NCBI GenBank assembly: GCA_027056485.1
Contig: JALUKQ010000031.1
Location: 30,950-94,949, forward strand
Origin: Campylobacteraceae bacterium
GTDB taxonomy: Bacteria > Campylobacterota > Campylobacteria > Campylobacterales > Sulfurovaceae
Length of the DNA: 64,000 nt
Direction: 5' to 3'
A program made the translations under genes and the position numbers. The notes under the pieces were generated by a model. The model saw only the letters and a program-made list of their open reading frames with translations. It searched no databases and had not been told where the DNA came from. Shown here one piece after another: positions 1-64,000 of the stretch; the stretch's first letter is position 1; every line of letters starts with the position of its first letter.

Positions 1-1661
1 TCAACTTCAGTATCTCCTTTAATTGGAACATTAATAGTATAAATTTGGCTATTTCCATTAAGTGTAGCCGAACCTGAAATATTGGTATAGTCACTTGGTG
101 CTGTTGCATTGGTGACTACTTGAGTACTATTACCATCTAGTACTTGGTAGTCAAAAGAGACACCTGAGCCTGCTTCTCTATCTAATGCAACAGTAAAAGT
201 TAGATTGGTAGTGCTAGAATTTCCCTCTTTTATCTTTTCATCTGATATATATAACGTAGATTCATCATCATTAATAATCGTACCAATAACAACACTACTA
301 TCAACAATAGCATTAGTAGCATCTACCAATTTTAAAGAAAAACTCTCATTATTCTCTATATCTGTATCACCCTTGATTTTCATAATAATAGAGCTACTAC
401 TAGCATCTTTAGGAATTAAAATCGTCAAATTATTATCTAAAATATAATCCTCATTGGCTGTAGTGTTTATGTCTGTAATTTCATAGTGAAGTAGAATATT
501 TTCAACAGCAGGTTTACTTAAATTAATAGGGAAAATTAAATCGGTTATACCACTATTACCTTCTATAATATCAAGAGCATTTGCTAGGCTAACTGTAGGT
601 TCTCCACACCCTAAACTTTCAACTGTTACAGTAACTCCCTCTCTTACAACAGAACCATCACTTGTAAATTTCATAGTAACAGAAGAACCATCAACAATTA
701 AATCATTTTGATTATTTAAATTACCACTATATTCATATTCCACACCATTTTCATCAATAATATAAAGGTAATCATAATCCTCTTCTGTCTCTCCATCAAA
801 TGAAATTTTTAACCCAGAAGCATTAGGAATAGAGATATTTTTTTGAACATTAAGGCTATTCTCATACTGAGAGTGGGTTGTCCCCTCAACCCACGAGTTA
901 CTATTCGTTGAGAAACTATAAGTACCACAATCCTTACTTGTATTATTATCACTAATCAAAGGAGCTATATCATCATATTCAAATGAAAACTGTATTAGCC
1001 TATGAGCATCATTGTTATATGGATTATAATATTGTCCATAAGCATTATCATTCTGTACTCTAGCATAAATACTTGAACTGTTTTTCCAAATAGCTCCTGC
1101 TCGACAAGACAACTCCGTTAGTGTTGCACTATCGTTACAGTTACCGTCATTTTTACCTCTTAGTTTTACATCATACTCATTATCATAAAACTCTCCTGAT
1201 TGTAATAATACATCACTATCACTACTAATCAATGTTTCAAGAGGATTTTTATAATAGACGTCATCTGTTTCAGTACCTCCGTTATCATTACTATCAAGGT
1301 CAAAGTTTGTTACCGTTAGCATATCAACATTAATAGGAGAGAGAGTACCTTGTTTTACAACAGTGAATTTTAAGTCCATAGAAGCAATATTATTACTATA
1401 ATCTCTGTCTCTAATATGAAAACTAACTACTCCATTTTGTGTATCTACACAAGCACCACCAAGATAGTCATTATCTTCGTCTGTGACCTCTAAAATGATA
1501 TCTAAATTATCCCCATTATAAGAGGTTTTTGTTCCAAATCGATAAGTTGCAGTGGAACAATCATGTCCACTTAAAATTGTTTTACTTCCATCTAAGACAA
1601 TACTTACCCCAAAAGAGGCTTGTATCGTTAAAAAGAACATGATTAATATTCGCAATAACAT
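1..1661 (-). CDS. Calx-beta domain secreted protein (partial; C-terminus beyond window start)
   Basis: Minus-strand frame open from ATG at 1661 to the window edge (absent from the ORF track because it runs off the end). Starts MLLRILIMFFLTIQASFG (signal peptide); near the edge reads VIGTIINDDESTLYISDEKIKEGNSSTTNLTFTVALDREAGSGVSFDYQ, a Calx-beta signature. Confidence 0.85.
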   Translation of the reverse strand, partial: MLLRILIMFFLTIQASFGVSIVLDGSKTILSGHDCSTATYRFGTKTSYNGDNLDIILEVTDEDNDYLGGACVDTQNGVVSFHIRDRDYSNNIASMDLKFTVVKQGTLSPINVDMLTVTNFDLDSNDNGGTETDDVYYKNPLETLISSDSDVLLQSGEFYDNEYDVKLRGKNDGNCNDSATLTELSCRAGAIWKNSSSIYARVQNDNAYGQYYNPYNNDAHRLIQFSFEYDDIAPLISDNNTSKDCGTYSFSTNSNSWVEGTTHSQYENSLNVQKNISIPNASGLKISFDGETEEDYDYLYIIDENGVEYEYSGNLNNQNDLIVDGSSVTMKFTSDGSVVREGVTVTVESLGCGEPTVSLANALDIIEGNSGITDLIFPINLSKPAVENILLHYEITDINTTANEDYILDNNLTILIPKDASSSSIIMKIKGDTDIENNESFSLKLVDATNAIVDSSVVIGTIINDDESTLYISDEKIKEGNSSTTNLTFTVALDREAGSGVSFDYQVLDGNSTQVVTNATAPSDYTNISGSATLNGNSQIYTINVPIKGDTEV

Positions 1662-1809
1662 GCTAATCCTTTAATTTTATAATTAGATAATTATATTAAA
1701 GTTATCATAATATTATGTTTAAATAATAAAATAATTTTAATATATATATTTAATTTTAAATAAAGGTTTAGCTATTCCCTCTACTAAGTAGAGAAAGCTT
1801 TATCTCCTC

Positions 1810-4800
1810 TTACCAATCCATTTTCCCACTCTTATCTACTTTGGGTTGTACTTTTAATACATTACCAGTTTTTCCTATACCTGTCCATTGTGAAGGATCA
1901 GAATTTGTACAGTTAACGGTATATTGAGATGGTTCAAATGCTAATACCGGATCTGTTGTAATGGTAATGGTTGAACTAGGAGTAGCATTAGGACAGCTAT
2001 TAAATACTTCGTTAACGGTACCATTTGCTCCATTATTTAGAGATATATTGTTTAACGGATTGGGACTAATGGTTACAATACTTGGTGTTGCTGTTAATCT
2101 TGTTACATTACCATCTAAGTCTCCATTATGTTTAGCAGAAATATACCAACCATTTTGCTCTCTTATTGTTCCTGCTATGTTAGAGTTTGCAATGACATTT
2201 CTGTCTGTACAATAGTTAGCAAGAGTCGTACCACAATAGATATCTACATTTAAAGGTGTTCTAACAAGAGGTGATAGGTTTATATTAACTCTTGGGTAGT
2301 TGTTTAAGTCTGATACCACTCTAGCAAAGTAGAAGTTTCTTACGTTGTTTGGGAAAATGCTAGTTCCACTAGGAATATGATTGTCTATTTGATAAGCTGA
2401 TGAGTTTGCATCGCTTGAGTTAACATCTATGTTATGAAATCTTACTTCAACTGGGTTAATAGGTTGCTGTAAAGTTTTATTTAGATTGTATCTCATATCT
2501 AGAGTCATGGTTCCATTTCTGTCATTTAAGAATCTATTAGAAGATATAGGAAGAATAGTATTAATTCTTCTAATAGTGTTGTTGAGATCAAAATTAGCCG
2601 GGTTGGGTTCATCATTAAATCTAATAATTCTTGAGAAGTTAACGGGGGTTATGTTATCTGTGGTGAATATATCTTGATTGGTTCCTTCCACTGAAACAGT
2701 TGTAGCATTTAAATTTAAAAGAAGATTGGTTGCTACACATCCTGCTGTAAAGTTAGAGGTTGCATTATTGTCTGTATTTTGAGCTGTGATATTTCCATCA
2801 AATGCAATGGCTACATTGTCATTGGTTGCATTGAGTTCCATCATGTAGATAAAGTCATTATGCCCTGCATTTTGTGGTAGGTTTAGCATATTTAAGTTTA
2901 CTGCAAAGTGGTCTGGTTGAAAGTTTACCTCTATATCATTTAGGTAAAGGTTAATATCACATCCTACTTTTAGAGTAGTATCAGCTGGTATTATTGTGCT
3001 ATTTGGTATACACCCTAAATGGCTACTATTTTGGTCAACATTTGTCCAGTTACTGTCTTTTAAGTCTAAAATAAATCTTCCTACATCGTTATGTGTAAAT
3101 CTTGCAGTATGATTTCCATCTTTAAACTTTATAGTATGTTTTAAAGGTTCTGTAAAAGCACAGGTTCCTGTAGTGTTAAGGTCATACTTTTTAACAAAGG
3201 TTTTGTTGTAATCAGTAGCTGGTAAAGAGCTTAGGTACTTTGTTGCTGTTGCTGTTAAGTTATAATCTTTATATCCTGCTGCTAGGCTTACTTTAGCTGG
3301 AGTGTTTTGACTACTTACTAGCTCTTTTGTTTTATCAAAAATAGATATAGAAAAATGTTCTGGACGAATTGCAAAGTTGTCTCTTGCATCGTCATATTTT
3401 GTCTCTGTTAAGTTGTTAAAACAGGTTTTCGCATCAGTTAAACACTCATGTTGAATAATATTTCCAGAAGCATCTTTTGGATAGGTTACTCTAAAGCGTA
3501 CATCTTCTGAAGCAGGTATAGGAGGGAATGAACTAGTTGATTGTTCACTTAAGTCATCACTAGGTGAGTTTTTATCGACTCCTGTTGAGATAAAATCAAA
3601 TCTACTTCTTTGATTTGCTGCATCTATATAAACATATCGTTCATATAAAGGATTATTTCCTTTTTTATTAATCAACTCTATTTTTACTGCTATTTTAGAT
3701 ATATTTTGTTCTGCAGAGAAGTCCTCTTTATAAAAGACTAATGAGTAGTCAAAGTCACGACCGACTATTTGAGTATACCACTCATTTCTTTCATAAGAAT
3801 TGATTGCATAGCTACCACTGTTGGTTCTCTCTATATTAAACTTCCCATGTAGAGGAGTAAACTCTGTTCCAAAATATATCATATAATCTTCAACCTCTCC
3901 ATCAAGCACAAATCCTGTTGGATTCATACTTGGTTGAGATGAAACTCTAGCTCTTAGATATGTTTTAGTATTTTCTGGTAAACCTGCAAGAAGTGTTATT
4001 GTTATAATATGCTCTCCTGCACTAAGTTTTGAACCTGAATTATAAACTAAGTCATCACCATTATCAAAAGTACCATTAATTTTTGTATCTATCCATATTT
4101 TCAGATAAGCCTCTTTTGAAAGTTTAACTTTCAGTTGATGAGTGCTTCCTGTTTTAAAATACTTTCCATTAATATCTGTCCCATCAATTAAAGTGACACC
4201 ATCGTCATCATCTTCTCCATTTAAATCATCACCATCAGCATTAACGGTATCATAAGAGCCTATATCATGGTCTATCTTGTCACCCAAATAGATACCATTG
4301 GCTATATTGTGCCATGTATTTTGATATTTTAAGAGAGCATCACCATAATCAGTAAAGAGAAGTTCAGCATTTAGACAGTTAGTTCCATCATTAAAGGTAG
4401 CAGCTTGTGAGTCAGAGAGGAAAGATTTTGCTCCTGTATGGGTATTGAACTCATAAAATCCACTACCTTGACTATCGTTAGCAAAAAAACGACCATTTTT
4501 ATCTGAAAAAGTAGAGTCAAACTCTCCACTATGAGCCTCTCCAACTTTAGTAACTATGCCTGTAGTGGTATCTATCTTGACAAACTGTCCACCATCAATA
4601 ATTCCATAAAGTAAACTACCATCAGGAGAGAGAGAAAAATCTTTTATATTAATACTTTCAGAAAGAGTTTTTTCAGTAACATTTTTATCATTAAGATTAA
4701 TAATATACATAGTATTAGTATCTATCCCCATTCCTGCCACATAGTAGTGTTCACTATCATAAACAGCACCAGCAAATAGCTGATAATCATCAAAAGTTGC

Positions 4801-7263
4801 AGGTAGAGCATTAACTTTTCCTAAATCTATAATCTTTCCAGTTTTACTAATCTTAATTAAATTTCGATAGTAGAGTCCATAGATATAGTTATCTTCTGGG
4901 TTATATCCAATAGCATTATATAGATTAGCCTCTCCCTCATCATCCATCACTTCAAATCTAAAAGGACTTGTACTCGTATCAATTTGATGTAACCACATCT
5001 TTCCTGTCTCTTCACTTCCTCTTTTTTTACTACTAGAGAGGTACATGTGTTCATCACAAGTAAATTGTTCTTCATTATGCTCATCATCATTTAAAATTGT
5101 AATAACAGTATTGTCTCTTCCAATTGTTAGATTGTGAGGGTTATCAATATAAAATGTAAAGTTTTCATTAGGTTCAATAAGCGTATCACCTACAATAGGA
5201 ATCATAATCGAGGCATTTGTCTCTCCTTCTAGAATAGTCAGCGTACCTATATTGGATATATAATCCTTGTCTTCGGTTGAGCTACTTCCATCTTGTGCCT
5301 CTCCATCATTAGTATAATAACCAATGGAACTATCAGCTAAAGCAGGAGCATCAAGGGTGAGAGTTATCTCTAAGTTTTTTTGAGAGCTATTTCCCTCTAC
5401 CACACTATAGCTATTGGAAGCTATTTGAATCTCAGGATACGAGCCATCATCATTAACAATATTACCAGTAATAGTTTGTGGACCTGAAATAGTAAGATTT
5501 ATCTCATTATATATATAAAGATAAAACTCCTCATCATCTTCTATATTAGTATCTCCATTAATTGTTACAGGAATAGTTATATTGGTCTCTCCTCCACTAA
5601 ATATATATCTCTCTTCATCTTCAATTCCAATATAATCACTATCGGCTACTTTAGCACTACCATCAAAAGTATAGTAGTCAAAAGATGAACCTGCCAATGC
5701 AGGGTTATCTAAGCTTAAAGTAAAGTTTAATGTTTTGGTACTACTATTTCCCTCTACAATATCATAAACAGACTTATCAAACTGTAGTGTTGCTAATGTT
5801 CCATCATCATTAATAATAGTTCCCTTAGCTCTATGTCCACTAACTACAATATGGTTTTCATTTTTAACTTTAAGATAGAAGAGTTCATCTTTTTCTACTT
5901 TAGTATCTCCATTGACTGTAACTTGAATATTAATATCTCTAGTTCCCACTGGAATATTATATCGAGTGGTTGAAATAGCCTCATAATCATTGTCTCCTGA
6001 CTGGGCCGTATCATCTTGAGTATAATAGTCAAAATAGCTATCTGCAATAGCATCAGAATCTAACTTACAGTGAAAATTAAGAGTTTTAGTTGAGCTATTG
6101 CCCTCAACCACCGATACATCTGCTGTTGAAAAGTCAACACTAGGAAAATTACCATCATCATTAAGAATCTCTGCTTCACTTATAGATTTAACAATAGAAC
6201 TACTTCCTAAAATAACCATTTTAACATTCTCATCATCTTCTACAACATCATCTCCAATAGTAGGAATGTTTACTATCTTCTCTGTATCTCCTGTTGTAAA
6301 AGTAACATGACCACTAACAGAACTATAATCCTCTCCTGCTATAGCCGAAGGAGAACTACCATCTTGTGAGTTATAATCTATAACTAAATCAGGCTCTCCT
6401 GCTGGATAGGGCTTTGCTAAATAGATATGACAAGCTACATTATTGCTCTCTCCTACATTTCCCTCATCAGCATCATCACAATCAACATATACTTCAATAG
6501 TATCATCGTCATCAATAGTTGCTGTTGCTTGACTATCTTCAATTGTTCCACTAGATATAGAGTCAATAATAACTTTAAAATCTTCTGTAGATTCAGGAGA
6601 AGTATCTCCTTTAATTGTAATTGGAAGTAAAACTCTATTATTACCTGCTGAAGCTGTAACTGTACCTCCTGAAACTCCCACATAGTCGCTTCCTGCATGA
6701 GCTGTATTATCTACAGTGTGATAGGTTACCGTAACATCAGATGGAAGATTTTGATTAAAATAAGCAACTAAATATAGGGTTTGGTCTGTATCTGTTTCAG
6801 TTACACCTTTATCATTAAAGGTTGTCAACTCCAATGGAGCTAAATCATCATCGTAAATAGTTCCCTCCCCTATACCATCTGTAACCTCATAAAACATAGA
6901 GTCTTCTGTAATTTCAACTGAAACATGCTCTGTAGACTCATGTATGGTATCATTTAGAACAGGAACACTTATAACTTTAGTTGTAGGGTCACCACTACTA
7001 AAAGTCACATCTCCTTCTGTATATGTATAGTCACTTCCTGCTGTAGCTGAACCATTATTTACTGTTTTATAATGAACAGTAACTGATGTAAATAAAATAG
7101 GAGATGACGATAGAGTAATAGTAAATTGTAAAGAGCTATCATACTCATGAACAGAAGAGGCATCAGAGATAGTAATATTTTTTTGCAATATACTATCAGC
7201 AAAAAGAGATGTAGAAAAAAAGAGTATCCATAAAAATAGGAATTTTTTTAAAAAAGTATGCAT
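1810..7263 (-). CDS. Large secreted protein: about six Calx-beta repeats, a beta-propeller-like segment, GEVED domain, MSHA/DUF6701-like C-terminal half
   Basis: 1817 aa ORF with signal peptide; repeated (V)VEGNSS...L, GDT.xE and I.NDDG/E motifs; GEVED-like YLRARVSSQP...GEVEDYMIYFG. Confidence 0.85.
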   Translation of the reverse strand: MHTFLKKFLFLWILFFSTSLFADSILQKNITISDASSVHEYDSSLQFTITLSSSPILFTSVTVHYKTVNNGSATAGSDYTYTEGDVTFSSGDPTTKVISVPVLNDTIHESTEHVSVEITEDSMFYEVTDGIGEGTIYDDDLAPLELTTFNDKGVTETDTDQTLYLVAYFNQNLPSDVTVTYHTVDNTAHAGSDYVGVSGGTVTASAGNNRVLLPITIKGDTSPESTEDFKVIIDSISSGTIEDSQATATIDDDDTIEVYVDCDDADEGNVGESNNVACHIYLAKPYPAGEPDLVIDYNSQDGSSPSAIAGEDYSSVSGHVTFTTGDTEKIVNIPTIGDDVVEDDENVKMVILGSSSIVKSISEAEILNDDGNFPSVDFSTADVSVVEGNSSTKTLNFHCKLDSDAIADSYFDYYTQDDTAQSGDNDYEAISTTRYNIPVGTRDINIQVTVNGDTKVEKDELFYLKVKNENHIVVSGHRAKGTIINDDGTLATLQFDKSVYDIVEGNSSTKTLNFTLSLDNPALAGSSFDYYTFDGSAKVADSDYIGIEDEERYIFSGGETNITIPVTINGDTNIEDDEEFYLYIYNEINLTISGPQTITGNIVNDDGSYPEIQIASNSYSVVEGNSSQKNLEITLTLDAPALADSSIGYYTNDGEAQDGSSSTEDKDYISNIGTLTILEGETNASIMIPIVGDTLIEPNENFTFYIDNPHNLTIGRDNTVITILNDDEHNEEQFTCDEHMYLSSSKKRGSEETGKMWLHQIDTSTSPFRFEVMDDEGEANLYNAIGYNPEDNYIYGLYYRNLIKISKTGKIIDLGKVNALPATFDDYQLFAGAVYDSEHYYVAGMGIDTNTMYIINLNDKNVTEKTLSESINIKDFSLSPDGSLLYGIIDGGQFVKIDTTTGIVTKVGEAHSGEFDSTFSDKNGRFFANDSQGSGFYEFNTHTGAKSFLSDSQAATFNDGTNCLNAELLFTDYGDALLKYQNTWHNIANGIYLGDKIDHDIGSYDTVNADGDDLNGEDDDDGVTLIDGTDINGKYFKTGSTHQLKVKLSKEAYLKIWIDTKINGTFDNGDDLVYNSGSKLSAGEHIITITLLAGLPENTKTYLRARVSSQPSMNPTGFVLDGEVEDYMIYFGTEFTPLHGKFNIERTNSGSYAINSYERNEWYTQIVGRDFDYSLVFYKEDFSAEQNISKIAVKIELINKKGNNPLYERYVYIDAANQRSRFDFISTGVDKNSPSDDLSEQSTSSFPPIPASEDVRFRVTYPKDASGNIIQHECLTDAKTCFNNLTETKYDDARDNFAIRPEHFSISIFDKTKELVSSQNTPAKVSLAAGYKDYNLTATATKYLSSLPATDYNKTFVKKYDLNTTGTCAFTEPLKHTIKFKDGNHTARFTHNDVGRFILDLKDSNWTNVDQNSSHLGCIPNSTIIPADTTLKVGCDINLYLNDIEVNFQPDHFAVNLNMLNLPQNAGHNDFIYMMELNATNDNVAIAFDGNITAQNTDNNATSNFTAGCVATNLLLNLNATTVSVEGTNQDIFTTDNITPVNFSRIIRFNDEPNPANFDLNNTIRRINTILPISSNRFLNDRNGTMTLDMRYNLNKTLQQPINPVEVRFHNIDVNSSDANSSAYQIDNHIPSGTSIFPNNVRNFYFARVVSDLNNYPRVNINLSPLVRTPLNVDIYCGTTLANYCTDRNVIANSNIAGTIREQNGWYISAKHNGDLDGNVTRLTATPSIVTISPNPLNNISLNNGANGTVNEVFNSCPNATPSSTITITTDPVLAFEPSQYTVNCTNSDPSQWTGIGKTGNVLKVQPKVDKSGKMDW

Positions 7264-7370
7264 AGATGTTCCTTTAAGAAATATAAATTATTACAATTAT
7301 AGTATTTTTTTAATTTCTTAAAGTTTAAATTAAAAATATAAATTAAAATTAATTTAATAATATTTAATAT

Positions 7371-8126
7371 TTATTTTTGTGTTATTTTAAAAGCCTCCCC
7401 AACAGCTTTTATAAAAGAGCTTCTAACTGCACCCTCTTCAAGAGCAGCATAAGCAGCAGCCGTGGTTCCACCAGGACTCATAACCGAGTCTTTTATAAGA
7501 GCAGGGTGGTTAGCAGCAATTAGAGGAGCAAAGCCTTTAAATAAAGAATTAGTGATGCCTACTGCATCGGGACGTTTCATCCCTTCTTTTACCAATCCAT
7601 CCATCATCGCCTCTGCAACCAGAGTAAGTAGAGCTGGTCCAGAACCAGCGATGGCAGTGGCTATGTCTACTTCTTTTTCAGAGTCAACCCAAAAGGTGTC
7701 TCCTATGGCATTAAAAATCTCTAAAGCTTCATCTTTTTTTGTATTATCCCCAGTTAAGACAGAGGTTGAAGAAGCAAATTTTGCAGCAACATTAGGCATG
7801 ATACGTATATGATTTTCTGCAGGAATATTCTCTTTTAAAGCCTCTAAAGTAGTTCCAGCTAAAACAGAATACACTGTATTTGCTTTACCTTTTAGTTGTT
7901 TGGAAACAGAAGAGAGTGCATACGGTTTAACAGCTAATAAGATGTTTTTATCAGTGATATCAAACTCATTTAAAGCATAAACATTAGCAGGAAATTTTTC
8001 TTTTATAGATTCAAGTTTAGAAATATCTCGTGCTACGAACTCTAAAGTGTATTTTCCATTTTGATTATTTAATCCATCAGCTATTGCCATTGCCATGGAA
8101 CCTGGTCCTATAATTGTTAATGTCAA
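7371..8126 (-). CDS. proC: Pyrroline-5-carboxylate reductase
   Basis: MTLTIIGPGSMAMAIADGL N-terminus; AGSGPALLTLVAEAMMDGLVKEGMKRPDA and SPGGTTAAAYAALEEGAVRS motifs. Confidence 0.93.
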   Translation of the reverse strand: MTLTIIGPGSMAMAIADGLNNQNGKYTLEFVARDISKLESIKEKFPANVYALNEFDITDKNILLAVKPYALSSVSKQLKGKANTVYSVLAGTTLEALKENIPAENHIRIMPNVAAKFASSTSVLTGDNTKKDEALEIFNAIGDTFWVDSEKEVDIATAIAGSGPALLTLVAEAMMDGLVKEGMKRPDAVGITNSLFKGFAPLIAANHPALIKDSVMSPGGTTAAAYAALEEGAVRSSFIKAVGEAFKITQK

Positions 8127-8218
8127 GTTAATATCCTTAAAGAGGTGATTTTAGGCGATTATAGCAAAATATAATAGAGTTTGAGGTATTATCTATTTTA
8201 AAATAATATATAAGGTTA

Positions 8219-8878
8219 ATGATGAAAATATTAATGAATGTTAAGCAAACAGTTACAGCTGTAATATTTGCAACACTTCTTTTAGGATGTAGCTCTAAAG
8301 ATACAGTAAATGAGTATGATAAACCAGCACTCTATTGGTATCAAGCTATTGTTAAAGGAATAGCATCATCGAACTTAGATAAGGCAGATAACTATTATAT
8401 ATCACTACGTAGTGAGCATATGCGTTCACCACTACTTCCTGAAGCAACCATGGAGTTGGCACAAGCACATATGGAAGACCATGCTTATATTATGGCTGAC
8501 TATTATCTTGATGAATATTTGAAAAAGTATGCTTCAGGTGAACGTATAGAACAGGCAAAGTTTTTAAAACTAAAAGCAGCATTTTTAGGTATTAAAGATA
8601 TCAATAAAGATCAAAAACTAATGATAGATACTTTAAATGATGTAGATACTTTTGTTAAAGCTTATCCTACATCATCCTATCTTCCTGTTGTTCAGACTAT
8701 AAAAGTACGATTAAATATGGCTCAATATATGTTAAATGAAAATATAGCAAGCCTTTATAGTCGTTTAGGAAAAGATAAAGCAGTTGCCATATATAGAGAT
8801 AAAAATGCAAATTCTCCACTAAATGTAGCCGATATAAAAGCTCCAAAAGTTGGAATATTAGATGCTATTTTTAACTAA
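8219..8878 (+). CDS. bamD: Outer membrane protein assembly lipoprotein BamD-like
   Basis: Lipobox LLLGCSS, TPR-like repeats, directly upstream of lon as in Campylobacterota. Confidence 0.8.
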   Translation: MMKILMNVKQTVTAVIFATLLLGCSSKDTVNEYDKPALYWYQAIVKGIASSNLDKADNYYISLRSEHMRSPLLPEATMELAQAHMEDHAYIMADYYLDEYLKKYASGERIEQAKFLKLKAAFLGIKDINKDQKLMIDTLNDVDTFVKAYPTSSYLPVVQTIKVRLNMAQYMLNENIASLYSRLGKDKAVAIYRDKNANSPLNVADIKAPKVGILDAIFN

Positions 8879-8894
8879 CTTAAAGAGATAATAT

Positions 8895-11330
8895 ATGCAG
8901 TTAAGTAATTATGAACCATTTCCTACGCAAATACCTGTGGTGATTGAAGATCACTTATTTCTTTATCCATTTATGATCAGTCCTGTGTTCTTAACCAAGA
9001 AAGAGGATATTGATGCCGTTACTTATGCTATGGAAAAAAACTCTCTTATTTTGTTAACTACGACCAAAGAGGGCTTTGAAGGCTCTCGTTTAGAGGAAGA
9101 TATTCATAGTATGGGTGTTATCGGCTCTGTTATGAGAAAAGTAAATCTTCCCGATGGTCGAGTAAAAATTCTTTTTCAAGGTTTGGCAAAGGGTGAAATA
9201 GCTGCACCTTTAGAGACAATGGAGATAGAAGATACAACTTTTCAAAGTTCTTTAATTCGTTTGATAGAGCAAGATGCTTACGATATATTAAAAGTTCAAG
9301 CTCTTGTAGATATTTTGAATGAAAAAATAAAGTTACTCTCAAAAGTAAATAATAATATACCTTCAGACCTTTTAAAGACTATTACCGAGACAGATAACCC
9401 TTACAGAATAGCTGATTTGGTCTCTTCGCTTTTAAAGCTTTCAAAAGCTGAAGCTTATGCTATTTATTCTGAAAATGATATTGAAACACGACTTATGGAG
9501 GTCATTGATATTATTATTTCTGAAATGGAATCAGCTAGAGTTGAGAGAGAAATTCGTTCTAAGGTACACACAAAGATAGAACAGACAAATAAAGAGTATT
9601 TTCTTAAAGAGCAGATAAAAGAGATTAACAAAGAGTTGGGTGTTGATGCTCAACGTGAAGAGGAGATGGCAGAGTTTAGAGAAAAAGTTGAAGCTCTAAA
9701 AGAGTATGTAGAAGAAGATACTTATAAAGAGATAACAAAACAACTTAATCGTTTTACTAGGATGCATCCTGATTCAGCAGATGCTTCTCAAATACAGAGT
9801 TATCTGGAGTGGGTTTTTGAACTTCCTTTTGGAAAAATAACCCAAAAAGATTTAAAAGTCTCAGAGGTTAAAAAAGCTTTAGATGATGATCATTTTTCGT
9901 TAGAAAAACCAAAAGAGAGAATAGTAGAGTTCTTTTCTGTTCGAGAGTTAGCTGAACAAAGAGAAATAACTTTAGAAGGAAGTTCTGGAACTATATTATG
10001 TTTCTCTGGACCTCCAGGTGTTGGTAAAACATCATTGGCAAACTCTATTGCTAAAGCATTAGGTCGCCCTTTAGTACGTATAGCCTTAGGTGGACTAGAA
10101 GATGTTAATGAGCTTAGAGGACATAGACGAACTTATGTTGGTGCCATGCCTGGACGTTTGGTACAAGGACTTATAACAGCAAAAAGCATGGATCCAGTTA
10201 TTGTTTTAGACGAGATAGACAAAGTAGGGCGAAGCAACAGAGGTGACCCTACGGCTGTTCTTTTAGAGATACTAGACCCTGAACAAAACAAAGAGTATCG
10301 TGACCACTATTTGAACTTTAATATTGATTTGAGTAAATCTATTTTTATAGCTACAGCAAATGATATAGGGCAAATTCCTGCACCATTACGTGATCGTATG
10401 GAATTTATCTCGGTTAATTCCTATACTCCTGGTGAAAAATTTGAGATAGCAAAACAGTACTTGATTCCTCAAGAGTTAAAAAAACATGCACTTAAAGTTG
10501 ATGAGTTTGAGATTACCTCTAATGCTTTGAAACTTCTTATAGATGAGTATACAAGAGAACCAGGTGTGCGTGGATTAAGACGTAAAATAGCAGGGCTTAT
10601 GAGAAAGTCGGCACTTAAACTTTTAGCAGATGATTCTTTATCTGTTGTGAAGATAAAGGTAAAAAATCTAGCAGAATTTGCAGATAAAAAAGTTTTTGAA
10701 GCATCAGCTATAGATACAAAACCTTTAGTAGGTGTTGTAAATGGTTTGGCTTGGACTGCTGTTGGTGGTGATGTTTTAAAAATAGAAGCCATAAAATTAA
10801 AGGGGAAGGGTGCTGTTAAGCTTACAGGTAGCCTTGGTGATGTGATGAAAGAGTCAGCTCATATTGCTTTTTCTGTGGTTAAAATTTTAATAGATAATAA
10901 AAAGCTAGAAGTTAATAAATCTATAATTCCTTTAAATCAAAAAGAGAAAGAGACGATAGAAAGCATTGATGAAAGTGAACTCTATAAACGTTTTGATTTA
11001 CATATTCATGTTCCAGAGGGTGCTACACCAAAAGATGGGCCAAGTGCTGGTATCGCCATGGCTGTAACCATTGCTTCTATTCTTTCCCAAAAGAAGATAG
11101 ATAATAAAGTAGCCATGACTGGTGAGTTAACTTTAACGGGTAAAGTTCTACCTATAGGTGGACTTAAAGAGAAGCTCATAGCAGCTTATAAGTCAGGAGT
11201 CACAAAAGCATTAATACCAGCTAAAAACTATGAACTTGATTTAGAAGAGATACCAGATGAAGTAAAAAAAGCTATCAATATTATTCCTGTTTCCATTATA
11301 GATGAGGTTCTAGAAGAAGCATTAGTATAA
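8895..11330 (+). CDS. lon: ATP-dependent protease Lon
   Basis: Walker A GPPGVGKTS, GGLEDVNELRGHRRTYVGAMPGR, catalytic GPSAGIAMAVTIAS and TGELTLTGKVLPIGGLKEK. Confidence 0.97.
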   Translation: MQLSNYEPFPTQIPVVIEDHLFLYPFMISPVFLTKKEDIDAVTYAMEKNSLILLTTTKEGFEGSRLEEDIHSMGVIGSVMRKVNLPDGRVKILFQGLAKGEIAAPLETMEIEDTTFQSSLIRLIEQDAYDILKVQALVDILNEKIKLLSKVNNNIPSDLLKTITETDNPYRIADLVSSLLKLSKAEAYAIYSENDIETRLMEVIDIIISEMESARVEREIRSKVHTKIEQTNKEYFLKEQIKEINKELGVDAQREEEMAEFREKVEALKEYVEEDTYKEITKQLNRFTRMHPDSADASQIQSYLEWVFELPFGKITQKDLKVSEVKKALDDDHFSLEKPKERIVEFFSVRELAEQREITLEGSSGTILCFSGPPGVGKTSLANSIAKALGRPLVRIALGGLEDVNELRGHRRTYVGAMPGRLVQGLITAKSMDPVIVLDEIDKVGRSNRGDPTAVLLEILDPEQNKEYRDHYLNFNIDLSKSIFIATANDIGQIPAPLRDRMEFISVNSYTPGEKFEIAKQYLIPQELKKHALKVDEFEITSNALKLLIDEYTREPGVRGLRRKIAGLMRKSALKLLADDSLSVVKIKVKNLAEFADKKVFEASAIDTKPLVGVVNGLAWTAVGGDVLKIEAIKLKGKGAVKLTGSLGDVMKESAHIAFSVVKILIDNKKLEVNKSIIPLNQKEKETIESIDESELYKRFDLHIHVPEGATPKDGPSAGIAMAVTIASILSQKKIDNKVAMTGELTLTGKVLPIGGLKEKLIAAYKSGVTKALIPAKNYELDLEEIPDEVKKAINIIPVSIIDEVLEEALV

Positions 11331-11340
11331 AGGAAATATT

Positions 11341-12195
11341 TTGTTAAAGTGGTATCAAGAACCTTTTTTACACTTTATAATTTTAGGAACTATTTTATTT
11401 TTTATAATGCATGATAATGATATTGATAGTTCTGAAAACATAGATAGGGTTATAGTTGCAAATCAAGAAGATATTTCTAAGGTTTTAACTTTTTGGGATA
11501 AAGAGCATAACAGTAGACCAAGCAAGAGAGAATTAGAGAGCCTTTTAAGGGACTATAAACAAGATGATATACTCTACCAAGAAGCAATTTTAAGAGACCT
11601 TGATAAAGATGACAGAGCTATAAAAAAGCTTTTGGTAGATAAATTGAAATATACCATTAGTGATTCAGTCAATATTGCTGAAGTCTCTTCGGATGTATTA
11701 AAAGAGTATTTTAACAAAAACCGAGATAAGTTTGCGAAAGAGTCTCAAATAAATTTAACATTTGGGCATGTCTATTTAAATCCTCAAGAACATACTAATA
11801 TTGATGCTGATGCAGAGAAACTTTTGAAAGATATAAAGAGTGTACCTTATACCAATAGTATCTCTAGATTGGGTGATAAGTTTTATGCTGGTAATTATTT
11901 TGATGGTTTAAGTAAAAAAGAACTCTCTAAATATTTTTCTAGATTTTTTATTGAGGAGTTAATAAAACTTCCAGAAAATAGATGGTCATTATTAAAATCT
12001 GGCTTTGGGGTTCATTTAGTGTATATGGTTGATGTCTCTAAGAAAGATGTAGTTTTTAAAGATGTCAAAGATCGTGTTAAACGAGCATATATTATTGAAA
12101 AAAATCGCAATGCCTATAAACTATTTTTTAATAAAATTAAAGAAAAATATAAAATTCTTATAGAAGAGAATAAAAGTAAAGTTAGAGATTTTTAA
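11341..12195 (+). CDS. Parvulin-like peptidyl-prolyl cis-trans isomerase, membrane anchored (TTG start)
   Basis: N-terminal TM segment; parvulin-like SQINLTFGHVYL...GVHLVYMVDVSKK. Confidence 0.72.
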   Translation: MLKWYQEPFLHFIILGTILFFIMHDNDIDSSENIDRVIVANQEDISKVLTFWDKEHNSRPSKRELESLLRDYKQDDILYQEAILRDLDKDDRAIKKLLVDKLKYTISDSVNIAEVSSDVLKEYFNKNRDKFAKESQINLTFGHVYLNPQEHTNIDADAEKLLKDIKSVPYTNSISRLGDKFYAGNYFDGLSKKELSKYFSRFFIEELIKLPENRWSLLKSGFGVHLVYMVDVSKKDVVFKDVKDRVKRAYIIEKNRNAYKLFFNKIKEKYKILIEENKSKVRDF

Positions 12196-13175
12196 TGCCT
12201 CGTATTTTATTTATAATACTTTTCTTCTTAGAAATCACTAGCACACTCTTTGCACATACCGTAAGACCAGCTTATTTAGAAGTAACTTCTATGGGTAAAA
12301 CAAATTATTATGTTAAATGGAAAGTACCTATAGAAGAAAAAATTAGGCTTAACCTCCTACCTATATTTCCTAAAGATTGTAGAGTTGATAAAGATAGTTT
12401 TTATAAAATTGAAGATGGAAACATTATATTATCATACTGGATTATGCATTGTAAAGAAGCTCTTTTAGGGAAAAAAATTACTATTGAAAATCTTAAAAAA
12501 GAGAATGCAGAAGTGCTTTTTTATTTTAAGCAAGATGAGATAAGTTATTTTAAAAAAATAAGTGCTTCAGATAGTATAGCTATAATAGATAAACATTCAC
12601 GTAATATTAGTGTTGCAAAAGAGTATACATATTTAGGTATTAAACATATCCTCTTGGGCTATGATCATCTGTTATTTATTTTAGGTCTATTATTTATTGT
12701 GACTGGATTTAAAACTTTAATTAAAACTATTACTGCTTTTACCCTTGCACACAGTATTACTTTGGGCTTATCTATTTTAGGTTATGTAGTTATGAATGCA
12801 ACATTAGTAGAAGCACTCATAGCATTAAGTATTGTTATTTTAGCAGTAGAGATTATTTATGCCTTACATGGAAAAAGTGGCTTATTAACAAAGTACCCTT
12901 GGGCTATAGCATTTTTCTTTGGTTTGATTCATGGATTTGGGTTTTCCTCGGTTTTAATGGAGTTAGGCTTACCACAAGCTCAATTGAGCTTGGCCCTACT
13001 ATTTTTTAATATTGGTATTGAAGTAGGGCAATTGATGTTTATCTCCCTAATGATTAGCCTCTATTTTATACTAAAAAAGTTTCTTTCAAGAGAACAACTC
13101 CTAAAAGGAAATTTATTTTTAGTTTATGCTATAGGTACTATTGCATCTTATTGGTTAATAGAGCGTATAACATGA
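12195..13175 (+). CDS. HupE/UreJ_2 family membrane protein
   Basis: GYDHLLFILGLL, TAFTLAHSITL and FGLIHGFGFSSVL motifs; multiple TM segments. Confidence 0.85.
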   Translation: MPRILFIILFFLEITSTLFAHTVRPAYLEVTSMGKTNYYVKWKVPIEEKIRLNLLPIFPKDCRVDKDSFYKIEDGNIILSYWIMHCKEALLGKKITIENLKKENAEVLFYFKQDEISYFKKISASDSIAIIDKHSRNISVAKEYTYLGIKHILLGYDHLLFILGLLFIVTGFKTLIKTITAFTLAHSITLGLSILGYVVMNATLVEALIALSIVILAVEIIYALHGKSGLLTKYPWAIAFFFGLIHGFGFSSVLMELGLPQAQLSLALLFFNIGIEVGQLMFISLMISLYFILKKFLSREQLLKGNLFLVYAIGTIASYWLIERIT

Positions 13176-13182
13176 TATATAT

Positions 13183-14661
13183 TTATTGATTCATGTAAAT
13201 ATTATGGGCCTCTTCTAGTGTATAGAATTCCAATCCAAGCTCATTAACCATATCCATAATTTTTATGAGTTTCTCTTTTGATATTTTATATTTATCTCTT
13301 GTAAATTCGACATTATCTGAAATAATCCAATGGCTTAAGAAGACACCAATATCCTTTTCTCTTTTTAATTTTTCTAATTCTTCTTTTATTTCATCTATCG
13401 TTATATTAGAAGGGTCATCAATAAGGGTTACATGAGCAAAAAAAGCACGAATATGAGGTAGTTCTTGACGAATCAGTTCATCATGTGCTGGTTGCCCAGA
13501 AATAAATGGATAAGAGAAACTTTTAGGTTCAAAGCCTCTTTCTCTCATATTGGTAATACCAGGTTCAATTTGATCATCAAAATATGCTTGTGCTTTATTG
13601 GATTCATTATCATATTTGTGATTTTTTGTACTTAGATGTTTGACTGTATGAAAGCCAATCTCATGACCATTATCTTGAAATGATTTTAGCATACTCTCTT
13701 CTTCTTTTGTAATATCCCATTTTTCACTATAGTCAGCCCATCTATTACAAAAAAATGTTACAACAGCACCTTTCTCTTTAAAGGTCTCTTGCATCTCTTG
13801 CCAGTTATTAACATGACTATCATCAAAAGTTAGGACAACTCCTGGTCTACTTACCACAACAGATTTATCTATTTCTAATGTATCCTTTTTATTATAAGAA
13901 CGAATATTATCTATATATCCACCACCCTGTATAGTTATATAGTTTATTTGATTAAAGTTATTATCTGGTTCATATCTTTTTAAATCACGTTCCAAATCTC
14001 TTGTAATTGTATGCCATTTATTGTTGGTCTTATTGGAACCTATGCCATGGATAATACTATCACCATATATACCTGCACCTGTATCTTTTGGTATATATTT
14101 TAACCAGCGTCTACCTTTATCAGTACTAATATTAAGACTAATTGTAAATATTTGATTAAATTTCATACTCCATTGTATAAACTGATTGCTTTGATTACTG
14201 TCTATTCCGTTGAATTTAAATGTATCCCAGCTATTTTTATCATTGTCTTTGATTTTTGCATCTAAGTATATAACCCTACTATTAGTCTCATCATCATAGG
14301 TATTAGTTATATTAGCTTCTTTTGAATCGTTAGAAATAATTAACCAATTATTGATTGTTTGATCTTCTGCATTTTCATAGGGTGTAGCAATATTATCTGT
14401 TGTGACTATATTCTCATTATTAACAATATCTTGAGTATTATTATTTTCTCTATTATTGTTTGGACTAGTATCTCTATTGTTAAGAATATCTTGGGTGTTA
14501 TTATCTTCTGTATTATTGTTTGGAATGGCATCTCTATCATTAACAATATTTTGAGTTTCTGTATTATTTTTATCTGAATTATTGGATGGGGTTGAACTGC
14601 CACAAGCACTTACATAAAGTGCTAATAGAGTAATTGTTATCCCTTTATAAATACTATTCAT
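13183..14661 (-). CDS. Polysaccharide deacetylase-family lipoprotein with Asn/Thr-rich repeat linker
   Basis: Lipobox YVSACGSS; NodB-like VVLTFDDSH...GHEIGFHTVKH; N-terminal 20-aa repeats. Confidence 0.82.
   Translation of the reverse strand: MNSIYKGITITLLALYVSACGSSTPSNNSDKNNTETQNIVNDRDAIPNNNTEDNNTQDILNNRDTSPNNNRENNNTQDIVNNENIVTTDNIATPYENAEDQTINNWLIISNDSKEANITNTYDDETNSRVIYLDAKIKDNDKNSWDTFKFNGIDSNQSNQFIQWSMKFNQIFTISLNISTDKGRRWLKYIPKDTGAGIYGDSIIHGIGSNKTNNKWHTITRDLERDLKRYEPDNNFNQINYITIQGGGYIDNIRSYNKKDTLEIDKSVVVSRPGVVLTFDDSHVNNWQEMQETFKEKGAVVTFFCNRWADYSEKWDITKEEESMLKSFQDNGHEIGFHTVKHLSTKNHKYDNESNKAQAYFDDQIEPGITNMRERGFEPKSFSYPFISGQPAHDELIRQELPHIRAFFAHVTLIDDPSNITIDEIKEELEKLKREKDIGVFLSHWIISDNVEFTRDKYKISKEKLIKIMDMVNELGLEFYTLEEAHNIYMNQ
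14404..14556 (-). repeat. 60-bp (20-aa) in-frame tandem repeat, about 2.5 copies
   Basis: Minus-strand translation TQNIVNDRDAIPNNNTEDNN / TQDILNNRDTSPNNNRENNN / TQDIVNNENIV. Confidence 0.8.
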
Positions 14662-14747
14662 TTTATCTCCTTTTTAATTTTGAGATTATAACCAATATAT
14701 TGATTAATATTAATTAGCAAATGAATATAAAATATATTTTTTATTTT

Positions 14748-14778
14748 AAAGAAGAGAAAATCATCTATTCTCTTCTTT
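14748..14778. terminator. Hairpin downstream of small lipoprotein genes
   Basis: AAAGAAGAGAA ... TTCTCTTCTTT perfect 11-bp stem, T-rich on the minus strand after the stem. Confidence 0.55.
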
Positions 14779-14786
14779 ATTTGGAG

Positions 14787-15035
14787 TTAGTAGTTATATC
14801 TGTAATAGTCAGAATATCTATTGTAATAGTATCTACTAGGATAATAATAGTCTCCATGATGATACCATCCTTCATGACCTACGACTGAGCGTAAATCTTC
14901 TGGAGGATGAGGATACTTATTTGGTTGTTCCTCTTCTACATGAGTAGTTTTCGGAGGAACATAATTGGTTGGATAGTTATTCGCACATCCTAAAAATATG
15001 AATGGAATAAATATTGCAAAGTAAAAACTTTTCAT
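14787..15035 (-). CDS. Small Tyr-rich lipoprotein
   Basis: Signal with lipobox IFLGCAN; Tyr-rich C-terminus. Confidence 0.6.
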   Translation of the reverse strand: MKSFYFAIFIPFIFLGCANNYPTNYVPPKTTHVEEEQPNKYPHPPEDLRSVVGHEGWYHHGDYYYPSRYYYNRYSDYYRYNY

Positions 15036-15078
15036 TTATATATCCTTTCTAAGTTTTATATATTATTTATATTAATGG

Positions 15079-15384
15079 CTACCAACCAAAAAGACCTTTA
15101 ACACTTTGTATTGCACCAACAGCACTTCTTGCTGCACCTGCATTTTCTTGGATAGAATCAGTAGTTTGATGACGCTTCATATTCTCTAAACGAATTTCAT
15201 CAGCTGTTAATGCTTGTTGTCGTCTATATTGTTCTGCTTCAGTTCTTGTAATTTGAGCACCATCTGCACCTCTATTTTTATTTAAATAAGCAGAGTCTTG
15301 ACCTGCAGTTTTTGGTGTACACCCTTGTAATAGACCAGCTGATATAATAGCTAAGGCTAAAAGTGATAGATTAGTATTTTTCAT
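15079..15384 (-). CDS. Small lipoprotein of unknown function
   Basis: Lipobox SAGLLQGCTP; 101 aa. Confidence 0.65.
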   Translation of the reverse strand: MKNTNLSLLALAIISAGLLQGCTPKTAGQDSAYLNKNRGADGAQITRTEAEQYRRQQALTADEIRLENMKRHQTTDSIQENAGAARSAVGAIQSVKGLFGW

Positions 15385-15435
15385 GATAAATCCTTGTTTT
15401 AATATATTATATTTTAACTAGAAATAACTTTATAA

Positions 15436-16002
15436 CTACTTTGCTTTTTCTAAATATTTACCATCAACTGTATCAACTACTATTTTTTGTCCTTCCAATA
15501 TAAAGAATGGAACTTGTACAACAGCACCAGAATCTAGAGTTGCTGGTTTTTTACCACCTTGTGAGTCACCTTTGAAATTTGGAGGAGTTTCTACTACTGT
15601 ATAGGTTGCTGTTATAGGAATCTCAACTGAAATTGCTTTACCATTATAAAAAAGAATATCTGCCTCCATACCATCTATCATAAAGTTAAACGTCTCTTTT
15701 CCTACTTGCTCATGAGTTAAACCTATCTGGTCATATGTTGTTGTATCCATAAACTGTAACATCTCACCATCATCATAGAGGTATTGCATGGTTGTTTCCT
15801 CTAAATCAGGAACTTCAAATTTATCACCTGCATGAACCGTTTTATCAATTACTTTACCTGTTGATAAGTTTTTAATTTTACAACGTACAAAAGCTGCACC
15901 TTTACCTGGTTTAACATGTTGAAAGTCTACCACTTTGTATGGATTACCATCCACTTCTAATCTAACACCTTTTTTAAGGTCTCCCATTGAGATTGTTGCC
16001 AT
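15436..16002 (-). CDS. efp: Elongation factor P
   Basis: [46 protein letters not shown]. Confidence 0.97.
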
Positions 16003-16110
16003 TTATCAACTCCTAAAATTTTTTGTGATTATATCCAAGGTTCACTTTACATTAATGTTTAGTTTACAATATAATGGTAGACTTATAAAAAATTAAAGAA
16101 AAGGTATTAA

Positions 16111-17562
16111 ATGAAAAAAATATTAAAAGTGTTAGCTCTTTTATCTATGACATTTACAATGGTACAAGCAAAGAGTATTGATGCTTCTATTGTAAAAATA
16201 TATACAGTATCTAAAGTTACAAATTATATGGAACCATGGAACTCATCCGTTCAACGTTCAAGTGGTTCAGGAAGTATCATTTCAGGTAATCGTATCTTGA
16301 CCAATGCACATGTTGTTGCCAATGAGACATTTTTAGAAGTTAAAAAATATGGTGATACCAAACGCTATCAAGCAAGAGTTTTAGAGGTCTCTCACGACAC
16401 AGATTTAGCACTTTTAGAGGTAGAAGACAAAGATTTTTTTAAAGATACTGAAGCATTGAAATTTGGAGAATTACCAAAAATTCAAGATAAAGTTACTGTA
16501 TATGGTTACCCGATGGGTGGACATACTATCTCTGTAAGTACAGGAATAGTTTCCCGTATAGAACATAATCGTTATGCACATAGTGGTAAGAGTTTTTTGT
16601 CAATTCAGATAGATGCAGCTATTAATCCTGGAAACTCAGGTGGTCCAGCTATCTCAAATGGGAAAATAGTTGGTGTTGTAATGCAGGGTATTACTATGTC
16701 TCAAAATATTGGTTATATGGTTCCCGTAGATATTATTCAACACTTTTTAAAAGATGTATCTGATGGAAAACGAGATGGATTTCCTAAACTTGGAATTATG
16801 ACAGATAAAATAGAAAATCCGACATTGAAAGAATATTATAAATTGGGTGAAGATGAGGGTGGAATTCTTGTTGTTGATATCGTCTATAACTCTATTTTAA
16901 AAGATGTGTTAAAACGAGATGATATTATTACAGCCATAGATGGACATAAAATAGAAAATGATGGAACCGTTGAGTTTAGACCTAAACAGTATACTCATTT
17001 TAAGTATTTTATAGATCTTCATCAATATGGTGACAATGTTACCTTAGATATATTACGTAATGGTAAAAAAATGGTACTAAAAGTTAAGCTTCCTAATACT
17101 TCTAGTTTAGAACATGCGACCTATGCTAAGTTAGAGTATGACAAAATGCCAAGTTATTTTATGTTGGGTGGTTATGTCTTTTCACCTATTACCCAAAACC
17201 TTTTAAACAGTTCAGGAAGCCCCGTTTTATCATTACGTGCAAAAGCTACTAAATTTCCAACTAAAGATGAACAAGAATTGGTTGTTTTACTTAAAGTACT
17301 TGCAGCAGAGCATAGTCGAGGTGATTATGGCATTAGTATGTGGCATATAGTAAAAGTTAATGGAAAAGAGTTTAAAGACTTTAAAGAGTTTTATAAACTT
17401 GTAATGGAGTCTAAAGATAAGTATGTTGTATTTGAAGATGAAGATGGTGCTAAGGTAGTAATAGATAGAGAAAAAGCATTGGCAATAGAATCTGATATTT
17501 TAAATCGTTATAGTATAAAAGCAAATCGATCAGATGATTTAATGGAAGATGGAGAGATATAA
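16111..17562 (+). CDS. Deg-type trypsin-like serine protease with PDZ region
   Basis: Signal peptide; triad context LTNAHVV, DTDLALLEV, NPGNSGGPAIS. Confidence 0.88.
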   Translation: MKKILKVLALLSMTFTMVQAKSIDASIVKIYTVSKVTNYMEPWNSSVQRSSGSGSIISGNRILTNAHVVANETFLEVKKYGDTKRYQARVLEVSHDTDLALLEVEDKDFFKDTEALKFGELPKIQDKVTVYGYPMGGHTISVSTGIVSRIEHNRYAHSGKSFLSIQIDAAINPGNSGGPAISNGKIVGVVMQGITMSQNIGYMVPVDIIQHFLKDVSDGKRDGFPKLGIMTDKIENPTLKEYYKLGEDEGGILVVDIVYNSILKDVLKRDDIITAIDGHKIENDGTVEFRPKQYTHFKYFIDLHQYGDNVTLDILRNGKKMVLKVKLPNTSSLEHATYAKLEYDKMPSYFMLGGYVFSPITQNLLNSSGSPVLSLRAKATKFPTKDEQELVVLLKVLAAEHSRGDYGISMWHIVKVNGKEFKDFKEFYKLVMESKDKYVVFEDEDGAKVVIDREKALAIESDILNRYSIKANRSDDLMEDGEI

Positions 17563-17570
17563 CTGTTATA

Positions 17571-17595
17571 AATTCCCATCAAGATGATGGGAATT
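17571..17595. terminator. Bidirectional hairpin between convergent genes
   Basis: AATTCCCATCA-AGA-TGATGGGAATT, perfect 11-bp stem between the protease (+) and rpsR (-). Confidence 0.6.
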
Positions 17596-17610
17596 AGAGT
17601 AAGTTAAAAT

Positions 17611-17874
17611 CTATTTAACAAACTCAAATGGATTTTCCACTACATTTTTTCTATCTACAATGTATGGAATAAGAGCAGTTTGTCTAGCTCTTTTAATAGA
17701 AACTGTTACAAGTTCTTGGTGACGTTTACAGTTTCCTGTAAGTCTTCTTGGCATGATTTTAAATCTCTCACTTAATGAGAACTTTAATAGACCTAAGTCT
17801 TTATAGTCGATAAAATCAACTTTCATTTCACAATATTTACAAAATCTTTTTTTGAACTTTCTTCTTTCTGCCAT
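17611..17874 (-). CDS. rpsR: 30S ribosomal protein S18
   Basis: [23 protein letters not shown]...[29 protein letters not shown]. Confidence 0.96.
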
Positions 17875-17884
17875 GGGTTATCTC

Positions 17885-18457
17885 CTAAAATGGTATCTCG
17901 TCATCATCGATGTCGATTTCTGGTACAGACGCTTGTTGTTGCTGTGGAGCTGGTTGAGAATGTTGTTGTGAAGCTTGAGGTTGACCATATCCACCTTGTT
18001 GGGTTTGTCCATAGCTTTGTTGTTGCTGTGGTTCACCATAACTACTACTTTGGTTTTGACTACCATAGTTGTTTTGGCTTGCTTGGTTACCATATCCATT
18101 ACTGTTTGTATTGTTAGGGTTTTGGCTATCAGCCTTGGAGTCTAACATCTGTAGGTTCTCTACAGTTACAGCATGTTTACTTCTTTTACTTCCATCTTGT
18201 GCAGTCCATTGTTGAAAAACAAGTCGTCCATCTACTAAAACTTTGCTCCCCTTACGAAGGTATTGGTTTGCTATCTCAGCTGTACGTCCAAAAAATGTCA
18301 AGTCGATAAACATAACTTCATCTTTCTGCTCACCAGTTTGACTTTTCCACTTTCGGCTTGTTGCAATTCCAACATTACCAATAGCTGAGCCACTTTGTGA
18401 GTATCTTATCTCAACATCTCTTGTAAGGTTTCCTACCAATACTACTTTGTTATACAT
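17885..18457 (-). CDS. ssb: Single-stranded DNA-binding protein
   Basis: MYNKVVLVGNLTRDVEIRY, OB-fold, Q-rich linker, acidic tip DDDEIPF. Confidence 0.96.
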   Translation of the reverse strand: MYNKVVLVGNLTRDVEIRYSQSGSAIGNVGIATSRKWKSQTGEQKDEVMFIDLTFFGRTAEIANQYLRKGSKVLVDGRLVFQQWTAQDGSKRSKHAVTVENLQMLDSKADSQNPNNTNSNGYGNQASQNNYGSQNQSSSYGEPQQQQSYGQTQQGGYGQPQASQQHSQPAPQQQQASVPEIDIDDDEIPF

Positions 18458-18475
18458 GGGGTTTCTCCTAAGGTC

Positions 18476-18925
18476 TTATGCTTCTGTTTTTACTTCAGCA
18501 GGTGTTGCTTCAGTTGTTGCAGGAGCTTCTTCTGTTACTGTTTCTTCAGTTGCAACAGGAGCTTCTTCAGCTTTTGGTGCTTCTTCTATAACAACAGATG
18601 CTGCTTTTACAAGTTTTTCAAACTGAGCTAACTCTTTTTTCTTTGTATATCTAACTGTTAAGTATTTAATAACTTCTTCGTTAAACTTTAAGTTTCGCTC
18701 AAGTTCGTTAATAACACTACCTTCAGCTTTAAAGTAAACGATAGTGTATACACCACGCTCATTTTTTTCAACAGGGTAAGCAAGTCTTCTCATTCCCATT
18801 TTATTAGTAGCAAGAATCTCAGCACCTTCACGTACAAGAATCTCTTCGATTTTTGCAATGTTTGCTGCTGTCTCTTCATCTGTAAGTGTAGGTTTAAGTA
18901 CATACAGTGTTTCGTAGTTGTTCAT
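18476..18925 (-). CDS. rpsF: 30S ribosomal protein S6
   Basis: MNNYETLYVLKPTLTDEE; start trimmed from the track ORF (18952) to the internal Met. Confidence 0.93.
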   Translation of the reverse strand: MNNYETLYVLKPTLTDEETAANIAKIEEILVREGAEILATNKMGMRRLAYPVEKNERGVYTIVYFKAEGSVINELERNLKFNEEVIKYLTVRYTKKKELAQFEKLVKAASVVIEEAPKAEEAPVATEETVTEEAPATTEATPAEVKTEA

Positions 18926-19140
18926 TGTGTTCCTTTTGGTTTTATAGCCCACTCTTATAATCTGTGCAGATTATCCAAAAATGAGCAAGAATTTTGGAAG
19001 CAGTATACTACCATAATAAATATTTATTTTTACTAAAAATATCAGAACATCTATTAATTAGAGTAGTTTTTATAAAAATAAACTTAGTCATACTTATTAT
19101 ATAATATAATTAAGTTTATATTTTTTAAGGTAGATTTAGA

Positions 19141-21567
19141 ATGAAAAAAGAGTCCCAAAAAACAACGATAAATTTTTTTATAAAAAGCTCAAAAATTATT
19201 TTTTTAGCAATTTATGCCATATTGGTATTAGGTGCTAGTTATATTTTTGTAAACAGTTATACTCAATATGATTATTTAAGTAGTTCAACTGAATATGCTG
19301 AATTTATGAATAAGATTAAGAATATTGATGGAATTAAAGAGAAAATTTTAATTAAAGATACACAATTAAGAATAAATGAACAAAAAATTATTATGATGAC
19401 ATCGTTGCTTGTTTTAGTACTTTCTGTCTTTATGTTTATAAGAAGAGCCTATATTCTTAAATATTTGGAAGTTGAAAAGCAAAACCTGACACTGCTTTTA
19501 GAAGATTTAAAATCTTACTCATATGAGAATAAGTTGGAAGAGTTTCAAAATATGATTAAAGATAAAAACAGGGCAGAAATTTATGCTTTAATGTCAGATA
19601 TGATATATGAACTCGAAGAGAGTAAGAATGCTGCTGATGAAGCAAATAAAACTAAGAGTCTTTTTTTAGCCAATATGTCTCATGAAATTCGTACACCACT
19701 AAATGGTATTGTAGGTTTTACAAAGTTTTTAAAGTCAACTAATTTAGATGACGAACAAGATGAATTTGTAGATATTATTAGAAAAAGTTCAGAAGATTTA
19801 CTCTCAATTATTAATGATATTCTTGATATCTCAAAAATAGAGAATGGACATGTTGAGTTAGAAGAAGTTTTTTTTAACCCTATGGAAGAGTTTGAAAATG
19901 TTATTGAAACCTATGCAGCTAATGCTTCTAAAAAAGATATTGATTTTGGATTATGGATAGACCCTAATTTATCTTCACTTCTTTTACGCTCCGACCCTGG
20001 TAAAATAAAACAAGTACTTATTAATCTAATCTCTAATGCTGTAAAATTTACTGACAAAAAAGGAAGCATAGATGTTATTATCAAAAAAGTTTTAGATGAA
20101 AATGAGGATAATATATCTGTAAAATTCACAGTTAAAGATACGGGTGTTGGTATAAACGAAGATCAAAAAGAGAAAGTATTTGAAGCATTTACTCAAGCAG
20201 ACAGTAGTACAAGTAGAAAATATGGTGGTACAGGTTTAGGTTTAACTATTTCATCAGCTTTAGTAAATATTTTGGGTGGATCTTTAGGCTTAAATAGTAC
20301 TCTAGGGGAAGGAACTGAATTTAATTTCACTATAAAAATGCCATTCAAAGAGGTAAAACGAGATAAGAATATTCATCCAATGAACATTGCTATTTATGCT
20401 CCATCAGAAGTTAAAAGTAAAGATTCAGATAAATATTTAGAAAATTATCTTTTATCTTATGAGCATTTATCGGTACAACGTTTTAAAAGTTTTAAAGAGT
20501 GTATGGAGACTTTAACTACAGCTTTTGATGTACTCTATATTCATTATGATAAAATAAATATGGATGAATTGCATAAAATTGTTAAGCATTATAATTCATC
20601 TACTAATATTGTATTGGTTACAAAGTTAAACAAACGTAATGATGTACAAGCATTATCTGAGGAGTTTTCACATGTTATGTATGAACCCATAACTTTTTCA
20701 AAAGTTGAAAAATCTTTTAAATATTTAACATATAAACAACAAGATAAAAAACCTTTGTCTACATCTCAAAAATCAAAAATCAATTATAAAAAATTCTCTA
20801 ATCTTCATTCTCTTGTTGTTGAAGATAATCCTATTAATCAAAAAATGATACAACATACATTAAAAAATATGGGCATTACATCAGACTGTGCTAATAATGG
20901 ACAAGAGGGACTTAATATGTATATCTCAAATAGTCAATATGATGTTATATTTATGGATATACAAATGCCCGTTATGAATGGTATAGAAGCAACAAAAGAG
21001 ATTTTAAAGTATGAAAAGAAAAATAATCTTAATCATACACCTATTATTGCAGTTACAGCAAATGCTTTAAAGGGTGATAGAGAGAAGTTTATGAGTGAAG
21101 GGATGGATGAATATGTATCTAAACCAATAAATTTAGATAAGTTTATAGAATCATTAGAGAAATTTTTTCCTATTGTAAATATAGCAACAAAAGTGCCACC
21201 TAGTAATACAAAAGATATATTACTTTATAAAGAGACGACCACAGAAGCAAAAATTATATCTGCAATTTTAAATAAACTTGATTATAGTGTTGATGTAGTA
21301 GAAAATATTGAAGAGTTAAAGAGAGTAATAGATGTAGAGAGTTATAAATGTGTACTCTTAGATAGAGTTCATTCAGACAGCTCACATGAGAGTTTAACTG
21401 AACATCTTAAGTCAAGTAATATTCCTAGTTTACTTTTTACTGATGAGAAGTTAATGGTCACATCTAGTGATAAAGAGAATTATACGTTTATTACTGATAA
21501 ATTGGCAGATTATATGAGTATTAAAGAGAAGGTAGATTATATGATTGGTTTGGATAAAGCATCATAG
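19141..21567 (+). CDS. Hybrid sensor histidine kinase/response regulator
   Basis: TM segments; H-box MSHEIRTPLNGIVGF; HATPase GGTGLGLTIS; REC VEDNPINQ...FMDIQMPVMNG. Confidence 0.93.
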   Translation: MKKESQKTTINFFIKSSKIIFLAIYAILVLGASYIFVNSYTQYDYLSSSTEYAEFMNKIKNIDGIKEKILIKDTQLRINEQKIIMMTSLLVLVLSVFMFIRRAYILKYLEVEKQNLTLLLEDLKSYSYENKLEEFQNMIKDKNRAEIYALMSDMIYELEESKNAADEANKTKSLFLANMSHEIRTPLNGIVGFTKFLKSTNLDDEQDEFVDIIRKSSEDLLSIINDILDISKIENGHVELEEVFFNPMEEFENVIETYAANASKKDIDFGLWIDPNLSSLLLRSDPGKIKQVLINLISNAVKFTDKKGSIDVIIKKVLDENEDNISVKFTVKDTGVGINEDQKEKVFEAFTQADSSTSRKYGGTGLGLTISSALVNILGGSLGLNSTLGEGTEFNFTIKMPFKEVKRDKNIHPMNIAIYAPSEVKSKDSDKYLENYLLSYEHLSVQRFKSFKECMETLTTAFDVLYIHYDKINMDELHKIVKHYNSSTNIVLVTKLNKRNDVQALSEEFSHVMYEPITFSKVEKSFKYLTYKQQDKKPLSTSQKSKINYKKFSNLHSLVVEDNPINQKMIQHTLKNMGITSDCANNGQEGLNMYISNSQYDVIFMDIQMPVMNGIEATKEILKYEKKNNLNHTPIIAVTANALKGDREKFMSEGMDEYVSKPINLDKFIESLEKFFPIVNIATKVPPSNTKDILLYKETTTEAKIISAILNKLDYSVDVVENIEELKRVIDVESYKCVLLDRVHSDSSHESLTEHLKSSNIPSLLFTDEKLMVTSSDKENYTFITDKLADYMSIKEKVDYMIGLDKAS

Positions 21568-22539
21568 ATAAGATTGCAACTTAATAAATGCTCCATAAAG
21601 CAACAACTCTCTGTTGGTTGCTGGAGTGTTTTTTATCTGTAATTCTACTTCTAAAAGGTGTTCAAATATTTTGAGTATACTAGGGCTTTTAACTCTTAAA
21701 GCAAGAGTAGCTTTTTGCTCTTCTATGTTTTTAGGTAATTTATAGCCTAGGATAGCTTTTGAGTCTATGTGACCATGTAGTTTCATGTAGGCATTAAAGA
21801 GGAAAATTTGGTTAACAAAAAATTGTGTTGAACGTAAAATAGAAAATTCATCTTCTCCTATTTCTAATAGTCTGCTCATGGTTTCAACTATAGGTTTTTT
21901 TTCAAATAGGTCTATGAGTAACTGTTCTATAGCAAGTGGTGCAGTAGAGTAGACAAGTCTGTCAATATCTTTTGAAGTTACTTCACCCTCTAAAATAGCT
22001 AGTTTATTAAGTTCATTTGCACAGAGGGAAAGGTTATTGTTGAGCAGTAGCATAAGGTGTTGTAAGGCATAATGGTCTATCTGTAATCCAACAGCTTGTG
22101 CTTTTCTTTGTAATATATTTATACTCTCTCTAAAATTAGGTTCAAAAAGTCGAAGCCAATTGGCTCCTTTTTTAGGAGTAAATGCAGATTGTAAACTCTT
22201 TGCATCACTGGCTTTTCCTTGATACTCAAATAAAAAGTAATTATCGGTGTTTTTACCTACAAGTTCAATGAGTACATCTAACTCTTTTTTAGGTATTTTT
22301 TTATCTCGTTTTACTATAAGAAGATTGGTTCCACCAAAAAGTGAACTTTGTGAAAGGTATGCTTTTGCTCTTTCAAAATTGTATTCGTCAAAATAGAGAT
22401 TTAAAAGTGAATCTGCAGCATTGGTGATATTGATATAATGTTGAATATATGAGGATATGAGGTAAGCATTCTCCCCATAAAAGAGCATGGCTCTAGGAGG
22501 AGTGTTTCTTAATAGGTTGTCAAACTCTCTTTGATACAT
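21562..22539 (-). CDS. holA: DNA polymerase III subunit delta
   Basis: MYQREFDNLLRNTPPRAMLFYGENAYLISSYI; HolA-like length and organisation. Confidence 0.85.
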   Translation of the reverse strand: MYQREFDNLLRNTPPRAMLFYGENAYLISSYIQHYINITNAADSLLNLYFDEYNFERAKAYLSQSSLFGGTNLLIVKRDKKIPKKELDVLIELVGKNTDNYFLFEYQGKASDAKSLQSAFTPKKGANWLRLFEPNFRESINILQRKAQAVGLQIDHYALQHLMLLLNNNLSLCANELNKLAILEGEVTSKDIDRLVYSTAPLAIEQLLIDLFEKKPIVETMSRLLEIGEDEFSILRSTQFFVNQIFLFNAYMKLHGHIDSKAILGYKLPKNIEEQKATLALRVKSPSILKIFEHLLEVELQIKNTPATNRELLLYGAFIKLQSYL

Positions 22540-22705
22540 ATATTTTTACCCTTTTTTGTTAATAAATATTTCTAATAATTATAGCAGATTTAAACAAAAA
22601 CTATATTGGTGAATTATGTAATAAATGTGAAAATATAAAATAATTATTAAGCAAAAATACTAATTAAAATTGATAATATATTATTAAACATAAAAAGGGG
22701 TGGTC

Positions 22706-24991
22706 GTGAATAATAAATGGAGAGAAAAACGTTTAGAGATTATTACATTAGGTATTTTTTTTATATTACTGTTAACTTCACTTCTATTTCTTTATAACTC
22801 TTATACTAATTATACTCTGTTTATCTCTTCAGGGCAAGAGAGTAAAGCTTTTGTTCATCAAATTATTATGATAATATCAGTAGTTATTTTATTTCTATCA
22901 CTATTAATAGTCTATAGTAAAAGAGACTATTTTTTTGTTGAAGAGAAACGAGATACAAAGGGACTTAAAAATCTTTTTGAAGAGATAAAACACTCATCGG
23001 ATAAGAAAAAAAATGAACAGTTTAAACTGATGCTCAAAGAGGAAAATCATAGCGAAATTTATATGTTGATTTCAAATATGATTACTGAGCTTCAAGAGAG
23101 TAAAAAGGCTACAGAAGAAGCAAATAAAATTAAAACACTTTTTTTATCAAATATGTCACATGAAATTCGTACACCTATTACTGGAATTGTGGGTTTTACC
23201 AACTTTTTAAATTCTACTAAATTGGATATGGAACAGAAGGAGTTTGTAGATATTATTAGAAAAAGTTCAGAAGATTTATTAACAGTTGTCAATAATATAT
23301 TAGATGTTTCTCAGTTAGAAAATGGAGAGATGAAATTAACATTAAAAAATTTTAATATTATAGATGAGTTTGAAAAACTTATAAATGTTTACTCCTTTGA
23401 TGCTATAGAAAAAGAGATAAATTTTCATGTTTGGATAGACCCTGAACTTAATGATATTTTATTAAATGCAGATGTAGAGAAGATTAAACAGATTGTTATG
23501 AATTTAATATCTAATGCTATTAAATTTACTGATAAGGGAGGAAGTGTAGAACTCATTATTTCTAAAAAAGCCAATTTGGAAAACAGTAAAGTAGAGATTG
23601 AGTTTTTAGTAAAAGATAGTGGAATTGGTATTGATGAAGAGCATAAAAAAATGGTATTTAGGCTCTTTAATCAAGCAGATAGTTCAAATACAAGAGCTTA
23701 TAAAGGTATAGGATTAGGTTTAAATATTGCTAATAGCTTAGTGAAGTTATTAGGAGGAACTCTAAGTTTAGAGAGTGAACTTGGAGAAGGCACAACATTT
23801 TCATTTATTTTAGATATTGATTATAGAAAAAATAGTAGAAAAAATGATAAAAAATTAACCTCTATAGCAATATATGCCCCAGATCATTTACATGCTAATA
23901 TAGCCTATAAGCATTTAGTTGCATATATCTCTTCAAATAAAAAGAATAGTGTCACCTGTTTTAAAAACTTTGTTGAGTGTAAAGATGCTAAGTTGGACTC
24001 TTTTGATACGCTTTATATCTATTATGATGAAATAAATAGTGAAGAGTTAAAAAGGATAGTGGCTCTTTATAGTTCAGAAAAAGATATAGTTTTGTTGACA
24101 AAAGTGTCAAATAGAGAAAAAATACTAAATATTGCACCTATCTTTACTCAAGTATTATATGAACCAATAACATTACCAAAAGTAGAATTGTCACTTAGTT
24201 ATCAAAAGGCAACCCCTTCTGTAGTGGAAGATGATTTTGGTTTAAATGTTTTAATAGTAGAAGACAATTTGATTAATCAGAAGGTTATTGCTCATACGCT
24301 TAAAGGTTTGGGTATAACATCAGATTTAGCTGAGAATGGTGAGGTTGGTATAGAGATGTTTAAAAATAATAGATATGATATGGTCTTTATGGATATTCAA
24401 ATGCCTATTATGAATGGGGTAATGGCAACCAAGCATATTTTAGAATATGAAAAAAAATTTAACTTAGACCATACACCTATTGTAGCAGTAACAACCAATG
24501 CTCTAAAAGGTGATAGGGAGTTGTATCTGAAATCTGGTATGGATGAGTATATAGCAAAACCTATCTCTGCTGATAAGTTTGTCTCTGTTATTAAACAGTT
24601 TTATGCACCTAAAAAAGAGCTAACTAAAGAGGTAAATCAAGAGTCTAAAGATATTTTACTCTATAAAAAAGTACCAACAGAAGCAAAAGTTTTGACCAAT
24701 CTATTAACAGGGCTTGACTATAGTATAGATTTGGCTAAAAGTAGAGAAGAGTTTTATTATAAGATGAAAAGCAGAGAATATAAACTCTTTTTATTAGATA
24801 AAAATAGTGCCAATAGAGAGGATGAAGTGTTAATAAATGAGATAGTAAGTAGTAAAATCCCAACACTTTTTCTAATGAATGAAGAGAGTATCTTATCTTC
24901 AGATGATATGAATGAGTATACTAGAGTCATGTATGAAAAATCAAACTTTATTGCCATTCATGAGCAAATAGAGAAAATGATGAAGCTATAA
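22706..24991 (+). CDS. Hybrid sensor histidine kinase/response regulator (paralog of 19141-21567)
   Basis: MSHEIRTPITGIVGF, GIGLGLNIANS, VEDNLINQ...FMDIQMPIMNG. GTG at 22706 is better spaced from AAAAGGGG than the track start 22700. Confidence 0.92.
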   Translation: MNNKWREKRLEIITLGIFFILLLTSLLFLYNSYTNYTLFISSGQESKAFVHQIIMIISVVILFLSLLIVYSKRDYFFVEEKRDTKGLKNLFEEIKHSSDKKKNEQFKLMLKEENHSEIYMLISNMITELQESKKATEEANKIKTLFLSNMSHEIRTPITGIVGFTNFLNSTKLDMEQKEFVDIIRKSSEDLLTVVNNILDVSQLENGEMKLTLKNFNIIDEFEKLINVYSFDAIEKEINFHVWIDPELNDILLNADVEKIKQIVMNLISNAIKFTDKGGSVELIISKKANLENSKVEIEFLVKDSGIGIDEEHKKMVFRLFNQADSSNTRAYKGIGLGLNIANSLVKLLGGTLSLESELGEGTTFSFILDIDYRKNSRKNDKKLTSIAIYAPDHLHANIAYKHLVAYISSNKKNSVTCFKNFVECKDAKLDSFDTLYIYYDEINSEELKRIVALYSSEKDIVLLTKVSNREKILNIAPIFTQVLYEPITLPKVELSLSYQKATPSVVEDDFGLNVLIVEDNLINQKVIAHTLKGLGITSDLAENGEVGIEMFKNNRYDMVFMDIQMPIMNGVMATKHILEYEKKFNLDHTPIVAVTTNALKGDRELYLKSGMDEYIAKPISADKFVSVIKQFYAPKKELTKEVNQESKDILLYKKVPTEAKVLTNLLTGLDYSIDLAKSREEFYYKMKSREYKLFLLDKNSANREDEVLINEIVSSKIPTLFLMNEESILSSDDMNEYTRVMYEKSNFIAIHEQIEKMMKL

Positions 24992-26950
24992 CTCCATCAC
25001 CTCTTTTTCACGCTTGGCTATGAACTCACCTTGAATCTTAGCCATAGCGAGGCTGACACTCTCTATGCGTAAAATGATATTATCAAAGAGCATGACATTG
25101 TCGCCATGAATGTTCACCGTTACACCTTCGACTTCGCACTCTAAAATAGCTTTTGCATTCTCTCCTACCTCTACCACATGGGCTTTAAACTCTTGACCAA
25201 TGCGTTTCTCTGCCCAACGTGCAAGTTTACGGTCACGGAAATCCCACTCGGCTTTGGTCGATTCACGTTCTAACTCTGAAACCTTTTGACAAAGAGGCTC
25301 TATGTTTCGTAACAGGTATTCGTTTTGCTCTTTGTCCTCTTTTAACTGTGACTTTATGAGTCGGTGCAAGATGAGGTCAGAGTAACGACGAATAGGAGAG
25401 GTAAAGTGGCTATAGTGGCTAAAGCCCAGTCCAAAGTGACCTTCGTTATGTGCTGCGTAAGTTGCTTGTTTGAGTGATTTGATAATCATGCTGTCTACTT
25501 CTGGAGCTATGCCCAAATGGTCAGCCTCTTTTTGAATAGCCCGTATGAGTGATGGTGAGTCATCGTAAGCAGAAACAAAAAGACCAATGGCAGCCAACTC
25601 TTCAAGTAGCTCTTCAAGTTTACTTAGTTGTGGTGGAAGGTGAACCCTAAAGACACCATACTCAAAGCGTTTAGCAGATGCTTGGTTGGCTAAAAGCATA
25701 CACTCCTCTATGAGTGAGTGAGAAGGAGTTCCTGTCTCTGTTTGTGTGCTTTTTAGTTCATGACCAGCATCGATGCTTAGTTTTATCTCTTCGCTTCTAA
25801 AGTCAAAACCGTGACCCAAACGAGACTTTCTTAGTCTTTGAGTGATTTTCTGTAGAGGTAATAGATACGCTAAAATTCTCTTCTCATTCTCAGCCTCTAC
25901 ATACTTACCATTACTTTCAATAATCTTATCTATCTCATCATAGTTAAAACGTCTTTTTGAGTGAATAATTGCTTCAAAAAACTCCTCATTTTCAGGGAGT
26001 AGGGTACTTTCATTAAGCTTTATTTTGGCTACAAATGCCAGTCTTGGAGTATGTGGTTTAAGCGAACAGATATTTTCACTTAACTCACGTGGCAACATAG
26101 GAAAAGATTTATGAGGAAAATACGTTGTAAACCCACGTCGTTTTGCCTCTGTATCTATAGGGCTAAAGTAATCTACATAGTGACTAACATCGGCAATAGC
26201 TACATAAAGGGTATGCTCATTCATATCAAAGTAGATGGCATCATCAAAATCTTTTGCCGTCACAGGGTCAATGGTACAAAAATCAAGCTCTGTTAAGTCT
26301 ACTCTAGTTGGGTGTTCACTTGGAGTGACTTCCAACTCTACCTCTTTGGCTTGTGTGACACAATCTTCTTCAAAAACATCATTGGCTCGGTTGTAAAGAG
26401 CAAGGGAAATTTTTTCATCGACTTTTGGGTCAGCTAAGTGTCCAAAGACTTCTAAAACTTCATCTGTTTCAGAGTCTACTTTTAGAACAGTTCCCATTTT
26501 AAAAGCTTTTAAATCCATACCATTCATAACAGCATGGGTAGGTAATCCTGTCTTTAGGTTGAGTATCTCAAAAATACCTGATTCGTTAGTATGGGTATAA
26601 ACCAGTTGAAAAACATGTGCTTTACGAATAACCAGTTGTACCTTAGCAGAGGCTCGTCCTCGTCGTGCGATAATTCGTTTTACCACCACATCATCATGTG
26701 GATTGGCTTCGCCCATGTCATCTGCCTCTACAAGTAGGTCTTTTTGTTCAGGTGTTTGAGCTTCAACAAAACCACGACCCTCTTTGTTGACATAGAGTTG
26801 TCCCACACGGTAGAGTGATTTGAGCTTCCAAAGCCCTTCGACCTCTTCTATGGCTCCGAGTTGTTGCAGTTTTTGAAATGAGTTTTTATCTTCTAATTCT
26901 AAGTCGGTCTCTTTAAAACCGTTAATAAGTTGTATGGCAAATGGTGACAT
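24986..26950 (-). CDS. rnr: Ribonuclease R / VacB-family exoribonuclease
   Basis: RNB motifs TIDPVTAKDFDDAIYF, HYSHFTSPIRRYSDLILHRLI; C-terminal S1-like region. Confidence 0.93.
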   Translation of the reverse strand: MSPFAIQLINGFKETDLELEDKNSFQKLQQLGAIEEVEGLWKLKSLYRVGQLYVNKEGRGFVEAQTPEQKDLLVEADDMGEANPHDDVVVKRIIARRGRASAKVQLVIRKAHVFQLVYTHTNESGIFEILNLKTGLPTHAVMNGMDLKAFKMGTVLKVDSETDEVLEVFGHLADPKVDEKISLALYNRANDVFEEDCVTQAKEVELEVTPSEHPTRVDLTELDFCTIDPVTAKDFDDAIYFDMNEHTLYVAIADVSHYVDYFSPIDTEAKRRGFTTYFPHKSFPMLPRELSENICSLKPHTPRLAFVAKIKLNESTLLPENEEFFEAIIHSKRRFNYDEIDKIIESNGKYVEAENEKRILAYLLPLQKITQRLRKSRLGHGFDFRSEEIKLSIDAGHELKSTQTETGTPSHSLIEECMLLANQASAKRFEYGVFRVHLPPQLSKLEELLEELAAIGLFVSAYDDSPSLIRAIQKEADHLGIAPEVDSMIIKSLKQATYAAHNEGHFGLGFSHYSHFTSPIRRYSDLILHRLIKSQLKEDKEQNEYLLRNIEPLCQKVSELERESTKAEWDFRDRKLARWAEKRIGQEFKAHVVEVGENAKAILECEVEGVTVNIHGDNVMLFDNIILRIESVSLAMAKIQGEFIAKREKEVMEL

Positions 26951-26970
26951 GATTTTCCTGTCTATTGAAG

Positions 26971-27005
26971 TACATTTGTACCCAAGCTTGGAGCTTGGGA
27001 ATGTA
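26971..27005. repeat. REP-like intergenic palindrome
   Basis: TACATTtgtaCCCAAGCTtggAGCTTGGGAATGTA. Confidence 0.65.
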
Positions 27006-27043
27006 TATTATAGAAGTATTGTAGCAAATTTTGGGTTAAGTCT

Positions 27044-27898
27044 TTACTTTGTAAAAACACTCCCCAACATACCTTTTATGGCTCCTTGAATATCTGCAGG
27101 GTAAACTACAAACTTAGAGTTAGGTGATTGTGTCATCTTCTCTAAAGTATTGATGTAACGGTCACCCAGTAAGAACATGGCAGGTAGCTCTTTTCCATCG
27201 GTGGCTTTGGCAATCATCTCCATCGCTTCAGCAGAAGCAGTAGCTAGAGCTACTTGAGCCTGTGCTTCTAGTCTGGAAGCTTCTAGTTTCCCTTGAGCTT
27301 CTAAGATGGCAGCATTTTTGTTACCCTCTGCTGTGGTCTCTATGGCTCTTCTTTCACGCTCTGCAGCTGCTTGACGCTCCATTGAGTCTTGCATCGAACC
27401 ACTTGGGTTAATGTCTTGAATCTCTACGGATTTAACTGTAACTCCCCAGTCTGCTACATCGTCAATAATATTGTCTTTTAGTTTTGCCTTTATCATCTCA
27501 CGGTTACTTAACGCTTCATCAAGTTTCATCTCACCAATAATAGAACGCAATGTGGTCATAATTAGACTTGAAATTGCCAGTTGAAAGTTTTCTACTCCAT
27601 AAAGAGCATCTTTAGGATTGGTCACTCTTACAAATGCGATGGCATTGGTTCGTATGACAGCATTGTCTTTAGTAATCACCTCTTGTTGAGGAATATCCAT
27701 AATAATATCACGGGTTGAGATACGTTGACGTACATCGTCTACATAGGGAACAATAAAGTTTAAACCTGGTTCTAAAGTTCTTGAAAATTTACCCAGTTTT
27801 TCTATAACCCACTCTTCACCTTGTGGGACAATTTTAATTCCTTTGTAAAGCGTAACGATTACAGCTACGGCTAAGACTATTAATATATTTAATTCCAT
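27044..27898 (-). CDS. SPFH/Band 7 (stomatin-like, QmcA-type) protein
   Basis: N-terminal TM; VPQGEEWVIEKLGKFSRTLEPGLNFIVPYVD; paired with NfeD-like gene. Confidence 0.92.
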   Translation of the reverse strand: MELNILIVLAVAVIVTLYKGIKIVPQGEEWVIEKLGKFSRTLEPGLNFIVPYVDDVRQRISTRDIIMDIPQQEVITKDNAVIRTNAIAFVRVTNPKDALYGVENFQLAISSLIMTTLRSIIGEMKLDEALSNREMIKAKLKDNIIDDVADWGVTVKSVEIQDINPSGSMQDSMERQAAAERERRAIETTAEGNKNAAILEAQGKLEASRLEAQAQVALATASAEAMEMIAKATDGKELPAMFLLGDRYINTLEKMTQSPNSKFVVYPADIQGAIKGMLGSVFTK

Positions 27899-27912
27899 TT
27901 TTTATCCTTTAT

Positions 27913-28365
27913 TTATAAGGCTTCAACTACGATTAGTTGACCTTTTATCTCTACGATTTTTATACGACTACCTGCCGAAATCTCTTCTTTAGCCGTGGCA
28001 TGCCAAATGGTATTGCCTAAAACAGGCGTATCAAATTTTACTTTTCCTCTTCCATTTGCCTCTATGGTCTCTTCAACTACTCCTTGTGTTGTTAGTGAAT
28101 AGTTGGATTGCCCAGAGTAATCTACCGTAGTATCTTTTAAGTATTTAAACCATAAAACGATGGAGACAAGAGAGAGCAGTATCCACAAAGCCAGTTCCAT
28201 CTCTAAACTTAAAGAGAATAGCTTATCGGTAGCACCTACCAGCATGGCAGCAACACCCAGCCCAAGCATGAGAAAAGTTCCTAAAAACATCTCTGTAGTA
28301 ATGAGTAGAAGTCCAAAAACTACCCAGTGCCACCAAAGTAAGTTGGTTGTTAAGTATTCGAGCAT
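27913..28365 (-). CDS. NfeD-like membrane protein
   Basis: TM segments, C-terminal OB-like VKFDTPVLGNTIWHATAKEEISAGSRIKIVEIKG. Confidence 0.85.
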   Translation of the reverse strand: MLEYLTTNLLWWHWVVFGLLLITTEMFLGTFLMLGLGVAAMLVGATDKLFSLSLEMELALWILLSLVSIVLWFKYLKDTTVDYSGQSNYSLTTQGVVEETIEANGRGKVKFDTPVLGNTIWHATAKEEISAGSRIKIVEIKGQLIVVEAL

Positions 28366-28424
28366 GATATTACTCCTTTTTATTTTTTTATTCTAAAGAG
28401 TTGGACTCATTATACATCAATAAG

Positions 28425-29567
28425 CTAAGATATCAAAAATGTATTTTCAAGCTCAGATTTTAAATATGTATTATAGAGTTCTTCTGACTCTTCTTTACTT
28501 CGAATGCTACAAGAGCGTTCTAACTCTTTATCTACTCCAAACATAATGGCCCTTGCTCCACAACCACCCCAACATAAATCATGTTTATAAAAGGCACAAC
28601 TTTTACACATGGGAGTAACTAAGAAGTTTTTTTTATGACGGAAGAAGTCAAAAGCTTTTGTCCATGCTTCTGCTAAAGTATTATAAGCTCTTAAATTACC
28701 TACTAAATTATTGAGGTAAAAGAGTAGTGAGCATCCTGCAAGTTGTCCATGTGGACCTATAACCATATCTTTATAGCCAAGTTGACAACCTCTCTGTGAC
28801 TCTTTACGTACTCGCCAAAGAGGTGTGCCAATATCTATTTTAGCTTTATAGTCCAGTCGTAGTTTTGATAGATAGTCTAAATCATTTTTTTCATTTAATG
28901 CTTGATGTTTAAGTGTTTTAGCAGACCCAATTGGGAGTAGCTCTAAAATTTTGATTTTATCGAACATATTGAGGTTATAAATATTTTTCACCTCTTGCTC
29001 TATATTGTCTAAAGTTTCTTTATTTACTACTATGAGTGCAGTAGTATAAAGAGAGTGAGTTTCTCTATATTCTTGGACAATCTGCATACTTTTTAGTAAA
29101 CTTTTATGATATTTACTTAAACGCATTGAGGAGTATGTTTTTACATCTACAGCATCTACAGAGAGAGCAATACGGTAGAGATAGGGAAGTAGTTTTTTTA
29201 TTCCATTAGGGTTGGCTCCATTACTAACGGTTTTAACTTTATATCCTAGTTTATATCCCAGTTTAATATATGCTAAAGAGTGCATAGGTTCTAAAGATAT
29301 CTCATCATCATGAGGGTAGATATTTAAAAACTCTATGCCCATCTCTCGACCCTCTTTTAGTAGTTTGACTATTTCATCATGGGAAAGTTCTGCATAAGAA
29401 GACTTTTCAACATTTTTATGAATACAATGAAGACAAGCCATAGGACAAGTTTCACGAGGTGAGGGAAGTTCTAAAACAAGTGTTTTAGGAGGATTTATAG
29501 TATATTTATTTTTTAATAATGCTAACTTTTTACTACTGTTTATTTTTGTGTATGTTATTTTTTGCAT
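28425..29567 (-). CDS. Radical SAM/SPASM domain protein
   Basis: CPMACLHCIHKN (CX3CX2C) and C-terminal C...CSLL...CKSCAFYKHDLCWGGCGA. Confidence 0.88.
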   Translation of the reverse strand: MQKITYTKINSSKKLALLKNKYTINPPKTLVLELPSPRETCPMACLHCIHKNVEKSSYAELSHDEIVKLLKEGREMGIEFLNIYPHDDEISLEPMHSLAYIKLGYKLGYKVKTVSNGANPNGIKKLLPYLYRIALSVDAVDVKTYSSMRLSKYHKSLLKSMQIVQEYRETHSLYTTALIVVNKETLDNIEQEVKNIYNLNMFDKIKILELLPIGSAKTLKHQALNEKNDLDYLSKLRLDYKAKIDIGTPLWRVRKESQRGCQLGYKDMVIGPHGQLAGCSLLFYLNNLVGNLRAYNTLAEAWTKAFDFFRHKKNFLVTPMCKSCAFYKHDLCWGGCGARAIMFGVDKELERSCSIRSKEESEELYNTYLKSELENTFLIS

Positions 29568-29654
29568 CTGTTATTGTAGCGAATTACTCTGTTTCTTTTT
29601 ACTTATTTTAAATAAAACTGGTTAGAATGTACTATGATTTAAAAGGGGAAAACA

Positions 29655-31829
29655 ATGAAAATATGGACAATACTATTAATAAGCTTATTAAGCTTTACAA
29701 AACTAACAGCTTGTGGAGGGGGAGGATACTTTAACTCTTTTGTTAAAGACAACAGCTATGACTTCTTAGACCCCTCACTTATTAACCTAAAAGAGGATAA
29801 CCCTCTTTATAATCTGTCGGCTTCAGGTGTTCGCAGTTACGAAGATAGAGTAGCCTATTTTAAGAAAAAATCTCATATGTTAAATCTCAAAGAGTGGCAA
29901 AAGTATTTGAAAAATAGTCTAACTATAAAAGAGCTTGATGAACTCTTTTATGGCGATAAGGAGATATTGACTCGGCTTAAAAAGTATAAAAGTAAAATAG
30001 CCAATAAACATTTTGAAAAATATTTTGACTTTGTCGCTGACCAAGAAGCAAATGTTCAAGCATATGAGTCAGAAGATGTTCCGATGAGTTTAGAAGATTT
30101 ACTTAAAATTGGTACAAAGGCGTTAGAATCAGAAGATGATAAGTTTTTAAAACTACGTTATCTTTTTTTACTAATGCGACTTAACCACTACAGCGAACAT
30201 TATAAAGAGGCTTTGGCTCTCTATAAAAAATATTACGATGAGGTTAAAGAGGTAGACTCTATAGTATTTGAGTGGATAGATGCCTTAAGAGCAGGAGCTT
30301 TACAGCATTTAGGAAAAGATGTAGCGTCAAATTTACTCTATGGAGAGATTTTAAAAAACAACAAAACCAACCCCTATTTGGGCTACTATGACTTTAAAAT
30401 AGAAAATGATAAGCAGTGGAGCAACCTTTTAGCAGAAACTAAAACGGTAGATGAAAAAGCACTTTTTTACTTTTTACGGGCTTTAAAGTGGGAGGGTGTA
30501 CCCCTTATGGAGCATAGAAAACTGGCTAAACTAGCACCTGATTCTGTTTGGTTTGAGCGTTTAACCTACATGATTTTACAAGATTTTCAAGCCAACTATT
30601 TAGACGAAGATAGCGTAGATAAAAATGATAAGTATGAGAGAACAAACTATCAAAGCTACTTAGAGAAAAAAGCCTATTTTTTAGAGACACTGTCGCAACT
30701 TAAACACCCTAAGTTTTTCTCTTTATATGCTAAAGCATATATGAAGGTAAAAGAGCAAGAGCATCTAAATACATTGGAGAAAGAGTTTAAAGAACTTAAC
30801 GCTTTAGCCATGCCTAAACAGAAAATAGTTGTAGATATGTTGAAGTATGTCAATGATGTACGAGCCATCACCTCAACAAAAAAAGGAGCCAACAAAGCAC
30901 TCTTTTCTCATTTGATGAGACTGTTAAAAGAGGCTCCTCCTGAAAAAAGAGATGATATTTTTGCCTATACGTCTTACTTTATGAAAAAGTTGTACCCACG
31001 AAATTCTCCTGAAAAGCTTTTTTCTATACATTGCTCAATTCTACCCTCTACAGGTTACTCCTATGTAGGAATGTATATGGATGCCATAGAAGCAGATGAT
31101 TTTGAGCGTTATGTGGAGAAGAAAGAAAGAAGCATTTACGAGCAGAAAGTTTTTAGAATTGTTATGAGCTCACTGGCAAAAAATGATGTAGCAAAGTTTT
31201 TAACCATACTCTATACTAAAGATGGAAACTTTAAAAAAGCGAACCACTATATGAAGCAGGTACCAAAACTCAACATAAAAACAAAGTTTAACCCTTTTAA
31301 TGTCTCACTCTCTGGAAACAACAGAAAGGTAAAAGGCAAAGGGTATGGGCAAAGAAAGTTTGTAGAGACTATGTTAAAGATAGAGCAAACCCTAAAAAAG
31401 AATCCAACTTCTGCTATGGACCACTACCTCTATGCCAATGGACTCTATAACAGCTCTTGGTTTGGTAACTTTCCTATGGCAGGGTCAATTGACAGAAGTG
31501 TAACCTCTTTTTCAAATGCAGAAGCAGAGCATATTTTGAAAAACTTTGACAAGATAGAAAAAGAGTATAGGTTGGCAGAGAAGTATGCCACTAAGCCAGA
31601 GTTTAAAGCTAAAATAGCCTATCAGTTGCTTAAAGTAGAGTTTAATCGAGCTTTGATTAAAAATGAAGCTGATGAATATGGTGTCTATGTTGCTTATTTT
31701 GATACAAAAAAGTTGAAAAAATATCCAAAGTTTACAGAGGCTATTGAGCAGTATAAAGAGAAGTACAGTAATACCAAATATGGAAAAGAGATTATTAAAA
31801 AATGTGCAACGTTTAGATATTTTAAATGA
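29655..31829 (+). CDS. Large exported protein of unknown function, helical repeat-like
   Basis: 724 aa ORF; signal followed by TACGGGGYFNSF; helical repeat-like sequence. Confidence 0.7.
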   Translation: MKIWTILLISLLSFTKLTACGGGGYFNSFVKDNSYDFLDPSLINLKEDNPLYNLSASGVRSYEDRVAYFKKKSHMLNLKEWQKYLKNSLTIKELDELFYGDKEILTRLKKYKSKIANKHFEKYFDFVADQEANVQAYESEDVPMSLEDLLKIGTKALESEDDKFLKLRYLFLLMRLNHYSEHYKEALALYKKYYDEVKEVDSIVFEWIDALRAGALQHLGKDVASNLLYGEILKNNKTNPYLGYYDFKIENDKQWSNLLAETKTVDEKALFYFLRALKWEGVPLMEHRKLAKLAPDSVWFERLTYMILQDFQANYLDEDSVDKNDKYERTNYQSYLEKKAYFLETLSQLKHPKFFSLYAKAYMKVKEQEHLNTLEKEFKELNALAMPKQKIVVDMLKYVNDVRAITSTKKGANKALFSHLMRLLKEAPPEKRDDIFAYTSYFMKKLYPRNSPEKLFSIHCSILPSTGYSYVGMYMDAIEADDFERYVEKKERSIYEQKVFRIVMSSLAKNDVAKFLTILYTKDGNFKKANHYMKQVPKLNIKTKFNPFNVSLSGNNRKVKGKGYGQRKFVETMLKIEQTLKKNPTSAMDHYLYANGLYNSSWFGNFPMAGSIDRSVTSFSNAEAEHILKNFDKIEKEYRLAEKYATKPEFKAKIAYQLLKVEFNRALIKNEADEYGVYVAYFDTKKLKKYPKFTEAIEQYKEKYSNTKYGKEIIKKCATFRYFK

Positions 31830-32776
31830 AAAAAATAGTAGCTTTTTTTGTTATAGTTGTTCTTCTTTTTGGATACATCTATAACAGACCATCCCAAGAA
31901 CCAAGCTATACCTTTTATCATTGGGCATCTAGCTACACTGTAGATGCCAATGAGAGTAACCCTCCACGTTATATAAAGGTTTTAGATATTGCTTATAACA
32001 GTAGTTTTGTATTTAAAAAGACCTCTTTTAAAACATTGCCAACTCATGAGATAGTTCCAGTTATTTACATAGATAATCCTGTATGGAAGAAGATGAAAGC
32101 CTCTACCATGGTTAGAAAAGTTTTGGATGCTTTAAGTAAGATGCCCTTAAAAAAGTATAGTGAAATCCAAGTCGATTGTGACTGGACAGAGCGTAGTAAA
32201 AAGAGCTATTTTGAGTTTTTAAAAGGCTTAAAAGAGCAAAGCGTTAAAAAAATATCAGCCACCATTCGACTGCATCAGATTAAATACTATAGAAAAACGG
32301 GTGTTCCTCCTCTAGACTATGGGGTTTTGATGTACTACAACATGAGTGACTTTAAAGATACCGAGACCAAAAATTATATTTTAGATTTAGAGGTAGCAAA
32401 ACAGTACCATTATAATTTTGACAGTTACCCCTTGGCTCTGAACCTTGCTCTACCTCTTTATAGTCAAGCCACCATTATACGCTTTTCAAAAGTAGTTGGG
32501 CTTGTAGACGGAGTAAGAGAAGAGGAGTTAAATAGTAATTTTAAAAAGTTAAAAGAACACCTTTATGTAGTAGAGAAGACCCACTACTTTAAAGAACGAC
32601 TCTTTTATAAAGGTGATAGAGTACGAGTTGATGAGGTAAGTGTGAAGATGCTTCAAGAGGCCATAGAGGCTTTAAAAGTTGTGATGAAAAAGCCCAAAGA
32701 GGTTATTTTTTACCGTTGGGGGAATCGTGAGCATTATGAGCGTGAGAAATTGAAAAATATTGTTGGGTCTTGGTAG
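31826..32776 (+). CDS. Exported protein of unknown function, possible TIM-barrel/DUF3142-like
   Basis: Signal/TM N-terminus; EIQVDCDWTERSKKSYFEFLKGLK; ATGA overlap with upstream ORF. Confidence 0.65.
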   Translation: MKKIVAFFVIVVLLFGYIYNRPSQEPSYTFYHWASSYTVDANESNPPRYIKVLDIAYNSSFVFKKTSFKTLPTHEIVPVIYIDNPVWKKMKASTMVRKVLDALSKMPLKKYSEIQVDCDWTERSKKSYFEFLKGLKEQSVKKISATIRLHQIKYYRKTGVPPLDYGVLMYYNMSDFKDTETKNYILDLEVAKQYHYNFDSYPLALNLALPLYSQATIIRFSKVVGLVDGVREEELNSNFKKLKEHLYVVEKTHYFKERLFYKGDRVRVDEVSVKMLQEAIEALKVVMKKPKEVIFYRWGNREHYEREKLKNIVGSW

Positions 32777-32877
32777 GGTGCCGTTTTTATTCTAATGTAT
32801 CCCTGTGGGACCAACACACCAAATATTGGCAAAAAAGAACGTTCTTCATTTTCATAAAGCTTGAACTGTTTTTTGTT
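32773..32877. repeat. Degenerate copy A of a MITE-like repeat
   Basis: GTAGGGTGCCGTTTT at 32773-32787 is the reverse complement of the end of copy B; 32817-32877 aligns directly with 35579-35639. Confidence 0.7.
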
Positions 32878-33004
32878 CGTTTGTATAATAAAAATAGAAT
32901 TTTACCCCTTCCAAAAAAAGTTAAAAATTATTAAATCATATTTTATAGCATTATGTTAAAATATGTTAATAGTATTTTTACTATAAAATATAAAAGGGAC
33001 AAAA

Positions 33005-34501
33005 ATGAAAGCAAAAATATATCTCTCAATGATGTTACTACCTATGATAGCAATGGCAAGTGAAACCTTCACAATAGGTGATAGAGTATGGCATGATACT
33101 AATGAGAACTGGGAACAAGATAGTGGTGAACAAGGTATGGCAGATGTAAAAGTTATGCTCTATACAGAAAGTGGGAAAAGAGTTAAAACAACCACAACAA
33201 ACAAAGAGGGTACATACCATTTCTATGGAATAAAAGAGGGAGACTACGTAGTAAAAGTAATAGCTCCTGAAGGTACTGAAATAGTAACAGACTCTAAACG
33301 TGAACTGTGGTTAGATAAAAATAGAAAAGATATAGACTTTGGACTCCATAATAAAAATCATAAAGGTGACTACTCTATAGGAGATAGAGTATGGAGCGAC
33401 ACAAATGAAAACTGGGAACAAGATAAAAATGAAAAAGGTATAGCAGGAGTAAGCATCAACCTCTTTAAAGCAAGTGGAGAAAAAGTATCTAGCACCAAAA
33501 CTAACCAAAATGGAAACTATAGCTTTGAAGAGTTAGCAGAGGGAGACTATGTAGTAAAAGTAGTAGTACCAAAAGATATGACAGCTATAACTGACACAAA
33601 ACTAGAAGTGTGGTTAGATAAAAGTAGAGTAGACAAAGACTTTGGACTTCTTAAAAAAAGTACACCTCCAAATGGAAAACCTATAACACTTGAGAAACTA
33701 AAAGAGATGATTGCAAATGGTGAAGATGTTACGAAAGTTAATACTTCTGAGATTACGGATATGAGTGGGCTTTTTGCTTTTAATGAAACATTTAATCAAG
33801 ATATAAGTGGATGGGATGTTTCTAAGGTTACTAATATGAGTGCTATGTTTAGAGGAGCAAAAGCCTTTAACCAACCAATAGGTAATTGGGATGTTTCTAA
33901 TGTTACAAATATGGGATTTATGTTTCAAGGAGCAATAGTATTTAATCAATCCATAGGTAAATGGAATGTTTCTAATGTTATTGCTATGAATGCTATGTTT
34001 AGTGAAACAAACACATTTAACCAACCCATAGGAAACTGGGATGTCTCTAAGGTTAGAGCAATGAACGCAATGTTTCGAGATGCAATTTTTTTTAATCAAC
34101 CCATAGGTAGCTGGAATGTATCTAATGTTACTGTTATGAACGCTATCTTTAGTGGTGCAAAAGTATTTAATCAGCCTATAGGTAACTGGGATGTCTCAAA
34201 GGTTGTCAATATGAGTTCCATGTTTAAAGAAGCAAAAGCATTCAATCAACCTCTTAATAACTGGAATGTCTCAAATGTTACAGATATGGAATTTATGTTT
34301 TCTGAAGCAGATACATTTAATCAGCCTCTCAATAACTGGGATGTTTCCAAGGTTGGTCTTATGACAAATATGTTTTTTTATATGGATAATTTCAATCAAG
34401 ATATAAGTATGTGGAATGTTGATAATGTTCGTAAATGGACTGGATTTTATGCTGGAACAGATATAGCCGATGAAAAAATACCTGAGAGATTTAGAAAATA
34501 A
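33005..34501 (+). CDS. Secreted protein with two SdrD_B-like repeats and BspA-like DUF285 repeats
   Basis: Signal peptide; GDRVW.DTNENWEQD...GDYVVKV...D.DFGL twice; repeated FNQPIGNWDVSKV.NM..MF units. Confidence 0.9.
   Translation: MKAKIYLSMMLLPMIAMASETFTIGDRVWHDTNENWEQDSGEQGMADVKVMLYTESGKRVKTTTTNKEGTYHFYGIKEGDYVVKVIAPEGTEIVTDSKRELWLDKNRKDIDFGLHNKNHKGDYSIGDRVWSDTNENWEQDKNEKGIAGVSINLFKASGEKVSSTKTNQNGNYSFEELAEGDYVVKVVVPKDMTAITDTKLEVWLDKSRVDKDFGLLKKSTPPNGKPITLEKLKEMIANGEDVTKVNTSEITDMSGLFAFNETFNQDISGWDVSKVTNMSAMFRGAKAFNQPIGNWDVSNVTNMGFMFQGAIVFNQSIGKWNVSNVIAMNAMFSETNTFNQPIGNWDVSKVRAMNAMFRDAIFFNQPIGSWNVSNVTVMNAIFSGAKVFNQPIGNWDVSKVVNMSSMFKEAKAFNQPLNNWNVSNVTDMEFMFSEADTFNQPLNNWDVSKVGLMTNMFFYMDNFNQDISMWNVDNVRKWTGFYAGTDIADEKIPERFRK
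33770..34440 (+). repeat. DUF285 tandem repeat array (about 75-bp units, nine copies)
   Basis: Recurring F.NFNQ(P/D)I..W(D/N)VS(K/N)V..M..MF unit. Confidence 0.85.
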
Positions 34502-34766
34502 TTTAAGGGGACAAAATAGTCCTCCATATAAAGATATGAGCTTCGTAGAAATAAATAAACTTTAACCTCTTGAAAAATATCATATAAATAAATATCTAAC
34601 ACTATAAAATCATAAATTCAAATAGTATATAATAAATAAATTATTATTTATATGATTTATATATTCATATTAATAATATTTTAATATTGTTTAAAATTAA
34701 AATAAATATTTACTCAATTTTTATGCTAAACTTTAATTTGAAACTAATTCAAACTAAGGAAATAAC

Positions 34767-35536
34767 ATGAAAAATAGAATCTTAAGAAAGATTATGATGT
34801 TAGCACTGTTGACTACAGTAGCATTTTCTACAGAACACTATGTAGATAACACCTAAGTACCTATCTAAAATCAATTTGAAATTAATTTTAGATAGGTACT
34901 TATGATAATGTTGGAGATAATGAAAATGATGATACCGTAATATTAACATCAGGTAATGCTGTTACAGGTTCAGTAGAACATAAAGAGATGAGATACTATA
35001 AAATTTCAGCTTCTAATGGAGATAGTGTTGAAACTATTCTAACTGGATTAAGTGCCGATGCAGACTTATATGTAAAAATTGGTGAGAAGCCAACAACTGA
35101 TACTTTTGATTGTAGCTCTGAGAAGGGTGAAACAAGTAATGAAAGTTGTTCTGTTACACTAAATAATGATGCTGATGTTTATATAGGTGTTTATGGATAT
35201 GAAAGCTCAAGTTATCAACTAGAATCGACTATTGTATTAACTTCTGGTAATGCTGTTTATAGCTCAGTAGCACAAGGAGAGATGAAATATTATAAAATAG
35301 CTGTACAAAATAACCAAACACTTACACCACTATTAAGTGAATTAAATGATGACTTAGATCTGTATGTAAAAATTGGAAGTAAACCAACACTAGATAATAA
35401 TGATTGTCACTCTGGAGATTATGGAACAAATGATGAAAGTTGTTCTCTAACTTTAAATAGTGGAGATGAAGATATCTATATAGGTGTTCATGGATACCAT
35501 GCGTCAAGTTATAAATTAGAAGCAACTATTGAATAA
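34767..35536 (+). pseudogene. Secreted protein with two PPC-like repeats, interrupted by palindromic insertion
   Basis: Signal peptide MKNRILRKIMMLALLTTVAFSTEHYVDNT then TAA. Removing 34854-34900 joins ...YVDNT to YDNVGDNENDD...EHKEMRYYKISASNG in frame through 35536. Confidence 0.85.
34854..34902. mobile_element. 49-bp palindromic insertion flanked by TA
   Basis: TAAGTACCTATCTAAAATCAATTT-G-AAATTAATTTTAGATAGGTACTTA, 24-nt arms with one mismatch, TA at both ends. Confidence 0.8.
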
Positions 35537-35568
35537 AATTAAAAAAGTTTTCTCATAAGAGGAATCTA

Positions 35569-35695
35569 TTTTCCCACGCACCAAATATTGGTAAATAAAG
35601 AACGCTCTTTATCTCTATAAAGCTCGAACTGTTTTTGTTTTGATGGGCTTTTCCTTTATGATGTGTTTAAGGTGCGTTGGAAAACGGCACCCTAC
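35569..35695. mobile_element. MITE-like repeat copy B with terminal inverted repeats
   Basis: TTTTCCCACGCACC (35569-35582) versus GGTGCGTTGGAAAA (35671-35684), one mismatch; continues CGGCACCCTAC. Confidence 0.7.
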
Positions 35696-35776
35696 AGCTG
35701 ACTTATTTATGAATATGTAGCATAAAGAAGTATTAATTTCTCTCCTAAAGTCATTAAAAACAAAGAGTAGGGCTGA

Positions 35777-36868
<1,092 letters not shown>

Positions 36869-36892
36869 TTTTTTACACTTCTAAATTTTATA

Positions 36893-36920
36893 GGTGAGTT
36901 AAATATTAATTTAACTCACC
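36893..36920. terminator. Bidirectional hairpin between convergent genes
   Basis: GGTGAGTTAAAT-ATTA-ATTTAACTCACC, perfect 12-bp stem. Confidence 0.6.
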
Positions 36921-36924
36921 ACTA

Positions 36925-37566
36925 TTATAACTCTTCACAATAGTTAGCTTTACATACTTGATTGTAAATCTCTTTTGCCCCATTAAGTCTTTCATCATTG
37001 TCTACAAAATCAGTTTTGTCCCAAATAATAATACGTTTCCCTTGATTTGTACTTATTGTTAGTTTAACTCTTTTCCCTTCGTGTATAAGCTCAATATTAT
37101 CATAGTATGATATTTCTCCATTATCAGATATTATTTTTTTGACATATTTTCCATCTTTTTTAGAAAAGATACCAAAATATTCATTGGCAGGATAGCCCTT
37201 AAGTTTAACGGTGTAGTAGTATCCAAAATCATTAACACCAAGTTTTTCTATGACTAATTTAGAATCTACTATTTCTTTTCTAGCCCCAGCAAAACTAATT
37301 TGACCTCTCTCTAAGGCATATTTACCTTCTAGGCTATTTGCATCTTGGGTTATGGTTAATTCATAATCGTTAAATTTATCTTTTACAATACTGCTATTAT
37401 GGGTATTAGTAGTTGAGTTTTGAACTTTTCTTTCAGTTTGACTTATAGATTTTTCTATAGATTCTTTTGTAGGTTTTTCTGTAGGAGGTTCCATTATTTG
37501 AGAGATAAGGGTACATCCAGAGAGTAGAAGAGAAGCACTTAGTGTTAGAATAAGAGAATATGACAT
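36925..37566 (-). CDS. Lipoprotein of unknown function
   Basis: Lipobox SLLLSGCTL; 213 aa. Confidence 0.65.
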   Translation of the reverse strand: MSYSLILTLSASLLLSGCTLISQIMEPPTEKPTKESIEKSISQTERKVQNSTTNTHNSSIVKDKFNDYELTITQDANSLEGKYALERGQISFAGARKEIVDSKLVIEKLGVNDFGYYYTVKLKGYPANEYFGIFSKKDGKYVKKIISDNGEISYYDNIELIHEGKRVKLTISTNQGKRIIIWDKTDFVDNDERLNGAKEIYNQVCKANYCEEL

Positions 37567-37777
37567 AATAAATACCTTTATATTTTTTTTAAGATTTTAA
37601 CTAATGATAGATAACAATTGTTTAATGAATGTGAAAAACTATATAATTTATTTAATAAAAAATAAAATATAAGGTTTATTTAAATTAATAATGCTTTTAT
37701 ATCTTTTTTTTCACTCTTTTCTATTATTTTATGTGTTACAATAACGCAAAAATAAAGATTTGAGTTTAAGAGGAACC

Positions 37778-39124
37778 ATGGCAAAGTCACGTATTGAAAA
37801 ATCACCTGTAACTTTTACTCCTGATAACCTAGCTGTTGTTCTAAATATGATGAACTCTGAGTCATACCTCATGGAGTACTTTCGTGAAACTGATGATAAA
37901 GGACGTTACTTATATTGGGATAAATTTAGATGGAGAGTACCTAAAAGTCATGATGTTAAGAAGGCATGGCTTGTTACCAAATGGTGCCGTTTTACTAAGC
38001 GTAAGCCTATTGATTTACTTGATAAAGAGGGGGAAGCATTTCACTATTGTAAACCAGACTCTCTACAAGCAAAACTCTATAAGATAGCTAAGCTATCAGG
38101 TGAGGGAATGACCTCTAATGATTCAGTTAAACAGAAATTTCTTATCTCTTCACTCATTATGGAAGAGGCGATTAGCTCTGCTCAACTTGAAGGTGCAACT
38201 ACCACACGATATGTAGCCAAGAAGATGTTGGTAGACGAGAGACAACCACGCTCAGAAGATGAGTTGATGATTATGAACAACTACATACTTATGACAGAAC
38301 TCAAAGAGCTTTTAGATGCACCACTTAGTATAGAGATGATAAAGCATTTGCATAAGATAGCCACAGCAGGAACCTCACAAAATGGTGTAATACCTGGAGA
38401 GTTTAGAGAAGATGATGAGATAGTTATCTCAGATGGGGTTGATGGGGAAGTGCTACACTATCCTCCTCTTCATAGTGAGATAGAAGAGCGTTTGGAGCGT
38501 TTATGTGACTTTGCCAATACCATTCACTCAGGTGAAGGTGGTGATGACTTTATAGACCCTATTGTCAAAGCGATTATTTTACACTTTATGATAGGCTATG
38601 AGCACCCTTTTGCTGATGGAAATGGACGAACTGCACGGGCTATTTTTTATTGGTTTATGCTGAAGAATGGTTTTGAGTTTTTTGAGTATTTATCTATTTC
38701 AAAATTATTAAAAGAGGCTCCTATTAAATATGGTATGGCGTATTTATACAGTGAGATAGATGAGAGTGACTTGACATATTTTCTCTATTATCAAGTAGAT
38801 ATTATATTACGTTCTATGGATGAGTTATTTAATTATCTTGATGAAAAGAGTCGTGAGTTTGAAGAGGTGGTTGACCTTTTAGAAAACTCTCGTATGGCAG
38901 ATGATTTGAACTTTATTCAGAAAAATATTGTTAAGAAAGTGATGAAAAATCCGGGACGAGTCTTTACAGCAAAAGAGATAGTCCATGCTTATGATATTTC
39001 TGCCAATACAGCCCGTAAGTATTTAAATGAGTTGGCTACTTATAAGTTGCTAGCTCCTCTAAAAGAGGGTCGTACGGTTAAATATATTGCTTTAGCCGAT
39101 ATAAAAGATGTTTTGGAGCGATGA
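37778..39124 (+). CDS. Fic family protein with C-terminal winged-helix region
   Basis: Fic motif HPFADGNGRTAR; N-terminal inhibitory-type SSAQLEGA; start trimmed to MAKSRIEKS. Confidence 0.9.
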   Translation: MAKSRIEKSPVTFTPDNLAVVLNMMNSESYLMEYFRETDDKGRYLYWDKFRWRVPKSHDVKKAWLVTKWCRFTKRKPIDLLDKEGEAFHYCKPDSLQAKLYKIAKLSGEGMTSNDSVKQKFLISSLIMEEAISSAQLEGATTTRYVAKKMLVDERQPRSEDELMIMNNYILMTELKELLDAPLSIEMIKHLHKIATAGTSQNGVIPGEFREDDEIVISDGVDGEVLHYPPLHSEIEERLERLCDFANTIHSGEGGDDFIDPIVKAIILHFMIGYEHPFADGNGRTARAIFYWFMLKNGFEFFEYLSISKLLKEAPIKYGMAYLYSEIDESDLTYFLYYQVDIILRSMDELFNYLDEKSREFEEVVDLLENSRMADDLNFIQKNIVKKVMKNPGRVFTAKEIVHAYDISANTARKYLNELATYKLLAPLKEGRTVKYIALADIKDVLER

Positions 39125-39825
39125 TGAGACTTGATAAATATTTAGTAGAAAAAGGTTACTTTGAAAGTAGAAATCGTGCCTTAGATGCTATAAAAAGAGG
39201 TAAAGTATTTGTAGATGGTGTTGTAGCTAAAGCGTCATATAAGTGTGATGAAAGTACAAATATAGACATAGATAAAGAGAAATTTTATGTAAGCCGTGCA
39301 GCTAAAAAATTAGAGTTTTTTTTAGAAGAATATATTATGGACTTAAAAGGTAAAAAAGCTCTAGATATAGGCTCTAGTACAGGTGGTTTTGTACAAATAT
39401 TACTTGAAAACGAAGTAGCTTCCGTCGCTTGTGTCGATGTAGGTTCAAATCAGTTACATCACTCTTTACAAGACAATAAAAAAGTAGCTATCTTTGAAGA
39501 GACAGATATTCGTGATTTTAAATCAGAACCTTTTGAGCTGGTCACTTGTGATGTCTCTTTTATCTCTATTTTACAAATTATTGATGATATTAATAGATTA
39601 TCATTAGCAGATATGATACTACTTTTTAAACCACAGTTTGAAGTAGGACGAGGTATTAAGCGTGATAGCCGTGGTGTGGTTGTAAACAAAGAAGCCATAA
39701 AAGAAGCCATAGATAAGTTTGAAGAAAAAACAGTTGAGTTGGGCTGGAAGTTATGCTATAGTACGCCTTCAAAATTGGCAGGTAAATCAGGAAATATAGA
39801 GTATATTTACCATTTTAAAAAATAG
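39124..39825 (+). CDS. tlyA: TlyA family rRNA methyltransferase / hemolysin A
   Basis: S4 domain MRLDKYLVEKGYFESRNRALDAIKRGKVFVDG; ALDIGSSTGGFVQILLENEVASVACVDVGSNQLH. Confidence 0.92.
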   Translation: MRLDKYLVEKGYFESRNRALDAIKRGKVFVDGVVAKASYKCDESTNIDIDKEKFYVSRAAKKLEFFLEEYIMDLKGKKALDIGSSTGGFVQILLENEVASVACVDVGSNQLHHSLQDNKKVAIFEETDIRDFKSEPFELVTCDVSFISILQIIDDINRLSLADMILLFKPQFEVGRGIKRDSRGVVVNKEAIKEAIDKFEEKTVELGWKLCYSTPSKLAGKSGNIEYIYHFKK

Positions 39826-39833
39826 GAAAATAG

Positions 39834-40634
39834 TTGTACAAAAACAGTATAAAATCAATAGCTATTGGTTCCTTTGATGGCATTCATATGGGGCATAGAG
39901 CTTTAATAGAGCAAGTAGAAGGCGTGGTGGTTATAGAGAGAAATAGTGGGTATTTAACCCCTGGATATAGACGTTCTTCTTTTATAGAACAGCCCTGTTT
40001 CTTTTATCACTTTGAGCATATAAAATCTTTAAGTGCTAAAGAGTTTGTAGCAAAACTCAAAGAGGATTTTCCAAAGCTTCAATCTATAGTGGTAGGATAT
40101 GATTTTGCTTTTGGTTATAAAAAAGAGGGTAATACGAAGTCACTTAAAGAGTTTTTTGATGGTGAAGTTGTAGTGGTATCTGAAGTAAAGTCAGCTGATA
40201 TTTCAGTTCATACACGTACTATAAAAAACTATCTAGCAGAAGGTAACATAATACTGGTCAACCAACTACTTAACCGTACCTATATGATATCAGGAAAGAT
40301 TATCTCAGGGCAGGGACTAGGTAAAAAGAAGTTGGTACCCACACTGAATATAAATGTTTATGACTATGCTTTACCCAAAGATGGTGTTTATGCAACCCGT
40401 ACAAAAGTAAAGAATATGTGGCTAAACTCTGTAAGTTTTTTAGGACTTCGTGTGACAACGGATGGCTCTTTTGCAATAGAGACACATATTATTGGTCAAG
40501 ACATTGGTACTATCAAAGGTATTGTCGAAATAGAATTTGTTGATTTTATTCGAGACAATAGAAAGTTTGATGGATTAGAGGCTTTAAGAGAACAAATTTT
40601 TATAGATATGGAGAGTGCAAAAGAAGTATTATAA
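39834..40634 (+). CDS. ribF: Bifunctional riboflavin kinase/FAD synthetase (TTG start)
   Basis: AIGSFDGIHMGHRALIEQV; VVGYDFAFGYKKEG; GQGLGKKKLVPTLNI; synteny with tlyA. Confidence 0.9.
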   Translation: MYKNSIKSIAIGSFDGIHMGHRALIEQVEGVVVIERNSGYLTPGYRRSSFIEQPCFFYHFEHIKSLSAKEFVAKLKEDFPKLQSIVVGYDFAFGYKKEGNTKSLKEFFDGEVVVVSEVKSADISVHTRTIKNYLAEGNIILVNQLLNRTYMISGKIISGQGLGKKKLVPTLNINVYDYALPKDGVYATRTKVKNMWLNSVSFLGLRVTTDGSFAIETHIIGQDIGTIKGIVEIEFVDFIRDNRKFDGLEALREQIFIDMESAKEVL

Positions 40635-40737
40635 AATATCATAAGAAAAAATATTTAATTAATAAAAAAATATTTTATTTAATAAAAATAAGATAAAATC
40701 TTTTAAAAAAATCAACTAATATATGAAAGACCTCTAA

Positions 40738-40884
40738 ATGTACAGTAGCAATAAAACTTCAAAAAAAACTATAAACTCTAAAGAGATAAAAGAGACATTT
40801 TTAAAACGAATTAAAGAGCTAGAGAGTTTAGAACAAGAACTACTTTTAAAGCTTTATAATGAGATTACAAAAGAGATGAAGTAA
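40738..40884 (+). CDS. Small ORF (48 aa) overlapping sbcC start
   Basis: MYSSNKTSKKTINSKEIKETFLKRIKELESLEQELLLKLYNEITKEMK; its TAA overlaps the sbcC ATG (TAATG). Not in the supplied track. Confidence 0.55.
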   Translation: MYSSNKTSKKTINSKEIKETFLKRIKELESLEQELLLKLYNEITKEMK

Positions 40885-43800
40885 TGAAAATTCTACAACT
40901 TAAATGTAAAAATATTAACTCCTTGCGTGGTGAACATGAGATAGATTTTACTCACGACTATTTTCAAGATAAAATTTTTGCTATTACGGGTGTGACAGGT
41001 GCTGGTAAAAGTACAATTCTTGATGCTATAACTTTAGCTCTTTATGCACAAACTACACGACTCAAAGGTAATGTATCAGAACTTATAAGTTCTGATACTA
41101 TTGACTCTTTTTGCGAGGTGACTTTTGAGATAAATAGCAGAAAGTATAGAAGTAGATTTGAACAGCAGAAAAAAGGAGAAGAGACTTTTTATAATATGTA
41201 TTTACATGCAAGTAATTCATTGCTTTGTAAAGGTATAAGCACGGTTTCTACAAAAGTAGAGGAGCTAATAGGTGTAAACTTTCAACAGTTTACCCAGTCC
41301 ATAGTACTCTCTCAAGGTCTTTTTGATAGCTTTTTAAAATCAGAACCACAAGAGCGTTTGCAACTTTTAGAAAAAGTGGTCTCTACGGAGGTCTATGCTG
41401 AGATTTCTAAAAATGTTTTTAACCGAGCAATGCAGGAGCGTAAAACTTTTGAGAGAATGGAAGCTTCATTAAAAAACTTGGTCTATTTGGAGCCTCAAAA
41501 GCGTGAAGCTTTAGAAGATAGAGTAGTGGTTTTAGAGAAAGAAAAAAGCAAATACAATATTGATAAACTCATGCATACCTATAGTGAGAAGGTGGCTTTT
41601 GATGAGTTAACCAAAAATTCTAAACTCTATAAGGCTGAGTTGGAACGTTTACAAAAAGTTTTAATAGGTAGGCAAACAGAAGAGAAGCAGTATAAAAATT
41701 TTATGCAGTTCTCTGTAGCTGAAAAGAAAAAGATAGAAGAAGCAAAGTTAATAGACCATGAGTTACTTTTTTCCAATAAAAACTTTTTAAATGTAAAAAG
41801 TGAGATTGAAAGAACACAAAAAGAGCTTAAGTATATAGAGCAAAATATTAAAAAAAATGATGAAGAGCTCTCTGCCTTTAATGTTCGTCAGACACTTTTG
41901 AAGAAAGAGCTTGAATCTTTTTCTAATATGACACATCTTCAACAAAATCATACCCTTATAGCTAGTAAATATAATGAAAGAAAAAAGTATCAAGATGAGT
42001 TGAAAAATCTTAAGACTATGGTATATGAAGAGTTAGATGATAAAGAGTTAACTGAAAAAGTAGAAGTTTTAGAGAAGAGTTTTTTTGAGCTAGATAGAAA
42101 AATTAAAACTCAAAATATTGAAAAGGTTGAACAGCAGAATTTCATCTTGGAAAATAAAATTCTTAAATTACTTGAAAAAGAGCGTATAGAAAAGAGTCAG
42201 ATATCATTAAATAAATTAAAAGAGGAGTTTGAACTTAGAGTAGAGAGTATAAAAGTTCAAGGGAATAAAGTAAAAAAAGATAAAGATGATATATCTGAAA
42301 TGATAACTCAGCTCGAAGAGAAGATGCTTTTAGAGAAGAGAATTATTGACTATGAGAAAGATAGAGCTGAATTAAAAGCTAATGTACCTTGTCCTCTTTG
42401 TGGCTCAAAAGAGCATCCTCTTTTTTCTGAAAAGATAGAGCCAAATAGAACAGAGGCTATTTTAAATGAGAAGAGAGTAGAGTCTGAAAAGCTTCTTGAA
42501 ACTTATATGGAAAATGAAAAAAAAATAGTTGAACTAGAGACAAAGATAAAAGAGTTAGATGAGAAGCTGTTAGTAGAGAAAAAGAGTTATATGACTCTAC
42601 GAGATGTAAAAGGAGATGTTGTCTCACTAAAAGAGGAGCAAAATAGTATTCAAAAACATCTCAATAAGTTTAAGCAGCAGTGTGATGAATTGAGTATATT
42701 GAAAAGTAAGCTAAGTAGCTCACGTGAAGCTCTATCAAAATTACGAATTCAAATTCAGAAAAATAAAAATCGTAAAGAGTTAGAAGAGACTCTTCATACT
42801 AAGATTAAAGAGTTGAGTTATTATTTGATAAAAACACTACGTAACTATAACATAGAGTTAGATGCCAACACTATGATAATGTTAGATGCTAAAAAGAGAC
42901 AATATGAAAAGCTTAACCAAGAGTTAAAAGAGCTTATGCAGAAAATGACACCAATTGAGGGTCAAAAGATGCAAAATATATCTAGAAAAACATATATAGA
43001 AGAGAGTCTACGTTCACTTAAAAAGCGAGCTTCCATCCAAGAGTGTGATATGGTTCTTATGAAGCAAAATAGAACTGCTCTTATGGGTGAAAAAAGTATA
43101 GAAGGGTATAGCTCTGAGTTAGATAAAAAATCAAAAGAGCAACAAGAGAGCTATGCAGATTTTAAAAACCTAAAAAATAAGTTTGAAGAGCAAAAAGCTC
43201 TCTACTTCTCAAGTATGGAAGAGTTAGAGAAAAAACAAAAACTAAAACTGCTTAGTTTTGATACACTTGAAAAAGAAAAAAATTCTGTAGTAGAAAAATT
43301 ATCGGTTATTAACCAAGAGTTAGGAGTTCTAAAAGAGCAGATAGCTAAAGATAAAGAGAATGTAAAAAAACGAGAAGATGAAAAGAACTCTCTAGAAGAA
43401 CAAGAAAAAATATCAACAGAGTGGAGTAAACTTAATGAGTTGATAGGTTCCCAAAATGGAGAGAAGTATCAACTTTATGTTCAGGGTCAAACCCTATCAA
43501 CACTTATTAAAGAGGCAAATTGTTATCTTGAGAAGTTAAACAGACGTTATCTTTTAGCTATTAAAAATATGCACACACTAGAGTTAGAGGTGATAGACTT
43601 AGAGCGAGACAGAAGTCGTAGAGGAGTTAAAACACTCTCTGGTGGAGAGAGTTTTACAGTAAGTTTGGCACTTTCATTAGGTTTGCTAGAACTTAACTCA
43701 GAACAGGTAAATATAAACACACTCTTTTTAGATGAAGGCTTTGAGACGCTTGATGAAGAGAGTCTACAATTAGTTATAGATACATTGGCTGGCTTAGAGA

Positions 43801-43922
43801 GTGAAGGTAAAGTAATAGGGATTATTTCTCATATTCCACTTTTAAAAGAGAAAATAAAGACTCAAATAAAGATTGAAAAACAATCTAATGGTGAGAGTCA
43901 ACTTTCTGTGGTTTATGATTAA
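40884..43922 (+). CDS. sbcC: SbcC-like SMC-family nuclease ATPase
   Basis: GVTGAGKSTILDAITLALY; zinc hook CPLCGSKEHP; TLSGGESFTVSLALSLGL; LFLDEGFETLD. Confidence 0.93.
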   Translation: MKILQLKCKNINSLRGEHEIDFTHDYFQDKIFAITGVTGAGKSTILDAITLALYAQTTRLKGNVSELISSDTIDSFCEVTFEINSRKYRSRFEQQKKGEETFYNMYLHASNSLLCKGISTVSTKVEELIGVNFQQFTQSIVLSQGLFDSFLKSEPQERLQLLEKVVSTEVYAEISKNVFNRAMQERKTFERMEASLKNLVYLEPQKREALEDRVVVLEKEKSKYNIDKLMHTYSEKVAFDELTKNSKLYKAELERLQKVLIGRQTEEKQYKNFMQFSVAEKKKIEEAKLIDHELLFSNKNFLNVKSEIERTQKELKYIEQNIKKNDEELSAFNVRQTLLKKELESFSNMTHLQQNHTLIASKYNERKKYQDELKNLKTMVYEELDDKELTEKVEVLEKSFFELDRKIKTQNIEKVEQQNFILENKILKLLEKERIEKSQISLNKLKEEFELRVESIKVQGNKVKKDKDDISEMITQLEEKMLLEKRIIDYEKDRAELKANVPCPLCGSKEHPLFSEKIEPNRTEAILNEKRVESEKLLETYMENEKKIVELETKIKELDEKLLVEKKSYMTLRDVKGDVVSLKEEQNSIQKHLNKFKQQCDELSILKSKLSSSREALSKLRIQIQKNKNRKELEETLHTKIKELSYYLIKTLRNYNIELDANTMIMLDAKKRQYEKLNQELKELMQKMTPIEGQKMQNISRKTYIEESLRSLKKRASIQECDMVLMKQNRTALMGEKSIEGYSSELDKKSKEQQESYADFKNLKNKFEEQKALYFSSMEELEKKQKLKLLSFDTLEKEKNSVVEKLSVINQELGVLKEQIAKDKENVKKREDEKNSLEEQEKISTEWSKLNELIGSQNGEKYQLYVQGQTLSTLIKEANCYLEKLNRRYLLAIKNMHTLELEVIDLERDRSRRGVKTLSGGESFTVSLALSLGLLELNSEQVNINTLFLDEGFETLDEESLQLVIDTLAGLESEGKVIGIISHIPLLKEKIKTQIKIEKQSNGESQLSVVYD

Positions 43923-44025
43923 CTCAAAAACTTTATTTTATATTAGATTTTTTTCTGCTATAGTTAGGGTATAGACAAGCCTAACTTATGGAAACACGAA
44001 AACTGATTATAAAAAGGAGTTTACG

Positions 44026-44877
44026 ATGAACCATATATTTAAGAGAACCATTGTTCTACTAAATAGTTTAGATAAAATAGAAATTTTACTACAAAGAGCC
44101 ATCAGCTTTTCATCTACTCACCAGACAACTTTAGAGATACTCTATGTTCATGAAACACCACTTTTTGCCGTTCCTGATATTTTTCTTGTGGAAGAGAAAC
44201 GTAAAGAAGGAGAGCTTGATAAACAAAAAGTAAAAGAGGAGATAGAGCGTCGTTTAGCTATTTTAGAGTATAAAAAAGAATGTGCTATATTGGTCTATGT
44301 TGATGATACGGTAGATAGACTTTTAAATCATGCAAGAGAGTCTAAAGAGTCTTTAGTCCTTAGTAATTATCATGAGACTATTACGCCAAATCTTATAGAG
44401 AAGTGTAGTTATGCTTTTTGGATTAATAAATCGTTTAAAGAGAGTTACAAAACGATGGTTATGCCGATTGATTTAAAAGATGAATCACGGAATTGTATAG
44501 TAACGGCACAACATATCTTTCAAAATAGTACATTAGAATTGATATATGATTATCGATACCTTTTAGATGTATTGGTTGAGAGAGAAGATTACCTTAATGT
44601 GGTCTCTTTGACAACAAATGTTGATTATGAGTTAAACCAAGAGATAGAGGCTTTAAACCAAGAGAAGTTTAATAAATATCAAAAAGAGTTTAATGTAGAT
44701 GGATATTTTATGGAAGGAGGTGGTCCACTACATGAAGATTTGATGGACTACATATGTAATCAGAAGTTTGATTTGACTGTACTTTACCATAATAATGAAG
44801 AGCTTTTTTTCTCACCTGTGTTAATAGTGGCACTACTAAAAAGGCTCTCCACAGATTTCTTTATTTGTCAATATTAA
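44026..44877 (+). CDS. Tandem UspA-like universal stress family protein
   Basis: 283 aa with Usp-like IVLLNSLDKIE...LEILYVHET and a second similar half. Confidence 0.5.
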   Translation: MNHIFKRTIVLLNSLDKIEILLQRAISFSSTHQTTLEILYVHETPLFAVPDIFLVEEKRKEGELDKQKVKEEIERRLAILEYKKECAILVYVDDTVDRLLNHARESKESLVLSNYHETITPNLIEKCSYAFWINKSFKESYKTMVMPIDLKDESRNCIVTAQHIFQNSTLELIYDYRYLLDVLVEREDYLNVVSLTTNVDYELNQEIEALNQEKFNKYQKEFNVDGYFMEGGGPLHEDLMDYICNQKFDLTVLYHNNEELFFSPVLIVALLKRLSTDFFICQY

Positions 44878-45779
44878 TCTAATAAGGGTGGAAAGATTTT
44901 CTCTATCTCTCCACTCTTAACATTACGAATATAAATCGCCTTTATTTGTTTAGGGTATTTTTTCTGTATTCGTCTATAGACTTCAGGATCTTTCTCTCCA
45001 CTATCTCCAAAACAGACCCAGCCTATTTGAGGGAAAAGTTGGATGAGTTGCTCTATTTTCTCAACTTTATATGTAATTTGGTCAAAGAGTGGATCAGCGT
45101 TGTTACCATGAGCTTTTTTAGTAATAAGAGTACGTTTGGGAAACTCATGGTAGTTTAAGAAGTTATGAATGGCATTATAGAGTTGTTTGGGTGAACCTGT
45201 TACAAAAAAGAGTGGAGTGTTAGGGCTTGTGACTATCTCCTCAAATCGTTCCTTCATTCCCTTGACAAGTTCTCGTTGTTTGTAGTTTTTAAAAAAAGTA
45301 TTTTGAACAAGGTCTAGTTTATTGGTCACGCCAGAGACGATGACTGTATCGTCAAAGTCAGAGATAATACCAACTTTAACTGATTCATCGATAATAAAAG
45401 CAGAAGCATAAGTGGTGACATTCAATTCATCTAGATGGAGTGTAATATTTTGATGATTTTTCCATGCTTCTTTATGATTTTCAATATTAAATTCAAAGTA
45501 TCCTTCATCATCAGTCTTGTTTTGGTAAATTTCATCTCCAATGGTTAACGTTAGCTTCTCATTTTTAACCTCATCATTGACAAGTTGTTTAACTTTATTC
45601 CATGTATTTTTTAGCCAAGAATCCTCCTTAGAACTCTCTTTAAATATACGCTCTTCTAAAACACGACCTTCAACAATAAGCTCATGTGGATTTCCATAGC
45701 AGAGTTGAAGTTGTATATCAGCATCGGCAAGGAGGGGGAGTATAGTAAGTAAGGTTATAGATAGTAGTGTTTTTTTCAT
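44874..45779 (-). CDS. App1-type phosphatidate phosphatase catalytic domain protein (DUF2183)
   Basis: Signal peptide; VGIISDFDDTVIVSGVTNK; PLFFVTGSPKQLY; WVCFGDSGEKDPEVY. Confidence 0.85.
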   Translation of the reverse strand: MKKTLLSITLLTILPLLADADIQLQLCYGNPHELIVEGRVLEERIFKESSKEDSWLKNTWNKVKQLVNDEVKNEKLTLTIGDEIYQNKTDDEGYFEFNIENHKEAWKNHQNITLHLDELNVTTYASAFIIDESVKVGIISDFDDTVIVSGVTNKLDLVQNTFFKNYKQRELVKGMKERFEEIVTSPNTPLFFVTGSPKQLYNAIHNFLNYHEFPKRTLITKKAHGNNADPLFDQITYKVEKIEQLIQLFPQIGWVCFGDSGEKDPEVYRRIQKKYPKQIKAIYIRNVKSGEIEKIFPPLLD

Positions 45780-45839
45780 GAGATGATTATAGCATAATGC
45801 ACTTACGCTATAATACGAAAAAAATAGAGAGTTTATTAT

Positions 45840-47189
45840 ATGTCACTAGCCACATTAGGTTTGTCCCCTGAAATTTTAAAAGCCTTAAAAGATAAAGGTT
45901 ATGAGAACGCTACACCCATACAAAAAGAGTTAATCCCAGCTATGTTTTCAGGTCGAGACATTATGGCAGGAGCCCAAACTGGTACAGGAAAAACAGCAGG
46001 TTTTGTTTTACCTATACTGCAAGAACTTATGAAAGATTTTAAAGAGGGAAGCCATGCTCCTAAAGCTATCATCATCGTTCCTACGCGAGAGTTAGCTAGA
46101 CAGGTTTATGAGAGTGTAGAGGCTTACTCTAAGTATTTACCTCTAAAAAGTACGGTGCTGTATGGTGGCTCAAATATGACTTCACAAGCCAACAGGTTAA
46201 AGCAAGGGGTTGATATAGTGGTGGCTACCTCTGGGAGACTTTTAGAACATATAGGCAAAAAGAACTTGACCTTAGAGAGGGTTAACTATTTGGTACTAGA
46301 TGAAGCTGATACCATTTTAGACATGGGTTTTGTACATGAGGTGACACAGGTTATTTCTCATCTTCCCCAAAAACGTCAAAATGTTTTGATTTCTGCAACG
46401 CTTTCAGGTTCGGTCAAAAGATTGGCAGAACAGATACTCCACCGACCAAAACTCATAGAAGTAGACAGCATGGGAACCTCTGCTAAAAATGTAAAGCAGG
46501 TCATACACCCTGTAAGCCGTGAGCTTAAAATGGAACTTTTATCTTTTTTGATAGGTTCTAAAAACTACCAACAAGTTTTAGTCTTTGTACGTAAAAAACA
46601 AGAGGCAGATGAGGTAGCAAAAGAGCTAAATCTTAGTGGTCTTAAAACTTTTGTAATTCATGGTGATAAAAGTTCAGGAGTACGGGCAAGAGCCTTAGAA
46701 GCTTTTAAAGAGGGAAAGACCAGAGTATTGGTCGCTACAGATATTGCTGCAAGAGGGATAGACATACCAAGTTTAGAAGTGGTCATAAACTATGACATAC
46801 CTCATGTGACAGGTGACTTCATACACCGAATAGGGAGAACAGGTCGAGCAGGGAAAGAGGGTTTAGCCATAACACTACTCTCTCCAAAAGAGGAGATAGC
46901 CATGAAAGATGTAGAGCGTCTTATAGGTAAAGCTATAGAACGTGAAGAGATAGATGGCTACACCCCAAAAGTTGAAAAAGCACAAAGAGGTGCTAGAAAA
47001 ACCAAAGATGTTAAGCAGAAGACCGATGGAGCCTTTGGTAAAAAAAGAGAAGTTAAAGCAGTTCACCAGAAAAAACGTAAAGTGACCAAGCGAGATGCTT
47101 TTAAAGCATATGATGCAGCAAAACCCAAAAAAGAGACTCCTAAAAAGAGTAATAAAAAAGACAAAAAGAGTAAAAGAGGAAAAAGATAG
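45840..47189 (+). CDS. DEAD-box RNA helicase (RhlE-like)
   Basis: AQTGTGKTAGFVLP, VLDEADTILDMGF, SATLSG, HRIGRTGRAG; basic tail. Confidence 0.95.
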   Translation: MSLATLGLSPEILKALKDKGYENATPIQKELIPAMFSGRDIMAGAQTGTGKTAGFVLPILQELMKDFKEGSHAPKAIIIVPTRELARQVYESVEAYSKYLPLKSTVLYGGSNMTSQANRLKQGVDIVVATSGRLLEHIGKKNLTLERVNYLVLDEADTILDMGFVHEVTQVISHLPQKRQNVLISATLSGSVKRLAEQILHRPKLIEVDSMGTSAKNVKQVIHPVSRELKMELLSFLIGSKNYQQVLVFVRKKQEADEVAKELNLSGLKTFVIHGDKSSGVRARALEAFKEGKTRVLVATDIAARGIDIPSLEVVINYDIPHVTGDFIHRIGRTGRAGKEGLAITLLSPKEEIAMKDVERLIGKAIEREEIDGYTPKVEKAQRGARKTKDVKQKTDGAFGKKREVKAVHQKKRKVTKRDAFKAYDAAKPKKETPKKSNKKDKKSKRGKR

Positions 47190-48235
47190 TGCAAAGAGTT
47201 AAAGAATTTTGGAATTGGTTTGAGAAAAACCATGATAGTTACAGTAGTTTTAATAAACGATATACTTTTAACCGTGAAGAGGCAGAAGAACTACTCTTGG
47301 CATCATTAACTAAGGCTCTACAAAAATATTCAAAAGGGCTTTTTGCTGAGATTTCTAGTGATGATGAAAAGCAAGAGCTTATTATAACAGCACAAGGAAA
47401 CAAAGAGTTTTTTGCTGATGCCTACGCCTTAGTTGAGTCTGCTCCTAGCATAGGCTCTTGGGAGTTTTTGGCACTTAAACCAGCTATTGGTCTTGATTTC
47501 AATTTTAAAATGGCAGATGTAACTATAAACCCAGATGAAATACTCTTTATGCCCTTAGAAGCAGACGAGTACCCTGATGATGTGGCGATTAGACTTTATC
47601 ATAAATCTTATACCCAAGAAGAGGGTGCTACTAGAAATGCTGTAATAGTTGGACTTTACGCAGCGTTAAATATGTTTTTGGGAGAGAAGAGTACGACTTT
47701 AGATTTTCAGTATATTGACTTTGATGATATGCCTCACCCAAAAGAACAGACTTTTCCTTTTTCTGAGCTCAAAGATTATATTGCCTATAAAAAAGGGCAA
47801 AGAGCTAATGCTGGTTTAGAATTTCCTACTGAAGATATAAAACTCTCAGAAGGAAAAATAGGTAAACTTCCTCAACTTTTAGTTTTAAACAGAGCCATGA
47901 AGTATTATGAATTTACTGAAAAGTTTCCCTATATGTTACATATGACTTTAGATATAAAAAATATAAGTGAAAACGCTCTGCCAACAGGAAATACCGACGA
48001 GATATATGAAATAGAAGATATAGTCTATCAAGGAATTTTTAAAGCAAAAAAGGGTCATTTTATAGCTACTGAAACATATAACGGAAAACGTAATATATAC
48101 TATTATGCAGACTTAAAAGAGACTGTAGAGAGTACGTTAGAACTTTTAGATAATGAGTATGAAACTTGTACAGTAACAACAAAAGTAGAGTTTGACCCAT
48201 TTTGGGTTTTATGTGAGCAGTATCTAGAGCTATAG
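47189..48235 (+). CDS. Protein of unknown function (GTG start, overlaps helicase stop)
   Basis: 348 aa ORF in a tightly packed gene run (TAGTG overlap). Confidence 0.65.
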   Translation: MQRVKEFWNWFEKNHDSYSSFNKRYTFNREEAEELLLASLTKALQKYSKGLFAEISSDDEKQELIITAQGNKEFFADAYALVESAPSIGSWEFLALKPAIGLDFNFKMADVTINPDEILFMPLEADEYPDDVAIRLYHKSYTQEEGATRNAVIVGLYAALNMFLGEKSTTLDFQYIDFDDMPHPKEQTFPFSELKDYIAYKKGQRANAGLEFPTEDIKLSEGKIGKLPQLLVLNRAMKYYEFTEKFPYMLHMTLDIKNISENALPTGNTDEIYEIEDIVYQGIFKAKKGHFIATETYNGKRNIYYYADLKETVESTLELLDNEYETCTVTTKVEFDPFWVLCEQYLEL

Positions 48236-48286
48236 TATAAAGATGCTTTGCTATAATAGCAACAATTAAAAACGGAGCAATAACCT

Positions 48287-49021
48287 TTGGAAAATCAAAT
48301 CAATAAAAAAGAGAAACAAGAAAAAATTGTAGGAATGTTTGATGACATTGCTGAAACTTATGATTTAGCAAATCGTGTACTAAGTATGGGAATCGACAAG
48401 CAGTGGAGACGTAAAGGTTGTCAAAAAGCGTATGAGATTTTAAATACAAAAACTATTGGTCAAATTACTGATGTAGCATGTGGTACGGGTGATTTAATCT
48501 TGTTTTGGGATGAACAAGCAAAAAAAGAGGGAGTAACGGTAGAGAAGTATGTTGGTGTTGACCCTTCTGTTGGTATGCTTGATGTAGCAAGAAAAAAGGT
48601 TGATTTTGCAGAGTTCAAAGAGGGAAAAGCACAAGAGCTTCCTATAGAAGATAATTCTACAGAGATTATTTCTATCTCTTATGGTATTCGTAATGTTGTT
48701 GATCGTGTTGAAGCACTTCAAGAGTTTTATAGAGCATTAAAACCTGGTGGACTTGTAGTTATTTTAGAGTTTACCAAGCAAGAGAGACGTGGACTTGTTG
48801 ACAAAGTGGTTGACTTTGGAATGAAAAATGTATTACCAAGAATTGGTGGACTTATCTCTAAAAACTACGCAGCCTATAAGTATCTTCCAGATTCTATAGA
48901 AGAATTTCTAACTACAGAAATGTTGGCTCAAGAGTTAGAAGAGGCTGGATTGAAAATGCAGTATACTAAGTCATTTACTTTAGGTATTTCTACACTTTTG
49001 ATTGCTCAAAAACCTCTATAA
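48287..49021 (+). CDS. ubiE: Demethylmenaquinone/ubiquinone methyltransferase (TTG start)
   Basis: MFDDIAETYDLANRVLSMGIDKQWRRKG; DVACGTGDLIL; ISYGIRNVVDRVEAL. Confidence 0.94.
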   Translation: MENQINKKEKQEKIVGMFDDIAETYDLANRVLSMGIDKQWRRKGCQKAYEILNTKTIGQITDVACGTGDLILFWDEQAKKEGVTVEKYVGVDPSVGMLDVARKKVDFAEFKEGKAQELPIEDNSTEIISISYGIRNVVDRVEALQEFYRALKPGGLVVILEFTKQERRGLVDKVVDFGMKNVLPRIGGLISKNYAAYKYLPDSIEEFLTTEMLAQELEEAGLKMQYTKSFTLGISTLLIAQKPL

Positions 49022-49061
49022 TATCTATGGCTTCTCTTATGAAGAGAGGTCTATAAGTATA

Positions 49062-49496
49062 ATGAAAAATAGTCTATACCTAACCCCAACTGATACTACC
49101 ATCGGTTTTGTTTCACAAAATAGTAGTAAAATAGATAGTGCAAAAAAACGCTTAAATAATAAACACTATATACGTGTCGTAAACTCCTTAGAGACGCTAA
49201 AAATGTTTACACGTGTTCCTCAAAAGCATAAAAACCGTTTACGTCGTTCTAAACAAACTACGTTTATTTTTCCACAGGGTGAGTCGTTTCGTGTAGTAAA
49301 AGATACAAAACATAACTTATTGTTAAATAGAGTTAAATGGTTATATTCATCTTCTGCAAATTTAAGTGGAGCTGAATATAATGAATTATATGCTAAAAAA
49401 ATGTCAGAGGTGATAGTGAGCTTTTCAGATGTAAATAGTGGAGAGGCTTCTAAAATCTATCGTCTGGGTCATGGAGTCATAAAGTCTATTCGTTAG
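49062..49496 (+). CDS. Sua5/YciO/YrdC-like protein (short)
   Basis: LYLTPTDTTIGFVSQ...WLYSSSANLSG; start trimmed to MKNSLYL. Confidence 0.7.
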   Translation: MKNSLYLTPTDTTIGFVSQNSSKIDSAKKRLNNKHYIRVVNSLETLKMFTRVPQKHKNRLRRSKQTTFIFPQGESFRVVKDTKHNLLLNRVKWLYSSSANLSGAEYNELYAKKMSEVIVSFSDVNSGEASKIYRLGHGVIKSIR

Positions 49497-49505
49497 GGGA
49501 GTGGA

Positions 49506-50630
49506 ATGCGAGCCATAGTTAATGCTAAGATTATTACCAATAAAGAGGTACTTGAGGGTTATAATCTTCTGTTTGGAAAAAAGATTATAAAAGTAACAAA
49601 AGAGTTACCTATTTGGGCAGAAGTTATAGATGCTAAAGGTCTTTATCTGTCTGCTGGATTTATAGACATACATATACATGGTTCGGCTGGACATGATGTG
49701 ATGGATGCTACAGATGAAGCATTGAGTGGCATAGCTAAAAGCCTACTTCAAACAGGAACCACCTCTTTTTTAGCAACAACTATGACCATGTCAAAAGAGG
49801 CTATAGAGAAAGCTTTAAGAACAGTTCAAAACCATAAACATAAAGATGGTGCAAAAGTTTTGGGTGTGCATCTTGAAGGACCTTTTATAAATGAGAAAAA
49901 ACATGGGGCTCAAAACCCAGAGTTTATTCAAAAGCCAAATTTTGAATTAATAGAACCTTATATGGATATAGTTAAAATGATAACATTAGCACCTGAGGTC
50001 GAGGATGGAGAGAGATTTATAAAATATTTGAAAGAACATTATCCTCATGTTTTATTAAGCGTTGGTCATAGCGATGCCTCTTATGAAGTTACTAAAAAGA
50101 GTTTTTCTTGGGGTATCTCTCATTCAACCCATCTTTTTAATGCTATGAATCCACTACATCATAGAGAACCAGGAATTGTAGGAGCAGTTTTAGAAGATGA
50201 GCAAATAAGCTGTGAAATTATCGCAGATATGATTCATGTTCACCCTCTATTTTTTAACATCTTATACAAGCTAAAAAAAGAGCAGTTACTCTTAGTAACT
50301 GATGCCATGAGAGCAGGATGTATGCACTGTGGAGAGTATGACTTAGGTGGGCAAAAAGTTGTGGTGAAAGAGGGTGAAGCACGGCTAGAAAATAGCACTT
50401 TAGCAGGGTCTGTGTTGAAACTCAATGAGGCTTTGAAAAATTTTTATGAATATTCAGATATAACCTTACCTGAGTTAATAGCAACAGTGACAACACTACC
50501 TGCTGAAAAGTTGGGCTTGAAAGTAGGGGCTTTAAAAGAGGATTTTCCTGCTGATTTTGTTTTGTTTGATGATGGGTTTGAAATTTACTCTACATTTGTT
50601 AATGGGGAAGAAGTTTATAGAAAGGCTTAA
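49506..50630 (+). CDS. nagA: N-acetylglucosamine-6-phosphate deacetylase
   Basis: GFIDIHIHGSAGHDVMDAT; HLEGPFIN; VGHSDASYE; HLFNAMNPLHHREPG; VTDAM. Confidence 0.94.
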   Translation: MRAIVNAKIITNKEVLEGYNLLFGKKIIKVTKELPIWAEVIDAKGLYLSAGFIDIHIHGSAGHDVMDATDEALSGIAKSLLQTGTTSFLATTMTMSKEAIEKALRTVQNHKHKDGAKVLGVHLEGPFINEKKHGAQNPEFIQKPNFELIEPYMDIVKMITLAPEVEDGERFIKYLKEHYPHVLLSVGHSDASYEVTKKSFSWGISHSTHLFNAMNPLHHREPGIVGAVLEDEQISCEIIADMIHVHPLFFNILYKLKKEQLLLVTDAMRAGCMHCGEYDLGGQKVVVKEGEARLENSTLAGSVLKLNEALKNFYEYSDITLPELIATVTTLPAEKLGLKVGALKEDFPADFVLFDDGFEIYSTFVNGEEVYRKA

Positions 50631-50631
50631 A

Positions 50632-50856
50632 TTGGAACTAAAAAAAGGAATCTACCAGCACTACAAAGGAGAGCGATACGAAGTCTTTATGACAGCTCAA
50701 CACTCAGAGACAGAAGAGTGGATGGTGGTTTATAAGGCTTTGTATGGAGCAGAGGGTATGTGGGTTCGTCCTTATGAGATGTTTGTGGAAGAGGTTAAGG
50801 TAGATGGTGTTGTGAAAAAAAGATTTGAATATATAGAGGAAAAAAATGAAGACTAA
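50632..50856 (+). CDS. DUF1653-like protein (probable TTG start)
   Basis: LKKGIYQHYKGERYEVFMTAQHSETEEWMVVYKALYGAEGMWVRPYEMFVEEV. Confidence 0.8.
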   Translation: MELKKGIYQHYKGERYEVFMTAQHSETEEWMVVYKALYGAEGMWVRPYEMFVEEVKVDGVVKKRFEYIEEKNED

Positions 50857-51538
50857 TTTTATAAAACTCCCACGAGGAACATACTTGATGGGTTCAGGTG
50901 ACAACTCATTTCATGAGAAAGAGAAGCCTCTACATGAGGTGACTATTGATTATGATGTAGCACTTTGTAAAACGCAGGTGACAGTAGAAGAGTATATGCT
51001 TTATGCCCAAGCTACTGGTGCAGAAGTGCCGACAGATAAACATGAACACTTGGGTGTAGATGTGCCTATTCGTCGGGTTCGTTGGATTGATGCGAAGAAC
51101 TATTGCCTTTGGAAGAGTGAGCGTGAAGGGGTGACTTATAGATTGCCTACAGAAGCTGAGTGGGAGTATGCTTGTCGGGCTGGGTCTCACTCTAAGTTCT
51201 GTTTTGGGGACGATGCAACTCTGTTGGATGATTACGCTTGGTATAAAGAGAACTCTAATAGAGTGACCCATAATGTAGGAACAAAAAAGCCTAATGCTTG
51301 GGGTTTTTATGACATGCATGGAAATGTTTGGGAGTGGTGTTTAGACAACTATAGTGTAAACTATGTAGATGTCCTCAATGATGGTTCGGCTTATAATGTA
51401 GCAAGTGATAAAGGTATGGTTCTGCGTGGTGGGGCTTGGAGTGGTCAGGCTGAGAATAATAGATGTGCCAGTCGGATTAACCTTGGTGCTACGAGTCGTA
51501 ATTACTTTGTTGGATTTCGAGTACTCATTGAGCTTTAA
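50846..51538 (+). CDS. Formylglycine-generating enzyme/sulfatase-modifying-factor family protein
   Basis: GTYLMGSGD; RLPTEAEWEYACRAG; GNVWEWCLDN; VLRGGAWSG; GFRVL. Confidence 0.9.
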   Translation: MKTNFIKLPRGTYLMGSGDNSFHEKEKPLHEVTIDYDVALCKTQVTVEEYMLYAQATGAEVPTDKHEHLGVDVPIRRVRWIDAKNYCLWKSEREGVTYRLPTEAEWEYACRAGSHSKFCFGDDATLLDDYAWYKENSNRVTHNVGTKKPNAWGFYDMHGNVWEWCLDNYSVNYVDVLNDGSAYNVASDKGMVLRGGAWSGQAENNRCASRINLGATSRNYFVGFRVLIEL

Positions 51539-51590
51539 AATAAAGATTTTTTAGGTAAAATGTAGCCAAATTAATTAGAAGGTAATAGAA

Positions 51591-52085
51591 ATGAAAGTAG
51601 TAGTAATACAAGGTCCAAACCTTAATATGTTAGGAATGAGAGAGCAAAATATTTATGGTCCAATGAAATTGGATGATATTCATGCTCAAATGAAAGGTTT
51701 TGGTGAGCAAAGTGGTGTAGAAGTTGAGTTTTTTCAAAGTAACCTTGAAGGTGAAATAGTAGACAGACTTCAAGAGTGTTTAGGTGAGGCTGATGGTATT
51801 ATTATTAATCCTGCTGCCTATACTCATACATCTATTGCTATTCGTGATGCTATAGCTGCCATTCAGATTCCTACTGTTGAGGTTCACTTATCGAACATTC
51901 ACCAAAGAGAAGAGTTTAGACATACTTCACTAACAGCTCCTGTATGTGCAGGTCAAATTGTTGGTTTTGGTCCATTTGGTTACCACTTAGCGATGGTTTC
52001 TGTTATTCAAATTATGAATGAAGTAAAAGCTCATAAAGAGGCACAGCAAGCTCAAATAGCTCAAGAGGCTTTACAAGCAAATTAA
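51591..52085 (+). CDS. aroQ: 3-dehydroquinate dehydratase type II
   Basis: [48 protein letters not shown]. Confidence 0.97.
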
Positions 52086-52091
52086 TGTTTT

Positions 52092-52199
52092 CGTAGGTTT
52101 GACCATGTCAAACGTTAAATTCCATTTTATATTGAATGGCAATTTCCGATGGTTATTGGTAATTGTCAGATTTTGACGTGTGACATGGTCACACCTACG
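52092..52199. mobile_element. 108-bp MITE/REP-like element with about 28-bp terminal inverted repeats
   Basis: CGTAGGTTTGACCATGTCAAACGTTAAA versus reverse complement of right end CGTAGGTGTGACCATGTCACACGTCAAA (25/28). Confidence 0.75.
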
Positions 52200-52245
52200 G
52201 TTGTATAACAAGAAATATCAAATAAATTATAAAGGGAACCCTCCC

Positions 52246-53265
52246 ATGAACTACATAGTAAAAGATGAAAATGCTATCTATTATGAGTGTGCATACAGTA
52301 CAGACAACTCACTTTTTTTAAAACTAGGCAGTGAAGCTTTTTTTATAACAGATTCACGTTATAAGCTAGATGCCCAAGAGAATGTGAAAAATGCCACAGT
52401 TATAATAGAGAGAGATTTATACGCTAAAGCCAACAAACTTATTAAAAAATCAAAAATCAAAAAATTACGCTATGACCCTAAAGAGTGGGATGTCTACTCC
52501 CTTGGAGTTTTACAAAAAGACCTTAAAACAAAGTTTAAAGAGGTTCCTGATCTATCTCATAAAAAGAGGATTATAAAGAGTTCACAAGAGATTATTATTT
52601 TGAAAAAAGCTGCTATGTTGGGTGCAGCAGCATTTGATGAGTTGGCTAAAACCATTCAAAAACATGGTTTTAAACAGAGTGAACAGATGTTGACGTTTAT
52701 GGCAAAAGCGATGTTGTCTCAAAAAGGTCAATATGAACTCTCATTTGACCCTATAGTAGCTGTTAATGGGAACGCTGCAAAGCCTCACGCTTTACCTACT
52801 GATAAAAAATTAAAGAAACATGATTTACTTTTAGTAGATGCAGGGTTAAAGTATAATCGTTACTGTTCAGACCGTACTCGTACTGTTTCAGCTGGTAAAT
52901 GTTTTGAGTTTACAACGGAGCAGAAATTTAAAAAGAAAAAGATTCAAAAAGCGTATGATACAGTTTTAAAAGCTCATGATAATGCCATAGAAAAGGCACG
53001 TTCTGGTATGAAAGCAAAAAAGATAGATGCCTTGACTCGTGATATTATTACCAAAGCTGGTTATGGAGAGTATTATGTTCATTCTACAGGTCATGGAGTA
53101 GGGCTAGATATTCATGAGATGCCTTATATCGCAAGTAAGTCTGACACCATAGTAGAAGATGGAATGGTCTATACTATTGAACCAGGTATCTATATTCCTG
53201 GAGAGTTTGGGATTCGTATTGAAGATATGGTGGCTATGGTTGGTGGTCGGGCTGTAGTTTTGTAG
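52246..53265 (+). CDS. pepP: M24 family Xaa-Pro aminopeptidase
   Basis: M24 motifs LLVDAGLKYNRYCSDRTRT, HSTGHGVGLDIHEMPY, VYTIEPGIYIPGEFGIRIEDM; start trimmed to MNYIVKDE. Confidence 0.88.
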   Translation: MNYIVKDENAIYYECAYSTDNSLFLKLGSEAFFITDSRYKLDAQENVKNATVIIERDLYAKANKLIKKSKIKKLRYDPKEWDVYSLGVLQKDLKTKFKEVPDLSHKKRIIKSSQEIIILKKAAMLGAAAFDELAKTIQKHGFKQSEQMLTFMAKAMLSQKGQYELSFDPIVAVNGNAAKPHALPTDKKLKKHDLLLVDAGLKYNRYCSDRTRTVSAGKCFEFTTEQKFKKKKIQKAYDTVLKAHDNAIEKARSGMKAKKIDALTRDIITKAGYGEYYVHSTGHGVGLDIHEMPYIASKSDTIVEDGMVYTIEPGIYIPGEFGIRIEDMVAMVGGRAVVL

Positions 53266-53297
53266 TTTAACTCTTAAATTACTATATTTTTCGTAAG

Positions 53298-53463
53298 GTG
53301 CGTTTTCCCAATGCCAATGAATTAAGCTTTTTTTGACCAATTTATAATTCGGGTGCAAACACGCCAATTCCAAAAAATGCAGATGGCATATAAGGAACCG
53401 ATGGCTTCAGCCTCGCTATATTTTGGAATTTATTCCTTAATTCATTGGCATTGTGCGTTTTCC
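53298..53463. mobile_element. Nested inverted-repeat element with flanking 11-bp direct repeats
   Basis: GTGCGTTTTCC at 53298-53308 and 53453-53463; 18-bp perfect IR CAATGCCAATGAATTAAG (53309-53326) / CTTAATTCATTGGCATTG (53436-53453); inner 10-bp IR AATTCCAAAA/TTTTGGAATT. Confidence 0.75.
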
Positions 53464-53577
53464 AACGTACCGTTAAATAACACTCGCACAAATAAAAACT
53501 CCTGCTGAAAGGCTAAAAAAAGAAAAAAAAGATAATATTTTAGCTATAATACCTCTATAACCAAAAAAAGGAATAAA

Positions 53578-53859
53578 ATGTTATCTTTTTTACCTCCTAC
53601 CCCATCAGAGATGATGGAGACCATCAAAACCAAATTTAAACAACGCAGAAAAGCACTAGGCTACACCCAACCCGAACTTGCCTCTCGTTCAGGTGTGAGT
53701 CTTGGGTCGCTTAAACGCTTTGAACGTTTTGGGCAGATTTCATTGGAGTCGCTTTTGAAATTGGCTTTGGTTTTGGAGTGTTTGGGGGAGTTTGGGGCTT
53801 TGTGTGATGTGAAAGAGGAGAAGAGGTTTGAGAGTATTGATGAGCTTTTAGAGAAGTAA
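53578..53859 (+). CDS. XRE-family HTH regulator, HipB-like
   Basis: IKTKFKQRRKALGYTQPELASRSGVSLGSLKRFERFGQISLESLLKLALVL. Confidence 0.82.
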   Translation: MLSFLPPTPSEMMETIKTKFKQRRKALGYTQPELASRSGVSLGSLKRFERFGQISLESLLKLALVLECLGEFGALCDVKEEKRFESIDELLEK

Positions 53860-53905
53860 AAAGTAATAAAATGATAGAATACATTAATTAGAAAAAAGGA
53901 ACAAT

Positions 53906-55486
53906 ATGGCATTGACATTAACAGCAGAACAGAAATCTATAGAAAAAATTTTTAGTGGAACTGATAAATATATTATTCCTGCATATCAAAGGGCATATTC
54001 TTGGGACATTGAACAGTGTGGAGAACTTTTTGAAGATATTCAAGAAGCTTTTATGGCTTATATCAAGAATGAAAGTGAAGGATATTTTATTGGTAATATC
54101 GTTATTGCCAAAAGTAATGAAAATGAAAATACATTAGAAGTTATAGATGGGCAACAAAGACTTATAACTTTAACACTATTTATTAAAGTTTTATTAGAAT
54201 TAGATTCTGAAAATAGTGCATTAGAGGATGCAATATGGATAAAAGATAGAAGAAATAAAAGTAAAAAAGAACAACGTGTTCAAACTAGAGTTTTTGATGA
54301 TAAAGATTCTACTTTTTTAGCCAATGTGTTAACTAATGATTTGGAACAAATTTGTAAAGCTAAAGGTACAAATAATTTTATAAAAAATATTTGTTTTTTT
54401 CATAAACAATTAAAAAATACTATCCAAGAAAATAAAGATTTTGATATAGAAGAGTTTATAAATTTTTTACTTGACAATGTTACCTTACTTCCAATTGAAT
54501 CAACAGATACACATCAAGATAAAGCAAGAGATAAAGCATTGAAAATCTTTGAAACTATTAATAATAGAGGTAGACCTTTAACTGATAGTGATATATTTAA
54601 AGCGAATCTTTATTCCATGGCTTTAGAGGATGGAGAGCAGAGTAAATTTATTGATTTATGGAAAAAATTAGATTATGAGTGTGATAGTATTAATTTAGTA
54701 TTTAAGAGTAAAGGTCAAGATAAGGGAACTGATATTTTAAGAATTTTTAAAATCTATTCTTATATGATACGAGGTAAAGAAGGTATTAAAAGTTCAGAAA
54801 TGGGACTTCGAGACTTTTTTACTAAACAGAAATATTCTCCTTTTAAAAATAAATCTTATATTGAAATTATGAATGATTTATTTGATATATTAAAAGCTAT
54901 TCAAGTGTATGAAAAAATTATAATTAATACATCTGATAATAATCAACTTTCAAAATATTTTCAACTGATTGATATATATACAAATAATTATCCAAAAGAT
55001 TTATTAATTATTTTTTTAGTTCAACATAAAAATAAAGAAGATATATCAAAAATTTTTCTAGAAAGTTTAGTAAGGTATTGTTATTTTCAAGGTTCAACAA
55101 CACGAATAAAGTGGACTATTTATTCATGGACTATTGATGTAATAAACAATAAAGAGATTACATATTACCCGAAAGACTATACAGATAGAGATTATACTTT
55201 TGGAGGAAGACTATACAAAGGCTTTGGACTATTATCTACATATTTAAATGAAGACATAGAATCTATCTATCCTTATCATATAAAAAGACTAAGAGATGTT
55301 ACAAAATTCAAATATCCTGACTATTCTTATTATGATAAAATAGGTCATACTGTTGTTACCAATATGGATAATAAAATATTAGAAAAATTTGATTTTGAAA
55401 AATTTGATGAATTATTATATTTGGAAAGAATTAAAAAGATAGAAAAGAAATTAATAGAGTTTTTTAGGAATTCTAATGAAGATTAA
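53906..55486 (+). CDS. DUF262 (GmrSD/ParB-like N-terminal) protein
   Basis: YIIPAYQRAYSW, LEVIDGQQRLITLTLF, KALKIFETINNRGRPLTDSDIFKANL. No canonical DUF1524 H-x-x-P motif seen in the C-terminus. Confidence 0.87.
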   Translation: MALTLTAEQKSIEKIFSGTDKYIIPAYQRAYSWDIEQCGELFEDIQEAFMAYIKNESEGYFIGNIVIAKSNENENTLEVIDGQQRLITLTLFIKVLLELDSENSALEDAIWIKDRRNKSKKEQRVQTRVFDDKDSTFLANVLTNDLEQICKAKGTNNFIKNICFFHKQLKNTIQENKDFDIEEFINFLLDNVTLLPIESTDTHQDKARDKALKIFETINNRGRPLTDSDIFKANLYSMALEDGEQSKFIDLWKKLDYECDSINLVFKSKGQDKGTDILRIFKIYSYMIRGKEGIKSSEMGLRDFFTKQKYSPFKNKSYIEIMNDLFDILKAIQVYEKIIINTSDNNQLSKYFQLIDIYTNNYPKDLLIIFLVQHKNKEDISKIFLESLVRYCYFQGSTTRIKWTIYSWTIDVINNKEITYYPKDYTDRDYTFGGRLYKGFGLLSTYLNEDIESIYPYHIKRLRDVTKFKYPDYSYYDKIGHTVVTNMDNKILEKFDFEKFDELLYLERIKKIEKKLIEFFRNSNED

Positions 55487-56996
55487 TAAAATTGAATTAG
55501 AGAATTTTAAATTTCACCAAGCTTTAGATTTTGAGATAGTTAATGAGAACTGTTTAATTTATGGAGAGAATGGGGTAGGTAAAAGTTCAATTTATTGGGC
55601 TTTATTCTCTGTATTTAAAAAGGAGTTAATAGATATTAATGAATTCAAAAATCGTAATATGGATGAAGCTGATGAAGTTAATGTGAACTTAACATTAGAT
55701 ACTGGAAATATTTATACGTTAAATGATGAATCTCCATTTGTAAATAATAATCAAGAAAATATATTTTTTACACATCAAGATATGTTAGAAGAATTTTTAT
55801 TATATTCAGAAAATTTTTATCAAATTCTTGATGATAAAATGAAAATATTTTTTAAAAATATAAATTCTTTTTCTTCTTCTATACATCAGTTTAATACTGA
55901 TACAAATGAAACTAATCATGAAGAACAAACACCATTACGAAAAGCTGTGACTTATAGATATGAATTGTTTCTAAATAAGCTTCTAATAAGAGTTAATGAT
56001 ATTATTAATCATCATTTCCAAGAAAATTTTACAATAAGTTTTGAATATGATTGGGGTAGACTAGATTTATCAAGAGGAATATATAAATATATACCTCCAC
56101 AAATAAACTTACTTATTGAAAATGAATCTAAATTGAAATTACAATTTAATGAAGCTAAATTAAAATTGGTTTCTATAGCTATATTTTTTGCATTAATTAA
56201 ATTAGAGGAACATATCGTTGAAGATAACTCTTTTAAATTGTTAGTTTTAGATGATTTTTTAACAAGTCTTGATATGGCAAATAGAAAACTGATTGTTCAA
56301 TATATCTTAGATAATTTTGGAGAGTATCAGAAAATTATTTTGACTCATAATATTCAGTTTTATAATTTGATTATTAAGTTTCTAAAGATGAAAGATAAAA
56401 ATAATTGGGATATTAAAAATATTTTTATCAATGATTTTCAGAATAATGAAATAGCTAAAATTATAGATAAGGATACAAATTATTTAGAAGATGCAAAAAA
56501 GTATTTAAAAGAACCTTACTATAACCTTGAGGTAAGTGGAAATTTTATAAGAAAAGGGTTTGAACAAATTATAACTCAATATGAGCAGTTATTAGAACTT
56601 GGAGGAGTAGAAAAATTAGATGAGATTATTAAAGCATTAAAAAGACTAGATGCTATTTTTATTGATGCTCCAAGTAAAATTTTATCTGAAACTATTCCCG
56701 AACAGATACAAAAAATTAATATTATTTTTAATAACAACAATCAACCTGATAATCAAAAAATAAGACAACTTAAAGATGAAATAGGAAAGATTACACACTA
56801 TATTGATGATAAAAAAAGAAATTATAATACTACTTATCTAAAAGAGACTATACATAAAACAGAATTCTATAAAAATATTTTAATGAACTATTCATCACAT
56901 GATGATAGGGAGAAAGAATTGTATCGAAAAGAATTTATTCAAAGTATTGAAATTTTAAAAAAACTTAAAAAAATATTAAATGATTTGAAATCATAG
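55476..56996 (+). CDS. Compact RecF/SMC-like AAA ATPase
   Basis: Walker A LIYGENGVGKSS; FNEAKLKLVSIAIFFAL signature-like; Walker B KLLVLDDFLTSLD; switch IILTHN; 11-bp overlap with DUF262 gene. Confidence 0.87.
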   Translation: MKINKIELENFKFHQALDFEIVNENCLIYGENGVGKSSIYWALFSVFKKELIDINEFKNRNMDEADEVNVNLTLDTGNIYTLNDESPFVNNNQENIFFTHQDMLEEFLLYSENFYQILDDKMKIFFKNINSFSSSIHQFNTDTNETNHEEQTPLRKAVTYRYELFLNKLLIRVNDIINHHFQENFTISFEYDWGRLDLSRGIYKYIPPQINLLIENESKLKLQFNEAKLKLVSIAIFFALIKLEEHIVEDNSFKLLVLDDFLTSLDMANRKLIVQYILDNFGEYQKIILTHNIQFYNLIIKFLKMKDKNNWDIKNIFINDFQNNEIAKIIDKDTNYLEDAKKYLKEPYYNLEVSGNFIRKGFEQIITQYEQLLELGGVEKLDEIIKALKRLDAIFIDAPSKILSETIPEQIQKINIIFNNNNQPDNQKIRQLKDEIGKITHYIDDKKRNYNTTYLKETIHKTEFYKNILMNYSSHDDREKELYRKEFIQSIEILKKLKKILNDLKS

Positions 56997-57002
56997 TAAT
57001 TC

Positions 57003-58226
57003 ATGTATAAAAATATTCAAACTTTAAGTATTTATTTTACCCAACAAAAAACCCAAAAAGTAGGAACCCTAGCCGAAAAAGACAAAAAAATCTACTTCGA
57101 GTACGACAAAGATTTCCTAAAAACAGGCATAGAACTCTCACCCTATAAACTGCCACTAAAAGCAGGGCTGTTTCGTTGTGATGATGATACTTTTGAGGGG
57201 CTTTGGGGGTTGTTTGCTGACTCTTTGCCTGATGGTTGGGGGCGATTGTTGATGGACAGATACCTCCTTAGGCTTGGGGTGAATCCTCGTGCTTTATCTC
57301 CTTTGGATAGGTTGGCTTATGTCGGAAGTCATGCTATGGGGGCTTTGAGTTATGAGCCTGAACATGCTGTAGAGAGTGAAATTGAGAGCATTGTACTTGA
57401 TGATTTGGCTAAGAGTTCACAAGAGATACTAGAGGGAAGCAGTGAGAAACTACTTGATGAACTGTTGAGTCTAAATGGTTCGTCGGCAGGGGCTAGACCA
57501 AAGGTGTTGGTTCAGATAAGTGATGATTTGAAACAGATAGTGCATGGTAGAACTGCTTTACAAAAAGGCTTTAGCCATTGGATGGTGAAGTTTGCTTCAA
57601 GCATGGACTCCAAAGAGATAGGGGCGATAGAGTATGCCTACAGTCTTATGGCAAGAGAAGCAGGACTCGACATGCCTAAAACGGCTCTGCTAGAGGGGAA
57701 ATATGGGCGATATTTTGCTGTGAAACGTTTTGATAGAGTAGGAGACAAACGCGTACACATGCATTCAGTCGCAGGATTGACGCATAGTGACTTTAGGTTT
57801 CCTACTTTAGACTATGACGACTTGTTACGCTTGAGTCTTCATCTGACCAAAGATGTCAAAGAGCTAGAGAAAGTGTTTCGATTGGCTTGTTTTAACCTCT
57901 TTAGCCATAACCGTGATGACCATGCTAAAAACTTCTCATTTGTCATGGACGAAAAAGGCATTTGGCGTTTTTCACCTGTGTATGATGTTACTTTCTCTTA
58001 TGGACCAGGAGGCGAACATAGTACGATGTATATGGGCGAGGGGAAAAATCCTACTAAAGAACATCTTTTAGAATTGGGTAAAAAACATGGATTAAAAAAG
58101 GCTCAACAGACTATAGAAAGTGTAAAAGCCTCTGTAAAGCGTTGGCGTAGTTTTGCTAAAGAGGCAGGGGTTAGCAGTAGAGAGATAGATGTTATAGGTA
58201 AGGCTTTGAAAAATCTTATGTTATAA
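57003..58226 (+). CDS. HipA-like serine/threonine kinase toxin
   Basis: LFADSLPDGWGRLLMDR; NGSSAGARPKVLV; HWMVKFASS; FNLFSHNRDDHAKNFSF; FSPVYDVTFS. Confidence 0.93.
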   Translation: MYKNIQTLSIYFTQQKTQKVGTLAEKDKKIYFEYDKDFLKTGIELSPYKLPLKAGLFRCDDDTFEGLWGLFADSLPDGWGRLLMDRYLLRLGVNPRALSPLDRLAYVGSHAMGALSYEPEHAVESEIESIVLDDLAKSSQEILEGSSEKLLDELLSLNGSSAGARPKVLVQISDDLKQIVHGRTALQKGFSHWMVKFASSMDSKEIGAIEYAYSLMAREAGLDMPKTALLEGKYGRYFAVKRFDRVGDKRVHMHSVAGLTHSDFRFPTLDYDDLLRLSLHLTKDVKELEKVFRLACFNLFSHNRDDHAKNFSFVMDEKGIWRFSPVYDVTFSYGPGGEHSTMYMGEGKNPTKEHLLELGKKHGLKKAQQTIESVKASVKRWRSFAKEAGVSSREIDVIGKALKNLML

Positions 58227-58254
58227 TTTAAGTGATGAGTAAAAAGGCTTGATA

Positions 58255-58860
58255 ATGATACTAAAAAACAGACTTGGAATAAAAAGCGAGATAGAGTTAG
58301 CCAAAGAGGAAGAGCGAATAAGTAAACTAAAGGCTAAAAAACTTTTTGAAAGTGGTAGTTTAAACCGTTTAGAAGCTGGAACATTTGAGAGTTTGGTAGT
58401 TATTCATAAAGAGCTTTTTGAAGAGATTTACGACTTCGCAGGGAAAATTAGAACGGTCAATATCTCAAAAGGAAACTTTAGATTTGCTCCTATTACTTAC
58501 TTAGACGATGCTATTAAAAACATAGAAAAAATGCCTCAAGCAAATTTTGATGAGGTTATAGAGAAGTATGTTGAGATGAATGTTGCTCACCCTTTTAGAG
58601 AAGGTAATGGCAGAAGTATGAGAATATGGCTAGATGTCATGCTAAAAAAAGAGCTAGAAAAAGTTGTAGATTGGGAGAGTATTGAGCGTGATGATTTTTT
58701 ACTGGCAATGGAACGAAGCCCAATTAAAGACACTGAGATAAAACACTTGCTTAAAAAAGCACTAAGTGATGAGATAGACAATGCAAGTTTGTTTATGAAA
58801 GGAATTGATGCCAGTTATTACTATGAAGGGTATACGCTTTATAAAACAGAGGAGTTGTAA
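58255..58860 (+). CDS. Fic/DOC family protein with C-terminal inhibitory-type motif
   Basis: Fic motif HPFREGNGRSMR; C-terminal SYYYEG fits (S/T)xxxE(G/N). Exact start among 58249/58255 uncertain. Confidence 0.9.
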   Translation: MILKNRLGIKSEIELAKEEERISKLKAKKLFESGSLNRLEAGTFESLVVIHKELFEEIYDFAGKIRTVNISKGNFRFAPITYLDDAIKNIEKMPQANFDEVIEKYVEMNVAHPFREGNGRSMRIWLDVMLKKELEKVVDWESIERDDFLLAMERSPIKDTEIKHLLKKALSDEIDNASLFMKGIDASYYYEGYTLYKTEEL

Positions 58861-58862
58861 GA

Positions 58863-59381
58863 ATGATGTTTAATTTTAGAGGGAAAAAGGAAATATTAAA
58901 AAAACTAGATAAAAACAACACGCTAATCTATCAAAAAAACTATCCTTACCTATCAAAAAATAAATCAACAAAACCCTACCAAGCGATGCTTGGAATAGGT
59001 GGTAATATTGGGGATGTACGAAGACGCTTTAACCATCTCTTTTTTTACTTAAAACGGTCTTCCTTTGTTGATATAGTTGAGACTTCTCCTATTTTAAAAA
59101 ATCCACCTTTTGGCTATTTGGAACAAGATTATTTTCATAATTCATTAATAATTGTGAAAACTTGTTTACGTCCTAAAGCACTTTTACGCTATATTTTGAG
59201 AGTTGAAAAAAGATTTGGCAGAAAACGCTCTTTTGCTGATGCACCACGTACTTTAGATATTGATATGATATTTTATGAACAAGAGGTGATAGAGAGTGAA
59301 GTTTTAACCGTACCTCATCCACATTGGAATAAAAGAGAGTCTGTACTTATTCCTTTAAGCCATATGCAAATAAAAATGTAA
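58863..59381 (+). CDS. folK: 2-amino-4-hydroxy-6-hydroxymethyldihydropteridine pyrophosphokinase
   Basis: MLGIGGNIGDVRRRF; ETSPILKNPPFG; RKRSFADAPRTLDIDMIFY. Confidence 0.92.
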   Translation: MMFNFRGKKEILKKLDKNNTLIYQKNYPYLSKNKSTKPYQAMLGIGGNIGDVRRRFNHLFFYLKRSSFVDIVETSPILKNPPFGYLEQDYFHNSLIIVKTCLRPKALLRYILRVEKRFGRKRSFADAPRTLDIDMIFYEQEVIESEVLTVPHPHWNKRESVLIPLSHMQIKM

Positions 59382-59390
59382 GAGTAGTTA

Positions 59391-60260
59391 ATGAAAAATA
59401 AAGATAAACCTGTAACTGTTGAAGAGATTCAAGTATTACGTAATGAAATCTTATTGATGCATGAGTCATTGGCTAAAGATGTTATTAGTCATGCTCCTTT
59501 GGTTAAAAAAGTTGTAGATATTTTTGTTGATAAAGGTTTAGATAGAAAGTGGGTTGAAAAACTTTTGGCACCTTTAGTTGGTTCTAGTTTTGAAGAAGAT
59601 GAGGTGATGCTAGTTGCCTACTTACTTGAAGAGTTGGATTCTTTGTTAACAGTTAACGAAGAGGCTAAAAAGTTAGATAAAAGAGTTCATATAATAGTTG
59701 GTGGAACAGGGATTGGTAAAACTTCACTGGTTGGTAAACTTGGAGCTAGGTATGCTTATCTATTAGATAAAGCTTACAAGGTTGCCTTTTTTAATTTTGA
59801 CCATCATAAGGTAGGAGCCATAGAGCAGTTGGAACACTATGCCGATGCGATGGATATACCTATTATTTCATTAGAAGATTTTGTTGATAATGAGTATGAT
59901 ATTATCTTGGTAGATACAGCAGGAAGTACAGGTGATAACCTTGATGAGTTGGACTCATTAATGAAGATTATTAGTGATAGTACGCTTTATAACATAGAAC
60001 TATCTTTGGTACTTTCTGCTACCTCTAGAGTTAAAGATTTAAATAGAATTTATAATATATATAAAGCTTTAGAGATTAATAGCTTTATATTTACTAAACT
60101 GGATGAGACTTATGATATTTCAGATATGATAACCTTTTTAATAGAAAATGAAAAACCAGTAACCTACCTTTCAATAGGTCAGGAGATACCAGAAGATTTA
60201 ATAGTAGCAACAAAAGAGTATCTGTTAAATAAGTTTATGAATGAGGAAGATAGTGAATAA
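59391..60260 (+). CDS. FlhF-like SRP-family GTPase
   Basis: [32 protein letters not shown]-type G3; FTKLDE; adjacent to folK. Confidence 0.8.
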
Positions 60261-61281
60261 TATAAATAAAAAAGTTTTAGTAGGTATGAGTGGTGGTGTT
60301 GATTCGACCATTACAGCTCTGCTTTTACAAAAAGAGGGTTATGAAGTTACAGGTGTCTATATGAAACTTCATGAAAAAGAGGGCTACCATGAAGAGAACT
60401 ATACTAAAGTACAAAGAGTAGCGAAGTACTTAGGAATAGATGTTCATTTTCATGATTTATCTGCTGAATTTAAAGAAGAGGTTTATGACTATTTTGTTGA
60501 AACCTATAAAGAGGGATTGACTCCAAATCCTTGTGTCATGTGTAATCGAACCATTAAGTTTGGGAAAATGGTAGAGTTTGCAGACTCTTTAGGTATAGAA
60601 AAAGTAGCAACAGGTCACTACCTTAACTGTGATGGAGAGTTTTTCTATACAGCAAAGGATGACTCTAAAGACCAGAGTTATTTTGTAGCACAGGTACGTA
60701 AAGAGATACTGCCTAGACTGATATTCCCTTTAGGCTCATGGGTGAAAGATGACGTAAAAGCCTATGCTAGTAACATAGAACCTCTGAAAGATTTTGCAAC
60801 GCAAAAAGAGAGTTCTGAAATATGTTTTGTAGAGAATGACTATACTGAAATATTAGACAGACATATGGAGATTGATTTGGCTGGAGATACTGTAAATACA
60901 AAAGGTGAAGTGGTAGGAACACACAAAGGTTACATGCACTATACCATAGGTAAACGACGAGGCTTCACGGTTGATGGAGCCCATGATCCTCATTTTGTTC
61001 TCTCTATTAATCCTGATAAAAATGAGATAGTAGTAGGGAAAAAAGAGGAGCTTGAAGAGAATAGTTTTGGTATAAAAAAGATTAATCTCTTTAAAGATTT
61101 AGATGCGAGTAATCTAAGTGTAAAAGTTCGATATAGAACCAGAGCCATTCCATGTCAAGTAACTCTAGATGGTGAGTTGGGAACTGTTGTACTTGAAGAA
61201 CCAGTTTTTGGCTTGGCGTATGGACAAGTAGCTGTATTTTATGAAGATAACAAAGTGGTTGGTTCAGGAATTATCTTTTAA
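60241..61281 (+). CDS. mnmA: tRNA-specific 2-thiouridylase
   Basis: [58 protein letters not shown]. Confidence 0.95.
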
Positions 61282-61284
61282 CTC

Positions 61285-62460
61285 CTACTTTTCTGATAAA
61301 TAGAGTAAACTCTTTTCTTGGTCAATTTTAAATTTGAATTTTTGAAAAAAGTTCATACCTAGTAGTCCATCAGCCTTCTCTTGGATAAAAGGTGAGGTAG
61401 TTACTTTAAAATCTTCAAGTTCTATACTACCCACTATAAAGCTATGAGCCATTTTTAGTTGAGCTGAAACTTCTCCTCCTGCTGTGTTTAAGATGACATT
61501 ATCATTTATGAGGGTAAGGGAGGAGGGGACTTTTTCTTCATCAAGTAGTGTGAGTGATGCTCCAGTATCTAAAAGAAGTGATAGAGGTGTGTTGTCAACA
61601 GTTACCTCAATGGTAAAATGGGAACCTATTTTTTTAAGTGGAAGTTTGTATGTATACTCCTCTTTATTGGTCTCATTTTTATCTATTTTGTTTAAAAGCT
61701 CTTTTGCTTGCTCTGCATACTCTTCATCAAATTCAATCTCTTTTAGTAAAATGGTAGCAGTGTTAAATGATTGCATAAAGATATGATGTTTTGCAAGTGC
61801 TAAGATGAAAAATGAACTTTTTGTACCTCGTTGTATCTCTGCTTCTAAAAACTTTTGTATCTCTTCATAACTTTTTAACTCTCTAAGTGAATCAATATAA
61901 AGTCTAGACGTATCTATCAAAGCATTGTATACTACTTCATTATCTATTTTAGTATTATGCTCAATAAGCTCATTGAGTATTTTTATAGATTCTATATACT
62001 CTTTACGCTCTTTATATATGTCAGATAAAAAGAGTTGGCTCTCTCCATTTTCTGGATCTATTTCAATATATTCAAGAAGTTCTCTTATAGTTTTTTCTTG
62101 ATTAGTTATACTCTCTTTTTCAAAATATTCTTTTAGTGTCGAACGATAGAAAAGAATACGCTCATCACCACCTTGTTGGTAGAGTACCATAGCATCTGAA
62201 AAAAGCCCATTATGTAAAAGACTATAAAAAGATGTTTTAATAAGTTTATGATTTTTTTCACTAGGTTTCTTTTTATCTTCTTTTTTTACTTTTGGAGAAG
62301 TTAAAGTTGTAATGTTTGATTCATTTGTATCTAAAATAAATGCTTGAGATATATTAATATCAGTTCGTAAAATTTTTGGTGTGTTTAAAGCTAAAAAGAA
62401 GGAGTGAAAGTTCCACCCTATAAGAATACCTGTGAAGAGTGCTAAGATTATATTAAACAT
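61285..62460 (-). CDS. Membrane-anchored TPR protein with retropepsin-like aspartic protease domain
   Basis: LSLLLDTGASLTLLDEE and GLLGMNFFQKF motifs; N-terminal TM. Confidence 0.82.
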   Translation of the reverse strand: MFNIILALFTGILIGWNFHSFFLALNTPKILRTDINISQAFILDTNESNITTLTSPKVKKEDKKKPSEKNHKLIKTSFYSLLHNGLFSDAMVLYQQGGDERILFYRSTLKEYFEKESITNQEKTIRELLEYIEIDPENGESQLFLSDIYKERKEYIESIKILNELIEHNTKIDNEVVYNALIDTSRLYIDSLRELKSYEEIQKFLEAEIQRGTKSSFFILALAKHHIFMQSFNTATILLKEIEFDEEYAEQAKELLNKIDKNETNKEEYTYKLPLKKIGSHFTIEVTVDNTPLSLLLDTGASLTLLDEEKVPSSLTLINDNVILNTAGGEVSAQLKMAHSFIVGSIELEDFKVTTSPFIQEKADGLLGMNFFQKFKFKIDQEKSLLYLSEK

Positions 62461-62653
62461 TTCCTATCCTTATCTTTGTTTATTAATATTATATGCTGTT
62501 TACTTGATTTTATCTAAAAAATCTTATAAATAGTCCAATATTTATATTTATCTTAATTAAAATTATTAATTAAGAATTTCTCTTAATTTATCTCATCACA
62601 TTGTTATGAAAAAATGGGTAAAATTCGGCAGAAAATAACAACAAGGTAGACAC

Positions 62654-63592
62654 ATGACAGGATATATGCTTTTCTCTGGTACAGCTAATGAAGAACTTGC
62701 TTTAAAGGTATCAGAATATCTAGAACAACCACTCTCTAAAGCAAAGATTACACGATTTTCAGATAACGAAATAAATATTAAGATTGAAGAAAGTGTTCGA
62801 GGAAAAGATGTATTTATTATTCAACCAACATCAGCACCTGTAAACTTTAACTTAATGGAACTGCTTATTATGGTTGATGCACTTAAACGTTCATCTGCAC
62901 GTTCTATTACAGCAGTTGTTCCTTACTACGGTTATGCTAGACAAGATAGAAAAGCAGAGCCAAGAGTGCCAATTTCAGCTAAATTGGTAGCGAACCTTAT
63001 GGAGACAGCAGGAATTACAAGAGTTGTTACTGTTGATTTACATGCTTCACAGATTCAAGGTTTTTTTGATATTCCTGTAGATAACCTTTATGGTGCTGTT
63101 CTATTTAATGACTATGTCAAATCTAAAAATCTTAAAAATCCTATTGTAGCAAGTCCTGATATTGGTGGTGTTGCACGAGCTAGATATTTTGCTAAGACGA
63201 TGGGACTTGAAATGGTTATTGTCGATAAACGTCGAGAAAAAGCCAATGAATCAGAGGTGATGAATATCATTGGTGATGTTACAGGTAAAGATGTCATTAT
63301 GATAGATGACATGGTAGACACAGCAGGAACAATGGTAAAAGCAGCAGCTGCTCTTAAAGCCAAAGGGGCAACATCAGTAATGGCGTGTTGTACGCACCCT
63401 GTGCTTTCTGGTCCTGCGTTTGAGCGTATTGAAAATGGTGAGTTAGATGAGTTAGTGGTGACCGATACTATTCCTCTTAAAAATGGAAGTTGTAGTAAAA
63501 TCAAAGTTCTCTCAACAGCTAAAATGTTGGGTGAAGTAATTCGCCGTGTTTATAATAATGAGAGTGTTAATTCCCTATTTGAGACAAATTAA
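62654..63592 (+). CDS. prs: Ribose-phosphate pyrophosphokinase
   Basis: [53 protein letters not shown]. Confidence 0.97.
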
Positions 63593-64000
63593 TGATAGAA
63601 AATAACGTTCCTCAATCGCATATTAGAAACTTTTCTATTATTGCCCATATTGACCATGGTAAATCGACATTGGCTGATAGAATTATCCAAGAGTGTAATG
63701 CCGTTGCTGACCGTAAAATGTCGGCACAAGTTATGGACACGATGGATATTGAAAAAGAGCGTGGTATTACCATTAAAGCTCAATCGGTTCGTTTAGATTA
63801 CATTGCAGATAATGGCGAACACTATATTTTAAATCTTATTGACACTCCAGGTCACGTCGACTTCTCTTATGAGGTGAGTCGCTCTTTGGCTTCTTCTGAG
63901 GGTGCTTTGCTTATCATTGACGCTGCCCAAGGAGTTGAGGCTCAAACTATTGCCAATGTTTACATAGCTATGGAGAATGATTTAGAACTTCTGCCAGTGG
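63592..64000 (+). CDS. lepA: Elongation factor 4 (LepA), partial at window end
   Basis: [38 protein letters not shown]...[17 protein letters not shown]; frame open to window edge. Confidence 0.95.

Follow-up and report, generated by a model that had tools for sequence, protein, structure and literature searches.

A 49-bp palindrome made of IS630-type terminal repeats, probably a minimal non-autonomous element, in a PPC-domain protein gene of a Sulfurovaceae bacterium

RUP elements of Streptococcus pneumoniae measure 107 bp, occur in ~108 copies in intergenic regions or in IS elements, and have been proposed to be mobilised by IS630-Spn1 (PMC2229807). The size of prokaryotic MITEs is usually given as 70–300 bp (PMC3733652). 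RUP and IS630-Spn1 make up the nearest described system to the palindrome analyzed here, which resides in a stretch of 64,000 nucleotides (the window) from a Sulfurovaceae genome. Taking the type of element and its effect on the host gene jointly, the palindrome is very probably a minimal non-autonomous, MITE-like element of the IS630 type, which disrupts the gene of a secreted protein with two PPC domains. Nothing relevant on such elements was found in the literature on Sulfurovum, Sulfurimonas and Campylobacterota. The kind of element is known; new are its extreme reduction in size and a family apparently not yet described in this host genus.

The palindrome and the interrupted gene

The palindrome (TAAGTACCTATCTAAAATCAATTTGAAATTAATTTTAGATAGGTACTTA) measures 49 bp, both terminal TA included, and has no coding capacity. 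It had been recognized within a gene from the sequence alone, and is confirmed there as near-perfect rather than perfect, since the 24-nt arms, 96% complementary, feature a single mismatched pair and are separated by one central base (Table 1). In the window's list of inverted repeats, no other with >90% complementarity is as long. The predicted RNA fold has an energy of -24.5 kcal/mol (z = -5.4), and none of 200 shuffled sequences was equally stable. Another inverted repeat of the window, at 52092-52199 (CGTAGGTTTGACCATGTCAAACGTT ... GTGACATGGTCACACCTACG), has 31-nt arms, 87% complementary, spaced by 46 nt.

Table 1. Coordinates of the palindrome and of the gene parts at its sides
Feature	Position	Strand	Description
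5' gene fragment	34767..34856	+	29 codons, MKNRILRKIMMLALLTTVAFSTEHYVDNT, signal-peptide-like (n-, h- and c-regions); the TAA that follows comes from the insert; an SD-like aaggaa lies a few nt 5' of the ATG
Palindromic micro-element	34854..34902	.	pair of IS630-type terminal inverted repeats in head-to-head fusion; TA at both ends; 47-bp unit plus putatively duplicated TA
Left arm	34854..34877	+	TAAGTACCTATCTAAAATCAATTT; first 18 nt same as in right arm
Right arm	34879..34902	-	26 nt read inward, TAAGTACCTATCTAAAATTAATTTCA; 25/26 identity with the terminus of the IS630-family element in G168
3' gene part	34901..35536	+	211 codons, two PPC domains (PF04151); lacks a start of its own before ATG 34988

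The palindrome directly follows ACC, codon 29 of the ORF. As the sequence-only reading had stated, in silico removal leaving a single TA joins the two parts without stops (VDNT/YDNVGD...). The joined ORF has 240 codons. The frame alone would be restored by chance in ~1 of 3 cases; the split-gene reading draws its weight from the signal peptide encoded upstream, and from PPC-domain residues whose codons follow the palindrome and precede ATG 34988. This is the earliest ATG, GTG or TTG in the downstream frame, and lies within the first PPC domain. PPC homologues were matched in seven genomes of the genus, the window's own counted in. In the best matches, to which inspection of the N-termini was confined, the signal peptide leads straight into TLTSG...GxV...YYKI, a conserved strand of the first PPC domain. 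In the window copy this strand is coded between the palindrome and ATG 34988, hence the two ORFs are halves of one gene. The palindrome is absent from every PPC homologue examined, those of relatives included. A 669-aa PPC paralogue in the window's own genome (G000:C186) is intact, and there the signal peptide runs uninterrupted into LTSG...YYKI. PPC-domain repeat proteins are greatly expanded in genomes G166, G169 and G165 (17–27 matches per genome; e.g. G169:C118, G166:C89), and none was found in most other congeners. The upstream neighbour of the interrupted gene (33005-34501) encodes a protein of 498 aa, probably exposed at the surface, in which two SdrD_B-like domains accompany DUF285 (BspA-type) repeats.

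The frame open for 182 aa from ATG 34988 might be seen as an independent gene, the upstream fragment as a small separate peptide, and the palindrome as a regulatory sequence between the two. This is improbable, because the ATG falls inside the first PPC domain and is not preceded by a well-spaced SD, the LTSG...GSV strand conserved in homologues is coded upstream of it, and homologues hold the signal peptide in the same polypeptide. The reading frame, the signal peptide and the architecture of the homologues give good support to the disruption of a single gene, which had also been proposed at first. Most likely the locus is a pseudogene that has lost its function, since the insert adds a TAA right after the signal peptide and throws the remainder out of frame. 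For the host the consequence would be an ordinary gene disruption, an intact paralogue being present elsewhere. The best homologues are ~44–57% identical, and no allele or orthologue similar enough to reveal an empty site was found, so that we infer the insertion rather than see it directly. The sequence-only reading had called the event very recent and precisely datable. The former is plausible, both arms and the downstream frame being intact; the latter is not supported, as it would require an allele comparison or a clock.

IS630-type ends in related genomes

With one mismatch, the arm of the palindrome is found again in eight further genomes of the family, of which seven belong to the same genus. 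Matching ends are found in congeners G168, G171, G172, G170, G175 and G154, as in G057, which belongs to another genus of the family. In G172 an intact 1060-bp IS (locus L009, 670-1729) has both ends flanked by TA and related to the arm, and its transposase matches the IS630 model NF033545 (6e-42) and DDE_3 PF13358 (1e-35). In G168 (C43) the end TAAGTACCTATCCAAAATTAATTTCA, which has 25/26 identity with the right arm, adjoins a DDE_3 transposase gene. Since the arms recur as ends of IS630-family IS in congeners, the palindrome consists of two fused IS630-type terminal inverted repeats (TIRs), devoid of an interior; the early assignment to IS630/Tc1-mariner elements with a TA target is thus supported. 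A palindrome of the REP/RAYT type (tagged at one end by GTAG or CGTC, with no target duplication, and served by a Y1 transposase) was considered and rejected, as the ends TAAGTACC/GGTACTTA match the TIRs of a DDE IS. Six one-sided matches in unrelated phyla, obtained by scanning GTDB representatives for the exact TIR, were also discarded, their number being close to the chance expectation for 18 bases in 264 Gb.

TA is found at both ends of the window element and of its relatives, and a single TA restores the frame; duplication of the TA is putative, as only an empty site would separate it from the TIR sequence. The following route is the best supported. An IS630-family element would have lost its interior, leaving the left and right TIRs. 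An IS630 (Tc1/mariner-like) transposase acting in trans, now or earlier, would have inserted the resulting unit at a TA in codon 30, duplicating the target, and the TAA of the insert would end reading after the signal peptide, the rest of the gene being out of frame. Mobilisation in trans by an IS630 transposase is putative, and so is the identity of the enzyme.

IS630-type transposases were detected by family search in 8 of the 34 members of the genus. None was detected by family or protein search in the window's own genome, the assembly of which is 87% complete; the family search was positive in control genomes and in the 8 congeners, the protein search had no internal positive control. An IS630-type transposase was likewise not detected in G151. 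Both absences should be read in the light of the fact that IS copies often break draft assemblies. Searches for further copies of the sequence and for a transposase with such ends, advised by the sequence-only reading, gave neither in the own genome, where a second copy of the TIR variant of the window was not found. The strict palindrome pattern had no match besides the window copy in 176 family genomes. Since the variant is single-copy, the strict pattern occurs nowhere else, and the own assembly has no detected IS630 transposase, we only infer recent mobility in the window's genome.

The same data bear on phase variation, also suggested at the beginning, in which precise excision would restore the gene in some of the cells. 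The frame is indeed restored when one TA is left. Excision of the cut-and-paste Tc1/mariner type, however, commonly leaves footprints, and an IS630 transposase was not found in the genome; the switch is unsupported and highly improbable.

Micro-elements and MITEs across the genus

Inspection by eye revealed in G170 (L013) an element of 48 bp that shares the design and the central TTTCAAATT of the window copy; it is flanked by a tRNA-like sequence and a ubiX-like gene. A covariance model seeded with this element and the window copy was run on the 176 genomes of the family, and beyond its own seeds found TA-flanked palindromes of 41–81 bp in G151, G149, G164, G160 and G170. Elements of this design are multicopy in G151, present in the other four genomes, and the TIR variant of the window is single in its genome. 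Four near-identical copies of 54 bp lie at unrelated sites in G151 (C56, C57, C89, C91), hence elements as small as 54 bp probably transpose as such. The palindrome is a member of a class of micro-elements of the genus, not a solitary oddity. The relaxed palindrome pattern added only a 67-bp candidate at the start of a murE-like gene in G172, which was left aside as possibly due to chance.

Larger elements feature related ends. TA-flanked MITEs with related TIRs measure 274 bp in G151, G164 and G167 (L121, L132, L139), and 240 bp in G160 (L123). Their interiors, conserved and internally repetitive (CGATAAGAAAAAGG..., TTAGCTAAGGCTAG), are common to several species of the genus. MITEs of ~115 bp with related ends are found in G143 and G170. 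In the window's own genome (G000:C42) the 274-bp kind is represented by a truncated right end, near a long inverted repeat, GTAGGTCGGGTTGCCCTCATCCCGAC ... GTCGGGATGAGGGCAACCCGACCTAC (L125:1-640).

An IS630 element of ~1.1 kb, or a longer MITE, might have inserted first and then, through a deletion between short direct repeats close to its ends, shrunk in place to the fused TIRs, never being mobile at 49 bp. This overlaps the main explanation and differs from it in route only. The single copy in the own genome is consistent with such a history, as is a 47-bp element of G170 (L111), which by eye resembles the product of an ATATTGG direct-repeat deletion of the ~115-bp MITE in L017. However, the 48-bp G170 element sharing the central motif occupies an intergenic site unrelated to that of the window copy, and the 54-bp copies of G151 occupy four sites, so that elements this small appear to spread as such. 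L111 and the G151 copies together suggest that direct-repeat deletions may yield micro-forms, and that these may then spread. Shrinkage in place is accordingly the less likely route, though of some weight, and the window copy would rather have come by transposition.

The other micro-elements are intergenic or adjoin a gene, at its 3' end in L106 and L110 and at its start in L117. Only the window copy, among 16 examined, restores a long ORF extending to both sides of the site when removed in silico, and its location within a gene is unusual in the set. In L106 and L110, both in G151, the TAA of the element can act as stop codon, and a TAA stop is restored when an element inserts at the TA within it. 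The 47-bp element of L117 (1501-1547; G151:C32) lies at the extreme 5' end of a proB-like gene for an amino-acid kinase; its removal joins ATGAAAGCT to the gene frame, and the element may part the start codon from the gene.

The gene could also be functional if ribosomes bypassed the hairpin, taking off at ACC before the TAA, landing at ACT 47 nt downstream, and resuming at TAT to give an uninterrupted protein. A stop codon right at the insert, a strong hairpin, synonymous Thr codons at both edges and two intact frames are features that would suit bypassing. The element is however a dimer of transposon ends, its relatives are nearly all outside genes, with 0 of 15 other copies splitting a long ORF internally, and the landing ACT is dictated by the end of the TIR, which makes the Thr match a modest coincidence. 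Bypassing is therefore extremely improbable. If true, a bacterial gene would harbour a mobile 47-nt element silently, as a counterpart in bacteria to the mobile byps of mitochondria.

Comparison with known systems

The palindrome indicates that two IS630-type ends with almost no DNA between them (~47–54 bp in total) may suffice for transposition, below the range of 70–300 bp. One bacterial genus hosts a graded series made by an IS of ~1.06 kb, MITEs of 274, 240 and 115 bp, and palindromes of 41–81 bp, a setting that would allow a direct test of how small a substrate an IS630 transposase accepts.

Bypassing elements, as those of T4 gene 60 and the mobile mitochondrial byps, are in-gene hairpins of ~47–50 nt located after a stop, with synonymous codons at the edges. 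The window sequence resembles them in these traits; it differs in being explained by transposon ends. Correia/NEMIS (~107/155 bp) and Nezha elements are similarly TA-ended, bear TIRs, have little or no coding capacity and give stem-loop transcripts, but are far larger. The IS630-family IS of congeners (L009 of G172; G168 C43) share with the window element the TA flanks and the sequence of the termini, with 25/26 identity in the case of G168; in contrast to it, both encode a transposase, and L009 is 1.06 kb long. RUP elements are likewise non-coding and palindromic, carry the TIRs of an IS630-family IS, have a TA target, and have been proposed to be mobilised in trans. The window element differs from them as it measures 47 bp plus TA, has nothing between the TIRs, is single-copy as a variant, and lies within a host gene.
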